From Armatimonadota bacterium (lineage in GTDB: Bacteria > Armatimonadota > DTGP01 > JAKQQT01), in NCBI GenBank assembly GCA_036504095.1, contig DASXVS010000042.1:62001-126000 (forward strand): a DNA stretch of 64,000 nt, in the 5' to 3' direction. The notes below the pieces were generated by a model that worked only from the letters and a program-made list of their open reading frames with translations, was not told the DNA's origin and did not search any database. The number at the start of each line of letters is the position of its first letter. Within the stretch, counting starts at the first letter, position 1. Shown one piece after another: positions 1 through 64,000 of this stretch. The position numbers and the translations under genes are program-made.

Positions 1-2490
1 CCGCAGGGCGCGGAGGATGCCCAGCGCCTCTTCGGGGGTCGTGAGCCCGGAACTGAGCGCGGCCACCTGCCCTTCCAGCATCGGATACAAGTGCTTGATC
101 TCCGCATTCCCGGGCTCTGGAACGCTGAGGACGTTGTAGCTGTGGTAGAGGCCGTCCTCGCGCCGGTTCGAGCGGATCGTATGGTCCACGATGGGCACGG
201 CGGCGGCGATCAACGCGCGAAGATCGCCGGTGCCCACCTCGCAGCGGCCTTCGAGCCCCTCGCTGTACAGAGTGTTTCGGTAGTTTTCGCCGGCGCGGCC
301 CAGCGCTTCCATCATCGCGTAGCGGCCCGCGCCGTCCAGGCCGGCGTCGACCCTCTCGCGCCATCCGCTCAGGATGGCCGTCATTTCGGAAACAAACCGC
401 GCAACGGGGGCAGTCACGCTTACCACCGCACCGTCCGCCTCGTTGAGCAGCGTGTCCAGGAACCGGAGGTACCGCCGCACGTATTGCACCGTGACCACCG
501 ACAGGCCCCATCCGGCCAGCGCATTGTTGGCGTCGTTCCATTCCGGGCGCTGCGTGTTCAGCCAGGTGCCGCCGTCCGGCACGAGGTTCGAGAGTTTCGC
601 AAGGAGCGGCGCCAGCAGCTTTTCGGCCAGGGTTACGCGCACAATCCTGCCGCCCGCATCCTTCAGGAGGAAGCCGTCCGCGCCTTCAGACGCCTTGCGC
701 AGCCTCAGGCGGTCGTCCAGGTCGTGGTTGTACGTTATCGTGTGCCTCGGATCGGCGATCATCGCATCGAATCCGGCGATCTCGTACGGCACGTGTGCGT
801 AGGCAAAATCGCAGTCTCCCAACGCTCCGGCGAGCCGGCCCGGGTAGAACCGATGCGACATTTCGAGCAGGCGCAGCAGGTAGATGACCTGGTGATCTCC
901 GAAGTATCCGACGAAACTCCAGGGGTCGCCTCTATGATGCACGTCCCAATCGATGCCGTCGCGGGAGATGCGCAGCGGGTTGTAGCCATCGGCGGTGGAT
1001 GCGTTGAGGAAGACCGCGATCATGGCCTCCAGCGCCTCCGGGTAGGACATCGCCAGGCTCTCCCAGTTCTGGAAGATGTCGCGCCAGTTGCCCTGGTACC
1101 CATACACGGGCTCGCCCACCGGGTCCTTGATGTGGATGGAAAACCCGTTCCACGGCCGGCTGGGGTCGCCGTGCCGGCGGCTGAAGGTGAGCGGCAGGTA
1201 TTCCCGCAGCACGCGGACCAGTTCGGGGTCCCCCGTCGCCCCGGCCGCCTCACGCAATTGGCGAAGCGTCAGCCGCTCGGGCAAGGACGCCGGCCAGTCG
1301 GCGTGGCGACGGGCAACCGAAGTATTGCGCGCGCTCAGGAACGCCGCGACATCCGTCCGGGGAAAGCGATCGGAATCCGCAAACGTGCCGCCGCGCATGC
1401 AATTGAACGTTACGTTGGAAAAATGGTGGGCGCCGGCCGCCGCATCCGCCGTTTCCTCGAGGCCATCAGCGCCGGCAACCAGCCGGCGCAGTCCGCTCAG
1501 GCTGTCCCGGAGGCTCGCCTCAAGGTCCTGCCGCAAGTGGCCGGGTGACCGCAGTTCACGCTTGAGGCGGACAATCGCCGCGTGGTCCATGCGTGTGTCC
1601 ACCACGTTCAGCCATTCGTGGCTCTCGCCCGGCGCGAGCTGCACGGAGTCCACGGCGAGGAAGGCGCCGGTCTCCCCGCGAATTTCCGGCTCGTCGTTCG
1701 GCACCGCACCGCTGCGGAATGCCTCGCACTGCCGTTCACACAGCAGGAACCTCGGGTTGGGATGGCCGATGGACCACGCCGTGGTCGCTCGCAGCGTTTC
1801 ATACGGGTCAGACGTGTCTGTGATGCCGGCGTTCAGCGTGAACAGCCCCAGGGGAAGCGACGGGACGCGCTCGTGGCGCATATACGCCTCGGCCAGATAG
1901 CTGTGGCGCGAGTAGGTGTCGTTGGAGACCCCGGGGACCATGAGCCGTCGCCACCCGTCAAGGTAGCGGATCTCCGCCGGATCGGCGCCGATGTTCGTCA
2001 GGCGGCACTGGCGCACAACCCCGTACGCGTCGCTGGCGCTGAGACTCCAACTGAACTCCAGCCCGAGGTCGTCGTTGATCTCCTCAAAGACGACGATCCC
2101 GCAATGGATGTGTTTATGGAGGTTGCGGCGGATACGATATGCGCGCCCGCTTTCGCGCCACGGCTCCCAGAGGGACGTCCGGCCGCCTCGATGGGCGAGG
2201 AATATCGTCAACGCGCCTTCCGAGTCCGGCGTGCGGACGATCTTGTCCACGGTGAGGTACGGGAAGATCGCGCCGTCCGGGTCCACCCGTCCGGCGGTGA
2301 AGGGGCCGTTGCTGCCCGCGAAGAGCCAGAGGTCGCTGAAACTGACGATGCTCATGAGGAACGGCGGCATCGCATCGACGTTGTTTATGGTTGCGTATGT
2401 CTGGCCATCGAGGCAGCTGAACGCTCCGCTGACGGGCCGGCTACGGAGTGGCAGCCTGTTGTCCCCAAGCCAAATGGTATCTGTGTGCAT
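1..2490 (-). CDS. Large (alpha/alpha)-barrel-like carbohydrate-active protein, N-terminal 830 residues only
   Basis: An uninterrupted minus-strand frame of 830 codons runs off the left edge with no stop, so the C-terminus is missing. ATG at 2488-2490 is the first in-frame start after the promoter; the frame starting at the ATG ten bases upstream hits a stop after about 19 codons. There is no signal peptide, so the protein is probably cytoplasmic. About the first 270 residues look like a beta-sandwich. Residues about 460-475 carry GNWRDIFQNWE, and further on come WNDANNAL and DGYNPLRISRDGIDW, aromatic and acid-rich motifs that I associate with large (about 1,100 residue) proteins loosely related to GH94 cellobiose phosphorylases. 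This is family resemblance from memory; no catalytic activity can be assigned. The LacI-type operators upstream suggest sugar-responsive control. Confidence 0.75.
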   Translation of the reverse strand, partial: MHTDTIWLGDNRLPLRSRPVSGAFSCLDGQTYATINNVDAMPPFLMSIVSFSDLWLFAGSNGPFTAGRVDPDGAIFPYLTVDKIVRTPDSEGALTIFLAHRGGRTSLWEPWRESGRAYRIRRNLHKHIHCGIVVFEEINDDLGLEFSWSLSASDAYGVVRQCRLTNIGADPAEIRYLDGWRRLMVPGVSNDTYSRHSYLAEAYMRHERVPSLPLGLFTLNAGITDTSDPYETLRATTAWSIGHPNPRFLLCERQCEAFRSGAVPNDEPEIRGETGAFLAVDSVQLAPGESHEWLNVVDTRMDHAAIVRLKRELRSPGHLRQDLEASLRDSLSGLRRLVAGADGLEETADAAAGAHHFSNVTFNCMRGGTFADSDRFPRTDVAAFLSARNTSVARRHADWPASLPERLTLRQLREAAGATGDPELVRVLREYLPLTFSRRHGDPSRPWNGFSIHIKDPVGEPVYGYQGNWRDIFQNWESLAMSYPEALEAMIAVFLNASTADGYNPLRISRDGIDWDVHHRGDPWSFVGYFGDHQVIYLLRLLEMSHRFYPGRLAGALGDCDFAYAHVPYEIAGFDAMIADPRHTITYNHDLDDRLRLRKASEGADGFLLKDAGGRIVRVTLAEKLLAPLLAKLSNLVPDGGTWLNTQRPEWNDANNALAGWGLSVVTVQYVRRYLRFLDTLLNEADGAVVSVTAPVARFVSEMTAILSGWRERVDAGLDGAGRYAMMEALGRAGENYRNTLYSEGLEGRCEVGTGDLRALIAAAVPIVDHTIRSNRREDGLYHSYNVLSVPEPGNAEIKHLYPMLEGQVAALSSGLTTPEEALGILRALR

Positions 2491-2546
2491 GGATGGACAT
2501 ATCCTATCGCGACTAAGGAGCGCGGGCGCAGGGAACGACGAATGAG

Positions 2547-2581
2547 TCAAGCGCTTGCCCTTCAAGGGTCAAGCGCTTGAC
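2547..2581. promoter_or_regulatory. Two tandem LacI/GalR-type operators
   Basis: The ten-base palindrome CAAGCGCTTG occurs at 2548-2557 and again at 2570-2579. The second copy extends to a 14-base perfect palindrome, GTCAAGCGCTTGAC (2568-2581). Their centres are 22 bp apart, about two helical turns, so two dimers would bind the same DNA face. A central CG flanked by AAGCGCTT is typical of LacI-family operators. Both lie just downstream of the -10 box of the minus-strand promoter, a classic repression position. No lacI-type gene is visible in the window. Confidence 0.75.
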
Positions 2582-2584
2582 TTG

Positions 2585-2614
2585 ATTATACTTCCGGTGG
2601 TACAACGGCGTCAA
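2585..2614 (-). promoter_or_regulatory. Sigma-70-type promoter for the large carbohydrate-active protein
   Basis: Read on the minus strand, TTGACG (2614-2609) is followed after 18 bp by a perfect TATAAT (2590-2585). Transcription would start near 2578, inside the operator pair, and the gene's ATG follows at 2490. This is one of the best promoter matches in the window. Confidence 0.75.
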
Positions 2615-2778
2615 TAGACGGAATCTCCGTGGGCGGACGCCTGGGGAACGTTTTCATCGGTTGAAACCGGGGGCTGACGAACCAGGCCGGATGAAGACGT
2701 TCAAACCGCGCTTCACAGCTCCACGGCCGAGGCCGGCGCCGGGTTCCGGAAACTCCACCTTCCCACCTCCAGCCACCG

Positions 2779-3507
2779 CTACAGCCGCCAGATCCATGCA
2801 GTGTGGAACGTTCCCGATGTCTTCATCCGTCCGAAGAATGCGCCGACCCCCACCTTCACGCTCAGTGGCCCCTTGCTGTGGTAGTAGCTGGGCATCAGCT
2901 CGACGCCGTCTGCGAGCGGCGCGCGCGCGACGAGTTCCAACCCCGCCCGATCGCCGTTCGGCAGCGGCGTCAGCGCTCCTACCGCGAACCCATAGTTGCG
3001 CTCTCCGCCCGGAGCCAGCTCCTTGCCGGCGATCAGATTGACCGCAACGAGCGTGTTTGGCGTCGTCCGGGCCAATATCGCGCGCACCTGAGCGTTGCTG
3101 TGCTCTTCACTGTCGCGTGGCTTTTCGCCCTCAAGCGAGAGCGCCGCGCGCCACTCAGAGCCGGGCAGGTTGCCGATCCGGTAACGGACCTCGCCGGCCG
3201 TGGCCTCGTACCGGTACCCTCCGCCGGGAGGCGCCGACAGGTGGAAATGCGGCTCCACGGAGACCCTGTCGCCGAGGCTGATCAGCACCCCCGGAGTGAT
3301 TTCCGTCGTCCGGCTCCCGTCCCTTGCGATGATGGTGTCTGTGGACAGGCTCGCATATGCGTGGCCCGCAAGCGGCATATCATCCGTGGCTACCAACATG
3401 AAATCCTTGCCGTGGTGGGCAGCGGCGGGAGCGGCGGCGAGCGCCAGCAGCAGGAGCGTGTCGAGAGGTCTACGGATGGGCAACGGTTTCCCCCTTGCCG
3501 GCGGCAT
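2779..3507 (-). CDS. Secreted protein of unknown function, possible small outer-membrane barrel
   Basis: About 242 residues. After a hydrophobic leader (PLDTLLLLALAAAPAAA) the mature protein begins HHGKDF and continues with alternating hydrophobic and polar stretches, ending in an aromatic residue cluster (TAWIWRL). Both features resemble small outer-membrane beta-barrels, but I do not recognise a family. The frame opens earlier, at a TTG at 3543. ATG 3507 is used here; a TTG at 3483 preceded by AAGGGGG is an equally good start that would give a cleaner signal peptide. All choices overlap the end of the upstream metal-binding gene, so the two are translationally coupled. It is the last gene of the operon headed by the DUF2231-cytochrome c gene. 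Confidence 0.7.
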   Translation of the reverse strand: MPPARGKPLPIRRPLDTLLLLALAAAPAAAHHGKDFMLVATDDMPLAGHAYASLSTDTIIARDGSRTTEITPGVLISLGDRVSVEPHFHLSAPPGGGYRYEATAGEVRYRIGNLPGSEWRAALSLEGEKPRDSEEHSNAQVRAILARTTPNTLVAVNLIAGKELAPGGERNYGFAVGALTPLPNGDRAGLELVARAPLADGVELMPSYYHSKGPLSVKVGVGAFFGRMKTSGTFHTAWIWRL

Positions 3508-3955
3508 CGAGTTGAGAAAGGGAAACCTCCGGTTTTGGCGCAAACGCTACCAACACGGCCTTCGCTTTTCCGTCCACTTTCGTGGAGGCGACGCCCGGCA
3601 CGTTCGCGAGCGCCGACGCCAGGCGCTGCGGATCCGCCCCGGGGACGACCGCCCAGACGAGCGTGCACCCCTTGCCCAGGTCCGTTCGGCCGATGGCCTG
3701 AGCCAGCGTTGAGACGGGCTTCCGGGAATCATCGAAGGTCACGTCCAGCCGCCGGTCCTTGACCGAAAGCCGCGCCTCCTTCACGCCCTGGATCCTGGGG
3801 ATGTCTCTCCGCGCGGAAAAAGCGCATTCGGCGCAGTTACACGCGGACGTGACGCGGAACGACACCGTTCTCTCCGCGGCGTACACCGGCCTCCCGCCCA
3901 GAACCGCCGTGAGCGCCAGCGCGCCGGCCGCAAGCATGAACCTCGCATGCATCAT
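3470..3955 (-). CDS. Secreted heavy-metal-associated (HMA-like) domain protein with CxCxxC motif
   Basis: About 161 residues. ATG 3955 follows GGAGG with an 8-base spacer; an upstream ATG at 3970 directly abuts that Shine-Dalgarno and is less likely. The signal peptide (ALALTAVLGGRPVYA) is followed by a ferredoxin-like domain: a beta strand, SACNCAECAF in the position of the usual MxCxxC metal loop, then GVKEARLSVKDRRLDVTFDD, which is the HMA beta-alpha-beta pattern. The second half may be another, cysteine-less HMA-like repeat (VPGADPQRLASALANVPGVAS). The likely role is periplasmic binding of a soft metal such as copper. It sits between a DUF2231-cytochrome c protein and a secreted protein in one operon. 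Confidence 0.75.
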   Translation of the reverse strand: MMHARFMLAAGALALTAVLGGRPVYAAERTVSFRVTSACNCAECAFSARRDIPRIQGVKEARLSVKDRRLDVTFDDSRKPVSTLAQAIGRTDLGKGCTLVWAVVPGADPQRLASALANVPGVASTKVDGKAKAVLVAFAPKPEVSLSQLDAAGKGETVAHP

Positions 3956-4000
3956 TCCGCCATCCTCCAACAGTGGGTGGGGCCCGTCATTTCACCCGGG

Positions 4001-4738
4001 CTACTTCCTGGAAGCCAAATACGCGGACAGCGCTTTCAGTTCCTCCGGCTTGAGGCGGGAGAAGCTTGGCATCATGGACCCGGGATGCACGGCGGAAGGA
4101 TTCGTCAGGTGCGCTATGTGCCATTCCACGGTGTCATGGCGGCGCGCTTCGTGCGTCAAGTCGGGGCCGACAGTTCCGCCGAGACCGTCCATTTTGTGGC
4201 AGTTCCGGCAGCCGGTCTGGGTGCTTGCGAACAGCTTTTGCCCCAACGCCACCCCCGCGGCGGGAACGGCGCCCGCCGCTGCCGGAGCAGGCGGCGCAGC
4301 GCCAAGGCTGGCCGCCGCTCCACCCAGCGCCATGGCGCCTCCCAGATACCCGGCGATGCTCACACAGAGCGCCGTGAAGGCTCCGAGCATGAGGCTCACA
4401 GCGCGGGTCTGCGTTCCGTGGTCGTCGCGCCGGCTGATACGGAAGACCAGGTGTACGATGGCCGCCGTTGCCGCGCAGAGCGCTATGGCCCGGTGAATCA
4501 GGAAAACGTGCGGGGGCGTCGGGCTTGCCCCAAAGAGCGTTGCCGCGGTCATCAGCCCGCTCGGTATAGCGCCGGCGACGCCGGCCACGCCCACCGCGAG
4601 CATCCAGAACGCCACCGTCTCCCATTCGCGCTTCCGCAGCACAGTCGCGCCCGCGTCAAACAGGAAGGCGGCCATCAGCATCGCCACCGGAAAATGCGTT
4701 ACCGCGCCGTGTAACTCGGGCCAGGAAGGCAGCGTCAT
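4001..4738 (-). CDS. DUF2231 membrane domain fused to cytochrome c
   Basis: 245 residues. ATG 4738 is preceded by GGAGGAGAG. Residues about 10-140 hold four hydrophobic helices, with HGAVTHFPVAM at the start as in the DUF2231 family. An Ala/Pro linker (145-162) leads to a cytochrome c domain with the haem site CRNCH (C177, C180, H181) and a likely methionine ligand in PGSMMPSF (M222/M223). The cytochrome domain should face the periplasm. DUF2231 proteins are often found with cytochromes, but their role is unsettled. It is first in a three-gene operon with a CxCxxC protein, suggesting redox handling of a metal at the membrane; that is inference. Confidence 0.85.
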   Translation of the reverse strand: MTLPSWPELHGAVTHFPVAMLMAAFLFDAGATVLRKREWETVAFWMLAVGVAGVAGAIPSGLMTAATLFGASPTPPHVFLIHRAIALCAATAAIVHLVFRISRRDDHGTQTRAVSLMLGAFTALCVSIAGYLGGAMALGGAAASLGAAPPAPAAAGAVPAAGVALGQKLFASTQTGCRNCHKMDGLGGTVGPDLTHEARRHDTVEWHIAHLTNPSAVHPGSMMPSFSRLKPEELKALSAYLASRK

Positions 4739-5057
4739 CGTCTCTCCTCCATTCGGACAAAGTGGGTGAAGCGCGCCGTCTGCCGGCGTTCACCGCGCAG
4801 TATAACGGAGGGCGGGTTCGCATCGCTCCCGGGGGGCCGATGTTTTTTTGCGGTTTGGCCCCACATGCCTGCACGCTCATGATACCCGGGGCCGGCCGGC
4901 CGGAAACCCGCTGTGGCGGGCAGGGATTCAAATCACGCGGATCGGGTGCCCTCTTGTGTGTGCGCGGAGGACATACTGTGGCAGGGGAGCCGGAAGGCGA
5001 AGGCGGGTTGTCCTGGCGCGCCCGAACGCGTCCCGTTCGTCACAAAGGAGCTGCAAA
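4739..5057. other. Divergent intergenic region (319 bp)
   Basis: This separates the minus-strand DUF2231 operon from the plus-strand glycan operon and must hold both promoters. On the minus strand a TATACT (-10-like) lies at 4804-4799 but has no convincing -35. No strong plus-strand promoter or operator palindrome is visible. The Shine-Dalgarno AAAGGAG for the GH172 gene is at 5044-5050. Confidence 0.5.
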
Positions 5058-6548
5058 ATGTGGGGAGTTCGCCATTTCGTTTTCGCGGCGGCGCTGATGC
5101 CGCTCGCCTGCCTCACTGCCCGGGCCCAGGATCCGATGGATGGATTGGAACTGGCTCGCCTTAAGCCGTACACCGCGCTTCGTTCATCGTCCAACAACGC
5201 CGATCTGAACAGCAACGATGACAGCAAGCGTCTTCCCGCGGGCGCGACGCTCACCCTGGCGGACGTCGACGGCCCGGGCGCGATCACCCACATCTGGTGT
5301 ACGCTTTCCGCGAATGAGTACGCGTGGCCGCGCCTGCTGCGCCTCCGCATCTACTGGGATAACAGCCCGTTCCCCAGCGTGGATACCCCGCTCGGTGATT
5401 TCTTCGGCGTGGGCCATGGCTTCGAACGCAAGCTGGATTCGCTGCCGGTGCGGAACTCCTCGGACGGACGCTCACACAACTGCTACTGGCCGATGCCGTT
5501 TCGGAAACACGCGAGGGTGACGGTGACGAACGAGGGCACGCGGGGCGTGGGTTTGTTCTATTTCCACGTGGATTGGCGGAAGCAGGACAAAATCCCGAAC
5601 GACGTGGCCTATTTCCACGCGCACTACCGCCAGGCCATCCCGGCGCCGCCCGGCAGGAACTATGTGATCGCCGACATCGAGGGGACGGGCCACTACGTGG
5701 GCACGGTGCTCTCGGTCGTTCAGAACCGCACCGGTTGGTTCGGCGAGGGCGATGACATGTGGTTCGTGGACGGCGAGACAAAGGCCTCGATTCAAGGGAC
5801 CGGAACCGAGGACTTCTTCAACGACGCCTGGGGCTTCCACGAAGCTACGGGGCCGTACTACGGCATCACCGTTGCAGAGGGCCAGGGTGTCGGCGCGCGG
5901 TGCAGCGCCTATCGCTGGCAGATCCTTGACCCCGTCCCGTTCAAGAAGTCATTACGACTAGAAATCGAGCACAAGGGTTGGACGTTCAACGATGAGACGG
6001 ACGGTTCCGTGCGCTCGGGGTTCGAGGAGCGCGCCGACCATTTTTCCTCTGTCGCTTTCTGGTACCAGAAGGAATTGAAGCCGCTTCCCGACTTGCCGGC
6101 CGGCTATGCCCGCACGCCCTACGGAAACGCCACCGTGATTCAGGCGGAGGGCCTCCTGGACAAGGTGAAGACCGAGAAGGGTGAGGCGGAGATCCAGAAA
6201 GGCCTCGATTTCACGAAGGACATCATCTTTTTCCGCGGTACCGGGGAAGGGGCAACGCTGACGATACCATTCAGCGCGCCTTCCGAGGGCGTCTACGAGA
6301 TCACGACGCAACTGGTCCACTCCTACGACTACGGCACCTACCAGGCATTCCTTGACGGCAAGGCCCTGGGTGAACCGCAGAAGACATACGCGGCGGGGAC
6401 CATCGCATCGCTCGACCACGTCCTCGGCCGCGCCAGGCTCACGGCCGGCACGCACGATTTGACGTTCACGGCCGTCGGCAAGGATGCCGCCTCGACTAAC
6501 TACTTCCTCGGGGTTGACGACATCGTTCTGGCGAAGCTCCCGGAGTGA
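5058..6548 (+). CDS. GH172 family (DUF2961) secreted glycoside hydrolase
   Basis: 496 residues from ATG 5058, which follows AAAGGAG; the frame is open further upstream but has no leader-like sequence there. A signal peptide ends at ARA-QD (about residue 23). Residues 30-340 match the DUF2961/GH172 pattern: LPAGATLTLADVDGPGAI, acid-rich GEGDDMWFVDGE (229-240) and GTGTEDF (247-253), which should form the active site. Residues about 355-496 form a separate beta-sandwich that looks like a carbohydrate-binding domain. Characterised GH172 enzymes act on D-fructofuranosides or D-arabinofuranosides. Its position first in an operon with sulfatases, a xylanase and GH43 suggests release of a furanosyl side chain; the substrate is not determinable from sequence. 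Confidence 0.85.
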   Translation: MWGVRHFVFAAALMPLACLTARAQDPMDGLELARLKPYTALRSSSNNADLNSNDDSKRLPAGATLTLADVDGPGAITHIWCTLSANEYAWPRLLRLRIYWDNSPFPSVDTPLGDFFGVGHGFERKLDSLPVRNSSDGRSHNCYWPMPFRKHARVTVTNEGTRGVGLFYFHVDWRKQDKIPNDVAYFHAHYRQAIPAPPGRNYVIADIEGTGHYVGTVLSVVQNRTGWFGEGDDMWFVDGETKASIQGTGTEDFFNDAWGFHEATGPYYGITVAEGQGVGARCSAYRWQILDPVPFKKSLRLEIEHKGWTFNDETDGSVRSGFEERADHFSSVAFWYQKELKPLPDLPAGYARTPYGNATVIQAEGLLDKVKTEKGEAEIQKGLDFTKDIIFFRGTGEGATLTIPFSAPSEGVYEITTQLVHSYDYGTYQAFLDGKALGEPQKTYAAGTIASLDHVLGRARLTAGTHDLTFTAVGKDAASTNYFLGVDDIVLAKLPE

Positions 6549-6598
6549 GCACGGAACGGAATGGAGAGGCGGTCCAGGCAGGAGAGGCTGAAAACACT

Positions 6599-8140
6599 AT
6601 GGAGAAGAGCCCGTTCATGTCGCGACGAGACTTCCTGAAGACCACCGGCGTATTGACAGCGGGAATGATGCTGGACACCGAACTTGCGCAAGCTCAGGGG
6701 AACGCGGGCCCGGCGGACCCGAAGCGTCCCAATATCCTCTGGATCTGCACGGATCAGCAGCGCGCGGACACGATCGCGTCGCTCGGCAATCCCAATATCC
6801 GCACGCCCCACATCGACCGGCTCGTGGCCGAGGGTGTCGCGTTCACCCAGGCTTTCGCCCAGAGCCCGGTGTGTACGCCAAGCCGGGCTTGCTTCCTTAC
6901 GGGACGCTACCCGCGCACGACCGGCGCTCGGCGCAACGGCCAGGCGATCCCCTCCCACGAGGTTCTCGTCACCCGGATGCTCGCCGATGCCGGCTACGAC
7001 TGCGGCCTGTCGGGTAAGCTCCACATTGCGCCGTGCCAGGGCCGGGTGGAAAAGCGGATCGACGATGGATATCGCGTGTTCCACTGGAGCCACGACCCCT
7101 CACCCCAGTGGAAGGAAAACGAATACCAGCAGTGGCTGGCGTCCAAAGGGGTCGCCTGGAAGGACATCTACAAACCTCGAGGCAGGAAGGCGTTCGCCGG
7201 CGCGCCCGCGGATCTGCACCAGACGACGTGGTGCGCGGACCGCGCGATCGACTTCATGAAGGAGAAGCGCAACGGGCCGTGGCTGATGAGCGTGAATATC
7301 TTCGCTCCCCACCACCCGTTTGATCCGCCGAAGGAATATCTGGACCGCTACGACCCGGACAAGCTGCCGGACCCCGATTATGTGGAAGGCGAGCTGGAGA
7401 ACAAGCCCGTGTTCCAGCGGGTGGACCACGATGGCGCCTACGGAGGGATGCTGCTGGGCTACAGCAAGATGAGCCCTCGCGAGCGCAGAGAGGTCACGGC
7501 GGCATACTATGCGATGATCGAGCACGTTGACGACAATGTCGGACGCATGTTGAAGGCCCTGGAGGAGACCGGCCAGCGCGAGAATACGATCGTGATCTTT
7601 ATGAGCGACCACGGCGAGCTTCTCGGCGACCACGGGATGTACCTGAAGGGGCCCCACATGTACGATTGCTCGCTCCGCGTCCCGCTGATCTTCTCGTGGC
7701 CGGGACATTTCAAGGCGGGGCTCCGGAGCGACGCGCTGGTGGAACTGGTGGACATCGTGCCCACACTGCTGACGTCCGCCGGTCTTCCGATCCCGGAGCG
7801 CGTGCAGGGCGAATCGCTCTTCGACATCTGCGCCGGGACGGCCGACCCTGGCCGGCACAAGGAGCAGGCATACGCCGAGTACTACATCGGCCAGCCGTTT
7901 CACCGGAAATTGAAGGAGAAGCCTCTTCTGACGACACTTCGAACGCGCACCGCCAAGATCACTTCGTACGCCGGGCTGGAGATCGGCGAACTCTACGACC
8001 TGCAATCGGACCCGGGCGAGCACGTGAACCTGTGGGATGACCCGAAGCGGAAAGCGCTGAAGATGGAAATGCTCAAGCGCTGCTTCGACGCGAGCGTTCT
8101 GTCGCAGGACCCTCTGCCCGTCGTTCAGGCGGACTGGTAG
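6599..8140 (+). CDS. Tat-exported type I sulfatase (formylglycine-dependent)
   Basis: 513 residues from ATG 6599, chosen because GGAGAGG precedes it. A GTG at 6545 is possible but overlaps the previous stop and adds 18 unlikely residues. The N-terminus SRRDFLK plus a hydrophobic stretch is a twin-arginine signal. The alkaline-phosphatase-fold core follows: NILWICTDQQRAD metal ligands, formylglycine motif CTPSR (C92), SGKLHI, and FMSDHGELLGDHG for the remaining metal ligands. The substrate should be a sulfate ester on a polysaccharide or oligosaccharide. It follows GH172 by 50 bp and precedes a second sulfatase by 42 bp. No sulfatase-maturating enzyme (FGE or anSME) gene is in the window. Confidence 0.93.
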   Translation: MEKSPFMSRRDFLKTTGVLTAGMMLDTELAQAQGNAGPADPKRPNILWICTDQQRADTIASLGNPNIRTPHIDRLVAEGVAFTQAFAQSPVCTPSRACFLTGRYPRTTGARRNGQAIPSHEVLVTRMLADAGYDCGLSGKLHIAPCQGRVEKRIDDGYRVFHWSHDPSPQWKENEYQQWLASKGVAWKDIYKPRGRKAFAGAPADLHQTTWCADRAIDFMKEKRNGPWLMSVNIFAPHHPFDPPKEYLDRYDPDKLPDPDYVEGELENKPVFQRVDHDGAYGGMLLGYSKMSPRERREVTAAYYAMIEHVDDNVGRMLKALEETGQRENTIVIFMSDHGELLGDHGMYLKGPHMYDCSLRVPLIFSWPGHFKAGLRSDALVELVDIVPTLLTSAGLPIPERVQGESLFDICAGTADPGRHKEQAYAEYYIGQPFHRKLKEKPLLTTLRTRTAKITSYAGLEIGELYDLQSDPGEHVNLWDDPKRKALKMEMLKRCFDASVLSQDPLPVVQADW

Positions 8141-8182
8141 GCCGGCGGCGCGCGCCGCCGCCGTGACAATGGAGGAAAGACC

Positions 8183-9703
8183 ATGCCGGATCATGAGGCA
8201 CCGTCGCTGTCGCGGCGGAAATTCATACAGACCGCCGGAGCCGCGGCGGCGTCCCTGATTGCGGCGCCGAGAGGAGAGGCGATGATTCGAAACCCTGGGC
8301 CGCCTCCGAGGCGGCCGAACGTGATCTACATCCTGGCGGACCAACTCCGCTACCGGTCGTGCGGTTATACGGGCGACACCAAGGCGCACACGCCCAATCT
8401 GGACTCGTTCGCGGCGCGGAGCGCCAGTTTCGAGAACGCGGTCTCCGGGCACCCCGTTTGCGCGCCTCACCGCGCCTCGATGCTCACCGGATTATACACC
8501 ACCTCCACCGGAATGGTGATCAATGAGCTGCGGATGAACCCCGATCACGAGTGCATGGGCCACGTGCTGACGCGCGGCGGATACGAGACAGCGTATATCG
8601 GCAAGTGGCACCTCTATGCGAACCAGTTGGGCAACCACGAGGACCCGAAGAACTCCTACACGCCTCCGGGGCCGCACCGCCTCGGTTTTGACGGATTCTG
8701 GGCGTCCTACGGATTTCACCACGAGTACTACAAGGGGTATTACCACACCGACAGCCCGAAGAAGATCTTCATCGACGGCTATGAGCCGGACGCACAGACA
8801 GATATGGCGATCGAACGCATCGGACACTACGCGAAAGGCGACAAGCCGTTCGCTCTGTTCCTCTCAATCGGGACGCCGCATGACCCCTGGGACACGAGCA
8901 ACGTCCCGCCGGAATACCTGGCGCGATTCGCAGATGCCCAGTTCCCGCTGCCGCCCAACTACAAGCCGGAAAACGACCCGTACGCGGACGCCTGGGGCAG
9001 GCTCAGCCCGGATGAACGAAAGGCGCTCCCGCAGTGGATGCGGGTGTACTATGCGATGGTCGCCAACATCGACTGGAACCTGGGGCGGCTGATGGAAGCG
9101 ATCGACAAGGCCGGCATCCGGGAGAACACCGTCGTGGTATTCACCTCCGATCACGGGGAGATGTTCGGGGCGCAGGGTCGCCGCGCGAAGAACAACTTCT
9201 ACGAGGAAGCCGTGCGCGTACCGTTTCTCGTGCGCTGGCCGGGGAAGATTCGCGCTGGATCCGTCTGCGACACGTGCCTCAACACGCCGGATATCATGCC
9301 CACGCTGCTTTCGCTTGCCGGCCTCCCGATCCCGGCCAAAGTGGAGGGCACGGATCTGAGCCATTGCGCCCTCGGCAAGCCCGGCCCGGAGCCGGAGGCC
9401 GCCTTCATGCAAAACACCGGCGCGTGCGCTATATGGGAGGACGGCTACGAATGGCGCGGCCTGCGGAGCAAGCAGTACACGTACGCGACGTACCGCAAGG
9501 ACCGGTCCGAACTGCTCTTCGACAACAAGGCGGATCCCTACCAGCGAAAGAACCTGGCCGGCGACCCCGCGCACAGGGATACACTGAACCGCTTCCGCGA
9601 GCTGCTGAAGGTCCGGATGACCGCCGTGGGCGATACATTCGAAGCCAGTTCCTGGTACAGGGATCACTGGACGAAGGACCGCATCATCACATTCGTCCGC
9701 TAG
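8183..9703 (+). CDS. Second Tat-exported sulfatase with variant CAPHR site
   Basis: 506 residues; ATG 8183 is preceded by GGAGGAAAG. SRRKFIQTAGAAAASLIAAP is a twin-arginine leader. The core has VIYILADQLRYRS, GKWHLY and FTSDHGEMFGAQG. The formylglycine motif is C93-A-P-H-R97, so the residue normally Ser or Ala is His while Cys, Pro and Arg are kept. It is paralogous to the preceding sulfatase but diverged, so the two probably remove different sulfate esters. Whether the Cys is still converted to formylglycine is uncertain. Confidence 0.92.
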   Translation: MPDHEAPSLSRRKFIQTAGAAAASLIAAPRGEAMIRNPGPPPRRPNVIYILADQLRYRSCGYTGDTKAHTPNLDSFAARSASFENAVSGHPVCAPHRASMLTGLYTTSTGMVINELRMNPDHECMGHVLTRGGYETAYIGKWHLYANQLGNHEDPKNSYTPPGPHRLGFDGFWASYGFHHEYYKGYYHTDSPKKIFIDGYEPDAQTDMAIERIGHYAKGDKPFALFLSIGTPHDPWDTSNVPPEYLARFADAQFPLPPNYKPENDPYADAWGRLSPDERKALPQWMRVYYAMVANIDWNLGRLMEAIDKAGIRENTVVVFTSDHGEMFGAQGRRAKNNFYEEAVRVPFLVRWPGKIRAGSVCDTCLNTPDIMPTLLSLAGLPIPAKVEGTDLSHCALGKPGPEPEAAFMQNTGACAIWEDGYEWRGLRSKQYTYATYRKDRSELLFDNKADPYQRKNLAGDPAHRDTLNRFRELLKVRMTAVGDTFEASSWYRDHWTKDRIITFVR

Positions 9704-9776
9704 CGACAGATACCGGAATGAAGGGATTTGGGCCCGACCCGCGCGACGCTCGGATCGACCGGCCCGGGACGAAGGA

Positions 9777-11024
9777 ATGAAGACCCGATTCGCATCTTGC
9801 GCCTTGCTGGCGGCGGCCGGCCTGTTGGCGGCGGCGTTACCCTCGCCGGGCTCTCAATCAGATAAAGCGCCGTGGGATGTCCCGCCGCTGAAGGACTCGT
9901 TCAAGGGTGCGTTCCTAATCGGGACCGCGCTGAACTACGCGTCGCTGCATGGGATGGCGCCGATGGACCTGGCCATCGCCAAACGGCATTTCAGTGCCTT
10001 TACGTGCGAGAATGGCATGAAGCCGGATGCCACCCAGCCCTCGGAAGGCCGTTTCACATTCGCCGACGGCGACCGTCTCGTGGAGATCGCCCGGGAATGC
10101 GGGGCCGTTCCTGTTGGCCACACACTGGTCTGGCACAGCCAGACGCCGGCGTGGTTCTTCCAGGGCCCCGACGGCCGGCCGCCGAGCCGCGAGGTGGCGC
10201 TCGCGCGCATGCGCAAGCATATCGCCGCCGTTGTGGGCCACTTCAAGGGCAGGGTCAAGCAATGGGACGTCGTCAATGAGGCCATCAGCGATGCCCCCGG
10301 CGAATTCCTGCGCCCCACCCCATGGCAGAAGGCCATCGGCGACGACTACATCGCCGAAGCGTTCCGCGCCGCGCACGAAGCCGACCCCGATGCGACCCTC
10401 GTCTACAACGACTACAACATCGACCTGGGTTACAAGCGGGCCAAGGCGCTCAAGCTGCTCCGCTCGCTCCGCGCGGAAAAGGTGCCGATCAACGCGGTCG
10501 GGATCCAGTGTCACTGGCGCATGGACAGCCCAGATTTCGCCGAGGTGGATGAGAGCATCAAAGAGTTCGGAGCGCTTGGCCTGAAAGTGATGATAACCGA
10601 ACTCGATATCGGCGTGCTGCCAACGCAGTACAAGGGGGCCGACATTTCGACGCGCGAAACGATGACGCCGGCACAGGCGGCGGTGATGGACCCATGGGCC
10701 GCGGGTCTGCCGGATGATGTCGCCCGGAAGCACGCCGAGCGCTATCGGCAGGCTTTTGAGATGTTCCTCCGGCACCGGGACGTCATCCGCCGGGTAACGC
10801 TCTGGGGGCCTCATGACGGCGATTCCTGGCTCAACAACTTTCCCATACTGGGTCGGACCGACTACCCGTTGCTCTTCGACCGGCAGGGGCGGCCCAAGCC
10901 CGCATATTACGCCGTCCGGCGCGCCGCGAATGCGGCGCCACCGCTTTCCCGGGGCAAGCGCGCGCGGGCCAAAGGCGCCCCCGGGAGCTTGCGCCTTCCG
11001 ACACGGAGGGATCCGCAACAATGA
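9777..11024 (+). CDS. GH10 endo-1,4-beta-xylanase, secreted
   Basis: 415 residues; ATG 9777 follows GAAGGA. A signal peptide (LLAAAGLLAAALPSPGS) precedes a complete GH10 TIM barrel: FTCENGMKPD (residues 75-84), GHTLVWHSQTP (114-124), acid/base glutamate in WDVVNEA (E168) and nucleophile in ITELDIG (E275), and LWGPHDGDSWL near the end. GH10 enzymes cut the xylan backbone and tolerate substituted regions. The last 35 residues are a basic Arg/Pro-rich tail beyond the domain. It overlaps the following GH43 gene by 4 bp (ATGA), so the two are translationally coupled. Confidence 0.95.
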   Translation: MKTRFASCALLAAAGLLAAALPSPGSQSDKAPWDVPPLKDSFKGAFLIGTALNYASLHGMAPMDLAIAKRHFSAFTCENGMKPDATQPSEGRFTFADGDRLVEIARECGAVPVGHTLVWHSQTPAWFFQGPDGRPPSREVALARMRKHIAAVVGHFKGRVKQWDVVNEAISDAPGEFLRPTPWQKAIGDDYIAEAFRAAHEADPDATLVYNDYNIDLGYKRAKALKLLRSLRAEKVPINAVGIQCHWRMDSPDFAEVDESIKEFGALGLKVMITELDIGVLPTQYKGADISTRETMTPAQAAVMDPWAAGLPDDVARKHAERYRQAFEMFLRHRDVIRRVTLWGPHDGDSWLNNFPILGRTDYPLLFDRQGRPKPAYYAVRRAANAAPPLSRGKRARAKGAPGSLRLPTRRDPQQ

Positions 11025-13099
11025 ATACTCGAAAGGTAAAGCTCATCGGGGCCGGCCTCGCCATATCGGCCGCCTTGACACCGGCGGACGCAGCGGCGCC
11101 AACGTGGACGGCCGACAACGGCAACGGCACGTTCACCAACCCATTGTTCTACGATGAGTTCTCCGACCCCGATATGATCCGCGTCGGCGATGACTACTAT
11201 CTGACCGGAACGACGATGCACGCCATGCCCGGCCTGCCGGTGCTGCATTCCCGGGATCTGGTTAACTGGAAGTTCCTGAGTTACGCGGTAGACCGCCTCG
11301 ACTTCGGGCCGGAGTACCGTCTCGAGGACGGCAAGGAGATCTACGGCCAGGGTATCTGGGCCCCGAGCTTCCGCTGGCACAACGGCACGTTCTACATCTT
11401 TTCCAACGTCCGGGGCCAGCCGACGCAGATCCTCAGCGCCAGGGACCCGGCGGGTCCCTGGAAGCGCTCCGTGATGAAGCAGGGGTTCCACGATATGTCG
11501 GTCCTCTTCGACGATGACGGCAAGGTTTACATCGTCTGGGGCTACCGCGAGATGAAGTTCGCCCAATTGAACGACGAGCTCACAGATATCGTCCCCGGCA
11601 CCGAGCGCTCGCTGTTCCCGCCCGACAGCCTCATGGGCGAGGGCGCGCATTTCTACAAGATTGACGGCAAGTACTACATCACCAGCGCCTGGTTTGACGG
11701 GACGATGCGCATGGCCTGCGCTCGCGCGGACAAGCCGGAAGGCCCCTACGAAGTGAACCCCGCCATCAGCATCGGCGAAGATTACGGCCTCGGAGGTGTC
11801 CACCGGCTGAGTTCGAACAACTACCGGCCGCCATTCAAGGTGCACCCGCCGCTCCCAAAGAGCGCTGGGAACCGCGGCCTTCATCAGGGCGGATTAGTGA
11901 GCACGCCAAAGGACGTGTTCTGGGGGTTCTCGCAGATGGACTACACCGCGGTCGGGCGCCTCACCTGCCTCGCGCCGATCACGTGGAAGGACGGCTGGCC
12001 CTATTTCGGCCTCCCCGGTAATCTGGGGCGCACCCCCCGCATATGGGTCAAGCCGGACACCGGAAACGTATCGCCCGTCTCGGCGCCGTATCAGCGGAGC
12101 GACGATTTCTCGTCGCCGGCCCTGAATCCCATCTGGCAATGGAACCACGCCCCCGATGACACGAAATGGTCGCTGACGGAGCGGCCCGGCTTCCTGCGCC
12201 TCCACTCGCTGCCCGCCGCGGAGTTCTGGTGGGCGCGCAACACGCTCACCCAGCGTTCCGTTGGGCCGGCGTCGAATCCGACCGCCGTGCTGGACACGAA
12301 AGGAATGAAGGCTGGGGATATCGCCGGCCTGGCGCTCCTGAACCTCCCCTACGCCTGGATCGGCGTCCACCGAAGCACAGACGGGTGGGCGCTGGAGAGG
12401 TACGACCAGACAACGGGGGAGACCGTGCGCGTTCCCCTGTCAGCCGGGCGCGTGTGGCTGCGGGCGGAGTGCGATTTCCTGACGGAGATTGCGCGATTCA
12501 GCTACAGCACCGATGGCGCGACGTTCACCCCGCTGGGCGGCGAGTTCGCCATGGTCTTCCAGTTGAAGACTTTTGAGGGCGTCCGTTACGCCCTCTTCCA
12601 CTACAACACCGGCGGCAGACTCGGGGGCTACGCCGACTTCGACGGCTTGACCATCGATGAGCCTCGTCCGCACGGATTGACGAAACCAATCCCGCTCGGT
12701 CGGACGATCACGATTTCGAGCCTCGGCAGCGGAGCCGTATTGGCCGCGGACAGGCACATGCTCATCGCTGTGCCGAAGGATGACGCGCGCGCGGCTTCGG
12801 CGGCCGCGGCGTTCAAGGTGGTGGACCGCGGGCAGGGGCGCGTCGCGCTGCAGGCGGGCGACGCCTTCGTCTCGGTGGTTGCGTCCGGTACGGCGGGCCA
12901 GGTCATGCTGCGGAAAGGCGATCCCGCTGACGGCGAGACGTTCCAGTGGGTGGAGACGCCTTATGGGGACCTCGTGCTTCTTTCGCTGGCGTCGCACCGC
13001 TACCTGAGGATCCAGCCGAACGACAATGCCATCTCCGCCGACAGCCCCGGCCCGCATCCTGGCCGGGAGGATGGTACCTGCCTGAGCTGGAAGAAGTGA
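11021..13099 (+). CDS. GH43 family beta-xylosidase/arabinofuranosidase with two extra C-terminal domains
   Basis: 692 residues with a signal peptide ending near DAAA. The five-bladed GH43 propeller (about 35-345) has the three expected acids: D49 in FSDPDM (base), D158 in FHDMSVLFDDDG (pKa modulator) and E207 in MGEGAHF (acid). Residues about 355-545 match the beta-sandwich found C-terminal to many GH43 xylosidases. A further 130 residues (about 560-690) with SLGSGAVLAAD and SLASHRYLRI repeats look like a beta-trefoil or fascin-like binding module. It starts inside the stop of the GH10 gene and closes the operon; it would trim xylo-oligosaccharides made by the xylanase. Confidence 0.9.
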   Translation: MNTRKVKLIGAGLAISAALTPADAAAPTWTADNGNGTFTNPLFYDEFSDPDMIRVGDDYYLTGTTMHAMPGLPVLHSRDLVNWKFLSYAVDRLDFGPEYRLEDGKEIYGQGIWAPSFRWHNGTFYIFSNVRGQPTQILSARDPAGPWKRSVMKQGFHDMSVLFDDDGKVYIVWGYREMKFAQLNDELTDIVPGTERSLFPPDSLMGEGAHFYKIDGKYYITSAWFDGTMRMACARADKPEGPYEVNPAISIGEDYGLGGVHRLSSNNYRPPFKVHPPLPKSAGNRGLHQGGLVSTPKDVFWGFSQMDYTAVGRLTCLAPITWKDGWPYFGLPGNLGRTPRIWVKPDTGNVSPVSAPYQRSDDFSSPALNPIWQWNHAPDDTKWSLTERPGFLRLHSLPAAEFWWARNTLTQRSVGPASNPTAVLDTKGMKAGDIAGLALLNLPYAWIGVHRSTDGWALERYDQTTGETVRVPLSAGRVWLRAECDFLTEIARFSYSTDGATFTPLGGEFAMVFQLKTFEGVRYALFHYNTGGRLGGYADFDGLTIDEPRPHGLTKPIPLGRTITISSLGSGAVLAADRHMLIAVPKDDARAASAAAAFKVVDRGQGRVALQAGDAFVSVVASGTAGQVMLRKGDPADGETFQWVETPYGDLVLLSLASHRYLRIQPNDNAISADSPGPHPGREDGTCLSWKK

Positions 13100-13137
13100 A
13101 AGCACGGCCACATCCGGGTCTGGCCTATGTCCGGGAG

Positions 13138-14805
13138 CTACCGCCCGGAACGCCAGAATGCGCCGAGGAGCCAGAGGCAGCACGCGATGCCGAGCGCGAT
13201 CGCCGCTCTCAGCAGGAAAATGCCGATGTCATCCGAGCCGGCCGGCCGGTAGATGGCCGCCAGCACGCTCAGCCCGATCGCAATCCCGGCCGCGATGATG
13301 CTTATCGATATGCGATTGGCCGCCCGCTCGAAGCGCCTGGCGACCTCCTCCGGCACTTCGAACCGGCTGGCGACGGACAGTTCACCGCGGTCCAGTTGAA
13401 CCAGCAGGTGGCGGAGCCGCTGAGGCAGGTCGAGACCGATCTCGGCCATGTCGATGGCTCCCTCGCGGGCTCGCCGGGTGATGACACGAAGGGAGTGGCT
13501 TCGCCGCCAGAAGCGCTTGAGGTAGGGTTTGGCGAACTCGAGCAGGTTGAAGTCCGGATCAAGGAACGCGCCCAGACCCTCATCCATGGCGATGACCTTG
13601 GTGAGCAGCGTCAGATCGCTGGGAAGCTGGAGGTGATGGCGCCTTGAGACGGTGGTGATGTCGCCGAAAACGTTGGCGGCGGTCACTTCGCCGAGAGGCT
13701 GCCCGGAGTACCTCTGCAGCAGACGTTTCAGATCGCGCCGGAGCGCCCCGCGGTCCACCGGTCCCGGCGCTGCTCCCAAGGCCAGGAGTTCGTCCACCAG
13801 CCCGTCCGCATCCTGCCGTGTAACGGCGATGGCCAGGCGCACAAGCGACTGGCCGAGGCGGTCTTCCACCTGCCCGACCATCCCGTAGTCCAACAGTGCG
13901 ATGGTGCCATTGGATTGGACGAAAAAGTTGCCGGGGTGCGGATCGGCGTGGAAGAAACCGTGGTCCAGCACCTGGACAACCGCGATGTGCGCGCACCGTT
14001 CGGCGAGACTGGCGCGATCGATACCGGCGGCGTCGAGTGCGTCGAGATCGCTGATCTTGATGCCCGCGATCTCCTCCATCGTAAGCACTCTCTTGGTGGT
14101 GTGCTCCCAGTAGATCCTGGGCACGAGAAGTGATGGATCCGCAGCGAAGTTCGCGCGAATGCGATCGGCGTTGCGTCCCTCGCGCACGTAGTCGAGTTCG
14201 TTCCGCAGCGTGATGGCGAACTCGTCCACCCACCCTTCCAGGTCGTACTGCTTCCCAATCCGTGAGTTCTTCGAGAGAAAGCGGGCCAGGTCGCCCAGGA
14301 TGGCGAGATCTTCTTCGACCACCGCTTCGATCGCGGGCCGCTGGACCTTGACCACGACGTGCGTACCATCGAGCATCACGGCATCGTGGACCTGGCCGAT
14401 GGAGGCGGCGGCCCGTGGCTCCACCGCGAACGTCCGAAAGACCTCTTCCGGCGGCGCTCCCAGTTCCCGCTTGATGGTGGCGGCGATATCGGAAAAGGCC
14501 TCGTGCCGAGCCTGATCCTGGAGTTTGCTCAATTCGGCGATGTATTCCGGCGGCAGGAGGTCCGGGCGGGTGCTGAGTATCTGGCCCAGCTTGATGAAGG
14601 TCGGTCCTAGTTCATCGAGTGCGTTCCGGACACGCTCTGGCTGGGTCAGCGCCGGCGATTTTGCCCTGCCGCGCCAGTTTCGCACGCGGCCCAGGATCTC
14701 GTCGAGGCGCCATTCCGCCATGAGCCAATAGAAGCCATTGCGAACCAACACCTGTCCGATCTCGCTATAGCGCTTCCTGCGATGCGTTGCTACGCTGCTC
14801 GCCAT
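13138..14805 (-). CDS. UbiB/AarF (ABC1) family atypical kinase
   Basis: 555 residues. The ABC1 signature KLGQ (72-75) in FIKLGQILSTRPDLLP is followed by the Ala-rich loop AAASIGQVH, the VVVKVQRP lysine strand, the catalytic-type loop HADPHPGN and LLDYGMVG. The C-terminus has two hydrophobic helices (about 500-545) anchoring it in the membrane. Homologues support quinone biosynthesis or act as lipid-associated ATPases. It stands alone and convergent with the glycan operon (38 bp between stops), so context does not refine its role. Confidence 0.92.
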   Translation of the reverse strand: MASSVATHRRKRYSEIGQVLVRNGFYWLMAEWRLDEILGRVRNWRGRAKSPALTQPERVRNALDELGPTFIKLGQILSTRPDLLPPEYIAELSKLQDQARHEAFSDIAATIKRELGAPPEEVFRTFAVEPRAAASIGQVHDAVMLDGTHVVVKVQRPAIEAVVEEDLAILGDLARFLSKNSRIGKQYDLEGWVDEFAITLRNELDYVREGRNADRIRANFAADPSLLVPRIYWEHTTKRVLTMEEIAGIKISDLDALDAAGIDRASLAERCAHIAVVQVLDHGFFHADPHPGNFFVQSNGTIALLDYGMVGQVEDRLGQSLVRLAIAVTRQDADGLVDELLALGAAPGPVDRGALRRDLKRLLQRYSGQPLGEVTAANVFGDITTVSRRHHLQLPSDLTLLTKVIAMDEGLGAFLDPDFNLLEFAKPYLKRFWRRSHSLRVITRRAREGAIDMAEIGLDLPQRLRHLLVQLDRGELSVASRFEVPEEVARRFERAANRISISIIAAGIAIGLSVLAAIYRPAGSDDIGIFLLRAAIALGIACCLWLLGAFWRSGR

Positions 14806-15194
14806 GCGTTGTCTCCTTCGCTCCGGTCCCGCCGACCTGTCGCTCTACACATCGTATCGTTCGTCAGCGGCCATGGCAACGACACCTACACTCTTATGGC
14901 CGTTCCGCCGCATCTCTCCAGCCGCCGGCGGGTGAATGTGTATGCGACCGGCCGACGATGTGGGGTCCGGACGGCGGCAGGCTTGGTTCCTTTTGGTCGA
15001 AGCGGTTTCGCAGGCCCGGTCATTGGGTAAAAACACGAGTGGGCCGATTCGCCAACCGGCCAGCCTCAAGAGCGGCGCCGCACTGAACGCTTCTCCTCGG
15101 ACTGTGCCGTCAGGCGGAACCGGTCCGGAATTTCCCGGATTGTATGTCCGGGCGTTTGGAACCTACGACAAGGCTCGAAGCAGGAGGTTGTGCG
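14806..15194. other. Divergent intergenic region (389 bp)
   Basis: This lies between the UbiB-type kinase start and a small secreted-protein gene. A short inverted repeat, CCCGGA and TCCGGG separated by 7 bp, lies near 15137-15155. The Shine-Dalgarno AGGAGG is at 15182-15187. I see no convincing -10/-35 pair and no further gene. Confidence 0.4.
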
Positions 15195-15668
15195 ATGCGT
15201 ATGCTAAAGAGCGCGCTTGTGGTTGGTGCGCTGTTGTTGTCCGGGATGGCCTGGGCCGGAGCGCCCAAGGTTACCGGCGAGATCCAGTTCATCAACGGAG
15301 GGCTTGAAGCCTACTCCGCCGTGAGCGTGCACGCTGACTGGGGCAACCAGACCGCGGGCGGCTGGTTCACTTATTCGGACGTGAACGGCGCCTATACGTT
15401 GGACGTTCAGTGCGTCAGCATCGACGTTGCGGCGGGAACCGCGACATTCGTGGGCGTCGTGACAGAGAGTACCCGGACCGATATCGTCGTCGGCAACAAC
15501 ATACAGATCTGGCTGGTGGATAATGGCAAGCCAGGGCAGATCCAGAAGGCAGGCGGCACTCCGGACGGCATCCAGGGCAACGTTGGTGACTGTGCGAAAC
15601 TGGGCACTGCACCCCCGGGGCCGATGCTGCCCGCAATCGCAGGCAACATTACGGTGCACGATAAGTAG
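15195..15668 (+). CDS. Small secreted protein of unknown function
   Basis: 157 residues from ATG 15195, well placed after AGGAGG. A clear signal peptide (LKSALVVGALLLSGMAWAGA) is followed by a mostly beta protein with GEIQFINGG at its start, two cysteines (Val-Gln-Cys-Val and Gly-Asp-Cys-Ala) that could pair, and GNITVHDK at the C-terminus. No family is recognised. It has its own apparent terminator hairpin just downstream, so it is probably monocistronic. Confidence 0.7.
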   Translation: MRMLKSALVVGALLLSGMAWAGAPKVTGEIQFINGGLEAYSAVSVHADWGNQTAGGWFTYSDVNGAYTLDVQCVSIDVAAGTATFVGVVTESTRTDIVVGNNIQIWLVDNGKPGQIQKAGGTPDGIQGNVGDCAKLGTAPPGPMLPAIAGNITVHDK

Positions 15669-15687
15669 AAGGCGCCAATTGGACGCC

Positions 15688-15724
15688 GAAGCGGCTCCCG
15701 TCCTATCGGGGCGGGGGCCGCTTC
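15688..15724 (+). terminator. Hairpin terminator after the small secreted protein
   Basis: GAAGCGGC at 15688-15695 pairs with GCCGCTTC at 15717-15724, with further G/C pairing inside and a short loop. There is no long T-run after it, so it may be a weak or Rho-assisted terminator. Confidence 0.5.
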
Positions 15725-15929
15725 CTCGTCCGGAGACCGCGCGTTGAGGTATGCGGGTGGATCAGAGATGAACGCCGATACGAGCCGCGACCTGCCGAAT
15801 TGGTCCGCGAACAATGATATACCCGGTCAGACAGGTCGATATTGCTCTTTTCCGGCCCAGGTGGTATCATGCTGGTGAACGCCGGGTTCGGTTCCCGCTC
15901 CGTACGGAGCACCGGGTGAGACGCATCTT

Positions 15930-16409
15930 ATGAACGGCTACCGACACAAATGCAGGAGGCTCTCGTGGATGACGGCCATGCTGGTCGTCCTTTCCACGTG
16001 GCTTTCGGTCGGATGGGAGTGCACCGGCGCATCGGCGGCGGCCCCTGTTGTGGGGGCGGCCTCCGGTATGTCGTGCCATATGACCGCGGCATCCGTCGCC
16101 GACGGCTCCGCGTGCGCTATGCCGTGCTGCCAGCAGCAGACCCGGTCGTCCGGACCGCAAGGGCTCGGTTCCCAGCGCCATTCGTCTCCCCTGACGTGCA
16201 TGGCGCCGAAAACCAGCCAGACAGACATCATCGTTGCCGACGTTCACCCGCCCGTTGTCTGTTTGGTGATCTGCGTCGTCCCGTCACTCCTGTTGCCGGC
16301 GATCGACGCGGCTGTCGCCAGCCTGGCTCCGCCGTCCACCATACCGCTACCGCCGCGGGACCCACTGTCCCGCATCCTCAGTTCGCGCGCCCCTCCTTCT
16401 CTCGCGTAA
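15930..16409 (+). CDS. Small secreted Cys/Met/His-containing protein, possibly metal related
   Basis: 159 residues. A hydrophobic leader (TAMLVVLSTWLSVGW) is followed by ECTGASAAAP, MSCHMTAA and CAMPCCQQQ, a density of Cys, Met and His typical of small DUF2946-like proteins near copper-efflux genes. A second hydrophobic stretch (CLVICVVPSLLLPAID) follows, then a Pro-rich end. It lies about 290 bp upstream of efflux system A on the same strand. The start has no strong Shine-Dalgarno and two other frames are open across it, so gene reality is moderate. Confidence 0.45.
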   Translation: MNGYRHKCRRLSWMTAMLVVLSTWLSVGWECTGASAAAPVVGAASGMSCHMTAASVADGSACAMPCCQQQTRSSGPQGLGSQRHSSPLTCMAPKTSQTDIIVADVHPPVVCLVICVVPSLLLPAIDAAVASLAPPSTIPLPPRDPLSRILSSRAPPSLA

Positions 16410-16700
16410 CAAGCACTTGGCACGCGGTCCCCGTGGGACGGCGTGCAACGGCGGCTTCGTTGCGGCCGCATGTCGGGATAGCCTGAGGACATCCGTCCGC
16501 CGAGCATCCCGGCGCGCACCTTCCAACCCTGCACGTTCGCATTGACCGGCAAGTGGCCCGCACGGGCGTTTGCGAGCTAGCGTTTAGGCGATGGGAAGGT
16601 GACGCAACCCACTCAGATTCCATCCGGGCCGTCGGCTTGCTCATCACGAGTTCGCGTGGCGGGGGTGGTATCCGTCTGGATCGAGAGAAAGGTTTTTGCG

Positions 16701-18941
16701 ATGAACGAACTCTCAATATCGAGGATGGGGTGGATGAGAAGCGTGCGGACCCTGTCGGCGGCCCTCGCCGCTCTTCTCACATTGGGGCCGGCCTTCGCCG
16801 GGCCCCAGGCCCGGGTCGGCCCCTATACCATTGAAGTGGCCACCGATCCCGCTGTGATCGCGGTTGGCGACGCCAGACTCCTTATCCGGGTGACGGATGC
16901 CTCCGGAAAGCCGGTCGACGGCGCCACGGTAAGCGCGTTGGTAAAGATGCCGGCCATGGACATGGGGGAGGTCGAGCGTCCTGCCTCGCCCGTCGCCGGG
17001 ACGCCCGGCGTGTACGAGGCCAAGGCGGCGTTCGCGATGGCGGGCGATTTCGAGGCGACGGTGAAGGTTGCCGGCCCGAATGGCGCAGCCACCGGCAAGA
17101 TACCCTTGAAAACGGGACAGGACACCGGCGCTCTTTCGGCGACTCAAGCGGCAGGCGGCAGCGCGCCGTCCGGCCCGTCCCCGGCCCGGTTCCTGCCTTG
17201 GCTCCTCCTTGTGGCGGGGGCGGCGTTCATCGTCCATCGCATGCGCAAGACGGGGCAGCACATGAACTGGAAGGCTGTCCTGCACTGGCAGTTCCTGGTC
17301 GGCATCGCCATTCTCATCGTCCTGTTCCTCATCGCAAGCTACGCGGTTGGTCACTGGCGCCGCCCGGGTTCCATGACGCCGCTCGAAGCGCAGGGCATGG
17401 AGATGAACACGCCCGCGCCTCCCGGAACGGCGCCTGTGCAACTTGCCTCGGTGACGCGCGGACCCATCGACAGCACGGTCACATACACCGGTCAGGCGGC
17501 CGGCTTCTATGAGCAGGACGTTGTGGCGCGGGTGCGCGGTGTGATCGTGGATATGCCGTGCTACATCGGGGACCACGTGGTCAAAGGCCAGGTCGTCGGG
17601 CGCCTGGATACGAGTGAAATCGACCCGAAGATCGCCGAGAACCTGGCCATGGCCGATTCCGCCCAACAGGGCATCGTCGCGGCTCGCGCGGAATACAGGC
17701 AGGCGCTTGCGGCGGTCGCACAGGCGCGGTCAGAGAGCACCGGGAAGCAGAACGGAGTGCTCGACTCGCGCGCGAACCTCACGGCGGCGCAGCAGGAGAA
17801 GGCGGGCGCCCAGGCCGCGCTTTCGTCGGCGCAGTCGCAGCTATCCGACGCCCAGGCGCAGTTGGACTCGGCGACGGCGGACAACCTTTACTGGCAGGCC
17901 CAGGTTGGACGCACGCGAAGCCTGGAGAAAGCCGGCGCGGTCTCGGGCGAGGAGTTGCAGAAGGACGTCGCATCGGCGCAGGACGCCGCCTCCAAAGTCC
18001 GCCAGGCGCAGGCGCTCATCGCGAAAGTAAAGGCTGACATCCGGGTGGCACAGGCCGCCAGCCGCAAGGCGGACGCGATGATCTTGAGCGCGCGGGCCAA
18101 AATCGCCCAATCCGGCGATGAAACTGACGCAAGCCGCGCGCAGATCCGGACGATGCAGGCCGCCGCGGATGCGGCGAAGCAGCGTATCGCGCAGGCCGAA
18201 TCCGCGCTCCTGCAGGCCGAGGCGGTCGTCACGCAGAGCTCGACCCAGCGCGATTTTGCCGTGCTGCGATCGGGCATTAACGGCATCGTCAGCCGGCATG
18301 GCCCCAACATCGGTCAGCTCATGAGCCCGGGCCAGGTGATCCAGACGATCGTCCAGGTAGACCCGATCCGGCTTCAGGCGAACGTCGCCGAGTCGGACCT
18401 GGCGAAAATCCGCGTCGGATCGCCGATCACCATCACCAGCGCCACGCGGTTGCGCACCCCCGTCCGGGCGCGGGTGACATCGATCACCCCGAGCCTCGAT
18501 CCAACAAGCCGCACCGGCGTGGTGGAAGCGGTCCTTCCAAACCCGGACGGCCGCTTTGCGCCCGGGCAGTACGTGGTCATGAGCATCTCGGTAGGTCGAA
18601 ACGCGTCGTCGCTGCGCGTTCCGACCGCTGCGGTTCACTGGCGCACGCCGGCGACGGGTGACGCCGTCAGCACGCAGGGCACGCCGTATGTGTGGGTCGC
18701 GGCGCCAGCCTCGGGCGGCCGATACACGGCTCGCATGGTGGACGTGGTGGTTGGGCTGACCGGCGGGACGACAACGGAGATCACCTCGGGTCTGAACGAA
18801 GGACAGAAGGTCGTAACCGTAGGCGCCGACACGCTCAGCGACGGGGATACGGTTGCTCCCGCCGGGTCGTCCGCGGCCACGTCTGGCCCGTCCTCGCCCA
18901 GTTCACCTGCCGCGGGTTCGATGCCCGGGATGAAGATGTAG
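16701..18941 (+). CDS. YtkA-like domain fused to an RND periplasmic adaptor (membrane fusion protein)
   Basis: 746 residues from ATG 16701, which follows AGAGAAAGG; the frame is open upstream but nothing there looks coding. Order of parts: signal sequence (16-34), YtkA/FixH-like Ig-type domain (about 38-135, with LIRVTDASGKPVDGATV and MPAMDMG), two transmembrane stretches (164-179 and 196-216), then a complete adaptor with biotinyl-lipoyl half-motifs (about 275-305), a long coiled-coil hairpin (about 310-540, rich in Ala/Gln/Lys) and a beta-barrel region. The C-terminus ends in Met-rich MPGMKM. It links the RND pump encoded 9 bp downstream to the TolC channel. Met-rich parts suggest Cu/Ag, by inference. 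Confidence 0.85.
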   Translation: MNELSISRMGWMRSVRTLSAALAALLTLGPAFAGPQARVGPYTIEVATDPAVIAVGDARLLIRVTDASGKPVDGATVSALVKMPAMDMGEVERPASPVAGTPGVYEAKAAFAMAGDFEATVKVAGPNGAATGKIPLKTGQDTGALSATQAAGGSAPSGPSPARFLPWLLLVAGAAFIVHRMRKTGQHMNWKAVLHWQFLVGIAILIVLFLIASYAVGHWRRPGSMTPLEAQGMEMNTPAPPGTAPVQLASVTRGPIDSTVTYTGQAAGFYEQDVVARVRGVIVDMPCYIGDHVVKGQVVGRLDTSEIDPKIAENLAMADSAQQGIVAARAEYRQALAAVAQARSESTGKQNGVLDSRANLTAAQQEKAGAQAALSSAQSQLSDAQAQLDSATADNLYWQAQVGRTRSLEKAGAVSGEELQKDVASAQDAASKVRQAQALIAKVKADIRVAQAASRKADAMILSARAKIAQSGDETDASRAQIRTMQAAADAAKQRIAQAESALLQAEAVVTQSSTQRDFAVLRSGINGIVSRHGPNIGQLMSPGQVIQTIVQVDPIRLQANVAESDLAKIRVGSPITITSATRLRTPVRARVTSITPSLDPTSRTGVVEAVLPNPDGRFAPGQYVVMSISVGRNASSLRVPTAAVHWRTPATGDAVSTQGTPYVWVAAPASGGRYTARMVDVVVGLTGGTTTEITSGLNEGQKVVTVGADTLSDGDTVAPAGSSAATSGPSSPSSPAAGSMPGMKM

Positions 18942-18950
18942 GGCCATTCG

Positions 18951-21900
18951 ATGAACACACCAAACAAACCCACGCGGTTCGATGTGCACGCTGTGAATCC
19001 GCTGCATTTGATCCACAAATGGTCCATCGAGCATCCCTATGTCATCGTCTCGTTCTACATCGCGGTCATCGCCATGGCCTACATCGCGCTCTCGGGGCGG
19101 ATGCCCCGCCGCTTCGCGCCCTACGTGCAGAGCCCGATGCTGGGCGTCGTCACGATGATGCCGGGCCTGTCCGCACAGGAAATGGAGATGTACGTCTCCA
19201 AGCCGATCGAAGAGCAGATCGTCAACGTGAAGAACCTGCGCTACGCCCGCAGCACGTCGCAGGACGGTTTCTCCATCGTGACCCTCGAGTTCTACTACGG
19301 GTCGGATATGCAGAAGGCGCAGACCGACGTGCAGTCCCTGCTGAACGTCATCCAGGCCAACCTGCCCGTGACCGGGGCGAACATCAAGCCGTCGTGGGTT
19401 GTTTCCGTGGACCCGTTGAACTTGCCCGTGGCCACCTTGAGCCTGCGCGGCGACCCGGACAAAGGCTGGGATCCGGTCAAACTGCGCGAGTTCGCGGACA
19501 ACGACGTCGTGAACGCTATCAAGCCCGTAAAGGACGTGTACTCGGTCGTGCCGTTCGGCGGCTACCGGCGGCAGATGCAGGTCATCGTCGATCGGAGCAA
19601 GGTGGCGGCCTACGGCCTCTCCATCCTGGACGTGAAAAACGGTATCGACCGTTACAACGTGGCGCGCTCGGCCGGCACCGTGACATCCGGGACGGGCGAG
19701 GGCATCGTCCGCGTGAACACCCTGGCGACCAGCGCACAGGACGTGCTGAACTACCCGATCACCAGCGTGAAACCCGGCGTGCCAGCCGCGGCGCCGCCTG
19801 GAGACACCGGCGGCTCCGGGGGCGGCGCCGCGATGGGCATGGGCGGTGGCGGCGGCGCATCGGCCGCCGCTCCGGCACCCGCACCGACGGCACCATCGTC
19901 TACTTCGCCGCGTGTGATCTATGTCCGGGACGTTGCCAGGGTGGTGGATACGCACTGGGAGCGCCGCAGCGCCTACCACTACCTGAAGAACGACGGAGCA
20001 GGGCCGGCCGAGGTCATCCCGTCCATCGAGGTGAACGTTATCCAGAACCCCGGGGCAAGCGCCGCGGAGGTGGAACCCGCCGTGCTGCAGGCCGCGCGCG
20101 ATCTGGAACGTCAGAACCCCGGCATCCATTTCGACGTGGCGTATGACAGCGCGCACTTTGTGAACATTCTCTTCGAGAACGTCTGGCACGAACTGGCTGT
20201 GGCGATCCTGTTGACCGCGCTGGCGGTCCTGTTTTTCCTCGGGGAATGGCGGGGGACGGTGATCGCGATGATCACGCTGCCGACGTCGCTGGCGATGGCC
20301 ATCCTCTTCATGATGCCGCTGGGGATGACGTTCAACTCCGGCACGCTCATCGGCCTGCTGCTGTCGATCGGGCGCCTCGTGGACGACTCGATCATCGACA
20401 TCCACGCCGTGGAGCGCCACCTCCGAATGGGAAAGGACCCGAAAACGGCGACCATCGACGGCATCGCCGAGGTCCGCCTCGCGGTCATCGCGTCCACGCT
20501 GATGATGGTCCTGGCGCTCACCCCGCTGCTTTTCTCGGGCGGGCTGGTCCAACTGATGTTCCGCGAGTTGGTCTGGCCGATCATCTTCGGCCTGCTGGCT
20601 TCGATGCTGGTGTCGTTCACCCTCACCGCCCTCCTGTGCGCCAATTTCCTGCGGCACGAGGAGGAGCGGGCGGCGGACCGCAAGCATCCTGTGCTGAAGT
20701 GGCTTTACGTACCGCTCGATCCGTTCCAGCGCGGCCTGAACCGCCTCGAAGCGTGGTATGCCCGTTCCATCGACTGGATGCTGGAGAACCGGTTCTGGTC
20801 GTTTGCCCGCATCGCGGCGGTCGTGATCATCGGCTTCACGTTCTACTACTTCCTGGGCTCCGAAATGATGCCGTTGGCGGATGTGGGCCAGGCAAGCGGC
20901 CTCCTGGAGATGGCGCCCGGAACGACGTTCGCACAGACCGAGCAGGCCGTTCAGCAGGTCGAGAAGATCATGCTCAAGTACCCGGAGTTGCAGAAGGGCA
21001 GTATAGAGATCGGCCAGGAGACGATGTTCGAGTCTTGGAACCCGTTCTTCACCGGCTACCAGATGCCCCAGGTGAACGCGGCATCGATGATGCTGACTTT
21101 CAGCGACAAGGGAGAGCGCAAGCGCACTATTTTCCAGATGATTGACTCGATTCAGAAGGAGGCTCTGGCAGCGGTTCCGGGCATTCGGCGGTTCCAGATC
21201 AAGGAGATGGGCTCGGATGTGATGGCGACCTCCGCCGCGCCCGTCCACGTGAACATCTACGGGCCTGACCTGGCAACGCTGGACCGCCTCGGGCGGCAGG
21301 TGCTGAAGGTTGCGGACAGGATGCCCGAGATGTACCAGCCCGGCACGACGTGGAGCATGAGCCTGCCGGACTACGAGATCAAGGTGGACCCGCAGCGCGC
21401 CCAGGAAGTGGGCCTCTCGCCAGAGAGCATCAGCCAGCAGGCTTACTACGCCCTCCGCGGAGGCCTGACGAACGAGTTCTACCGGCTGCCCAACCGGCGC
21501 CAGGACACTATCCTGGTCCGGTACGACCAGGCCGACCGCCAGACGGCCCAGAACGTTGAAGCCATGTACGTCACCGGCCCGGACGGCCGTCAGATACCGC
21601 TGAAGAGCGTGGCGACCGTCGAGCGCACCGTGGCGCCGTCCGTGATCGAGCACGATCAGATGAAGCGCGTCATCGGGGTTACCGGCTTCTACCGGCTTGG
21701 TAACCTGCCATCCATGGACGTCGTGATGAACCTCGTCTCCAACACCTACGCGGGGAATCCCAAACTGGGAATTCAGAGAGTGAACTTCCCGCCGGGATAC
21801 GGGATGGAGATGCGCGGCGATATGACGCAGATGATGGACTCTTTCCGGCGCCTCATCGGCGGGCTGGCGCTCGCGCTGATCTTCATGTACCTCGTGCTCG

Positions 21901-22439
21901 TCGCCCAGTTCCGGGGGTTCCTGCAGCCGTTCCAGATGATCGTCAGCCTCCCGTTGGAACTGGCCGGCGTGTTCATCGCGCTGTTCATCGCCCACCAGGC
22001 GTTCTCAACCGTCTCGATCCTCGGCGTCATCGTGCTGACCGGCATGGACATCACCACCGCCGTGCTGATGATCGACCTGATCGTGAAGTACCGCGACCGC
22101 GGGGTTCCTCGGGACCAGGCCATCCGCGAGGCGTGTCCGCAGAGGCTTCGGCCGATCCTGATGACCTCGGCCATCAGCCTCATCGTGCTCCTGCCGGTGG
22201 CGATCGCGCCGAAGACCGGGCTGGACGCCTACCAGCCGCTCGCGACGGCCGTGTGCGGAGGATTGCTCGTCGGCACGGTGCTCTCGCTGATGGACATCCC
22301 GATCATGCACACGTTCATGGACGACTTCATCCGCTGGGTGAACAAGACGTTCCTGGGGCGCGATTGGGAGTGGCCGGTGACTGATGAGCCCGGCGCCGGG
22401 CCCGTAGAAGAGTCAGTAACGACAGGAGCTGCGAAATGA
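18951..22439 (+). CDS. RND efflux pump (inner-membrane transporter), efflux system A
   Basis: 1,162 residues, full length for the AcrB/CusA superfamily, with 12 hydrophobic helices in two sets of six and two large periplasmic loops. The TM4 proton-relay region reads LSIGRLVDDSIIDIHAVERH, keeping the paired Asp. Residues about 278-320 are an unusual Gly/Ala/Pro-rich insert (GGSGGGAAMGMGGGGG) in the first porter loop. It starts 9 bp after the adaptor gene and overlaps the next gene by 4 bp. The substrate is not certain: sequence style lies between heavy-metal and drug types. Confidence 0.92.
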   Translation: MNTPNKPTRFDVHAVNPLHLIHKWSIEHPYVIVSFYIAVIAMAYIALSGRMPRRFAPYVQSPMLGVVTMMPGLSAQEMEMYVSKPIEEQIVNVKNLRYARSTSQDGFSIVTLEFYYGSDMQKAQTDVQSLLNVIQANLPVTGANIKPSWVVSVDPLNLPVATLSLRGDPDKGWDPVKLREFADNDVVNAIKPVKDVYSVVPFGGYRRQMQVIVDRSKVAAYGLSILDVKNGIDRYNVARSAGTVTSGTGEGIVRVNTLATSAQDVLNYPITSVKPGVPAAAPPGDTGGSGGGAAMGMGGGGGASAAAPAPAPTAPSSTSPRVIYVRDVARVVDTHWERRSAYHYLKNDGAGPAEVIPSIEVNVIQNPGASAAEVEPAVLQAARDLERQNPGIHFDVAYDSAHFVNILFENVWHELAVAILLTALAVLFFLGEWRGTVIAMITLPTSLAMAILFMMPLGMTFNSGTLIGLLLSIGRLVDDSIIDIHAVERHLRMGKDPKTATIDGIAEVRLAVIASTLMMVLALTPLLFSGGLVQLMFRELVWPIIFGLLASMLVSFTLTALLCANFLRHEEERAADRKHPVLKWLYVPLDPFQRGLNRLEAWYARSIDWMLENRFWSFARIAAVVIIGFTFYYFLGSEMMPLADVGQASGLLEMAPGTTFAQTEQAVQQVEKIMLKYPELQKGSIEIGQETMFESWNPFFTGYQMPQVNAASMMLTFSDKGERKRTIFQMIDSIQKEALAAVPGIRRFQIKEMGSDVMATSAAPVHVNIYGPDLATLDRLGRQVLKVADRMPEMYQPGTTWSMSLPDYEIKVDPQRAQEVGLSPESISQQAYYALRGGLTNEFYRLPNRRQDTILVRYDQADRQTAQNVEAMYVTGPDGRQIPLKSVATVERTVAPSVIEHDQMKRVIGVTGFYRLGNLPSMDVVMNLVSNTYAGNPKLGIQRVNFPPGYGMEMRGDMTQMMDSFRRLIGGLALALIFMYLVLVAQFRGFLQPFQMIVSLPLELAGVFIALFIAHQAFSTVSILGVIVLTGMDITTAVLMIDLIVKYRDRGVPRDQAIREACPQRLRPILMTSAISLIVLLPVAIAPKTGLDAYQPLATAVCGGLLVGTVLSLMDIPIMHTFMDDFIRWVNKTFLGRDWEWPVTDEPGAGPVEESVTTGAAK

Positions 22440-23095
22440 GCAACACGAACAAGCGTGGCGCTAATCGGACGCGCCTCGCACCATCGACTGAAGTCGACGG
22501 CTGCCCACCCAAAAGTCGGCTGAAGCCGACTGCGGACAAACCGTCTTCAGACGGTGTCGATTATCAGACGTTGGCTTCAGCCAATGGCAGGCGACCACTC
22601 ATCAGGGTCGGCCCGGGCCTGGTTCTGGCGGTACTCGCGAGCATCGCGGTATGGGCGTTCATGCCAAGGCAGCCGAGCGGTCCGAAGATATCACCTTCGC
22701 CGGCGTCAATGCCTGCGATCTCGAGCGCGCCGGATCCGCACTGGCTCCTCCGTCAGGCGGATGCCCTCGGGTTGACCCCCGTCCAGGCGTTCAAACTGAG
22801 CCGCCTCGTCAACCGGTGGGACCGCGATACAGCCGGCCTGAAGCGGGACCTGGACGCCGCGGCAGCGGACCTTCGAAGACGCATGCCGAGCCGGCCGGAG
22901 GCGAAACTCTCCGTTCAGAAGATGCAGCAGGACGCCGGCCCGATGGCGGCGTTGTCGGGACAGATGGCGGACGCCCGCCGCGCATGGTGGGCGGAAGCGA
23001 GGACCGTACTGACGCCCAGCCAGCGGGCCAAAGCCGAGGCGGCCTGGTCCGACCAGTGGTCCGGGCGTGGCACGGCGAAAGAGGAGTCGAGGTAG
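22436..23095 (+). CDS. CpxP/Spy-like periplasmic protein anchored in the membrane, with a repeat-derived N-terminus
   Basis: 219 residues; the ATG overlaps the RND stop (ATGA) and AGGAG lies just before it. Residues about 55-76 form one membrane anchor. After a Pro/Ser linker, a helical periplasmic domain contains LGLTPVQAFKLSRLVNRWDRD and LTPSQRAKAEAAW, the LTxxQ signature pattern of CpxP/Spy/ZraP stress proteins. The first 50 residues are encoded by a cluster of palindromic repeats and have no protein-like features, so they were probably added by insertion. The likely role is periplasmic sensing or chaperoning for efflux system A. Confidence 0.75.
   Translation: MSNTNKRGANRTRLAPSTEVDGCPPKSRLKPTADKPSSDGVDYQTLASANGRRPLIRVGPGLVLAVLASIAVWAFMPRQPSGPKISPSPASMPAISSAPDPHWLLRQADALGLTPVQAFKLSRLVNRWDRDTAGLKRDLDAAAADLRRRMPSRPEAKLSVQKMQQDAGPMAALSGQMADARRAWWAEARTVLTPSQRAKAEAAWSDQWSGRGTAKEESR
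22484..22584. repeat. Four-palindrome REP/REPIN-like element inside a coding sequence
   Basis: Four perfect palindromes occur at regular spacing: TCGACTGAAGTCGA (22484-22497), AGTCGGCTGAAGCCGACT (22514-22531), CCGTCTTCAGACGG (22541-22554) and TTGGCTTCAGCCAA (22571-22584). The first two have the core CTGAAG and the last two its reverse complement CTTCAG, so the array is two direct plus two inverted units, the layout of a REPIN. It lies wholly in frame within the 5' part of the CpxP-like gene. Confidence 0.75.
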
Positions 23096-23099
23096 CACC

Positions 23100-24539
23100 A
23101 TGAACAAACCAATGAGCATAATATTGTCCCTCAGTCTCGCGGCGCCCCTTTGGGCGCAGCCGGCGAGCGTTCCGGACACCTCAGCCGCCGGAGCGCTCGG
23201 ACCCATTCTGGCATCGCGGCCGGTGATCCACCAGGCGCTCACCATCGATCAGGCGGTCGAGATCGCACTGAGGGAGAGCCCGGTGGTCAGGGGCTCCGCC
23301 GCCGATGTTGACGCCGCCATTGGGCGTCTCCGGGCGGCCCAGGCGGAGCGGCTGCCATGGCTATCCACCAACGCCTTCGTTTCCACAGGCAATTCGGCGA
23401 GCGTGATGTCAACGCCGCCTCCGACACAGCCGGCGGCGATCATGGCGCTGCCGGATAGAAGGTTCACCGACCTGAACCTATCGCTGATGCTTCCGCTCTT
23501 CACGGGCGGGCGGTTGGAAGCTATGATCAGGCAAGCGGAGGCGCTTCGGCGCGCCTCGGATGCAGATCTCGCCGCACAGCGCCAGACAGTGGCACTGATG
23601 GCCCGCACCGCTTTCCACGACGTGCAGGCCCGCCGCTCTCTCGTCGACGTTGCCAAAGCGCGGCTGACGGAGAACGAGGCGCGGCTCAAGAACGATCAGG
23701 CACGCTTCCAGGTCCAACAGATTCCCGAGTACTATCTCAGGCGCGACGAAGCGGAGGTCGCGGCCGCGCAGCAGGAAGTCACGAATGCGAAGCGGGACGC
23801 CGACCTCTCTGTTGTCCAATTGAAAACCATCATGGGGATCAGCCCCGCGTCGCAGATCGATGTCTCCGGCAGCCTGGCCGATCCGTCCGCGGAGTTTCTG
23901 ACGGGCCTAACCCGCCAGGCGCCATCTATGGCGTCAGGAGGCGCTGCATCGACATCCGATGATCTGTCGGCACTGCTGCGGCTGGCGGAACGGCAGCGTC
24001 CTGAGCTTCGGGGGGCAGAAGAGCGTTTGAGGGGCGCCGGCCACGAGGTCCGATCGGTGCGCGGGGCCTACCTCCCACAGGTCAGTGTGGGCGTGATGGG
24101 CGACTGGATGAAGATGGGCGGCGATCCATCGCAGACAGGGACCACCGCCGCGCTCATCGCGTCCTTCCCGCTCTACAACGGCGGGCAGCGCGAGGCGCGG
24201 CTGCGGGAGGCGGACGCGATGCGCAGGCGCTCGGAGCAGGATCGGCAGGAGGCTGCCCTCCAGGTGGCGCAGGACGTGAGTACTGCCCTGCTGAATCTGC
24301 GTGCGGCGGAGCAGAATGTGGCAACGGCAAACGCGGGCCTGACAGCCGCCGAGGCGGAGTACAAGGCGGCGCAGCTGCGGTACGATGTGGGACGCAGCAT
24401 CGTGGCGGAAGTCCTCGACGCGCTGGCTTCGCGCGTCCACGCCCAGAGCGACGTCGTGCAGGCCCGGTACCAGTATAACGTGGCGCAGGACCAATTGCTG
24501 CGAGCCGTGGGCGGACTTCCGGCGCCGGCGACGAGATAA
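23100..24539 (+). CDS. TolC-family outer-membrane efflux protein, efflux system A
   Basis: 479 residues from ATG 23100. The signal peptide is MSIILSLSLAAPLWAQ. Two outer-membrane-efflux repeats show long amphipathic helices (ALRRASDADLAAQRQTVAL, EARLREADAMRRRSEQ) and the recurrent PLFTGGR / PLYNGGQ turn before the helices, typical of TolC. It would form the trimeric exit duct for the adaptor and pump encoded upstream. The gene ends 47 bp from the convergent histidine-kinase stop. Confidence 0.92.
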   Translation: MNKPMSIILSLSLAAPLWAQPASVPDTSAAGALGPILASRPVIHQALTIDQAVEIALRESPVVRGSAADVDAAIGRLRAAQAERLPWLSTNAFVSTGNSASVMSTPPPTQPAAIMALPDRRFTDLNLSLMLPLFTGGRLEAMIRQAEALRRASDADLAAQRQTVALMARTAFHDVQARRSLVDVAKARLTENEARLKNDQARFQVQQIPEYYLRRDEAEVAAAQQEVTNAKRDADLSVVQLKTIMGISPASQIDVSGSLADPSAEFLTGLTRQAPSMASGGAASTSDDLSALLRLAERQRPELRGAEERLRGAGHEVRSVRGAYLPQVSVGVMGDWMKMGGDPSQTGTTAALIASFPLYNGGQREARLREADAMRRRSEQDRQEAALQVAQDVSTALLNLRAAEQNVATANAGLTAAEAEYKAAQLRYDVGRSIVAEVLDALASRVHAQSDVVQARYQYNVAQDQLLRAVGGLPAPATR

Positions 24540-24586
24540 TCCGCGATTTCGCCCGCCGGCAAGGTGGAACCGCCCATCCGTACACC

Positions 24587-25903
24587 TCAGACGCCGGAAT
24601 TTCCGCGGAACGCTACCGTCACAGTTACGGTGGCCGCGTCCTGGTGAAGCGCCAGAACCCAGCCGTTCGCGTCGGCCGCCGTCTTGCAGAGGGCCAGGCC
24701 CAGTCCGTTGCCGCCCGTCTCGGAATGGCGGTCCGCGTCCGGGCGGTAGAACGGCTCGAAGAGACGATCCCGGTCGAGCGGTTCACACGGTCCGGTTTCG
24801 TTGACAATGGAGAGCTCGGGCGCGGGTCCCTTCGTCAATCTGATATCCACACGGCCTTCCGGCTTCGAGTACTTCACGGCGTTCTCCACCAGATTTCGCA
24901 CCACCATCTCCACGTGGGTCTCCGGCGCGAATGTCTGGCTGTCGTCCGGGATATCGAGCGCTAGATGCACCGCGCGGCGTTCGGCCAGCGGGGCGTAGGC
25001 CTCGGCGACCCGCTCGACGACCGAGACCAGGTCCACCCGCTCGCGCGGTGTCTGGCCGGTACCCGACTGGAGCCGGTTCAGCGCGAGGAGATCCTGCACC
25101 AATCGGGACAGGTATCCGGCCTGCTCGCGTGCCTCCTCGATGGCGGCTTCGTATTCCTCCGGTGGGCGCTTGCGCGTGAGCGCCAGCTCGAGGTGCCCCT
25201 GCAGCGCCTGCAGCGGAGTGCGCAGCTCGTGGGAGGCTGCGGCGTAGAACCTGTGACGGGCCGCCGTCGCCTCGTACAGCCGGTCCAGAAAACCGTTCAG
25301 GGTCCCCACCAGCGTGACCACCTCCGCGTCGTCGGATGGGGCGGACAATCGTACGCTCGCCAGATCGGCGGACGCGCGGGCGGCCTGGCGGCTGAGGAGT
25401 TCGATGGGCGACAGCGTGCGGCCAACAAGCACCCAGGCGCCGGCGCCCGTACCGAGAAGCACAACCACGCACAGGGCGGCCAGACCGAAAGCCTCCCGCC
25501 TGAGATCGCGTTCCGTCTTCACCCACGGCATGCCGAAGACGACCGTGTCCGACCCGAACTGCAGCGGCACGGTCCTCCACGCCGGGTGGGCGGCCCGGGG
25601 CGCCGCGGGGAGCTCTCTGTCCGTGGCGGACACGAGGTTGCCGGACCGGTCATACAGCGCGAGGGTAATGCCCTGGGAGCGGCGCTGGGCCGTTTCTTCG
25701 GCCATTTCGGACAGAATGGCGCGACGCCCGCCGTTTCCAACTTCGGCCCGGAACTGAGACGCCGCAGACCGCAGCAGGGAATCCGCCTCACGCTCGGCGG
25801 TCTGCCGCGCAAACCAGACGAGGCCGCTCCCGAGGACCAGCAGGAGCAAGGCGGCGATCGCCGTGAACGTCAGGGTCATCCGCGCGCGAATGGAGGACAT
25901 CAT
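24587..25903 (-). CDS. Sensor histidine kinase of efflux system B
   Basis: 438 residues. TM1 (about 10-31) and TM2 (about 140-160) flank a periplasmic sensor of roughly 105 residues; a HAMP-like segment follows. The dimerisation box ASHELRTPL carries the phospho-acceptor H225. The ATPase domain has NLVENAVKY (N-box, about 337-345) and GGNGLGLAL (G2 box). Its start overlaps the stop of the response-regulator gene by 4 bp, so kinase and regulator are coupled. The periplasmic domain shows no recognised ligand motif. Confidence 0.93.
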   Translation of the reverse strand: MMSSIRARMTLTFTAIAALLLLVLGSGLVWFARQTAEREADSLLRSAASQFRAEVGNGGRRAILSEMAEETAQRRSQGITLALYDRSGNLVSATDRELPAAPRAAHPAWRTVPLQFGSDTVVFGMPWVKTERDLRREAFGLAALCVVVLLGTGAGAWVLVGRTLSPIELLSRQAARASADLASVRLSAPSDDAEVVTLVGTLNGFLDRLYEATAARHRFYAAASHELRTPLQALQGHLELALTRKRPPEEYEAAIEEAREQAGYLSRLVQDLLALNRLQSGTGQTPRERVDLVSVVERVAEAYAPLAERRAVHLALDIPDDSQTFAPETHVEMVVRNLVENAVKYSKPEGRVDIRLTKGPAPELSIVNETGPCEPLDRDRLFEPFYRPDADRHSETGGNGLGLALCKTAADANGWVLALHQDAATVTVTVAFRGNSGV

Positions 25904-26571
25904 CCCGGCGCCTCAATCCGGTAGCCGGTCCCGCGCACCGTGTGGATCAGCGGAACGGCGTGTCCTTTGTCGATCTTGCGGCGCAGGTAGGAGATGTAGA
26001 CCTCAAGCACGTTATCCGTGCCGGCGAAGTCGTATTGCCAGACGTGCTGGAGGATCATGGAGCGGGTGAGGACGCGCCCCGCGTTGCGCATCAGGTACTC
26101 CAGGAGCGCATATTCCGTAGCGGAGAGCCGGATGTCCCGGCCGCCCCGGGCCGCCTGCCGGGTCGCAGGGTCCAGCGTCAGATCGCCCACCGTGAGCAGG
26201 GCCGGGGAGGAGACACCGCGGCGCAGGAGGGCGCGCATGCGAGCGAGCAGTTCTCCGACGTGGAAGGGCTTCACGATATAGTCGTCCGCCCCGCTGTCGA
26301 GGCCCTCGATCTTGTCCTCCGTCGTGTCTTTGGCGGTGAGGATCAGGATAGGGATGCCCACGCCGTTTGCCCTGAGTTGTTTGCATACGGAGAATCCGTC
26401 AAGCCCGGGCAGCATCACGTCAAGAAGGACAAGGTCGAACTCCTCCGCGTTCGCCAGCCCAACCGCCGCGAGGCCGTTGTGCACCACGAATGAGGCGTAG
26501 CCCGCTTCCCGGACAGCTTGTTCCAGGAAACGGGCCACACTGGGATTATCTTCGACTATGAGCACGTACAA
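25900..26571 (-). CDS. OmpR/CusR-type response regulator of efflux system B
   Basis: 223 residues. The start is TTG at 26571 with GGAGG ten bases upstream; no in-frame ATG gives a complete receiver. The receiver has the acidic pocket (E7/D8), phosphorylation site D51 in LLDVMLPG, T79 and K101 in IVKPF. The winged helix-turn-helix follows (about 125-220) with LSATEYALLEYLM and YISYLRRKID. It is expected to control the operon in which it sits. Candidate sites are the inverted repeats upstream of the PepSY gene. Confidence 0.94.
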   Translation of the reverse strand: MYVLIVEDNPSVARFLEQAVREAGYASFVVHNGLAAVGLANAEEFDLVLLDVMLPGLDGFSVCKQLRANGVGIPILILTAKDTTEDKIEGLDSGADDYIVKPFHVGELLARMRALLRRGVSSPALLTVGDLTLDPATRQAARGGRDIRLSATEYALLEYLMRNAGRVLTRSMILQHVWQYDFAGTDNVLEVYISYLRRKIDKGHAVPLIHTVRGTGYRIEAPG

Positions 26572-26616
26572 CGCTCAGGGTCCTCCATCAGCCTTCCGTG
26601 AACCTCACGTCGCGGG

Positions 26617-27642
26617 TTATTTGCGGACGACCTCGAGGACTGCAAACGAGCCCGCCAGGAATCGTCGGCGGCGCGGGTTGGCGCCGGGCGCCGGCGGCGC
26701 CGGGTCCGGCTTGGCCGTCACGAGGAAAACATGTCCGTTTTTGGTGTCCAGCGCCATGGTGCGGGCGCCGGGCTCGGTCTTCGCCGTTTCCACAACGGAA
26801 TACTTGTCCGGCGAGTCCTCATGAATCACGGTCAGCGTGCCGTCGCGCCCGTTGGGGCTGAATGCCAATCCCGTCTTGCTGTCGAACGCCAGTCCGTCCG
26901 CCCCGTTGCCGATCGCGGGGGTGGCGACCACTTTGCCAGCCTTCGGGTCGGAGACGACCATCATGCCGTTGGCGCAAGCGCTGAACAGGCGGTCGTGCAC
27001 GTGATCGATCGCGAGCCCGGTGGGCCCGTCGCCCGGCGCGAGGGACCAACGCTTCTTGACGGTCAGCGCCTTCGCGTCGAAGGCGACGATCTCGCTGGTA
27101 TCCTCAAGGTTCACGTATACCGTCCCTTTGCCGTCCGGAACGGCGAACTCCGGCTTGCCGCCGAGAGCCAGCGTTCCGGCGACCTTGCCGGTTGCGGTAT
27201 CGATGGCGGTTGTATCATTGGTGCCGCCGTTGAAGCTGAACACGCGTTTAGTGGCGGGATCGAACATCATGATGTCCGGACCGCGGCCGACAGGGATGGA
27301 CCCGGCGGGCTTGAGCGTCTTGGTGTCGAAAACCGCGACGGTGTTGTCGGCCCCGTTGCTCACGTAACCCCGGCCGAGGGCTGGGTCGAACGCGATGTCG
27401 TGGACGCCCCCCGTCTGGGGGATTGTCCCGACGAGCGCGTGTTTGGCCGTGTCAAACACCTGCACGACGGCGGATCGGCCGATATACAGGCGCCCTGCGG
27501 AGTCCAGTTCGATGGCATCCCATCCGCCGTCGCCACCGATCACGGTGCTTGACACGATCTGGTATCCCGGCGCGGCGGGTTTCGCCCAGCCGGCGGCAGC
27601 GGCGGTTCCGGCCAGGACGGCCAGCGCGATTCGCAATTTCAT
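26617..27642 (-). CDS. Secreted YncE-like seven-bladed beta-propeller
   Basis: 341 residues with a signal peptide ending AAAAGWA. Repeated blade motifs such as VFDTKTLKPAGSIPVG, IDTATGKVAGTLALGG and YVSNGADNTVAVFD mark a YncE/YVTN-type propeller. The start overlaps the stop of the RND gene (ATGA), and 45 bp separate it from the response regulator. Such propellers are periplasmic binding or scaffold proteins; within an efflux-regulator operon it might present a ligand to the sensor kinase, which is inference. Confidence 0.85.
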   Translation of the reverse strand: MKLRIALAVLAGTAAAAGWAKPAAPGYQIVSSTVIGGDGGWDAIELDSAGRLYIGRSAVVQVFDTAKHALVGTIPQTGGVHDIAFDPALGRGYVSNGADNTVAVFDTKTLKPAGSIPVGRGPDIMMFDPATKRVFSFNGGTNDTTAIDTATGKVAGTLALGGKPEFAVPDGKGTVYVNLEDTSEIVAFDAKALTVKKRWSLAPGDGPTGLAIDHVHDRLFSACANGMMVVSDPKAGKVVATPAIGNGADGLAFDSKTGLAFSPNGRDGTLTVIHEDSPDKYSVVETAKTEPGARTMALDTKNGHVFLVTAKPDPAPPAPGANPRRRRFLAGSFAVLEVVRK

Positions 27643-30600
27643 TCAGCGTCTCCTTTCGATTGAGAGACAGGTGTCGCCGAGGCGGGCGCGGGCTGGCGGG
27701 AGACTTGCCAGCGCCTCATCGCGACGTAGAGAAGAGGGGCAAATACGAGCGTAAACATGGTGGAGAACGTCAGGCCGCCGATGACGGCGATGGCGAGAGG
27801 TTTCTGCATCTCGGCGCCGGCGCCAAGGCCCAGCGCGAGTGGAACGAGGCCAAGGATCGCTGTCAGCGTCGTCATCAGGATCGGCCGCAGGCGCACCTCT
27901 CCGGCGTGAACCACGGCCTCCTCAAATGGGACGCCTTCGTGCTCCGCCTTCTGTGCGCGGTCCAACAGCAGGATGCCGTTCTTCACAACGATGCCCACCA
28001 GCATGATCGCCCCCATGAACGAGGACACGTTCAGCGGCGTGCCGGTGGCCCACAGCCCGAAGGTTACGCCGAAGAGCGAGAGCGGCATCACCGCCAGGAT
28101 GACGCTTGGCGCCGTGAAACTGCCGAACTGGAAGAGCATCACGGCGAAGACCAGCAGGATGGCGAGCAGAAGCACACCCAGGAGCCCGCGGAACGACTCG
28201 GATTGACTCTGGAACTGCCCGCCCAGTTCATAGGACACCCCCGGCGGCAGCGGCATCTTGCGCATGCTCGAAGAGACGTCTCGCATCACGGAGCCCAGGT
28301 CGCGTCCGGTGAGGCCGGCGGTCACGTTCACCACCCGACGCTGATCCTCGCGATGCGCTTCCGTCGTGCCCGGCACCGTCTCGACAGAGGCCAGGGCCGA
28401 CAGCGGGAGGTTGAAACCGTTCGGCGAGCGGATGGGGATCGCCGCCATCGACACGGCATCCGACCGGAAGGCATCGGGGAACCGAACCCGAACATCCACT
28501 TGACGGTCGCCTTGCAGAAGTTTGGTGGCCACATCGCCGAACATCGCCGCCCTGGCCTGGTTCGCCACCGCGTCCGGTGTGAGGCCCGCCCGGCCGGCGC
28601 GCACCGGATCAACGCGGGCGACGAGTTGCGGTCCGGCCTCAACGACGCCGCTCTGAACGTCAACCGCGCCTTTCACGGCCTCCAGCCGGCCCGCCACGGT
28701 GCGAGCCAGGCCCTCGAGTTGGGCCTGGTTCGGCCCGAACATCTTCACCTCGATGGGCGCGGCCTCCCCGGCGAGATCGCCGATGAGATCCTGGAGGACC
28801 TGGATGAAATCCACCTCAACGCCCGGAACGCTCTCCGTGATACGGCCGCGCACTTCGTCCATCACCGCCTCGATGTTGTGCCGGGGGCTGCCCTTCAGGA
28901 CCACGGCAAAATCGCCGGTGTTCGGTTCCGTGATGAAGAAACCCATTTCGGTGCCCGTGCGCCGGGAGTAACCCTGCACCTCGGGCGTGTCCTCGAGAAT
29001 CCTCTCGATCTGGCGCAGCACACGGTCGCTCTCGGCCAGGGATGTGCCGGGCGGCGTCCGGTAGTCCAGCACAAAAGCCCCCTCGTCCATGGTCGGCATG
29101 AATCCGCTTCCCAGACGGGTGGCGAAGAGCAGCGTCAGCGCAACGATTCCGGCGGCTCCGGCGGGCAGCACCCAGCCCCGGCGCAGCGACCAGCGAAGTA
29201 TCCGTTCATACGCGCGAATGGTCCGTTCGAAGAGCCTCCCGTGCTCCCTGGCGCCGTGCGGCACGCGCAGGTACGCCGCACACAGGGATGGGCTGACGAG
29301 GAGAGCCAAGGCGAGCGAGACCAGCAAGGCGATGGTGAGGGTCACGGCCAAGGCGGTGAAGAATGCGCCGGCGACGCCTCCGAGCAAGACGAGAGGCAGG
29401 AAGACGACCACGGTCGTGAGCGTCGATGAGATCATCGGCGCGGCGATCTCCGTGGCGGCCATCTGGACCGCCGAGCCGGCAACCTCGCCGTGCGACAGGT
29501 GGCGGAAGACGTTCTCGACCACGACGATGGCATCGTCGATCACGAGTCCGATCCCAACGGCCAACGCGCCCAGCGTCATCAGGTTCAAACTGAGCCCGGC
29601 GAGGCGCATCAGGAGGAACGTGATGAGCACCGTCAGAGGGATGATCGCGCCCGTCACGAGCGTGGCCCGGACATTTCCCAGGAACATCAGCAGGACAAAC
29701 ACCGCGAGGACAAAGCCGATCAGCACCGCGTCCCGAACGCTGCCGACGGCTTCGCGGATGAGGACGGACTGATCGTAGAACGTGCCGACATCGATGCCGG
29801 GCGGCAGGTCGGCCCGCAACCGTTCCATCGTCTTTACCACTGCCTGCACCACGGACATCGTGTTCGCGTCCGGCTGGCGCACGATGTTCAGCAACACCGC
29901 CTCAGCGCCGTCCGCCGTTACCACGGTGGTGCGGTCCTGCACCGAAGCCCGAACCGTCGCAACATCTTTGAGCGGCACAGGCACGCCGCCTCGTTCCGCG
30001 ACGGTGACGCCTTCCAGTTGGGCAAGCGTCGCCGTTTCGCCTGACACCAGCACCTGGTAGTTCTGGAAGCGGCGATCCATGCGCCCGGCGGACCGGACGA
30101 CGTTTGCCTGCGTCAGCGCCTCCTCGATATCCGGAAGCGACAGGTGATAGGCGGCGAGCCGCTGCGGATTGACCTCAACGGCGATCTCCGGCGCGCGTCC
30201 TCCCTGCACCACCACGCGGGCCACGCCGGGCACGCGGGCGAGCTGGGGCTGCAGAGTGTAGGTGGCGAGGGTCCACAGCTCGGACTGCGAGAGCGTTTTC
30301 GAGCGCAGCGAGAGCCCATAGATGGGGAACACGGTGGGGTTCATGCGTTCCGCCGTCACCTCGATATCCGGCGGCAGGTTCGTCCGCGCCTCGCTGATGC
30401 GCGCCTGCGTCATCTGCTGTGCGGTGAGCATATCGGTGCCCCACGAGAAATCGATGGACAGCTCGCTGGCGCCCCGCTGCGTGGTGGAGCGGATCTTGCG
30501 CACGCCCGGCACGTTCGCCACGGCCTGCTCCAGCGGCCGGGTGACGCTGGCTTCCATCATCTGCGCGGGCGCGTCGCCACCCTCGGCGATGACGACCAGG

Positions 30601-30731
30601 CGCGGGAACGTTACATCCGGCAGGATGGCGACGGGGAATGTGAAGAGGAGCCATCCGCCCACTACGCAGAGCGCGGCTGTCACGAACAGGATGGCCTTGA
30701 TATGCCCTGTGGCGAAGCGCGATAGCCTCAT
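27639..30731 (-). CDS. RND efflux pump (inner-membrane transporter), efflux system B
   Basis: 1,030 residues with the 12-helix, two-porter-loop layout. It starts [17 protein letters not shown] and has TM4 [17 protein letters not shown] with the essential Asp pair, and [10 protein letters not shown] / [17 protein letters not shown] in the first porter domain. The style is nearest the HAE/CzcA-like groups without the metal-binding methionine signature being evident to me. Start and stop both overlap neighbours by 4 bp (adaptor upstream, propeller downstream). It is more conventional than the pump of system A, lacking the Gly-rich insert. Confidence 0.94.
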
Positions 30732-32191
30732 TGCGCCTGCGCCCCCGCGGGCTTCACTTTGGCGCCGTCCGGCAACTCATACTGCCCGACGCGGATCACC
30801 GTTTCACCGGGCTTGAGTCCCGAGCGCACTTCCACGAAGGCGTCCTGTTCCGGGCCGAGGGTTACCGTCCGCTGGTGCGCCGTGCCATCCGGCGAGACGG
30901 TGAAGGCCACACTTTTGCCCTCGCGCGAAACCACGGCCTCCTTCGGGATGGCCACGCCGCGCGGGTCGCTGTGGACGATGATACGGGCCATGGCAAACGA
31001 GCCCGGCTTCAGGCGCCCGCCCGGGTTGGCCACGGCGATGCGGACGCTGAGAAGGTTTGTCTGCGGATCCACCTGGCCAACGGTGAGGACGCGTCCCGCC
31101 GCCGTCTGCGGCCCCGCGTTCAGGCGCACAATCTGGCCCGGTCGTACGCCCGCGCCCTCGCCTTCGGGCAGATTCGCGAGGAGGTTGAGGGACGTTGTAT
31201 TGGCGATTTCCAGGATCGGCGAAGCGGGATCGGCCGTATCGCCGGGGTTGGCCATCCGGTGGGTCACTATCCCCGGGATGGGGGAGCGCAGCACGGTATA
31301 CGCCGCCGCCGCTTGCATTGATATCGCCTCCTGGCGCTTCGCCTCCACCAGCAGGGTCCCCTGCTCGGCCTGCCTCAATGCCGCCTTGGCCTGGCGCACA
31401 TGGGCGTCTCCGCTCTTTCGCGCCTGTGCCAGCGCTTCCCGAGCGGCCTGCACCCGGAGTTCGGCGGCCCGGACGTCTTCGATTCGCGAACCGGCGCGCA
31501 CGAGGCTCGCCTGGGCCTTCGCGCTGCCCAGACCGGACTCAGCGACGCTGAGCGCCGTCTGTGCATCCTCCAATTGACGCTTCGGGACGATACCCTTCTC
31601 ATTGAGGTATTTGACGCGCTCGATCTCCGATGCCGCCCGATCCCGGGTCGCCTGGGCCTGACGTACCGCCTGATCCGCCTGGGCGATTTCCTGCGGGCGC
31701 GCGCCTGCGCGGGTCTTCGCCAGATCCGTCTCTGCCGATTGGAGGGTCGTGCGCGCCTGTTGAAGCGCGGCCTCCCGGTCGATCCCGGCGGCGTCCAGCG
31801 CGAGGCGCGCCGCGCGGAGGGCGCTGACCCTGTCCGATTCCGCCGCCTGCGCGCCATACCGGGCCTGGTTGGCCTGAGCGTTGGAAGCGCGGCTGTCAAG
31901 TGTCGCGACCACCTGGCCCGCCGCCACGCGATCGCCCTCGCGGACCGGAATCGTCTCGATGCGCCCCGCCGTTACGGCCGCCACCTTTGCGGAGTCTCCC
32001 TGCGCCGGCGCGAGCGTACCCTGGGCCACGACGATCGTCTCCATCGGCTGCACCGTCACGCGCGCCGTCTCCACGGCGACCGGCGCCGCGGCGGGTTCGC
32101 CCGCCGGGTCTGCCTTATTCGAGCGCCCGCATCCGGCGAGCGCCAGTGCAGTCAGTCCCAAAACGATTCCCTTTACGTTGCCGGTCCTCAC
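30728..32191 (-). CDS. RND periplasmic adaptor lipoprotein, efflux system B
   Basis: 487 residues. The lipobox LALAGC (C21) marks it as an inner-membrane lipoprotein. Lipoyl half-motifs (AGRIETIPVREGDRVAAGQ and SPIPGIVTHRMANPGD) bracket a long Ala/Gln-rich coiled coil (about 100-300), followed by a beta-barrel (VRLNAGPQTAAGRVLTVGQ) and membrane-proximal domain. It overlaps both neighbouring genes by 4 bp. It connects the RND pump with the TolC-type channel. Confidence 0.94.
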   Translation of the reverse strand: MRTGNVKGIVLGLTALALAGCGRSNKADPAGEPAAAPVAVETARVTVQPMETIVVAQGTLAPAQGDSAKVAAVTAGRIETIPVREGDRVAAGQVVATLDSRASNAQANQARYGAQAAESDRVSALRAARLALDAAGIDREAALQQARTTLQSAETDLAKTRAGARPQEIAQADQAVRQAQATRDRAASEIERVKYLNEKGIVPKRQLEDAQTALSVAESGLGSAKAQASLVRAGSRIEDVRAAELRVQAAREALAQARKSGDAHVRQAKAALRQAEQGTLLVEAKRQEAISMQAAAAYTVLRSPIPGIVTHRMANPGDTADPASPILEIANTTSLNLLANLPEGEGAGVRPGQIVRLNAGPQTAAGRVLTVGQVDPQTNLLSVRIAVANPGGRLKPGSFAMARIIVHSDPRGVAIPKEAVVSREGKSVAFTVSPDGTAHQRTVTLGPEQDAFVEVRSGLKPGETVIRVGQYELPDGAKVKPAGAQAQ

Positions 32192-33441
32192 GTCAGCGGT
32201 CCTCCAACAGCGTGCTCCAAAGTCGCCAGCGCGGTGTTCTCGTCGGCCAGCGCCCGGGCGTAATCGGCCTGCTCGTTCCGATATATCTGCTGCGCATCGA
32301 GGAGCTCCAGATAGGATGAAGCCCCGTGTTCGTAGCCCGTTTGCGCCATTTCCAGGAGCTCCCTGGCGCGGTCGAGCCGGCCCGAACGGAATGATTCGAC
32401 CGATTTCTGTGAAAGCGTGAGCATTCGGTAGGCCTCATCGACCTCCAGCGTTGCCGTTCGCGTCGATTCAGCGAGCGCTGCCTGCTGCTCGGTGAGCGCC
32501 GCCTTCGCCGAGGCGACCGCGGCGCGGTCACGCCCGAGGTCCAGGAGGGGCAGCGTGAGGCCGATGCGGACCGAGCTTCCCCCGGTGGAAGGGTTGAGGG
32601 TGGAATGGCGGCCCTCCACGAAGATATCCGGCTGCCACGCTGCGCGCGCGCCCGAGACGTCCGATGACCGGGCTTCGCGAAGCCGCTGGGCCGCGGCGAG
32701 GTCTGGCCTCTGCCGCAGCGCCCTCTGCTGCAGCCCTTCGAGTGGCTGCGAGAAGGCTACGCCCTCCAGCTTGTCCGCCAGTTCCAGAGCGGCGTTCGCG
32801 GGCAGGCCGACGAGGCTCCTCAGTGCGGCGTAACGGTTTTCGCGCTCCGCGTCCGCGGCGTCCAGCGCCTGCCGGGCCCGGGTCGTTTCCACCTCGCCGC
32901 GAAGGACATTGCTGCGGGCGGCGTCGCCGGCCTGGAATTGGACCTGAGCGGCGGTTGCGAACGCCTCCGCCTCCGCCAGTGAATCGGCGGCCAGGGCGCG
33001 CTCCACGTCCGCCCGCAGGGCGGAGAAGTAGGCGGTCCTTACCGCGAGCGTGACGTCCAACTCGGCAAGCGCCAAGTTCGCGGCGGCGGCATCCCGTTCG
33101 GCCTGCGCCGCGTGGACCCTCGGCCCAACCTTGCCGGGCAGTTCCGCCGTCTGGCTGAGCACGACATCTTCGTCGAACCCGGCGGTCTCCGTGCTGCCGT
33201 AGGGCTTTGCCAGCGTGAGCGTCGGGTTGGGCAGCGCGCGGGCGCCCCGGATCCCGGCCGCGGCGCCCTTAAGTCGCGCGTCCGCTCCCCGCACCGGGAA
33301 ACTATGGACATGCGCCTGACGGACGGCTTCGGCCAGCGAAAGCGGTATCGGCGCCGCCGCGAACGCGACGGAAGCGATGCCCGCCGCGAGAAGGGCGAGG
33401 CACCACGAGCGCCAAACTGGATGACGGTATTGCGGTCTCAT
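32188..33441 (-). CDS. TolC/CusC-type outer-membrane channel, efflux system B
   Basis: 417 residues with a signal peptide (LALLAAGIASVAFAAA). It has two TolC-like halves with LSLAEAVRQA at the start, SVRIGLTLPLLDLGRDRAAVA before the second helical hairpin and YLELLDAQQIYRNEQ near the end, the usual CzcC/CusC pattern. There is no lipobox. It follows the PepSY gene after a 101-bp gap containing a strong hairpin and overlaps the adaptor gene by 4 bp. Confidence 0.92.
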   Translation of the reverse strand: MRPQYRHPVWRSWCLALLAAGIASVAFAAAPIPLSLAEAVRQAHVHSFPVRGADARLKGAAAGIRGARALPNPTLTLAKPYGSTETAGFDEDVVLSQTAELPGKVGPRVHAAQAERDAAAANLALAELDVTLAVRTAYFSALRADVERALAADSLAEAEAFATAAQVQFQAGDAARSNVLRGEVETTRARQALDAADAERENRYAALRSLVGLPANAALELADKLEGVAFSQPLEGLQQRALRQRPDLAAAQRLREARSSDVSGARAAWQPDIFVEGRHSTLNPSTGGSSVRIGLTLPLLDLGRDRAAVASAKAALTEQQAALAESTRTATLEVDEAYRMLTLSQKSVESFRSGRLDRARELLEMAQTGYEHGASSYLELLDAQQIYRNEQADYARALADENTALATLEHAVGGPLT

Positions 33442-33477
33442 AAGTAAAAGTATGTGCCGTGAGGCGTTTCAAACGGA

Positions 33478-33512
33478 GGCCGGCCCACCCGCGCTTGCGC
33501 GGGGGACCGGCC
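33478..33512 (-). terminator. GC-rich hairpin between the PepSY and TolC genes
   Basis: GGCCGG...CCCGCGC at the left pairs with GCGCGGG...CCGGCC at the right around a TTGC loop. No T-run follows on the minus strand. It probably dampens transcription from the PepSY gene into the efflux genes, or protects the mRNA, rather than ending it completely. Confidence 0.45.
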
Positions 33513-33542
33513 TGTACCGGTAGATAACGATTGGACGTAGCC

Positions 33543-33932
33543 TCAGTCCTTTTCGTTAGCCTCACCCTTCTCGACCGGCTTCGCTTTTGCGCCTTTGCCG
33601 GCGGCCTTCTTCTCGGCGGCGGCCTCTTTGGCCTCTTCCTTGGGGCTGGTCACTTCCACACTGGCGATCTTGCCGGTGTTGGCGTCCACCATCACTTCGC
33701 GAAGCGTCTTGGCTGAGCGAACGTTCACGGCGTACTGCCACTTTCCGTCTTCGTTCTCCAGGGCGACCTTGCCTACAACCTTGCCGGGGTACTTCGCCAG
33801 CGCGGCTTTGGACGCCTGGACAGCCGTAACCTTGACTTTGGGGGCCGGCGCTTTGGCTTTCGGTTTCGGTGCGGCCATCGCGGCGGACGCGATCAGCGCG
33901 GAGAGCGCTACGAACAACGCGGTCTTCTTCAT
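33543..33932 (-). CDS. Secreted PepSY-domain protein
   Basis: 129 residues; ATG is preceded by GGAGGAG. The signal peptide is KTALFVALSALIASAAMA. One PepSY domain (about 35-95) contains VTAVQASKAALAKYPGKVV and WQYAVNVRS...VMVDANTGKI, the usual two-strand pattern. The C-terminus is a Lys/Glu/Ala-rich charged tail. It is the first gene of the efflux B operon. PepSY proteins in such settings are thought to sense or bind ligands or inhibit peptidases; the specific role here is unknown. Confidence 0.88.
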   Translation of the reverse strand: MKKTALFVALSALIASAAMAAPKPKAKAPAPKVKVTAVQASKAALAKYPGKVVGKVALENEDGKWQYAVNVRSAKTLREVMVDANTGKIASVEVTSPKEEAKEAAAEKKAAGKGAKAKPVEKGEANEKD

Positions 33933-33968
33933 CCTTCTACTCCTCCGGGAAAGGGGACAATAGTCATC

Positions 33969-34034
33969 CTCAACGATCAGGTTGAGCGCTGTACCTGAGA
34001 AGGGCCTTAGGCGAAGATGAGAATGCTCTCAGGT
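33969..34034. promoter_or_regulatory. Inverted repeats in the promoter region of the efflux B operon
   Basis: CTCAAC / GTTGAG (33969-33974 and 33981-33986) is a 6-bp inverted repeat with a 6-bp spacer. ACCTGAGA (33993-34000) is perfectly inverted at 34027-34034 (TCTCAGGT), centres 34 bp apart. They sit 40-100 bp upstream of the PepSY start, where the operon's own response regulator would be expected to bind. No clear -10/-35 can be fixed. Confidence 0.4.
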
Positions 34035-34145
34035 CCGGGGCCGGAGCGACACCCGCCGTCGCCGGAAGGCGGCATCTTTGGTCATACTTGATCTGGTGAA
34101 GCGGCCTCCGGTATTTAACCCGCCGCGGTGTTGGAAGGAAGTCCC

Positions 34146-35774
34146 ATGCAAAGGCGATTGTTTGCCCTTTTCATCTCCGTCCTGGCCTCAGCGTCAGGTG
34201 TGCAGGCAGTAACCCCGACCGACCTCGATGTCACCTACATCGAGCGGACCCCGCGCTACGATTACGACGCCGCCAAGAACAACCCCGCGCCCGGTGACGT
34301 TGTGACTTTCACCGCGCATGTGATCAACTGGGGCGCCGCGGCAGTCAATTCCGTGCCCTTCAGCTGGCAGATCGATTCGGACCCGCCCACCACGGGCGTC
34401 ATCGACTCGATAGCCGCCGGTTCGGAGAAGACCCTTACGCTTCCGTGGACGTGGCAATCAGGCAACCACACGGTCAATTTCACCATCGACCCGGCCAACA
34501 CGATCGCCGAAACGACCAAATCCAACAACAGCATCACGGACCGTACCAACTCCATCATCGCCGGATTCTGGGTTGAGCAGACGGCTTACAACTATTTCCA
34601 CGCCCATCAGCAGGACCTGAAGATAGGCTCCAATTCGTGGCAGGACTGGATACAGCGCCAGATGGCCCGGCAGAATTCGCTCTACGCCTCCGCAATTTAT
34701 CCGTTGACCCCGCATGGCGTTCTGGACCGCGTACGAATCGACAAGATCGTGGTTGTGCCGGATGGCGCTCTGCCGTTGCACGGCGGCCTTGCTACAAACG
34801 ACCCGGATATGAGCGACAAAACCGTGGACCTCATGTGGGGGTTTCCGGCCATTCAGGTAACCGGCAGCACTCAGTATTCCAATACAACCTCCACCGACGT
34901 CAACAACCCGTTCTATCTGGAGGGCTCCCTGATTCACGAGCTGGGCCACGCCCGCTACCTGGTGGATCAGTACGGTTATGACGTTCACAACACCTACAAT
35001 CCGTCGACCGGCCAGGGTTACGACTCCGTGCAGATCCAGGAGGACGGGAAGCCGGTAGCAGGCACGGCCCTGATGCCGTTTATCGCGTTCAACGAAGTGC
35101 TCTACTACAACAAGAGCGGCGGCATTATGACGGGTCCCTACGGTTTCGTCTGGAGCCCTTACGAAGCGGCCGCGCTGAACCTCATCGCCGGACACCGCGC
35201 GCTGTGCGGCAATTACAATGCGCCTTGCAACATCGGCGCCTTCCTTAACGACCTGCCCCAGCGCAATCACGTTCGGTTCGTCGACTCGCAGGGCCGGCCG
35301 GTGGCCGGCGCGGACATCCGACTGTACCAGGCCACCGGCGGCCCCGGCTGGTATGGCAAGACATTTGACAACACGCCGGACCTTTTCTTCACCACGGACA
35401 GCAGGGGCTTGGCCGATATGCCTCGCAATCCCTTCAGCTCAGGGATGATCCAGGATACGTACGGCCTCACCAACGGCGTGGCGATCCTGCGCGTCCAGCA
35501 CTCCAGCGGGCTGTGGTACCGGTTCATGGAAGTCACTGACTTCAACATGCAATACTGGTCCGGCGCCACGCAGGACGCGAACTACACCATCACTTTGCCC
35601 GGCGCCGTTGGCGCGATACCGTACACCGTCCAGGATGCCGCCCGCGCCCTGCAGATCGCTTCTGGCCTCGCCGCCCCCGGCGCCGGAGATTGGCCCGCTC
35701 TGGACTGGGACGGCGCTTCCGGAATAACGGCTCAGGACGCGACGGCCATCCTCCGGATAGCGCTGGGGCTCTGA
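34146..35774 (+). CDS. Secreted zincin-like metallopeptidase with CARDB-like and dockerin-like domains
   Basis: 542 residues from ATG 34146 behind GGAAGGAAG. A signal peptide (ALFISVLASASGVQA) precedes a CARDB/Ig-like domain (about 25-135; AAVNSVPFSWQID, NTIAETTKSNNS). The central region has HELGH (264-268) with D274 as a plausible third zinc ligand. An Ig-like segment (RFVDSQGRPVAGADIRLY) follows. The last 50 residues hold two Asp-rich helix-loop repeats (VQDAARALQIASG and ITAQDATAILRIALG) resembling type I dockerin or bacterial calcium-binding tails. Peptidase activity is inferred from the motif only; no cohesin is visible in the window. Confidence 0.8.
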   Translation: MQRRLFALFISVLASASGVQAVTPTDLDVTYIERTPRYDYDAAKNNPAPGDVVTFTAHVINWGAAAVNSVPFSWQIDSDPPTTGVIDSIAAGSEKTLTLPWTWQSGNHTVNFTIDPANTIAETTKSNNSITDRTNSIIAGFWVEQTAYNYFHAHQQDLKIGSNSWQDWIQRQMARQNSLYASAIYPLTPHGVLDRVRIDKIVVVPDGALPLHGGLATNDPDMSDKTVDLMWGFPAIQVTGSTQYSNTTSTDVNNPFYLEGSLIHELGHARYLVDQYGYDVHNTYNPSTGQGYDSVQIQEDGKPVAGTALMPFIAFNEVLYYNKSGGIMTGPYGFVWSPYEAAALNLIAGHRALCGNYNAPCNIGAFLNDLPQRNHVRFVDSQGRPVAGADIRLYQATGGPGWYGKTFDNTPDLFFTTDSRGLADMPRNPFSSGMIQDTYGLTNGVAILRVQHSSGLWYRFMEVTDFNMQYWSGATQDANYTITLPGAVGAIPYTVQDAARALQIASGLAAPGAGDWPALDWDGASGITAQDATAILRIALGL

Positions 35775-35796
35775 GCCCTCGAACCCGGTCCGATCT

Positions 35797-36741
35797 TCAA
35801 GGCGCCGGGCGTATGACGCCGAAAATGAAGATCTGGCCGGAATGGAACGTGGCGTTCATCTCGAAGTTCTCGAATGCCTTGCCGCCAGGGATGGGATCGC
35901 TGCTGCTCCAGTAGGCCTTGCGCGCGTTGACAAGCACCCGGAGATCGGGGTCCACGGGTTCCGGTTGGCGCCAGTACTGGGTGAAATTGGGGCCCTCATA
36001 GCGCCACCAGCTTCGCTCTGGGATCTGGCGCGAGAGGCGCCACGCTTCCTTTTCGCTCCCGTCCGCCATCACGATTACGCCGGACTTGTCGCGTTTTAGC
36101 TCTCCCAGCGGGAAGACCGCGTGCCGTGTGAACCCCGTTCCGGGGTCCTCCGGCAGCGCATCGGAGACCGTTGCGGTCCTGTCTTTGAGATGCAGGTTGC
36201 GCAGGCGCTGGAGATTGCCCATAGTGGCCGTGAGGATGCACGTCCTCATCGGGGCGCTGTCCTTTTCCGCGTAGACCTCGAACCGGACCTCCATGGGGCT
36301 GTCCGCCCGCAGTTCCGCGATCAAATACGGGTGAGCTCCGTTCGCGAACTTTTCCATGCGGATCGTTTGCCGGAGGCGGTCCTTCGTGCGTTTCAACGGG
36401 CCGAACCAGAATTTTATGCCCGGCTTGCCGTCGCTGGGGCTCGGCTGAAGCTCGCTGAGGTCGCGCTTCCCCTCCTCGATGCAAGGTTCGACGGCGATGA
36501 AGTTGATCGAGCGCAAGCCGGCGTTTCCGGGCGTCACCGGCAGGACGATGCGGATCAGCCCTCGCGGTACTCCCCCCGGTTCACCCGGCACATAGGCATC
36601 GTGCAGGGCCAGGGTGATTCCGTTCCTTACCGTCCAGTGCGGCCCTGTGCCCAGCGGCTGTGTGAACGGACTCAACGGCGGCGCGGCGCCCGCGGCAACG
36701 GCGGCGGCCAGAAGGAGCAGCAAATAGCAGAGTTCTCTCAT
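35797..36741 (-). CDS. Secreted protein of unknown function in the sugar ABC operon
   Basis: 314 residues from ATG 36741; the frame is open upstream but that part overlaps the permease gene. A leader (LLLLLAAAVAAGA) is followed by a mainly beta protein with NGITLALHDAYVPGEPGGVPRG, WFGPLKRTKDRLRQ and a Trp-rich segment (RSWWRYEG, FTQYWRQP). I recognise no family. It starts 4 bp after the second permease gene and ends the operon, suggesting a periplasmic or surface role in capturing or processing the imported glycan. Confidence 0.75.
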   Translation of the reverse strand: MRELCYLLLLLAAAVAAGAAPPLSPFTQPLGTGPHWTVRNGITLALHDAYVPGEPGGVPRGLIRIVLPVTPGNAGLRSINFIAVEPCIEEGKRDLSELQPSPSDGKPGIKFWFGPLKRTKDRLRQTIRMEKFANGAHPYLIAELRADSPMEVRFEVYAEKDSAPMRTCILTATMGNLQRLRNLHLKDRTATVSDALPEDPGTGFTRHAVFPLGELKRDKSGVIVMADGSEKEAWRLSRQIPERSWWRYEGPNFTQYWRQPEPVDPDLRVLVNARKAYWSSSDPIPGGKAFENFEMNATFHSGQIFIFGVIRPAP

Positions 36742-36745
36742 GGTT

Positions 36746-37627
36746 TCAGCCTTTGATGCCGCCCAGGGCGATGCCTTCCACCAGGAACCGCTGGGCAAAG
36801 ATGTAGACGATGAGAACCGGAAATACAACGAAGCAGGCCCCGGCCATCAGGAGCGGCCAGCTCATGACGTAATGGCCCGAAGAGAGGGCGGAGATCGCCA
36901 GCGGCAACGTGCGCATCTCGTCGCTCTTCACCACGATAAGGGGCCAGAGGAAGTCGTTCCAGGTACCCAGGAATGTGAAGATGGACAACGTCGCCAGCGC
37001 CGGTTTGGCCAACGGGGTGATGATGCGCCACCAGATGGCGAGCTCCGAAGCGCCGTCCATGCGCGCGGCGTCCATATAGTCGCCCGGGATGGTGATCATG
37101 AACTGCCGCAGGAAGAAGATGCCGAACGCGGACGCGAATCCCGGCACCGTCAGGCCCGCGTACGAGTCCAGCCACCCGAGGTGCTTCATCAGCAGAAAGC
37201 ACGGGATCATGGTGATCTGGCCCGGGATCATCATCGTGGCCAGCACCGCGATGAACAGGGCGTGTGCGCCGCGAAACTGGTATTTTGCGAAGCCGAAGGC
37301 GGCAAGGCTGTTCAGCAGCAGGCTCATGCCCATAACCGAGAAACTCACCACCGCGCTGTTGAAGAAAAAGCGGCCGAACGGGGCGATCTGCCACGCATCC
37401 CGGTAGTTCTGCCACTGCGGCGGCCAGGGCAGGATCTTGGGCGGCCACAGGAACGCCTGGGCATCGGTTTTCAGCGATGTGGACACCATCCAGAGAAACG
37501 GCAGCACCATCGTGAGCGCGCCGGCCACCACCAGTAACCAGATGAGCGCCCGCATTGCGGTTCTGCCCAGCGGGAGACGCCGTACCCGCGCGGGCTTCGT
37601 CCCGGCTGAGAGAGGGATTACTGCCAT
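36746..37627 (-). CDS. Sugar ABC transporter permease (MalG/CUT1 type)
   Basis: 293 residues from ATG 37627, which overlaps the preceding permease stop by 10 bp; the long open frame further upstream belongs to the other permease in another frame. Six transmembrane helices and the EAA loop (PGDYMDAARMDGASELAIWW, about 190-210) that docks the ATPase mark the MalG family. The C-terminus ends VEGIALGGIKG, typical of this group. No ATPase gene is present, so a shared MsmK-like ATPase encoded elsewhere must power the importer. Confidence 0.93.
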   Translation of the reverse strand: MAVIPLSAGTKPARVRRLPLGRTAMRALIWLLVVAGALTMVLPFLWMVSTSLKTDAQAFLWPPKILPWPPQWQNYRDAWQIAPFGRFFFNSAVVSFSVMGMSLLLNSLAAFGFAKYQFRGAHALFIAVLATMMIPGQITMIPCFLLMKHLGWLDSYAGLTVPGFASAFGIFFLRQFMITIPGDYMDAARMDGASELAIWWRIITPLAKPALATLSIFTFLGTWNDFLWPLIVVKSDEMRTLPLAISALSSGHYVMSWPLLMAGACFVVFPVLIVYIFAQRFLVEGIALGGIKG

Positions 37628-38562
37628 GTGGACATCCTCCGGTTGAAGAAGCGCCATTGAACGAGCGTCAGGCAGAGGACGATCACAAACAACAGGACCG
37701 CGAGCGCCGATGCGTAGCCCATCTCCAGGTTCTGGAAGCCGGTTTGCCAGAGGTAGAACAGGTATACACGCGTGCGGTCCAGCGGGCCGCCGCCTGTCAT
37801 GATGTAAACGCTCTGGAACACCTGGAACCCGCCAATGACGCCCATCATGGTGAGGAACATCGTGGTGGGCGTGAGCAGCGGCCAGGTGACGTGCCGGAAC
37901 TGCTGCCACGCGCCGGCGCCGTCGATCCGCGCGGCTTCGTAGACCTCGCCGGGAACGGAGCGAAGGCCGGCCATGTACACGAGGACACTGAAGCCCAATC
38001 CGTGCCATACCGCCACCATCGCCACGCACGGCATCGCCAGGTTCGGGTTGCTGAGCCAGCCCTGGCCGGGCAGCCCGATCCCGCGAAGGCCGGCGTTTAC
38101 GAGGCCATACTCGGGGTTCAGCAGCCACTCCCATACGAAGGCCACGGCCACCAGGCTGGTAATATTCGGCAGAAAGTAGATGCCCCGTGTGACAGACCTG
38201 CCGGCGAACCACTTTTCGTTCAGCGCCAGGGCAACGATCAACGAGAGTATCAGGCCGGCGGGCAGCGTGAGGGCGACGTACAGGACCGTATTGAGGAGCG
38301 TGCTTCGAACCAGCGGGTCTTCCGCGAGGCGCCGGTAATTGGCGGCCCCGACAAAGCGGGCGGGCAGGATGCCGTCAAAACCTGTGAAGCTGAGCACGAT
38401 GCCCCACACGCAAGGCAGCACGACGAACACGCAGATGATGAGGAGCGCCGGCGCGATGAAGTCCCAGCCCTCCGAGCCCTTGCGTCGCTTTCGTGGCCTT
38501 TTCGTGCCAACGTTCGGCCGGGTGGACATCACCCTCTTCGTGGCGGGATCCGGATTCGTCAT
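37618..38562 (-). CDS. Sugar ABC transporter permease (MalF/CUT1 type)
   Basis: 314 residues. A basic cytoplasmic N-terminus (TKRPRKRRKG) is followed by six helices (first: FIAPALLIICVFVVLPCVWGI). The EAA loop PGEVYEAARIDGAGAW and GGFQVFQSVYIMTGGGP are hallmarks of CUT1 permeases. It overlaps the binding-protein gene by 4 bp upstream and the second permease by 10 bp downstream. Together they should move a di- or oligosaccharide across the inner membrane. Confidence 0.94.
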   Translation of the reverse strand: MTNPDPATKRVMSTRPNVGTKRPRKRRKGSEGWDFIAPALLIICVFVVLPCVWGIVLSFTGFDGILPARFVGAANYRRLAEDPLVRSTLLNTVLYVALTLPAGLILSLIVALALNEKWFAGRSVTRGIYFLPNITSLVAVAFVWEWLLNPEYGLVNAGLRGIGLPGQGWLSNPNLAMPCVAMVAVWHGLGFSVLVYMAGLRSVPGEVYEAARIDGAGAWQQFRHVTWPLLTPTTMFLTMMGVIGGFQVFQSVYIMTGGGPLDRTRVYLFYLWQTGFQNLEMGYASALAVLLFVIVLCLTLVQWRFFNRRMSTWQ

Positions 38563-39911
38563 GGGTGTGCCTCGTTTTCGCGCGCTTTTCGGATATCGTC
38601 ATTCGTGGCGCGCGCCGCTTCGCGCAGGACCGTGGCTGGGTCCGCGTTTTCCAGCAGCACCCGGTCCACCGCCTCGTTGAGGTGGAGCATCAACTGGCTG
38701 GAATACGGTCCGTCCACCTCCACGGTTGTCCATCCGTTTTCCAGCACTTCGGGTATCCACGCGCATTTCTCTTTCCATTCCGCCTGAGTGGTCAGCGCCG
38801 GAATGCGCCCGGGTGCTCCGGTGACGTTGCGGAACGCGGGAGAGCGAAGGGCGGACCACCGGGCCGGCGGCGCCACCCACAGGTACTGCCAATAACGCGT
38901 GAGCGCGTCGGTGCTGCTCAGGAATTTCGCCAGCTTCCACGCGGCATCCGGATGCCTGCTCTGGCTGCTGACCGCCCAGAAACAGGACGTGCTCACCGAC
39001 ATGGGCCGTTTGCCCCGCGGCAGCGGCGCGACGCCGAAGCGCAGGCCCGGCGCGTTCTTCTTCAGCGAAGGGGTCCGCCAACTGCCGTCGATGAAAAGCG
39101 CCACCTTGCCCTGTTCGAAGAACTTATCCGGCCCCAGACCGCCTCGCTGCGAGTTCGAACGTGTGAGGCTGTATGTGCGCATAAGGCTCTTGTAGTAACG
39201 CAGCGCCTTCACCGCCTCCGGACTGTCGATCACGGTGCGGGTCTGATCCTCGTTCCAGAATCGCCCGCCCGCCTGGTACAGGAACGGCCGGAACGACCAG
39301 CCCCCCCACCCCATGTCCAGTCCGACGACCTCCGGATGCCCGTCCCTGTCTTTGTCCTCCGTCAGGCGCGTGGAGGCCCGCTTGAGATCGTCCCAGGTCC
39401 AGGATGCGTCCGGGTAGCCGATCCCGGCCTTGTCAAACAGTGTCTTGTTGTAGTACAGAGCGAGGATGTTCACGTCCTGCGGCACGCCGAACGTCTGCCC
39501 TTTGTACTGGATTCCCTGCCACGTGACGGGCAGGAAGTCATTGCGGTCGATGCCGTCCGGTCCGTCGATGAACTGATCCAACGGCAGGTTCACGCCCTTG
39601 CGCATCCAAAGCATCGCGAAATCGATGTTCTGGCGCATCACATCCGGGGCGATTCCGCCCGCGTGCGAAAGAAGCAGGCGGTTGGGGTAGTCCTCAAAAT
39701 ACTGGAAGCGCACCTTGATGCCGGGGTTTTCACGCTCGAACTCCGGGATGTAGACCTTGGTGTAGAGGTCGTTCTCCCACGGCATACCCCATACGCTCAT
39801 CTCGATCGTTACAGGCTGCCCTCCGGAAGCCGCGGCGGGGTGGCGGCCGGCGACGACGGCGGCACGGACGATGAGAGCTGCCAGTGCCAGAAGAGTCAGG
39901 GCTCGAAGCAT
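38559..39911 (-). CDS. Sugar ABC transporter substrate-binding protein (CUT1)
   Basis: 450 residues from ATG 39911. The frame opens 52 codons earlier, but that part is unlike protein and overlaps the promoter region. A hydrophobic N-terminus (LTLLALAALIVRAAVVAG) acts as signal or anchor with no lipobox cysteine. The mature protein has the type of fold of MalE-like proteins: PGIKVRFQYFEDYPNRLL, PDVMRQNIDF, GVPQDVNILALYYNKTLFDKAG, FFEQGKVALFIDGSW. The first gene of the importer operon, it is divergent from the GH27 alpha-galactosidase, suggesting a galactoside ligand by context. Confidence 0.92.
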   Translation of the reverse strand: MLRALTLLALAALIVRAAVVAGRHPAAASGGQPVTIEMSVWGMPWENDLYTKVYIPEFERENPGIKVRFQYFEDYPNRLLLSHAGGIAPDVMRQNIDFAMLWMRKGVNLPLDQFIDGPDGIDRNDFLPVTWQGIQYKGQTFGVPQDVNILALYYNKTLFDKAGIGYPDASWTWDDLKRASTRLTEDKDRDGHPEVVGLDMGWGGWSFRPFLYQAGGRFWNEDQTRTVIDSPEAVKALRYYKSLMRTYSLTRSNSQRGGLGPDKFFEQGKVALFIDGSWRTPSLKKNAPGLRFGVAPLPRGKRPMSVSTSCFWAVSSQSRHPDAAWKLAKFLSSTDALTRYWQYLWVAPPARWSALRSPAFRNVTGAPGRIPALTTQAEWKEKCAWIPEVLENGWTTVEVDGPYSSQLMLHLNEAVDRVLLENADPATVLREAARATNDDIRKARENEAHP

Positions 39912-40026
39912 TTTTACACTCACAGTGGGCGGGGCGTCCCCGTTTGGGGGCGCCGGCACAAACGGTACCGGGCGGGGGCCGACAGCGCGAAATCGCAGCC
40001 GGACAGAAAACGGACCGCCTCTCGAT

Positions 40027-40070
40027 TTCACTGGCGCCACGCTCGGTTGTATACTCTCGATTATCAAGAG
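40027..40070 (+). promoter_or_regulatory. Candidate promoter with overlapping operator palindrome for the GH27 gene
   Basis: TTCACT (40027-40032), a 17-bp spacer and TATACT (40050-40055) form a plausible plus-strand promoter. A 17-bp inverted repeat, CTCTCGATTATCAAGAG with one mismatched pair, covers 40054-40070, right over the start-site region. A repressor bound there would control GH27 and could also affect the divergent ABC operon, which starts at 39911. Confidence 0.5.
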
Positions 40071-40203
40071 CTGAGATCGGGAAGGTCAACCCCGGCACCC
40101 GCCTGCGATTGATGCTCGCCGCAATGCAGGCTGAAATCGGCTCGGTAATTGCCCTGTTGCCGGGCGAGCGATCATGAGGGATGAGTTCAGAAAGGCGAAT
40201 ACC

Positions 40204-42183
40204 ATGCGCGGAATCCTACCCCTGGCAGCTCTCCTGGCCGCCGGGATCCTGGCCCCTTCCCGGGCACAATCAACCGCAACGACCCTCTGGCTGGAGGACA
40301 TGGATCTGGCGCCCGCGTCGCAGTCGTATGGGCGGCCGCACATCCGGAAGACCATCATCGACAAGCCGATCACGCTGGGCGGCAGGGTTTTCGATCACGG
40401 AGTGGGGGCGCATGCCAGATTCACATTGCGGGTACGTTTGTCCGGAAGCCCGTGCCGGTTCTCTTCGATTGTGGGGGTTGACGATGAGACGGTGAAGTTG
40501 GGATCCGTGCGATTCAAGGCGACCGTGGACGGCAAGTTGGCCGTGGACTCCGGCGTTTTGAAGGGTGGCGACGCACCGAAGGCGATCTCACTGAACCTCG
40601 CGGGCGCCCACGAACTGCTCCTCGTGGTCGGGGATGCCGGCGACGGCATTGCCTACGATCACGCGGACTGGGCGGATGCTCGCTTTGACTACTCCGGCGC
40701 GCCGCCGGAAACCGTGGCGGAACCGCGCGAGGTGGCCGTCAGCCTCACTCCAAAGCCCTCACCAAAGCCACGCGTCAATGGGCCGAAGGCGTTCGGGGTA
40801 CGCCCCAACGCTCCGTTCCTGTACACAATCCCGGCGACCGGCAGGCTCCCAATGAACTATTCGGCCTCCGGGCTGCCGAAAGGGCTGAAGGTGGACGCGA
40901 AAACCGGGCGTATTTCCGGATGCGTTGCCGCGCGGGGAACCTACAACGCCACGCTCATCGCGCGCAACGCCCTGGGGGTCTCGAAGCGCCCATTCCGAAT
41001 CGTCGTGGGTGATACCCTCGCTCTCACGCCGCCGATGGGTTGGAACTCGTGGTACTGCTTTCTGAATCGTGTGACTGACAAGGATGTCCGCGCCGCCGCC
41101 GATGCGATGGTCCGCACCGGGATGATCGATCACGGCTACTCATACGTGAACATCGACGATTGCTGGGCCATTAAACCGAACTCTTCGGACCCCGCGCTGT
41201 CCGGAGAGCCGCGCGACGCGGAGGGACGCATCAACAGCAACAAGCGATTCCCTGACATGAAGGCGCTCACCGACTACATCCATGCGAAGGGCCTGAAGAC
41301 CGGGATTTACAGTTCGCCGGGGCCTCTCACGTGCGCCGGCTTCGTGGGCAGTTATCAGCACGAGGAGCAGGACGCCCGCCGGTTTTCGGACTGGGGCTTC
41401 GATTTCCTGAAATATGACTGGTGTAGCATGACACAGGTGTCCGGCGGCCTTGAGCTCTCGAAACTCGAGAAGCCCTACCGGCAGATGTCCGCTATTTTGA
41501 AGCGACAACCGCGCGACATCGTGCTCAACCTGTGCCAGTATGGCATGGGCGACGTGTGGAAATGGGGCCGTGACGTTGGCGGAAACTCCTGGCGCACCAC
41601 CGGCGATCTGGGGGCTGCAACCAGCCTGGCGGATAGCATGTACGCTATCGGCCTGGGCCAGAACGGACTGGAGAAATGGGCCGGCCCGGGCCACTGGAAC
41701 GATCCGGACTACCTCCTGATAGGCACCATCACGTGGGAGGGCGCGATGCGCCCAACCCCGCTGACTCCGAACGAACAGTACACCTACGTATCGCTGTGGG
41801 CTGTGCTGGCCGCGCCGATGTTCTTCAGCGGCGACATGACCCGCCTCGACGCTTTCACCCTCAGCCTTCTCACCAATGACGAGGTCCTGGACGTTGATCT
41901 GGACCGCCTCGGCCGGCAGGGCCGCCGCGTGTGGAAGGGTGAGGACGCTCAGGTGTGGGCGCGCTTCCTGGAGGACGGTACCCGGGCCGTGGCCCTCCTG
42001 AACACGGGCGAGGCTCCGGTGAAAGTGACAGCCCGCTTCGCCGACTTCGGGATGAGAGGCACGCAACCTGTCCGGGACCTCTGGCGCCAGAGGGCGGTCG
42101 GGCGCTTCAACGGCTCCTATTCGGCGGTCGTTCCGCGTCACGGTGTGGTATTCGTAAAGGTGGGATCACCGGCGCATGAATGA
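40204..42183 (+). CDS. GH27 alpha-galactosidase with NPCBM domain, secreted
   Basis: 659 residues from ATG 40204. A leader (LPLAALLAAGILAPSRAQ) precedes an NPCBM-type sugar-binding domain (about 25-165; FDHGVGAHARFTLRV). An Ig-like putative domain follows (about 195-268; GLPKGLKVDAKTGRISG). The GH27 barrel (272-560) has TPPMGWNSW, NIDDCW, nucleophile D405 in FLKYDWCS and acid/base D468 in RTTGDL; a beta C-terminal domain ends the protein. It should remove terminal alpha-galactose (or beta-L-arabinopyranose, as some GH27 do). It is divergent from the sugar importer. Confidence 0.94.
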   Translation: MRGILPLAALLAAGILAPSRAQSTATTLWLEDMDLAPASQSYGRPHIRKTIIDKPITLGGRVFDHGVGAHARFTLRVRLSGSPCRFSSIVGVDDETVKLGSVRFKATVDGKLAVDSGVLKGGDAPKAISLNLAGAHELLLVVGDAGDGIAYDHADWADARFDYSGAPPETVAEPREVAVSLTPKPSPKPRVNGPKAFGVRPNAPFLYTIPATGRLPMNYSASGLPKGLKVDAKTGRISGCVAARGTYNATLIARNALGVSKRPFRIVVGDTLALTPPMGWNSWYCFLNRVTDKDVRAAADAMVRTGMIDHGYSYVNIDDCWAIKPNSSDPALSGEPRDAEGRINSNKRFPDMKALTDYIHAKGLKTGIYSSPGPLTCAGFVGSYQHEEQDARRFSDWGFDFLKYDWCSMTQVSGGLELSKLEKPYRQMSAILKRQPRDIVLNLCQYGMGDVWKWGRDVGGNSWRTTGDLGAATSLADSMYAIGLGQNGLEKWAGPGHWNDPDYLLIGTITWEGAMRPTPLTPNEQYTYVSLWAVLAAPMFFSGDMTRLDAFTLSLLTNDEVLDVDLDRLGRQGRRVWKGEDAQVWARFLEDGTRAVALLNTGEAPVKVTARFADFGMRGTQPVRDLWRQRAVGRFNGSYSAVVPRHGVVFVKVGSPAHE

Positions 42184-42195
42184 GCATGGCGTCCC

Positions 42196-43806
42196 CTACT
42201 TTCGCCCGGAGACCGCGCCTTTTGCCGCCAGCGGGTACCGTTCCAGGTACTCTTCGTAGGTGCCCAGGTAATCCAGGATGCCTTCCGCGGTGAACGCCAG
42301 GATACGGGTGGCGACGGTTGAGATCAGGTCGCGGTCGTGGCTCACGAGGAGCACGGTGCCGTCGAATTGGGCGAGGCCTTCAGAGAGCGCGTTCACTGAT
42401 TCCAGGTCCAGGTGATTGGTCGGCTCGTCGAAGACCAGGACGGGCGCTTGTTGAAGCATGAGGCGCGCCAGCAGGAGGCGGGCGGTCTCGCCGCCGCTCA
42501 GAACCTCGGTGCTCTTCAGGGCGTCATCGCCGGTAAACAGCATCCGGCCCAGAAGGGCCCGCACGCTCTGCGGTTCGCCGTTGGGCTCATAGCGCAGCAG
42601 CCAGTCGCCCATTGCCACGCCGGGCTCGATCTGGCCAGCCGTGTCCTGCGGGTAGTAGCCCTGGACCATCCCGTTGCCCCACTTCACCTCCCCGGCGTCG
42701 AGCGGGACCTCGCCCAGCAGGCAGCGGATGAGCGTCGTTTTGCCGACGCCGTTTCCGCCGATGATGGCGACTTTGTCGCCGCGCATCACATCCAGGTTGA
42801 GGCCTTCGAAGATGGTGTTGCCATCGAAGGTCTTGGCGATGTCCCTGGCCGTCACCACCTCGCGGCCGCTGGGTTTGTTCTGCTCGAAGCGGATATAGGG
42901 GCGCTGGATGTTGGAGCGCTTCAGGTCCTCCGGCGCCAGCCGCAGGATCTCCTTCTTGCGGCTCTGCACCTGGCTGCTCCGCTGGCCGGCGCCGAAGCGG
43001 GCAACGAACTCCTGCAACTGCGCGATCTTCTTTTCCTTGGATCTGTTTTCCGACTCGATGCTGCTGCGGGCCTGGGCCTTCGCCGCAACCATATCGTCAT
43101 AGCCGCCCGGGTAGATGATGATGGTGTCGTAGTCGATATCGGCGATATGCGTGCAGACGGCGTTGAGGAAATGGCGGTCGTGGCTGATCACGATGAGCAC
43201 ACCGTCGTAGTCGTGCAGGAAATCCTCCAGCCAATGGATGGAGTCGAGGTCCATGTGGTTGGTCGGCTCATCCAGGAGGAGCGCCTGCGGGCCGCCGAAC
43301 ATGGCCTGGGCCAGCAGCACCCGGAATTTGATATCCGTGGGCAGCGTGAACATCAGGTCTTCATGGCGGTCGTCCGAGAGGCCGATGCCGCGCAGGAGTT
43401 CGGCGGCCTCCACCTCTGCCATGTAGCCGTTCTCGTCCGAGATGATCTCCTCCACCTCGCCGAGGCGCGCCATCTTCTCAGTGGAGAAATCGCCGGCTTC
43501 ATAGAGCTCGTCGCGCTCTTTCATCGCGTACCAAAGCGGCCCGTTGCCCATCATGACTGTGTCGATGATGCGTTCCTCGTCGAAGGCGTACTGGTCCTGG
43601 CGCAGCACGCCAACCTTGTTCGGCTTCACGACCGTGCCCTTGTTTGTCGGCTCCACCTCTCCGGAGAGGATCTTCATAAAGGTGGACTTTCCGGCGCCGT
43701 TGGGCCCCGTGAGGGCGTATCGGTTGCCGGACTGGAACTGCACGTTCACCTCATCGAAGAGCGTGCGTCCGCCGTAGGTTTTGGTAACGTTATTGACGAC
43801 AATCAT
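42196..43806 (-). CDS. ABC-F family ATPase (YbiT-like ribosome-associated)
   Basis: 536 residues with two ATP-binding cassettes and no membrane segment. Walker A motifs are GPNGAGKST and GGNGVGKTT; Walker B are LLLDEPTNHMDL and LVFDEPTNHLDL. The second signature is LSGGE, but the first is degenerate (LPTDIKFRVLLAQAMF), as in the YbiT group. The inter-domain linker (about 240-310) has the charged helix (SENRSKEKKIAQLQEFVARF). ABC-F proteins act on ribosomes stalled at particular sequences or by antibiotics. A hairpin with a T-run lies in its leader. Confidence 0.93.
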   Translation of the reverse strand: MIVVNNVTKTYGGRTLFDEVNVQFQSGNRYALTGPNGAGKSTFMKILSGEVEPTNKGTVVKPNKVGVLRQDQYAFDEERIIDTVMMGNGPLWYAMKERDELYEAGDFSTEKMARLGEVEEIISDENGYMAEVEAAELLRGIGLSDDRHEDLMFTLPTDIKFRVLLAQAMFGGPQALLLDEPTNHMDLDSIHWLEDFLHDYDGVLIVISHDRHFLNAVCTHIADIDYDTIIIYPGGYDDMVAAKAQARSSIESENRSKEKKIAQLQEFVARFGAGQRSSQVQSRKKEILRLAPEDLKRSNIQRPYIRFEQNKPSGREVVTARDIAKTFDGNTIFEGLNLDVMRGDKVAIIGGNGVGKTTLIRCLLGEVPLDAGEVKWGNGMVQGYYPQDTAGQIEPGVAMGDWLLRYEPNGEPQSVRALLGRMLFTGDDALKSTEVLSGGETARLLLARLMLQQAPVLVFDEPTNHLDLESVNALSEGLAQFDGTVLLVSHDRDLISTVATRILAFTAEGILDYLGTYEEYLERYPLAAKGAVSGRK

Positions 43807-43839
43807 CTGTTCAGGGCCTGCTTTCCGCGATCAAGACAC

Positions 43840-43866
43840 AAAAAAAGAGACGCGCTCCGCGCGTCT
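43840..43866 (-). terminator. Rho-independent terminator in the leader of the ABC-F gene
   Basis: On the minus strand AGACGCGC, loop, GCGCGTCT (43866-43848) forms a perfect 8-bp stem followed one base later by seven Ts (43846-43840). It lies 34 bp upstream of the ABC-F ATG. It either stops transcription coming from the IS66 remnant or acts as an attenuator for the ABC-F gene. Confidence 0.75.
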
Positions 43867-43877
43867 GTGCGACTTCC

Positions 43878-43883
43878 ATTATA
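43878..43883 (-). promoter_or_regulatory. -10 box upstream of the ABC-F gene
   Basis: A perfect TATAAT is present on the minus strand at 43883-43878, but no good -35 is found at 16-18 bp. Transcription from here would begin directly before the terminator hairpin. Confidence 0.4.
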
Positions 43884-43909
43884 ACAGAGATCCGCGGCCG
43901 AGTGTGGTG

Positions 43910-44500
43910 TCATTTGGCAGGAAAGAGTTCAGGGTCGGTGAGAGCGAGGGGACGGAGCAGTTGCGTGCGCGGCCGATTGAAGATATTCTGGCAAGCCTGG
44001 AGAAGATCGAGTCCTTGGGCCTGCCAGGTACCGAAGAGGCTCCTCAGGACCGTCTTGGTGTTCGAGCCCTTCTTGAAGCGGGCGCAGCCGCTGACCTTAC
44101 GAGCGATGACGAAGGGCCTAATCGCCCGCTCGGCGGCGTTGTTCTCGCTTGGAACCTCGCTGTACTCAACAAAGGTGAACAACTCCGAAGTGACCACCGT
44201 GGCATCGTCCGGATTCTGTTCCATCAACGCCCACAAATCGCGCAGAAGGTGCACCCAGCACCGTTGGTGCAGTCCTGTGGAATCGGTACCCGCCGCAGAC
44301 GGGGTACACATCGCTTCGGGCACACACCGCACCAACGCGCCATCACACGGTGGTGACGGATCATCACCGGCATCTGTGGTATCTCGATCACTTCCGGTGT
44401 CCGATACAGGCTCCCGCCCGAAAGTCTCCGGCCGCAGTCTTCACCCACATCGCACGCGTGAACCACCACTCACCGCGGCTGGTCGCCCAATGTCGCGATT
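43910..44500 (-). pseudogene. IS66 transposase remnant: zinc-finger and C-terminal part, frameshifted and internally deleted
   Basis: Two minus-strand frames carry IS66 homology. The first (44469-44224) has the zinc-binding segment GEDCGRRLSG ... EVIEIP ... WCGVCPKRC. The second (44335-43910) has the end of the catalytic domain: CWVHLLRDLWAL, SENNAAERAIRPFVIARK and the conserved GSNTKTVLRSLFGTW. Between the zinc finger and CWVHLL about 200 residues of the DDE domain are missing, and the frame changes. A stop codon also precedes the zinc finger. It cannot encode an active transposase. The N-terminal part lies 1.6 kb away at 46035-46283. Confidence 0.8.
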
Positions 44501-44551
44501 ATTAGCCCGCCTGTTTCATCGGACAATGTGGCGGTGGGCTTGTCCGGGGCG

Positions 44552-45919
44552 CTACCGCGGGCCGGCCACAATGAAATCGAAGTCCTGGTCAGCGATGCTG
44601 GAGACGTTGCGCCCCTCGGGCTGAGTGGTCTGGATTTCAACGTACTGCGAGGTGGCGGAAGTGATGGTGGTAATCCACGGCGTCCAATCGGTGTTCGCCG
44701 TGGCGCTGACCGTCCCCGAAAAAGGCGTTAAGAATGTGAGATGGTACAGGCCCGTCTGCGGTTGGTGGCTCACGGTGAACCCTGATCCGGCCCAAATCGT
44801 GCCGTCAGAACTCACGGTCCCGCGGATGAAGCGCAGGTTCTCATCGCCGCCCACCGCGAAGTACTGGCCTGAAGGTCCCAATCGAACGTCGCCCCGGACG
44901 TCCAATTTAGCGGCCGGCGATGGCGTCCCGATGCCGACATTTCCAGTGCCCGTGAACCGCACATTCTCGGTCAAGGCGGCACTGCTCCCATATCCGAAGG
45001 CGATGTCGTCGGTGCTTCCCCGCGAGTGGACCTGCAGGAGCGATCCCTGGATGCCGAAACCGTAGTTTTCCCCCGACTGGCCCCAGAGGCTGATCTTGTC
45101 GCCCAGCGCGTCGGCGAACGTCAGCGGAAAGCCCGGCGTCGCCGTCCCAATGCCAACGTGCCCGTTTCCGTCGACTCGCACCCGCTCCGATCCGCCGGTC
45201 CTCACGGCCAGCGCATCTTCTCCGAGGTAGCCGATCTGGCCGGGCACATTCCCGTTTTTGTCGATGAAATTCAGGGCGCCGATGTAGGTCGGCGAGGCTG
45301 TCATGTTCCGGAACTCCAGCACCGACCCGTTCAGGGCGTTGAGCGAGGTGAGCTCCGCGACGCCCTGATTGGCCGACACCTCCAGGTTGGCGGAGGGGCT
45401 CGCCGTGCCAATGCCGATGCTCCCGTTCGACGACGCCATCGCACCGCCACTCACTTTCGCCAGCGAGTAGGCGTCGGTAGCCAGCTTCGCGGACGTAACC
45501 GACCCGTCCAGGACATTCTGCGCCATCATCGCATACGGGACGCCCTGGAGCGGGATGCGCGGCTGCATTTCCGGGTCCAGGTGCTGTGCATCAGGTCCCA
45601 CCGAGACGCCGATGAAATATGCGGTGTCGAACGCCAGGTCCGGCGGAATGGGCGTGGTATTGCCCAGTGCTGTCGAGAACAGGCCGTGGGTGGACGTAAC
45701 GCTCTTGGTCTCGGTCCACAACGCCGCGCCGCCCGCCGGCGCGCCGTACAGGGACAGAGCGACCGTATAGGTCCCGTCCGCCCTGGGCGAGCCGTTCGGG
45801 TTGAGCAGCAGGCCCATGAATCCGATCGTTCGGGGAGGGGCGCCGTGCGCTGCCATTCCAAGCGCAATGAGCAGCACGCCGAGGGAGCCGGCGGCTGCAT
45901 TCGCCATTCTTGGTTTCAT
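44552..45919 (-). CDS. Secreted tail-fibre/adhesin-like protein with repeated GIGT motifs
   Basis: 455 residues from ATG 45919. A leader (AAAGSLGVLLIALGMAAHGAP) marks export. An Ig-like domain (IGFMGLLLNPNGSPRADGTYTVALSLYG) is followed by the repeated motif VGIGTxxPxxxL, seen at IGIGTASPSANLEV, VGIGTATPGFPL and VGIGTPSPAAKLDV. This motif is common in phage tail fibres and in secreted trimeric proteins of soil bacteria. There is no recognisable autoproteolytic chaperone domain at the end. It lies between the two halves of a broken IS66 transposase, on the same strand. Confidence 0.8.
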   Translation of the reverse strand: MKPRMANAAAGSLGVLLIALGMAAHGAPPRTIGFMGLLLNPNGSPRADGTYTVALSLYGAPAGGAALWTETKSVTSTHGLFSTALGNTTPIPPDLAFDTAYFIGVSVGPDAQHLDPEMQPRIPLQGVPYAMMAQNVLDGSVTSAKLATDAYSLAKVSGGAMASSNGSIGIGTASPSANLEVSANQGVAELTSLNALNGSVLEFRNMTASPTYIGALNFIDKNGNVPGQIGYLGEDALAVRTGGSERVRVDGNGHVGIGTATPGFPLTFADALGDKISLWGQSGENYGFGIQGSLLQVHSRGSTDDIAFGYGSSAALTENVRFTGTGNVGIGTPSPAAKLDVRGDVRLGPSGQYFAVGGDENLRFIRGTVSSDGTIWAGSGFTVSHQPQTGLYHLTFLTPFSGTVSATANTDWTPWITTITSATSQYVEIQTTQPEGRNVSSIADQDFDFIVAGPR

Positions 45920-46034
45920 ACCGGAATCTCCTGTGTTCGAGACGCTGCCGGGTTGGGCATCCAAGGGCGACGTCCGCACGCAGAGTGTCGCGCCCGCCCG
46001 CGGGCACAATCAACCTTCCGCACCCACAGGACTT

Positions 46035-46283
46035 TCACCGACACGTCGTCGAGGAGACGATTATACCATGAAGGGCTGTTTGCATGAGCCGCTGTTCGCG
46101 CGCCGGACGATTCCCCTTCACCCACGACGGCGCCGAAGAATTCCCACCGGGGCCCTCTTTTCGGAGCCGATCCGCCTCAGCTCGCAAAGACGTGACCTGC
46201 TCCACGAGAGACTCGATCTGCTCCGCCTGCGTTTCGGCGATCCGTTCCAACTCCGACCGAATTAACTGGGACAACACTGACAT
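46035..46283 (-). pseudogene. IS66 transposase remnant: N-terminal coiled-coil part
   Basis: From ATG 46283 the frame encodes a coiled coil (ETQAEQIESLVEQVTSLRAE) followed by GNSSAPSWVKGNRP, the N-terminal signature of IS66-family transposases. Homology ends near REQR (about 46095), after which the frame runs on without similarity. The next segment expected, the zinc finger, is found at 44469. The transposase is therefore split by about 1.6 kb of unrelated DNA. Confidence 0.7.
46060..46065 (-). promoter_or_regulatory. Extended -10 promoter for the tail-fibre-like gene
   Basis: The minus strand reads TGGTATAAT, an extended -10 (TGnTATAAT), with no clear -35. It lies about 140 bp upstream of the gene's ATG, just inside the disrupted transposase, so the inserted segment may carry its own promoter. 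Confidence 0.45.
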
Positions 46284-46472
46284 GCACCAAATTGCCACGC
46301 CACGTTAAATCCAATCGTGCTTGCACCGCTGAACGTTCCGGTGTTGGGCCCCGCCTAGAGCCTATAGATGGAGGCCGGCGGTCAACATGGGGCACGGTAA
46401 CCTCGGCTATGCACCGGCGGCGCCCAGATCCTCGGGAGTCTATAATGGCAATTGATCCTTTGGCGAGAGAAT

Positions 46473-47015
46473 ATGGGAGACGAAATGGCGACAGACAATG
46501 GCGATTTGCTCACGGCGCTGGAGCAGTCTCACCGGGAGACCCGATCGGCCTTCGAGAACCGTGCGCTGATGTATGCCTACATCCACGACGAGTTGGTGGA
46601 AGAGATAGGGGCAGAAAGGGCTCGCGAGCTGATGAAGCGCGCCATCCGGCGCCGTGGGGTCGAGATAGGCCGTGTCTATCGCGAGGCGGCCGCGGCCGGA
46701 GACCTGTCGGAAGTAGCCCGGCTCTTCTGTGAGGGCTCGCCGTGCGGGGGAAGCCTCTTCGAGCCGGGTGTCGAGGAGGAGGCGAACGCCGGCCGCGTCG
46801 TGCTCAAGATGACGGCGTGCCCCCTCGTGGACGCGTGGAAGGCCGCCGGGTACGGCCCGGAGGCGGTCGATTCCCTTTGCGAGATCGCGGCCGCCGTGGA
46901 TGAGGGTACGTTCGAAGGCGCGGGACTGGGACTGCGCTTCCTGGAGCGCGCCGCCCAGCCGGACGGCCACCGCTGCCTGCTGGAACTGCGGCTGCCCGCC
47001 TCTACCCCTGAGTGA
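46473..47015 (+). CDS. L-2-amino-thiazoline-4-carboxylic acid hydrolase-like protein
   Basis: About 180 residues. The start is ATG 46473 or, with GGGAGA before it, ATG 46485. The sequence RARELMKRAIRRRGVEIGRVYRE and the later FEGAGLGLRFLERA, together with spaced cysteines (LFCEGSPCGG, MTACPLVDAWKAAGYG), match the ATC_hydrolase family as I remember it. Members hydrolyse cyclic amidines or are uncharacterised small-molecule binders. It is cytoplasmic, single, and transcribed away from the AraC gene's operon neighbour, so context gives no help. Confidence 0.65.
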   Translation: MGDEMATDNGDLLTALEQSHRETRSAFENRALMYAYIHDELVEEIGAERARELMKRAIRRRGVEIGRVYREAAAAGDLSEVARLFCEGSPCGGSLFEPGVEEEANAGRVVLKMTACPLVDAWKAAGYGPEAVDSLCEIAAAVDEGTFEGAGLGLRFLERAAQPDGHRCLLELRLPASTPE

Positions 47016-47061
47016 CGATAGGGACCTTTCGCCGTTACGTCGGATACCTCGGCCTGGCCAG

Positions 47062-48009
47062 TTAGGCGTGGGCTCCCGCGCCTGCGGCTTCGCGAACTCG
47101 CTCCACGTCCCGCATCGGCGGCTCGCCGAACAGGCGCTTGTACTCGCGGCTGAAATGCGATGCATTGTCGTAGCCGACCCGGTACCCGGCGCCGGCCGCA
47201 TCGATGTCCTCACTGAGCATCAGCCGGCGCGCTTCCTGGAGGCGGAGCTGTTTCTGGAACTGCAGCGGGCTCATCGCTGTCACGGCCTTGAAATGAGCGT
47301 GGAAGCCGGACGCGCTCATACCGAACTCGCGCGCCAGGTCCTCGATGCGCAGCGGTTTGTCGAAATCTCCCCGTAATCGGGCGACCGCTTGGGCGATGCG
47401 CTGGCCCTGCCCGCCCAGTACGGCAAGGTGCCGAAGACGGGCGCCCTGTTCGCCGGCCAGCAGGCGGTACACGATCTCCCGTGTGACCATCGGCGCCAGT
47501 ATCCTTGCCTCGGCGGGGGAGTTCAGTAACCGCACGAGTCGAACGACGGCATCCAGGAGTTCGGCGGTCAGCGAGCTCACCGTCATGGCCCTCGCATCGG
47601 CGCCGTTCCCCCGCGGCAGTTGGCCGGCCTCCACCATCATGGAGCTCACCAGCGCCGGGTCTAGGTTCAGCCGCAGGCTCAGGTAGGGACGCTCCGGGGA
47701 AGCCTCGATAATCCGGCTCGCCACTGGCAGATCGAGGGTGGCGAGGAGGTAGCGGCCCGGGTCGTACTGGAACCGTTCCTCTCCCACCAGCACTTCCTTG
47801 CTCCCCTGCGCGATCACGCAGAAGGACGGCCCGTACACCATGTGGCGGGGGGTCGCGGGGGCGGATGCGCGGGCGAGGAACAGCCCCGGCATCGCTTCCA
47901 CAACTCCGTCCCGGGGGAGCGCTTGTGCGATGCGGGCCACCAGTTCATGCCGCTGAACCTGCGCCTGCTGCGCCTCCAGTTCGATGTGTTCCGCCTGTAT
48001 GAATTTCAT
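47062..48009 (-). CDS. AraC-family transcriptional regulator (YqhC-like)
   Basis: 315 residues from ATG 48009. The N-terminal cupin-type domain (about 25-190; GLFLARASAPATPRHMVYGPSFCVIAQG) is the form found in YqhC-like regulators. Two helix-turn-helix motifs follow (about 215-305; RIEDLAREFGMSASGFHAHFK and AAGAGYRVGYDNASHFSREYKRLFG). It is divergent from the aldo-keto reductase operon. In E. coli YqhC activates aldehyde-reductase genes, so this regulator probably controls the operon in response to an aldehyde; that step is inference. Confidence 0.92.
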   Translation of the reverse strand: MKFIQAEHIELEAQQAQVQRHELVARIAQALPRDGVVEAMPGLFLARASAPATPRHMVYGPSFCVIAQGSKEVLVGEERFQYDPGRYLLATLDLPVASRIIEASPERPYLSLRLNLDPALVSSMMVEAGQLPRGNGADARAMTVSSLTAELLDAVVRLVRLLNSPAEARILAPMVTREIVYRLLAGEQGARLRHLAVLGGQGQRIAQAVARLRGDFDKPLRIEDLAREFGMSASGFHAHFKAVTAMSPLQFQKQLRLQEARRLMLSEDIDAAGAGYRVGYDNASHFSREYKRLFGEPPMRDVERVREAAGAGAHA

Positions 48010-48078
48010 CAATCACACTGTAACAGCCGCGCGCCTCGAATGTCAGCATCGTCCCGGAGATTTGGAGGAACGTGCAAT

Positions 48079-48133
48079 ACATTTCGATTTCTGTTGTATG
48101 AGCCTCTGCCTTTTCCTGCTTAAGATGAAATGT
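48079..48133. promoter_or_regulatory. Inverted repeat between the AraC regulator and the reductase operon
   Basis: ACATTTC (48079-48085) is perfectly inverted at 48127-48133 (GAAATGT), centres 48 bp apart. The A/T-rich stretch between holds the likely divergent promoters (a TTGTAT at 48094-48099 is visible). It is a candidate AraC-type binding pair, of modest strength. Confidence 0.35.
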
Positions 48134-48135
48134 AA

Positions 48136-50290
<2,155 letters not shown>

Positions 50291-50328
50291 GAACCCGACG
50301 TATATGAGATAACGGAGGAACGCCTGAT

Positions 50329-52960
<2,632 letters not shown>

Positions 52961-53048
52961 CGGCCGCAGAGAACCCCACCGCGTGCGGAATGTTCTGAGC
53001 CCGGGCCCCGCGGTTCGCCACAACGTGCGGCTCAGCAAGCCCGCATGA

Positions 53049-54059
<1,011 letters not shown>

Positions 54060-54370
54060 GGGCGGTGGCTGCGACGGGCCTGGCCCGCGCAGCGACCAGT
54101 TATCTGCGTCTCACGGTTCCGGGTGCGACCTCCTGAAGCGCGTCGCCCGCCGTTCCAGAACCGGGGACTCCGGCTTTGCCGGCGGCCGCGTTGATGCCGG
54201 CCGCCGGTCTCCCCCTCTGCCGCAAGCAAGCCGCCATCACGCCGCGCGGAACGCCGGGGGTTGGATTTCCGGAATCCAACCCCCAGCTTCCGTTTTTGTG
54301 GAATCCTCCAGCGCGGTTGGCTATGATGTGGTTAGGCCAAACCTTTGGCCCGTGGAATGAGCCACCACCA
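54060..54370. other. Intergenic region with two hairpins (311 bp)
   Basis: The first hairpin is CCGGCGGCCG / CGGCCGCCGG (54179-54207, 9-nt loop). The second is a perfect 12-bp stem, GGGGGTTGGATT / AATCCAACCCCC (54256-54284), with T5 about ten bases after it. A TATGAT at about 54323 could be the -10 for the next gene. No gene is seen here. Confidence 0.5.
54256..54297 (+). terminator. Likely Rho-independent terminator of the reductase operon
   Basis: The perfect 12-bp stem with a 5-base loop (54256-54284) is followed by AGCTTCCG and then TTTTT. The distance to the T-run is longer than usual, but the stem is strong. Confidence 0.55.
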
Positions 54371-55393
54371 ATGCCCAAAGAACAACCGCCCGAGCGTGTG
54401 AGTCCCAGCCACCCCCTCGATGCAATCGCGCCACGATTCGCGCGTGAGTCATTGGCGAACCTGCTGTCCCAGCACCGCGAGGCGTTGACCGCCGAATGGC
54501 GGCGGGAGCAGGACAAGTTCCTCTACAGCGCCGGCGCGCCCGCCGGGGCGGATATCGTTGACTTCGGATTTGACGCCTGCCTCGAACTGCTCGCCTCCGG
54601 CTGTCTCGCGCGTTCCGGGAACTTCCTGACCCGGTTCCGTGCGCCCGGCGAAACCCCGGCCCATACGGCCGCCCGCCTGCATCATGTGTTCAGCACGATG
54701 TGCCATTCCCTGACTCCCGTGGTGGTTGACGCGTGGGGAGACGACCCGGAGCGCCTGCGCCAGGCCATCGCCCTCTTGCTTGGCGCAATGGACATAGGCG
54801 TCGCTGAGGTATGTTCTGCGCTGGAACTGGCTGTCTCCAAGCGAGACCGCGACGCGAGCGAGTACCACCTGCACTGCCTGGAGGAACTGGCGCGCCATGT
54901 GACGCGGGATTCACTGCGGCTCGTCGCCGCCGGGAGTGTCCCGCCGTCGCAGGGTCAGCGGATCGCTATCTGTCACGCTTCCGACGCCGCCTTCATCCGC
55001 CGCGCGGTCGTCACAACCGCCCGGGAAATCGAGATGGCCCAACCGCGGGTGGAGGATCTGAGCCTGGCGGTAGGTGAAGCGGTTTCCAATGTCATCCGGC
55101 ACGCAGGAGTCGGAACGGCGCACGTATGGCGTACGGATAATACCGTATTCGTGCGGGTGGACGACAACGGCCGCGGAATCGCCGTTGAGAACCTTCCGAA
55201 CGTGGTGAGCCCCGGATGGTCATCGGAGTATTCGCTGGGAATGGGATTCACACTGATGCTGGAAATGTCCGACACACTTTGGCTGGCCTCGGGGCCGGAA
55301 GGCACGTCCATCTGCATCGAGAAATGGACCTTTGGACGCCCGATGTACGACGCCGGCGCCTCCCATCCGGCGACTGTCCGCTACCTCGCGTGA
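54371..55393 (+). CDS. RsbW/SpoIIAB-like ATP-binding regulator with a sensor N-terminus
   Basis: 340 residues from ATG 54371; no good Shine-Dalgarno, and the frame is open upstream through the hairpin region, so the start is uncertain. The N-terminal 190 residues are helical (LLSQHREALTAEWRREQDKF; ALELAVSKRDRDASEYHLHCLEELA) and resemble RsbRD-type sensor domains. The C-terminal half is a HATPase_c_2 kinase fold with AVGEAVSNVIRHAG (N-box), VDDNGRGI and LGMGFTLMLEM. Such proteins bind or phosphorylate anti-sigma antagonists. No partner STAS protein or PP2C phosphatase is adjacent. Confidence 0.8.
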   Translation: MPKEQPPERVSPSHPLDAIAPRFARESLANLLSQHREALTAEWRREQDKFLYSAGAPAGADIVDFGFDACLELLASGCLARSGNFLTRFRAPGETPAHTAARLHHVFSTMCHSLTPVVVDAWGDDPERLRQAIALLLGAMDIGVAEVCSALELAVSKRDRDASEYHLHCLEELARHVTRDSLRLVAAGSVPPSQGQRIAICHASDAAFIRRAVVTTAREIEMAQPRVEDLSLAVGEAVSNVIRHAGVGTAHVWRTDNTVFVRVDDNGRGIAVENLPNVVSPGWSSEYSLGMGFTLMLEMSDTLWLASGPEGTSICIEKWTFGRPMYDAGASHPATVRYLA

Positions 55394-55530
55394 CTCCTAC
55401 CTCAGATAGACACATTCCGCAACCGACCCGGCTCCGCTCTGGTTGACCAGCCCGCCGGCGCCGATACAAACTGACAGCATCCTCGGTACCGGCGTCCCGC
55501 CGCACCCTAGAAAAAAGGACCATTTCCGAT

Positions 55531-56829
55531 ATGAAATTCTGTGTTTACGCCCTGACCGCGGTCGCGTTGTCGGCGTCCACCGTTCGGGCCCAGGACCTGG
55601 CGCCTCTTCCCAGCGCCACGGCGAATTACCTTTCCGGCCCGCTCAAGATTGACGGCCGGTTGGACGAAATGGCGTGGAAGGATGCGCCAGTGATCGCGCT
55701 GGACAAGACCTACGATGGCAAGCCGGTGCCGGGCGGCGCCACCGTCCGCCTGTTGTGGGACAAGGATTACCTCTACTTGGGCGCGCAGGTGCCGGACGAA
55801 ACCGTGGTGGCCGGGAAATTGTCGCGAGACGGCTTCCTGTGGGAAAAAGACGACGTCCTGGAACTGTTCGTATGGCCCCGCGAGGACCAGCCGTATTACT
55901 ACGAGATTGTTGTCAATCCGCGTGGAACGCTCTACGACGCGTTCTTCGTCGCCAAGCCGACGCACGATGGGCCTGAGCTGACGCTGGCGGATTGGAACCC
56001 CGACATCCGCGTTCAGACGCGCCTTGTGCCGGTGCTTTACCGCCCGGACAAGGTCGGGTCGCCGAACAAGGACGGCTACTGGTCCGTGGAACTGGCGCTC
56101 CCGATTTCGTCGCTCGCGTCCCGCGGCAGCCAGCCCCCGGCGGCCGGTGAGACGTGGCGCGTGCAACTCAACCGGTATAATCGTCCCGATCCGGGCCCGG
56201 GCCAGTTGGACGCCACCGCGTGGTCGCCCTACTACAAGCTGGGCGAGCCGCATCTGCTCGACCGGTTCGGCAGGATCACGCTTACCGGCGGTCCGGCGCC
56301 TGTGATACCGCGCGTCGTCCCGGAGACCGCCGTCGTGGAGGCGCCTACCGCCCCCGTGGCAACCCCGCCGGTTGTGACGCCGCCCGCGCCCACTCCCGCT
56401 CCGGTTGTGACGCCTCCCACGCCCACTCCCGCGCCGGTTGTGACGCCTCCCACGCCCGTGCCGACCCCGGCGACCCCGGCGACCCCGGCAACTCCGGCGA
56501 CTCCGGCAAACCCTGCCACGAAGCTGAACTTCGATTTCAAGGAGATGCCGATCCGGGATGCGCTCGACTCGCTTTTCAGGGGAAGGGACTTGAAATACAC
56601 CATTACCCCGGAAGCCGTCCAGGCGACGCCGTCGGTCACGCTGCAGATCCAGGACAAGACGTTTGATCAGGCAGTGCTTGACCTCGTCAACGCCGCCAAG
56701 CTCCAGTACCGAATCGACGCCAACACGGGCGTGTATGCCATCGATGTTCCGGCGGCCCCGGCCGTACCCGCGCCCGATGCGCCGCCGGCGCCCGCCGCTC
56801 CGGCTCCCAACACACCGCCGAAGGGTTGA
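55531..56829 (+). CDS. Secreted CBM9-like carbohydrate-binding protein with C-terminal STN domain
   Basis: 432 residues; ATG 55531 follows AAAAAAGGA. Signal peptide to about residue 20. Residues 35-252 form a CBM9/DOMON-like sandwich (LKIDGRLDEMAWKDAP, LYLGAQVPDE, DDVLELFVWP, YYEIVVNPRGTLYDAFF, GYWSVELALPISSL). A Pro/Thr/Val linker (255-330) is made of 11-residue and then 3-residue repeats. Residues 331-406 match the STN (secretin/TonB N-terminal) short domain: FDFKEMPIRDALDSLF, LQIQDKTFDQAVLDLV, YRIDANTGVYAID. A Pro/Ala tail ends it. It lies just upstream of an ECF sigma / FecR-like pair, the known partners of STN domains. Confidence 0.85.
   Translation: MKFCVYALTAVALSASTVRAQDLAPLPSATANYLSGPLKIDGRLDEMAWKDAPVIALDKTYDGKPVPGGATVRLLWDKDYLYLGAQVPDETVVAGKLSRDGFLWEKDDVLELFVWPREDQPYYYEIVVNPRGTLYDAFFVAKPTHDGPELTLADWNPDIRVQTRLVPVLYRPDKVGSPNKDGYWSVELALPISSLASRGSQPPAAGETWRVQLNRYNRPDPGPGQLDATAWSPYYKLGEPHLLDRFGRITLTGGPAPVIPRVVPETAVVEAPTAPVATPPVVTPPAPTPAPVVTPPTPTPAPVVTPPTPVPTPATPATPATPATPANPATKLNFDFKEMPIRDALDSLFRGRDLKYTITPEAVQATPSVTLQIQDKTFDQAVLDLVNAAKLQYRIDANTGVYAIDVPAAPAVPAPDAPPAPAAPAPNTPPKG
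56368..56520 (+). repeat. Tandem DNA repeats encoding the Pro/Thr linker
   Basis: A 33-bp unit beginning CCGGTTGTGACGCC starts at 56368, 56401 and 56434 (11 residues each, PVVTPPTPTPA). It is followed by a 9-bp unit encoding Pro-Ala-Thr repeats. Such arrays change copy number readily, so linker length may vary between strains. Confidence 0.8.
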
Positions 56830-56850
56830 CGCTTAATACGGTCACACGGA

Positions 56851-56889
56851 AACGGCCCGGCGGTCTTTACAGACTGCCGGGCCGTTTTT
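56851..56889 (+). terminator. Strong Rho-independent terminator after the CBM9-STN gene
   Basis: AACGGCCCGGCGGTCT (56851-56866) pairs with AGACTGCCGGGCCGTT around TTAC and is followed by a T-run. It is also preceded by A residues, so it could work in both directions. It separates the CBM9-STN gene from the sigma-factor gene. A near copy lies at 59465-59500. Confidence 0.88.
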
Positions 56890-56983
56890 GTCATTCATTT
56901 GGCCTGAAACGCGCCTGTAAGGTTTTAGCCTTTCCTCCCCACTTATCTCATGTACGACCCACGGACCCCAATGAACCGATGAG

Positions 56984-57496
56984 ATGACTTCTTCCTCTGA
57001 CCTGACATTCGAAGCCCTTGTGGAGCGCTACCGCCAACCTCTGGCGGCGGCGGCCTATCACCTGTGCGGCAACCGGGATGCGGCTCAGGACATCGTGCAG
57101 GAGACGCTTGTCGATGCATACCGGGGAATCAGTGGCCTGCGTGAGCCCGGTCGGGCCGGGGCATGGCTTTACGCCATCCTTCGACGCAAGGCAGCGGCGC
57201 ACCGAATGGGCAGGCGCTTCGAGAAGGAGATTCCAGAGGACATCGCGACTCTCGGACCGAACGATGGCGAGAACCTCGTCCGGGGCATCGTGATGGAACG
57301 GCTGGAGGCGCTCTCCACGGAAGATCGCGAGGTCCTCGCCGGGAAGTATCTGTTGGGCCTGAGTTACCGGGAACTGGCGGAGAGCCTCGGCATAACGGAG
57401 AACGCGGTCGGCGTGCGCTGCTTCCGGGCGATGGAACGGCTGCGAGAGGCCCTGCGTGGGGTTGGCCTCGAAGTCCCGGGGAAGCGCGGGAGGTGA
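56984..57496 (+). CDS. ECF-family RNA polymerase sigma factor
   Basis: 170 residues. Region 2 (about 10-75) has ALVERYRQPLAAAAYHLCGN and AAQDIVQETLVDAYRG; region 4 (about 108-160) has LSTEDREVLAGKYLLGLSYRELAESLG and a helix-turn-helix. No domain is attached. The gene ends 5 bp before the FecR-like anti-sigma gene, the standard arrangement for regulator and inhibitor. It probably directs transcription of its own unit and of targets outside the window; no matching ECF promoter motif was found. Confidence 0.94.
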   Translation: MTSSSDLTFEALVERYRQPLAAAAYHLCGNRDAAQDIVQETLVDAYRGISGLREPGRAGAWLYAILRRKAAAHRMGRRFEKEIPEDIATLGPNDGENLVRGIVMERLEALSTEDREVLAGKYLLGLSYRELAESLGITENAVGVRCFRAMERLREALRGVGLEVPGKRGR

Positions 57497-57501
57497 ATGA
57501 T

Positions 57502-59445
57502 ATGGCCTGCAACCAGGAAACATTGATTCTGCTGTCGCGCTATGCGAACGACGAAACGACTGCCGAGGAGGCTGCCCGCGCGACCGCTCATGTCGGGTCC
57601 TGCACCGCCTGCCGCGATCTGTTGGAAGACTGGCGGAGCCAGCGCCAGTTGCTCATCTGGGCATCCACGCTGGAGCTTCCGGAGTTGTCCGCGATCACAT
57701 TGCGCGAAATCGCCCAAAGGGAGGAACCCATGTCTGTACCGCTGCGAGCATCACGACGCTTCGCCTGGCCGCATATGCGCATCAACCGGGCGTTCTCATT
57801 CGCCACGGTGGCCACGGCCGTCACGCTGGGTCTTATGTACACGTACGCATCTCGTAATGCCCTCTTCACGCCCAGGCTACCGGACGGCACAACTCTGGGC
57901 AGCGCTGCCCCCGTGGTCCGCGTCCACAACGGAATCGTGCTGGAACTGGCGCCCAATACCAGGGTCACGCGTCTTGGCGACGATCGGATTCGATTGGACG
58001 CCGGCTGGCTGCGGGCCACGGTGCGCCACGGGAGCGGACTTCGAATTCAGACCAAGCGCCTCGATGTGCGAGATGTAGGTACCGTCTTCCAGATGAACGC
58101 CGGCGCGCCTAGCGACAGCGTTACAGTGGAAGAAGGCGAGGTCTCCGTATCAAGGGGCGGAAAGACATACCAGGTCCGTCACGAGCAGATCCTGTCAGTG
58201 TCTGACAAAGGGCAACCCGATTGGGGCGCGCTCCCTGCTTACAAGCCGGAGGAAGGCGAACCCGGCCAGCCTCTTGTGAACTCACATGATGCGTTCGTTC
58301 CCACGGACGAGCAATCCCTGGATTGGCGTGAAGGCCTTCAGCGCCTCGCCACCGTGCTTCCAGATGCGAGAAGTAGCGGGACGAGCGGTGCAAGCTCGAC
58401 CTGGCCAGGGGTGGATTCCGTGTTCCGGCTCTCCCAATCATTCGCCCAGGGCGCTCGCAGGGGAATGCGCGCCCATTTTGCAGAGATCGCACGAGCCCAG
58501 AGTGGCGATACCGGCAACATCGGTACGTGGGAGTTCCCCGTCGCCTACGTGATGGTAGACAACGTGGCCGACCCTCGGGGACTCGCACCGGACACCTATC
58601 AGATTGGGATGTTCGCCAATGGATCACGCCTGTTCTGGCGGTTCAGGGGGAGCCGGGGGACTGTACTAGACACTCCACTCAGCTTCGAACGACAACCGAT
58701 ATCCCGGACAGGCGGCATATGTAGCGGCAACGGCAGTTCCTCCGCAGGCAACTGGGAGTTCAACATGGTTCGCGAACAGGGACAGGCTACGTCGACCGCT
58801 TACCTTCGCTTCATGGATTGGCCTGGCGCTATGAAGCCGACCCTGCGACTGGAACTGAAACCCCTGGATGGGTACCACCGAGAAGCGCGCACGATGCAAG
58901 CGGACCTGATTCGCCGGACCGCCGGAGTAACCGGCCTCGCGCTGGAGCGAGGGAACGCCGACTTGCTGTATCTCGATCCAGGGCGTTCGCATAGACTGAT
59001 GATCGCCTGGAACGCGAATGCCGGAAGCCAAGCGAACGCTGTGATGGAACGCGCGGGGAAGGGGCGTGGCGACTCCGCTTTGATGGGAGTCCTATTCACC
59101 GATAGCCCTCTGATTCTGCCCCATCTACCCGCCGGCACTTATCTCCTGAAGTGGATCGCACCCTCCTCGGGTGGAGCGTCGCGCTGGGAGATAGGAACGC
59201 TGAACGGAAGAGCCGCGATGGCGCTGCCATCGAACGCCGATCACTGGAAGGGACTAGACGCACATCGGATCACGGCTACCAGCGACCAACCATTGTCCGG
59301 GTCCGGTGTCTCCCGCCCGCTGGCCGTTGAGATTGGAACGGGGGCAGCGAGCGGCGGGGCGTATCCGTTTCGTTTCACGCTCCGGAATAACTCGACGGAT
59401 ATACGCGCCCTCGGCAGCGGCTGGGTCCAAGTGAAGCAACCGTAA
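57502..59445 (+). CDS. FecR-like membrane anti-sigma factor with zinc-finger N-terminus and large ectodomain
   Basis: 647 residues from ATG 57502 behind GGGAGGTGA; the frame is open earlier but that overlaps the sigma gene. The cytoplasmic N-terminus has the anti-sigma zinc motif H30-xxx-C34-xx-C37 (HVGSCTAC). One membrane helix (about 98-115) follows. The periplasmic FecR domain (about 140-235; VRVHNGIVLELAPNTRVTRL, LDVRDVGTVFQMNA, VTVEEGEVSVSRGG) is followed by about 400 residues of unrecognised beta-rich sequence, more than twice the usual FecR length. It should hold the ECF sigma factor inactive until a periplasmic signal arrives. Confidence 0.9.
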   Translation: MACNQETLILLSRYANDETTAEEAARATAHVGSCTACRDLLEDWRSQRQLLIWASTLELPELSAITLREIAQREEPMSVPLRASRRFAWPHMRINRAFSFATVATAVTLGLMYTYASRNALFTPRLPDGTTLGSAAPVVRVHNGIVLELAPNTRVTRLGDDRIRLDAGWLRATVRHGSGLRIQTKRLDVRDVGTVFQMNAGAPSDSVTVEEGEVSVSRGGKTYQVRHEQILSVSDKGQPDWGALPAYKPEEGEPGQPLVNSHDAFVPTDEQSLDWREGLQRLATVLPDARSSGTSGASSTWPGVDSVFRLSQSFAQGARRGMRAHFAEIARAQSGDTGNIGTWEFPVAYVMVDNVADPRGLAPDTYQIGMFANGSRLFWRFRGSRGTVLDTPLSFERQPISRTGGICSGNGSSSAGNWEFNMVREQGQATSTAYLRFMDWPGAMKPTLRLELKPLDGYHREARTMQADLIRRTAGVTGLALERGNADLLYLDPGRSHRLMIAWNANAGSQANAVMERAGKGRGDSALMGVLFTDSPLILPHLPAGTYLLKWIAPSSGGASRWEIGTLNGRAAMALPSNADHWKGLDAHRITATSDQPLSGSGVSRPLAVEIGTGAASGGAYPFRFTLRNNSTDIRALGSGWVQVKQP

Positions 59446-59464
59446 TCGGATCGACGCCGATGCG

Positions 59465-59501
59465 AACGGCCCGGCGGTCTTCACTGACTGCCGGGCCGTT
59501 T
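59465..59501. terminator. Second copy of the strong terminator, between convergent genes
   Basis: AACGGCCCGGCGGTC (59465-59479) pairs with GACTGCCGGGCCGTT, with short T/A runs outside. The stem is almost identical to that at 56851-56889. It closes the FecR-like gene on the plus strand and the enoyl-CoA hydratase gene on the minus strand. Confidence 0.75.
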
Positions 59502-59503
59502 CG

Positions 59504-60319
59504 TCATTCCGCCGGTTTCGGCGCCCATTTTGGCGGGCGGCCCTTGCTCATCGCATCGAGGCCTTCGCAGACGTCCTCGGAACTGCGGGATTTCGCGAGG
59601 CAGGTTGCGACGTCGTCCAGGGTGTCCGAACTTAGCAGGCTGTGGCCGTGGTAAGTGAGCCGGCGAATGAGGGCTTTGGTTTGTTTATGAGCGTGCGGCG
59701 CGCCGCGCAGCATGCCGATGACCGCGGCCTCAACGGCGCCGTCCAGTTGCGATCGGGTGGCCACCACATCGTGAACCAGCCGTATTTCCTTGGCGCGTGC
59801 CGCATCAAAGGGGCGTCCCGTCAGCAGGATGTTGCGGGCGTGGCTTCCGCCGATCTTCGCGATCAGAAATGGCGCTACACACGCGGGGACAAGCCCGTAC
59901 GATAGCTCCGGGGCCTGGAATGTGGTATCCGCGGAAGCCACCACCACGTCGCAGGCGGCAACCAGCCCGAGGGCGTCTCCGATGACCGCGCCGTGTACGG
60001 CGGCGACAACCGGTTTGGCAAATCCATCCAGAGAGTCGAGCATCGTCGCCAGGCTCTTCGCGTCGCGAAGGTTGTCGGCATATGATGCTTCGGACATGTG
60101 GTCCAGCCAGCGCATGTCGGTTCCGTCTGAAAAGACCGGTCCCGCTCCTCTGAGGACAACGACCTTGACGCTGGAATTGGCGCCGGCGGCCTCCAGATTG
60201 CGCATCAGTTCAGAAACGGATTGACCGTCCAGTGCGTTACGTTCCGCCGGGCGGTTGAGCGTAAGGGTCATTACGCCGCGCGCATCCAAGGCAGTTTCGA
60301 TGCGGGTGTCTTCGTTCAT
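59504..60319 (-). CDS. Enoyl-CoA hydratase/isomerase family protein
   Basis: 271 residues from ATG 60319 behind GGGAGGATAGAG. The crotonase fold shows LTLNRPAERNALDGQ, the first oxyanion strand VVVLRGAGPVFSDGTDMRWLD, and AAVHGAVIGDALGLVAACD, where GGGxE is replaced by IGDAL, so the first catalytic Glu is lost. The second, in APELSYGLVPA, is kept. This pattern is seen in methylglutaconyl-CoA or isohexenylglutaconyl-CoA hydratase-like members. It stands alone; the exact substrate is unknown. Confidence 0.9.
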   Translation of the reverse strand: MNEDTRIETALDARGVMTLTLNRPAERNALDGQSVSELMRNLEAAGANSSVKVVVLRGAGPVFSDGTDMRWLDHMSEASYADNLRDAKSLATMLDSLDGFAKPVVAAVHGAVIGDALGLVAACDVVVASADTTFQAPELSYGLVPACVAPFLIAKIGGSHARNILLTGRPFDAARAKEIRLVHDVVATRSQLDGAVEAAVIGMLRGAPHAHKQTKALIRRLTYHGHSLLSSDTLDDVATCLAKSRSSEDVCEGLDAMSKGRPPKWAPKPAE

Positions 60320-60734
60320 CTCTATCCTCCCGTTGCATGTGGTGATGTGGATGAAGCGCATCACATGGGCGATCCTGCTACCCGTATACATTCTATGCCC
60401 GATCGGACGATTCGCGCCATTCGAGCGCCCATTTTGAGGAGGTTCGGCGGCCCGGAGTTCGGCCGGACAAGCTACGCGTGGGTTGTGTGATGGCGTGCGG
60501 AGGGGGTGGCAGGGTGTCGGCTGGGTGTGGCGCCTGGCCGCGAAGTGTGTGGCAAGGTGACAGAAGCGGTGGGTTAGGAGGCAGCCAAGGGCGGAGATGG
60601 GGGTTGGGGGCGATGGAGGCGAGGGGGGAGCCTGGAGAGTTGCCGTTGTGGAGGGTGATTCCGCTTGACGTGTTGAGTGTAAGTTGGTAGAATACGCATG
60701 TTGGACGGCGCCCAGCCAAGCGCCGCCCGGTTCT
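60320..60734. other. Intergenic region upstream of tRNA-Asn (415 bp), with a G-rich tract
   Basis: From about 60480 to 60640 the plus strand is strongly G-biased, including GGG (60589), GGGGG (60599), GGGGG (60606) and GGGGGG (60623). The short plus-strand frame through it has no Shine-Dalgarno and looks non-coding. The tRNA promoter is at 60665-60693. Confidence 0.5.
60665..60693 (+). promoter_or_regulatory. Promoter of tRNA-Asn
   Basis: TTGACG (60665-60670), 17-bp spacer, TAGAAT (60688-60693). The start would be near 60700, 35 bp before the tRNA. Confidence 0.8.
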
Positions 60735-60810
60735 TCCTCGGTAGCTCAATTGGCAGAGCAGACGGCTGTTAACCGTCAGGTTCGTGGTTCGAGTCCACGC
60801 CGGGGAGCCA
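60735..60810 (+). tRNA. tRNA-Asn (anticodon GTT), CCA encoded
   Basis: The cloverleaf is complete. The acceptor TCCTCGG pairs with CCGGGGA (one G-U). The D arm contains AGCTCAATTGGCAGAGCA; the anticodon stem ACGGC/GCCGT-type pairing surrounds the loop with GTT; the T arm has GGTTCGAGTCC. Discriminator G at 60807 is followed by CCA (60808-60810). The 3' half, on the other strand, encodes the end of the serine recombinase, so this tRNA is probably the integration site of a mobile element. Confidence 0.96.
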
Positions 60811-62403
60811 ACGTTGACTTAAGCACGAACCAAGTTCGTGAACGGGCAGTTCGGGAAGGATGTTGTACTCCACCCGGACTGTCTCTTTGGTTTTGGACTC
60901 CACCCTACGCACGAGCCCGCCCACGACCTTCTTGCGCTCCTCCGGCGTGGCTTCCTTCAACATCGCCCGGATATCCCGGAACCATCGCCGGACGTCCTCC
61001 ACCTGCAACGGCTCCCGCACCTTGCTGCATCCCGCCTGCAGGAGCATCGACTCGGTGACCAGCTCCTTCTCCTGCCGCTCCATGTCGGTGAGTCGGATTG
61101 CCAGGCTGGCGATACCGGTACCCTGGGCCACGGCCTCAACCATGTTTGCTATCTTGACCTTCACGGTTCGGAGGGCGTCCTGGACTTCCTGCAGCCGTTG
61201 GCGGGCAGCGGCATCCTCCTGGGTGGCGTCGAGGCTGCGCAGCAGGTGGTCGAGCGTCTCCGGGTCAGCCTCAAGTTCCCACAGCCGGCCCAGAACCGCG
61301 GCCTCGGCGAGTTCGGCGTTGTAGCGGCTGATGGAACACTTCTCCCCTTTCGGGAATCGGTGGCTGCGCCCGCACTCGTAGTATGCCGTGTAAGGCTTGT
61401 TCCGCGGATGCTTGGTGCGGTGGTCGACACTGAAAGGTGTCATTCGTGTACCACACAAACCGCAATCCATGAGGCCTTGCAGAAGGTAAGTGTGACCGAC
61501 CAGTCCGTCCGACTTCGGCTGGGGCGGTCGAGCCCGAGACATCCTGATCGTCTGCGCCAAGTCCCAGAGTTCCGGCGACACGATAGCTTCATGTGAACCC
61601 GCGATCTCTAAGCTGTCGTAGGTGTACGTGCCCTTGTATCGCGGGTTCTTGAGCGTCTGGCCGATAGTCTGGATCGTCCATTCATTGCCGCCGGTCGTCT
61701 CGTTCTTCGAAGGTCGAATGCGGGTTCGGTAGCCCAGCCCATTGATATAGTCCCGAGTGCGACCCGGTGACCGTGTCTCGACGACCTTCTCAAAAATGAG
61801 CCGGACGACCATCGCTTCCTCCGAGTTCGGTACGAGCTTCTTGTCGACGACATCGTAGCCGTACGGAGTCGCCCCTCCCAGGTGTCGTCCAAGCTTGGCT
61901 TCGGCGTGCATCTTGTCGCGAACCCGCTCGGAGTTGACCTCGCGTTCCATCTCCGCGAACGAGAGCAGAAGGTTGCGCATCATCCGACCCATCGCTGTGG
62001 AGGTGTCGAGTTGCTCCTTTACGCTGATCAGCCGGCAGTTGTGCCCGTTCATCAGCCTGTCCATTGCGAAGAAGTCGGCAAGAGAGCGGGTGATACGATC
62101 AAGCTTGTACACCACGACGGCCTGGATCTGGCCGACCTCGATGTCTCGCAGAAGACGCGCGAGTTCAGGTCGCTCCATATTCTTGCCGGAGAAGCCGTCA
62201 TCCACGTAGTGTTCGACGAACTCCCATGGCTCGCCCATGGATACCTCCATCGCGACGCGTTGGGCGATCAGGCTCTTTTGATTGTCGAGAGTATTGAAGT
62301 CGGAGACAGACTGACCTTCGTCAGAACAACGGACGTAACCGACAACGCGGACTGTTCCACCCGTATCTCGATTAGGATGGTTCTTCTTTGGGGATCTTCT
62401 CAC
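60769..62403 (-). CDS. Large serine recombinase (integrase), reading into tRNA-Asn
   Basis: 544 residues. The resolvase domain (18-165) has YVRCSDEGQS with catalytic S27, KLDRITRS and MRNLLLSFAEMERE. The recombinase domain (about 175-285) has GGATPYGY and LKNPRYKGTY. A zinc ribbon uses C314, C317, C344 and C356, and a coiled coil (about 385-430) follows, the standard order for phage and ICE-type integrases. The last 13 codons (WLPGVDSNHEPDG) are the antisense of the tRNA 3' half, and the stop TAA comes from the anticodon loop. Start overlaps the preceding small gene by 4 bp. Confidence 0.93.
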   Translation of the reverse strand: MRRSPKKNHPNRDTGGTVRVVGYVRCSDEGQSVSDFNTLDNQKSLIAQRVAMEVSMGEPWEFVEHYVDDGFSGKNMERPELARLLRDIEVGQIQAVVVYKLDRITRSLADFFAMDRLMNGHNCRLISVKEQLDTSTAMGRMMRNLLLSFAEMEREVNSERVRDKMHAEAKLGRHLGGATPYGYDVVDKKLVPNSEEAMVVRLIFEKVVETRSPGRTRDYINGLGYRTRIRPSKNETTGGNEWTIQTIGQTLKNPRYKGTYTYDSLEIAGSHEAIVSPELWDLAQTIRMSRARPPQPKSDGLVGHTYLLQGLMDCGLCGTRMTPFSVDHRTKHPRNKPYTAYYECGRSHRFPKGEKCSISRYNAELAEAAVLGRLWELEADPETLDHLLRSLDATQEDAAARQRLQEVQDALRTVKVKIANMVEAVAQGTGIASLAIRLTDMERQEKELVTESMLLQAGCSKVREPLQVEDVRRWFRDIRAMLKEATPEERKKVVGGLVRRVESKTKETVRVEYNILPELPVHELGSCLSQRWLPGVDSNHEPDG

Positions 62404-62639
62404 TCTCCTTCATTCCTTTCTGTATCGGCGTCCTGACGCATGCGTTGATCGATGATAGCTAACGTCTGCAGGGCTTGTCGCCAATGATGCCAGTTCTCGG
62501 AAGAGGCGTTGAAAGTCGCCTCGACGTCGAGATGGCGCTGCCGCTTCCCGAGGCGGTTCGACATCGCAGCGGGAGCTAAAGCCGCGGGTGCGTCGGGATC
62601 GGCATGGGGAAGAGCAACGGCTGTGCGGGAGGGCATCAT
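62400..62639 (-). CDS. Small protein co-transcribed with the serine recombinase
   Basis: 79 residues from ATG 62639 (an ATG-ATG pair) behind GGAGGGAA; the open frame upstream is not protein-like. The N-terminus is Ala/Pro-rich (ALPHADPDAPAALAPAA). A basic amphipathic segment (SNRLGKRQRHLDVEATFNAS) and HHWRQALQTLAIIDQRM follow, ending in a charged tail. The 4-bp overlap with the recombinase implies coupled expression. It could be a recombination directionality factor or an orphan mobile-element protein; I recognise no family. Confidence 0.65.
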   Translation of the reverse strand: MMPSRTAVALPHADPDAPAALAPAAMSNRLGKRQRHLDVEATFNASSENWHHWRQALQTLAIIDQRMRQDADTERNEGE

Positions 62640-63135
62640 GCGTTCCCTCCGTACAAGGCCGTAGGGACCGATAGCACAGTGCCTCCGGTTCCTTCGCGCG
62701 TAATAGGCGCTATGACCGGCTGCAAAGTAAGTCTGCGGCATCCCAGATGGTCGGGAAACGCGGTCCGTGTACTCACTGTGGTGTGAGCATCAAAGATGTT
62801 CAAAGCAGACCTCCACGGTCCGCCGAGGGTGATGAGCCGAGCTGGCGAAGAATGCCGGGACTGCACAGTCCGGCGTAGGATTATCTTCCGCTCCTGTGGC
62901 TCCTTCCTGGGCGACCTTCGTGGCGTTCTGCCCATTGTCCGGGATATGGCCCGGTCCGTAATTTGCAGCGCTGAGACCTTCGCGCCGTCAGTAATAATAG
63001 TATACCTCCCTGACGACCATGCAAACAAGCGTTCCATCAGTGCCGATCGCCAGTTCCGACCACGAACTGCGGCATCCACAGACCCCCATCAATAATGGCC
63101 GATAAAGGCGACTTAAATGGTCGTATATAGCCGCG
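62640..63135. other. Region upstream of the recombinase unit (496 bp)
   Basis: No recognisable gene. A minus-strand promoter candidate is at 62999-63028. An open minus frame covers most of the region but has no homology-like features or codon pattern. No second copy of the tRNA 3' end is seen here. Confidence 0.4.
62999..63028 (-). promoter_or_regulatory. Candidate promoter of the recombinase unit
   Basis: Minus strand TTGTTT (63028-63023), 18-bp spacer, TATACT (63004-62999). It would leave a leader of about 350 bases before the 79-residue gene. Confidence 0.45.
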
Positions 63136-64000
63136 ATGACGCAATCAGTGCTTTGGTCCTTCCGAGGACGCACCCCTCCAGAGGCAGGCTCAATCCCGAA
63201 CCTTCCGTTCGGGACTCAGCCTGTAGTCACGGTGAAAGATGCATTCGGAGTGTCTGCTCTGAACTATACGGGGCCGGTGACGCTCGCCATTAAGCCGGGC
63301 ACGGGTGCCGCCGGCGCAGTTCTGTCAGGCACGACGATCGTAAACGCTGTAGCCGGTGTAGCAGCGTTCGCAGACTTGGGCATCGATAAGGCGGGCGATA
63401 ACTACCAACTGACAGCGACTAGCGGATCGCTGCCACTTGCTGACAGCGCACCGTTCCTCGTGGGTGTCGGGCTGGCAAAGGCGTGGGGAGGAAACAGCTA
63501 CGGCCAACTTGGCGACGGCTCAACAACGAGCCGGAACACGCCGGTACAGGTTTCTGGCCTGGCGAACGTTGCCTCGCTAAGCAGCGGAGGATATCACAGC
63601 CTGGCATTGACTACGGACGGAAAGGTGATGGCATGGGGGAGCAACTCTGCCGGCCAGCTCGGTAACGGAACGACCACAGATTCCGCGTCCCCTGAGCAAG
63701 TTCACGAACTCACGAACGTGTCCCGGGTGAGCGCGGGAACGTATCATAATCTGGCCGTAAAGGCTGACGGCACTGTGTGGGCGTGGGGGAGCAATGGCGA
63801 CGGCCAGCTTGGCGATAACACTAACACTAGCCGTGACGTTCCTGTGGAGGTCGTCGGCCTCACGACCGTGATGGCGGTTAGCGCCGGATCTGCTCATTGC
63901 TTGGCGGTGAAGACCGACGGCACGGTGTGGGCATGGGGCGATAACTCCTACGGCCAACTCGGCGACGGAACGGCGTTCGATCGGTATTCCCCGATCCAGA
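63136..64000 (+). CDS. RCC1-repeat protein, 5'-truncated and open at the right edge
   Basis: The frame is open from 63106 (after TAA 63103-63105) to the window end; the first ATG is 63136. It has no Shine-Dalgarno and no signal peptide. It opens in mid-domain of a bacterial Ig-like unit (VVTVKDAFGVSALNYTGPV, IDKAGDNYQLTATSG) and continues with at least four RCC1 repeats marked by AWGxNxxGQLGDG (WGGNSYGQLGDG, WGSNSAGQLGNG, WGSNGDGQLGDN, WGDNSYGQLGDG). Such proteins are normally large and secreted, so the 5' part appears to have been lost. It is beside the integrated recombinase unit, which may have caused the truncation. Confidence 0.75.
   Translation, partial: MTQSVLWSFRGRTPPEAGSIPNLPFGTQPVVTVKDAFGVSALNYTGPVTLAIKPGTGAAGAVLSGTTIVNAVAGVAAFADLGIDKAGDNYQLTATSGSLPLADSAPFLVGVGLAKAWGGNSYGQLGDGSTTSRNTPVQVSGLANVASLSSGGYHSLALTTDGKVMAWGSNSAGQLGNGTTTDSASPEQVHELTNVSRVSAGTYHNLAVKADGTVWAWGSNGDGQLGDNTNTSRDVPVEVVGLTTVMAVSAGSAHCLAVKTDGTVWAWGDNSYGQLGDGTAFDRYSPIQ

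Follow-up and report, generated by a model that had tools for sequence, protein, structure and literature searches.

Results

The hairpin array and its host gene

Within the 64-kb stretch of DNA that we analyzed (the window), a small gene of 219 codons lies between the genes for an RND efflux pump and an outer-membrane efflux protein, and the 5' part of this small gene harbors an array of four hairpins. The features of the locus are as follows:

18951 to 22439, plus strand: RND efflux pump inner-membrane protein (ACR_tran, PF00873; Pfam E 9e-182)
22424 to 22428, plus strand: Shine-Dalgarno AGGAG, 7 nt before the ATG at 22436
22436 to 23095, plus strand: host gene, 219-aa CpxP/LTXXQ-like, signal-anchored protein (from the ORF and the homologue alignment)
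22481 to 22587, no strand assigned: whole four-hairpin element, CCA...TGG, 107 bp (from similarity to sibling copies)
22484 to 22497, plus strand: outer hairpin 1, TGAA loop, stem of 5
22514 to 22531, plus strand: inner hairpin 2, TGAA loop, stem of 7
22540 to 22555, minus strand: inner hairpin 3, TTCA loop (inverted), stem of 6
22571 to 22584, minus strand: outer hairpin 4, TTCA loop (inverted), stem of 5, opening with an in-frame TTG
22613 to 22657, plus strand: membrane (signal-anchor) helix, residues 60-74 (AlphaFold2 model, block pLDDT 90 and 76)
23100 to 24539, plus strand: outer-membrane efflux protein (OEP, PF02321; Pfam E 2.9e-54, from a run on the longer frame starting at GTG 23067; the ATG is at 23100), downstream of the host gene

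A preliminary description of this DNA had reported four perfect palindromes with mirrored cores in a gene that remains open through them, and both are present as described: the palindromes occupy exactly 22484-22584, and the ORF at 22436-23095 runs uninterrupted across all four. Perfect tetraloop hairpins with a stem of at least 5 number 101 in the window, and the only ones with TGAA or TTCA loops are the four of the array; among 100 order-1 Markov windows, the mean was 0.41 TGAA/TTCA hairpins of such stem length (maximum 2), and not one of the 100 had two within 60 bp. We placed the borders of the element at 22481 and 22587 because its similarity to the copies at two other sites, C8 and C46, stops at CCA and TGG. 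Its exact length is unsure, the 107 bp from CCA to TGG not being a multiple of 3. The element encodes residues P16 to about G51 of the host protein.

The host protein scored 19.4 bits against LTXXQ (PF07813), below the 24.3 cut-off, and the name "CpxP-like" denotes no more than a resemblance. In the AlphaFold2 model, confidence is 90 and above across most of the C-terminal helical domain and low over residues 1-60 (block means 48-64, with 48-55 over residues 1-50). The earlier proposal that the array encodes the only part of the protein lacking protein-like features agrees with this low-confidence stretch but goes too far in its "only", as the linker at residues 86-93 is also of low confidence.

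A dispersed family of elements

The same palindromes, for which the preliminary description had proposed a search between genes, occur at 28 genomic sites that are nearly all intergenic. The genome (4.68 Mb, 80 contigs) has 88 GGCTGAAGCC sites vs. 33 for the reversed control, and a longer unit motif has 33 exact matches. The unit, which starts CCA-YCGRCTGAAGYCGR, comprises an outer hairpin, CGGCTG, a linker and an inner hairpin, and is often mirrored into a four-hairpin element, with mirrored hairpin pairs at C8, C40, C46, C55, C80 and others. A covariance model (R1) was built from 34 of 43 listed units, after exclusion of ATGAAT-type, partial, near-duplicate and doubtful ones; it yielded 72 matches at E<=1, the 34 matching by construction, and of these matches we counted the 53 units at E<1e-3, which fall into the 28 sites, and dropped the 19 weaker ones. 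The stems covary, with changes on both sides in 9 of 12 stem pairs; paired cells reached 92.9% vs. 81.7% in shuffles (0 of 500 shuffles as high), and sliding the stem partners destroyed the signal. At the intergenic sites C8 and C46, the four-hairpin layout is like that of the window copy, each copy being 105 bp long and identical to the window copy at 82 of 103 ungapped columns.

Beyond the 24 matches of the unit motif in the source genome, 13 of 150 other genomes of the phylum had one match each; the motif counts show the family to be lineage-specific. R1 gave four weak matches each in G003 and G153, with best E values of 4.1e-5 and 1.3e-4, and no match in G001, G151, G152 and G154.

Other arrangements of these hairpins were also seen. 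Two solo hairpins of the form CCCCA-hairpin-TGGGG (C48:176250-176273, L143; C48:115178-115191, L142) are possibly central-deletion products of the full element, and tandem half elements occur as four copies with a 139-bp period (C64:5391-5866, L110) and as three copies with a period of about 115-121 bp (C46:87561-87856, L107).

Copies within genes

Intergenic sites account for 26 of the 28; at three of these the element runs 7-14 bp into the end of a gene. Genes were called with a simple codon-score caller, by which 87% of 474 kb was coding; as this caller put the host start at 22709, the window copy was counted as genic by its longest frame. Random insertion would place about 24 of the 28 sites in genes, and three or fewer would be expected with P about 1e-19. 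This deficit implies strong selection against genic copies, with the window copy as a survivor.

The second genic case is a half element read in frame in a GH38 alpha-mannosidase gene (C80:270568-270627, L155), where it makes up residues about 450-469, in the linker before Glyco_hydro_38C (residues 473-660); all 19 aligned homologues have gaps there. Three further candidates were rejected: 1) the copy at C24:17429 sits only in the longest frame of an M6 peptidase gene, which has a Shine-Dalgarno-bearing signal-peptide start downstream of the copy; 2) the copy at C80:91687 touches just an upstream extension of a gene; 3) the hairpin pair at C63:5613, in an open frame, was taken as chance, its residues being what we take to be a peptide-cyclotransferase motif. 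By hand count, 23 of 102 frames across 17 full elements are open. Open passage through the element is thus not rare, and the argument from an open frame is a modest one.

Homologues of the host protein

Homologues lacking the array, for which the preliminary description had called, were found. It is absent from 13 of 13 aligned homologues, 12 of which have 1-17 residues ahead of the GPG motif, and none of 29 further loci carries such hairpins at the corresponding place (some of these loci come from the same genomes as the aligned homologues, and two aligned poorly). In L014, the closest homologue, the tail runs to 56 residues of unrelated sequence and contains no palindromes; hence a long tail alone is no proof of insertion. 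These differences mark the N-terminal tail as variable and tolerant. No empty site was found among the genomes of the family and order, which are two, the other one being without a host homologue. Against a REP-like insertion the preliminary description had named two outcomes, a lack of further copies in the genome and conservation of the encoded residues; what emerged was 28 sites and homologues devoid of the array. Two RND relatives (L017 and L081) lie on contigs labelled archaeal (Methanoregulaceae and Nitrososphaera) that look bacterial and are probably mis-binned.

Transposase genes between copies of the element family

Among seven Y1 transposase matches in the genome, two TnpA genes (C80:206536-206976 and C45:44311-44742) sit between copies of the element family, with direct flank scores of 107.5 (shuffled maximum 17) and 131 (shuffled maximum 21), respectively. 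Both have HuH and the catalytic Y and are without the Y---NP or RAYT NPxRxG motif. They scored, C80 before C45, 76.4 and 70.1 against PF01797 (cut-off 23), passed the IS200/IS605 model NF033573 at 62.7 and 60.2 bits (cut-off 55), and failed the RAYT model NF047646 at 27.0 and 21.4 bits (cut-off 80). The motifs WQ and Y---Q--HH of TnpA-Y1 subclass 1.2 are found in 5 of 5 genes and DHVH in 4 of 5, with DHCH in C79; the assignment to this subclass is by motifs, not by a subclass HMM. Flank repeats scored above 200 shuffles at all five genes with subclass 1.2 motifs.

These results divide what had been proposed under the REPIN/RAYT label. Y1 genes do lie between copies of the repeat, but they are IS200/IS605-like rather than RAYT, and GT[AG]G is not among the conserved columns of the unit. 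With no GT[AG]G head and with flanked transposases failing the RAYT model, the label is not borne out.

Three more IS200-like TnpA genes, L007 (C24), L008 (C41) and L006 (C79), have flanking inverted hairpins of their own, of different sequence. The genome also has a RAYT-like gene (L012:1345-1857, C45:20235 region) that carries an NPVRKG motif, scores 79.5 bits against NF047646 (cut-off 80) and is flanked on either side by GTAG-type REPs GTAGCGCGGGCGCCCTCGCCCG, with copies also in L095, L101 and L114; the GTAG-type repeat of this pair is absent from the 64-kb window.

Discussion

We believe, with a probability of roughly three in four, that the array represents a copy of a non-autonomous transposable element of the IS200/IS605 type (Y1, HuH) with four hairpins, inserted in frame and tolerated. 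The element would consist of two inverted copies of the unit bounded by CCA and TGG, and probably moved in single-stranded form through the action of an IS200-like TnpA of the same genome, for which the gene at C80:206536-206976 is the candidate, as suggested by its adjacency to family members and its sequence match. It would have landed about 16 codons into the CpxP-like gene, oriented and phased such that no stop codon interrupted the reading; the start codon and membrane anchor would thereby have been kept in frame, with a gain to the protein of about 36 residues, probably translated, that are predicted to be disordered and cytoplasmic, ahead of the signal anchor. We surmise that the copy has persisted most likely because the tail is tolerant, rather than because the element does something.

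Alternatively, the element may be a leader, with translation starting at the TTG at 22571 and the upstream frame open by chance. Ahead of the membrane helix, no other ordinary in-frame start offers an alternative to the ATG, and use of this TTG would leave a 13-residue tail, like those of most homologues; in addition, codon usage across the element is poor and not coding-like (-0.10 per codon). Di Nocera and colleagues (PMC3733652) also hold that most REPs at N-termini may be extragenic, with translation starting downstream, and caution that many of them are in fact leaders. Nevertheless, we consider a leader unlikely, as evidenced by: 1) the codon at 22571 is a TTG inside a hairpin, and no Shine-Dalgarno was found for it in the test applied to the ATG at 22436; 2) this ATG has an AGGAG, although at least 5 matching bases are met at about 7% of random positions, and it overlaps the stop of the upstream RND gene (ATGA), a junction kept in several relatives, with the homologous start overlapping or abutting the RND stop in L014, L015, L036, L037, L039, L040, L087 and L089; 3) the 15 codons ahead of the element, though few, are coding-like in usage (+0.115 per codon). 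The start at 22709 that the codon-score caller preferred would remove the conserved membrane helix. Translation from the ATG at 22436, as predicted from these signals, is well ahead of the leader reading, yet it is not proven.

The preliminary description had also entertained that the hairpins tune translation of the CpxP-like gene relative to the coupled pump; more broadly, they might be kept because they adjust its translation or the stability of its mRNA. Consistent with this, the array folds more strongly than shuffles (z -4.80) and lies 48 nt from the start of the message of a gene coupled to the one upstream. However, the same hairpins stand beside unrelated genes at 26 intergenic sites, and the element by itself accounts for the strength of the fold; moreover, accessibility of the Shine-Dalgarno, predicted for the message with and without the element, gave no consistent picture over three lengths (0.54/0.65, 0.54/0.54 and 0.32/0.74), and the array is not conserved in any homologue examined. 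Thus, we find tuning quite improbable; a regulatory function is not supported, and the element's own life cycle explains the hairpins. Misassembly, with the element joining two unrelated places of the probably metagenome-derived draft (80 contigs), deserves mention since repeats promote chimeric joins, but it is far less probable still given that the element is short (107 bp), that its copies differ by about 20%, and that the order RND - CpxP-like - OEP across it matches L014 and L015. That the palindromes arose as a chance by-product of ancestral coding sequence is refuted by the rate in Markov windows, the dispersed intergenic copies and the stem covariation, and we give it virtually no weight.

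The in-frame insertion of a four-hairpin mobile element into the CpxP-like gene may be compared with several known systems. Rickettsia palindromic elements (RPEs) are reportedly the subject of Ogata et al. (2000 and 2002), and REPIN/RAYT systems that of Bertels and Rainey (2011). Our literature search, outside the coverage of which lay most subscription journals, found nothing on REP sequences in Armatimonadetes and, on subclass 1.2 TnpA HuH, nothing besides PMC6006769.

Intragenic REPs of the GTAG and CGTC super-families, as described by Di Nocera et al. 2013 (PMC3733652), are mostly intergenic, with few copies read in frame, N-termini included. The present family is likewise palindromic, dispersed and mostly intergenic with few in-frame copies, one of them N-terminal, but it carries no GTAG or CGTC tag, having instead CTGAAG cores, a four-hairpin unit and a CCA...TGG border, and the transposases it flanks are IS200-like, not RAYT. 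As with RPEs, a protein gene has taken up a palindromic element in frame and apparently tolerates it; however, nearly half of RPE copies are in genes according to PMC10969869 and PMC3733652, vs. 2 of 28 sites here, and the sequences are unrelated. The inverted hairpin pairs, the many dispersed copies and a Y1 HuH transposase gene between repeats recall REPIN/RAYT systems, which Nunvar et al. 2010 (PMC2817692) present as non-autonomous inverted hairpin pairs tied to a repeat-flanked Y1 HuH transposase; here, in contrast, there is no GT[AG]G head, and the cognate transposases are without NPxRxG and fail the RAYT model. REPs inserted in frame into tnpA-REP genes (subclass 2.4) are also alike, but the host gene there, according to PMC6006769, is the transposase itself.

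The DHVH, WQ and Y---Q--HH motifs of the TnpA flanked by the family are those of subclass 1.2, which PMC6006769 lists as low-copy, generally lacking terminal structures, found for the most part in Cyanobacteria and Bacteroidetes, and "no" for REPs. In contrast, the TnpA here is flanked by, and apparently serves, a dispersed hairpin family. We tentatively postulate, at somewhat less than even odds, that subclass 1.2 TnpA drive REPIN-like populations of their own, at least two genes in this genome sitting between, and probably having spread, the members of two related four-hairpin families, one with CTGAAG and one with ATGAAT cores, from which copies were fused in frame into the CpxP-like protein and the GH38 mannosidase. 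The insertion provides an example, beyond Rickettsia and Proteobacteria, of a palindromic mobile element captured in frame, and the place where it sits, a disordered tail ahead of a signal anchor, accounts for its being tolerated. It further links dispersed REPIN-like elements with a subclass of transposases credited with no such partners, offering a testable second origin of REPIN-like populations. In-frame palindromic insertion as such is already known from Rickettsia and several REP-rich genomes; what is unusual here is the element family together with its partner, the apparent helper enzyme, both of which look like a new variety.
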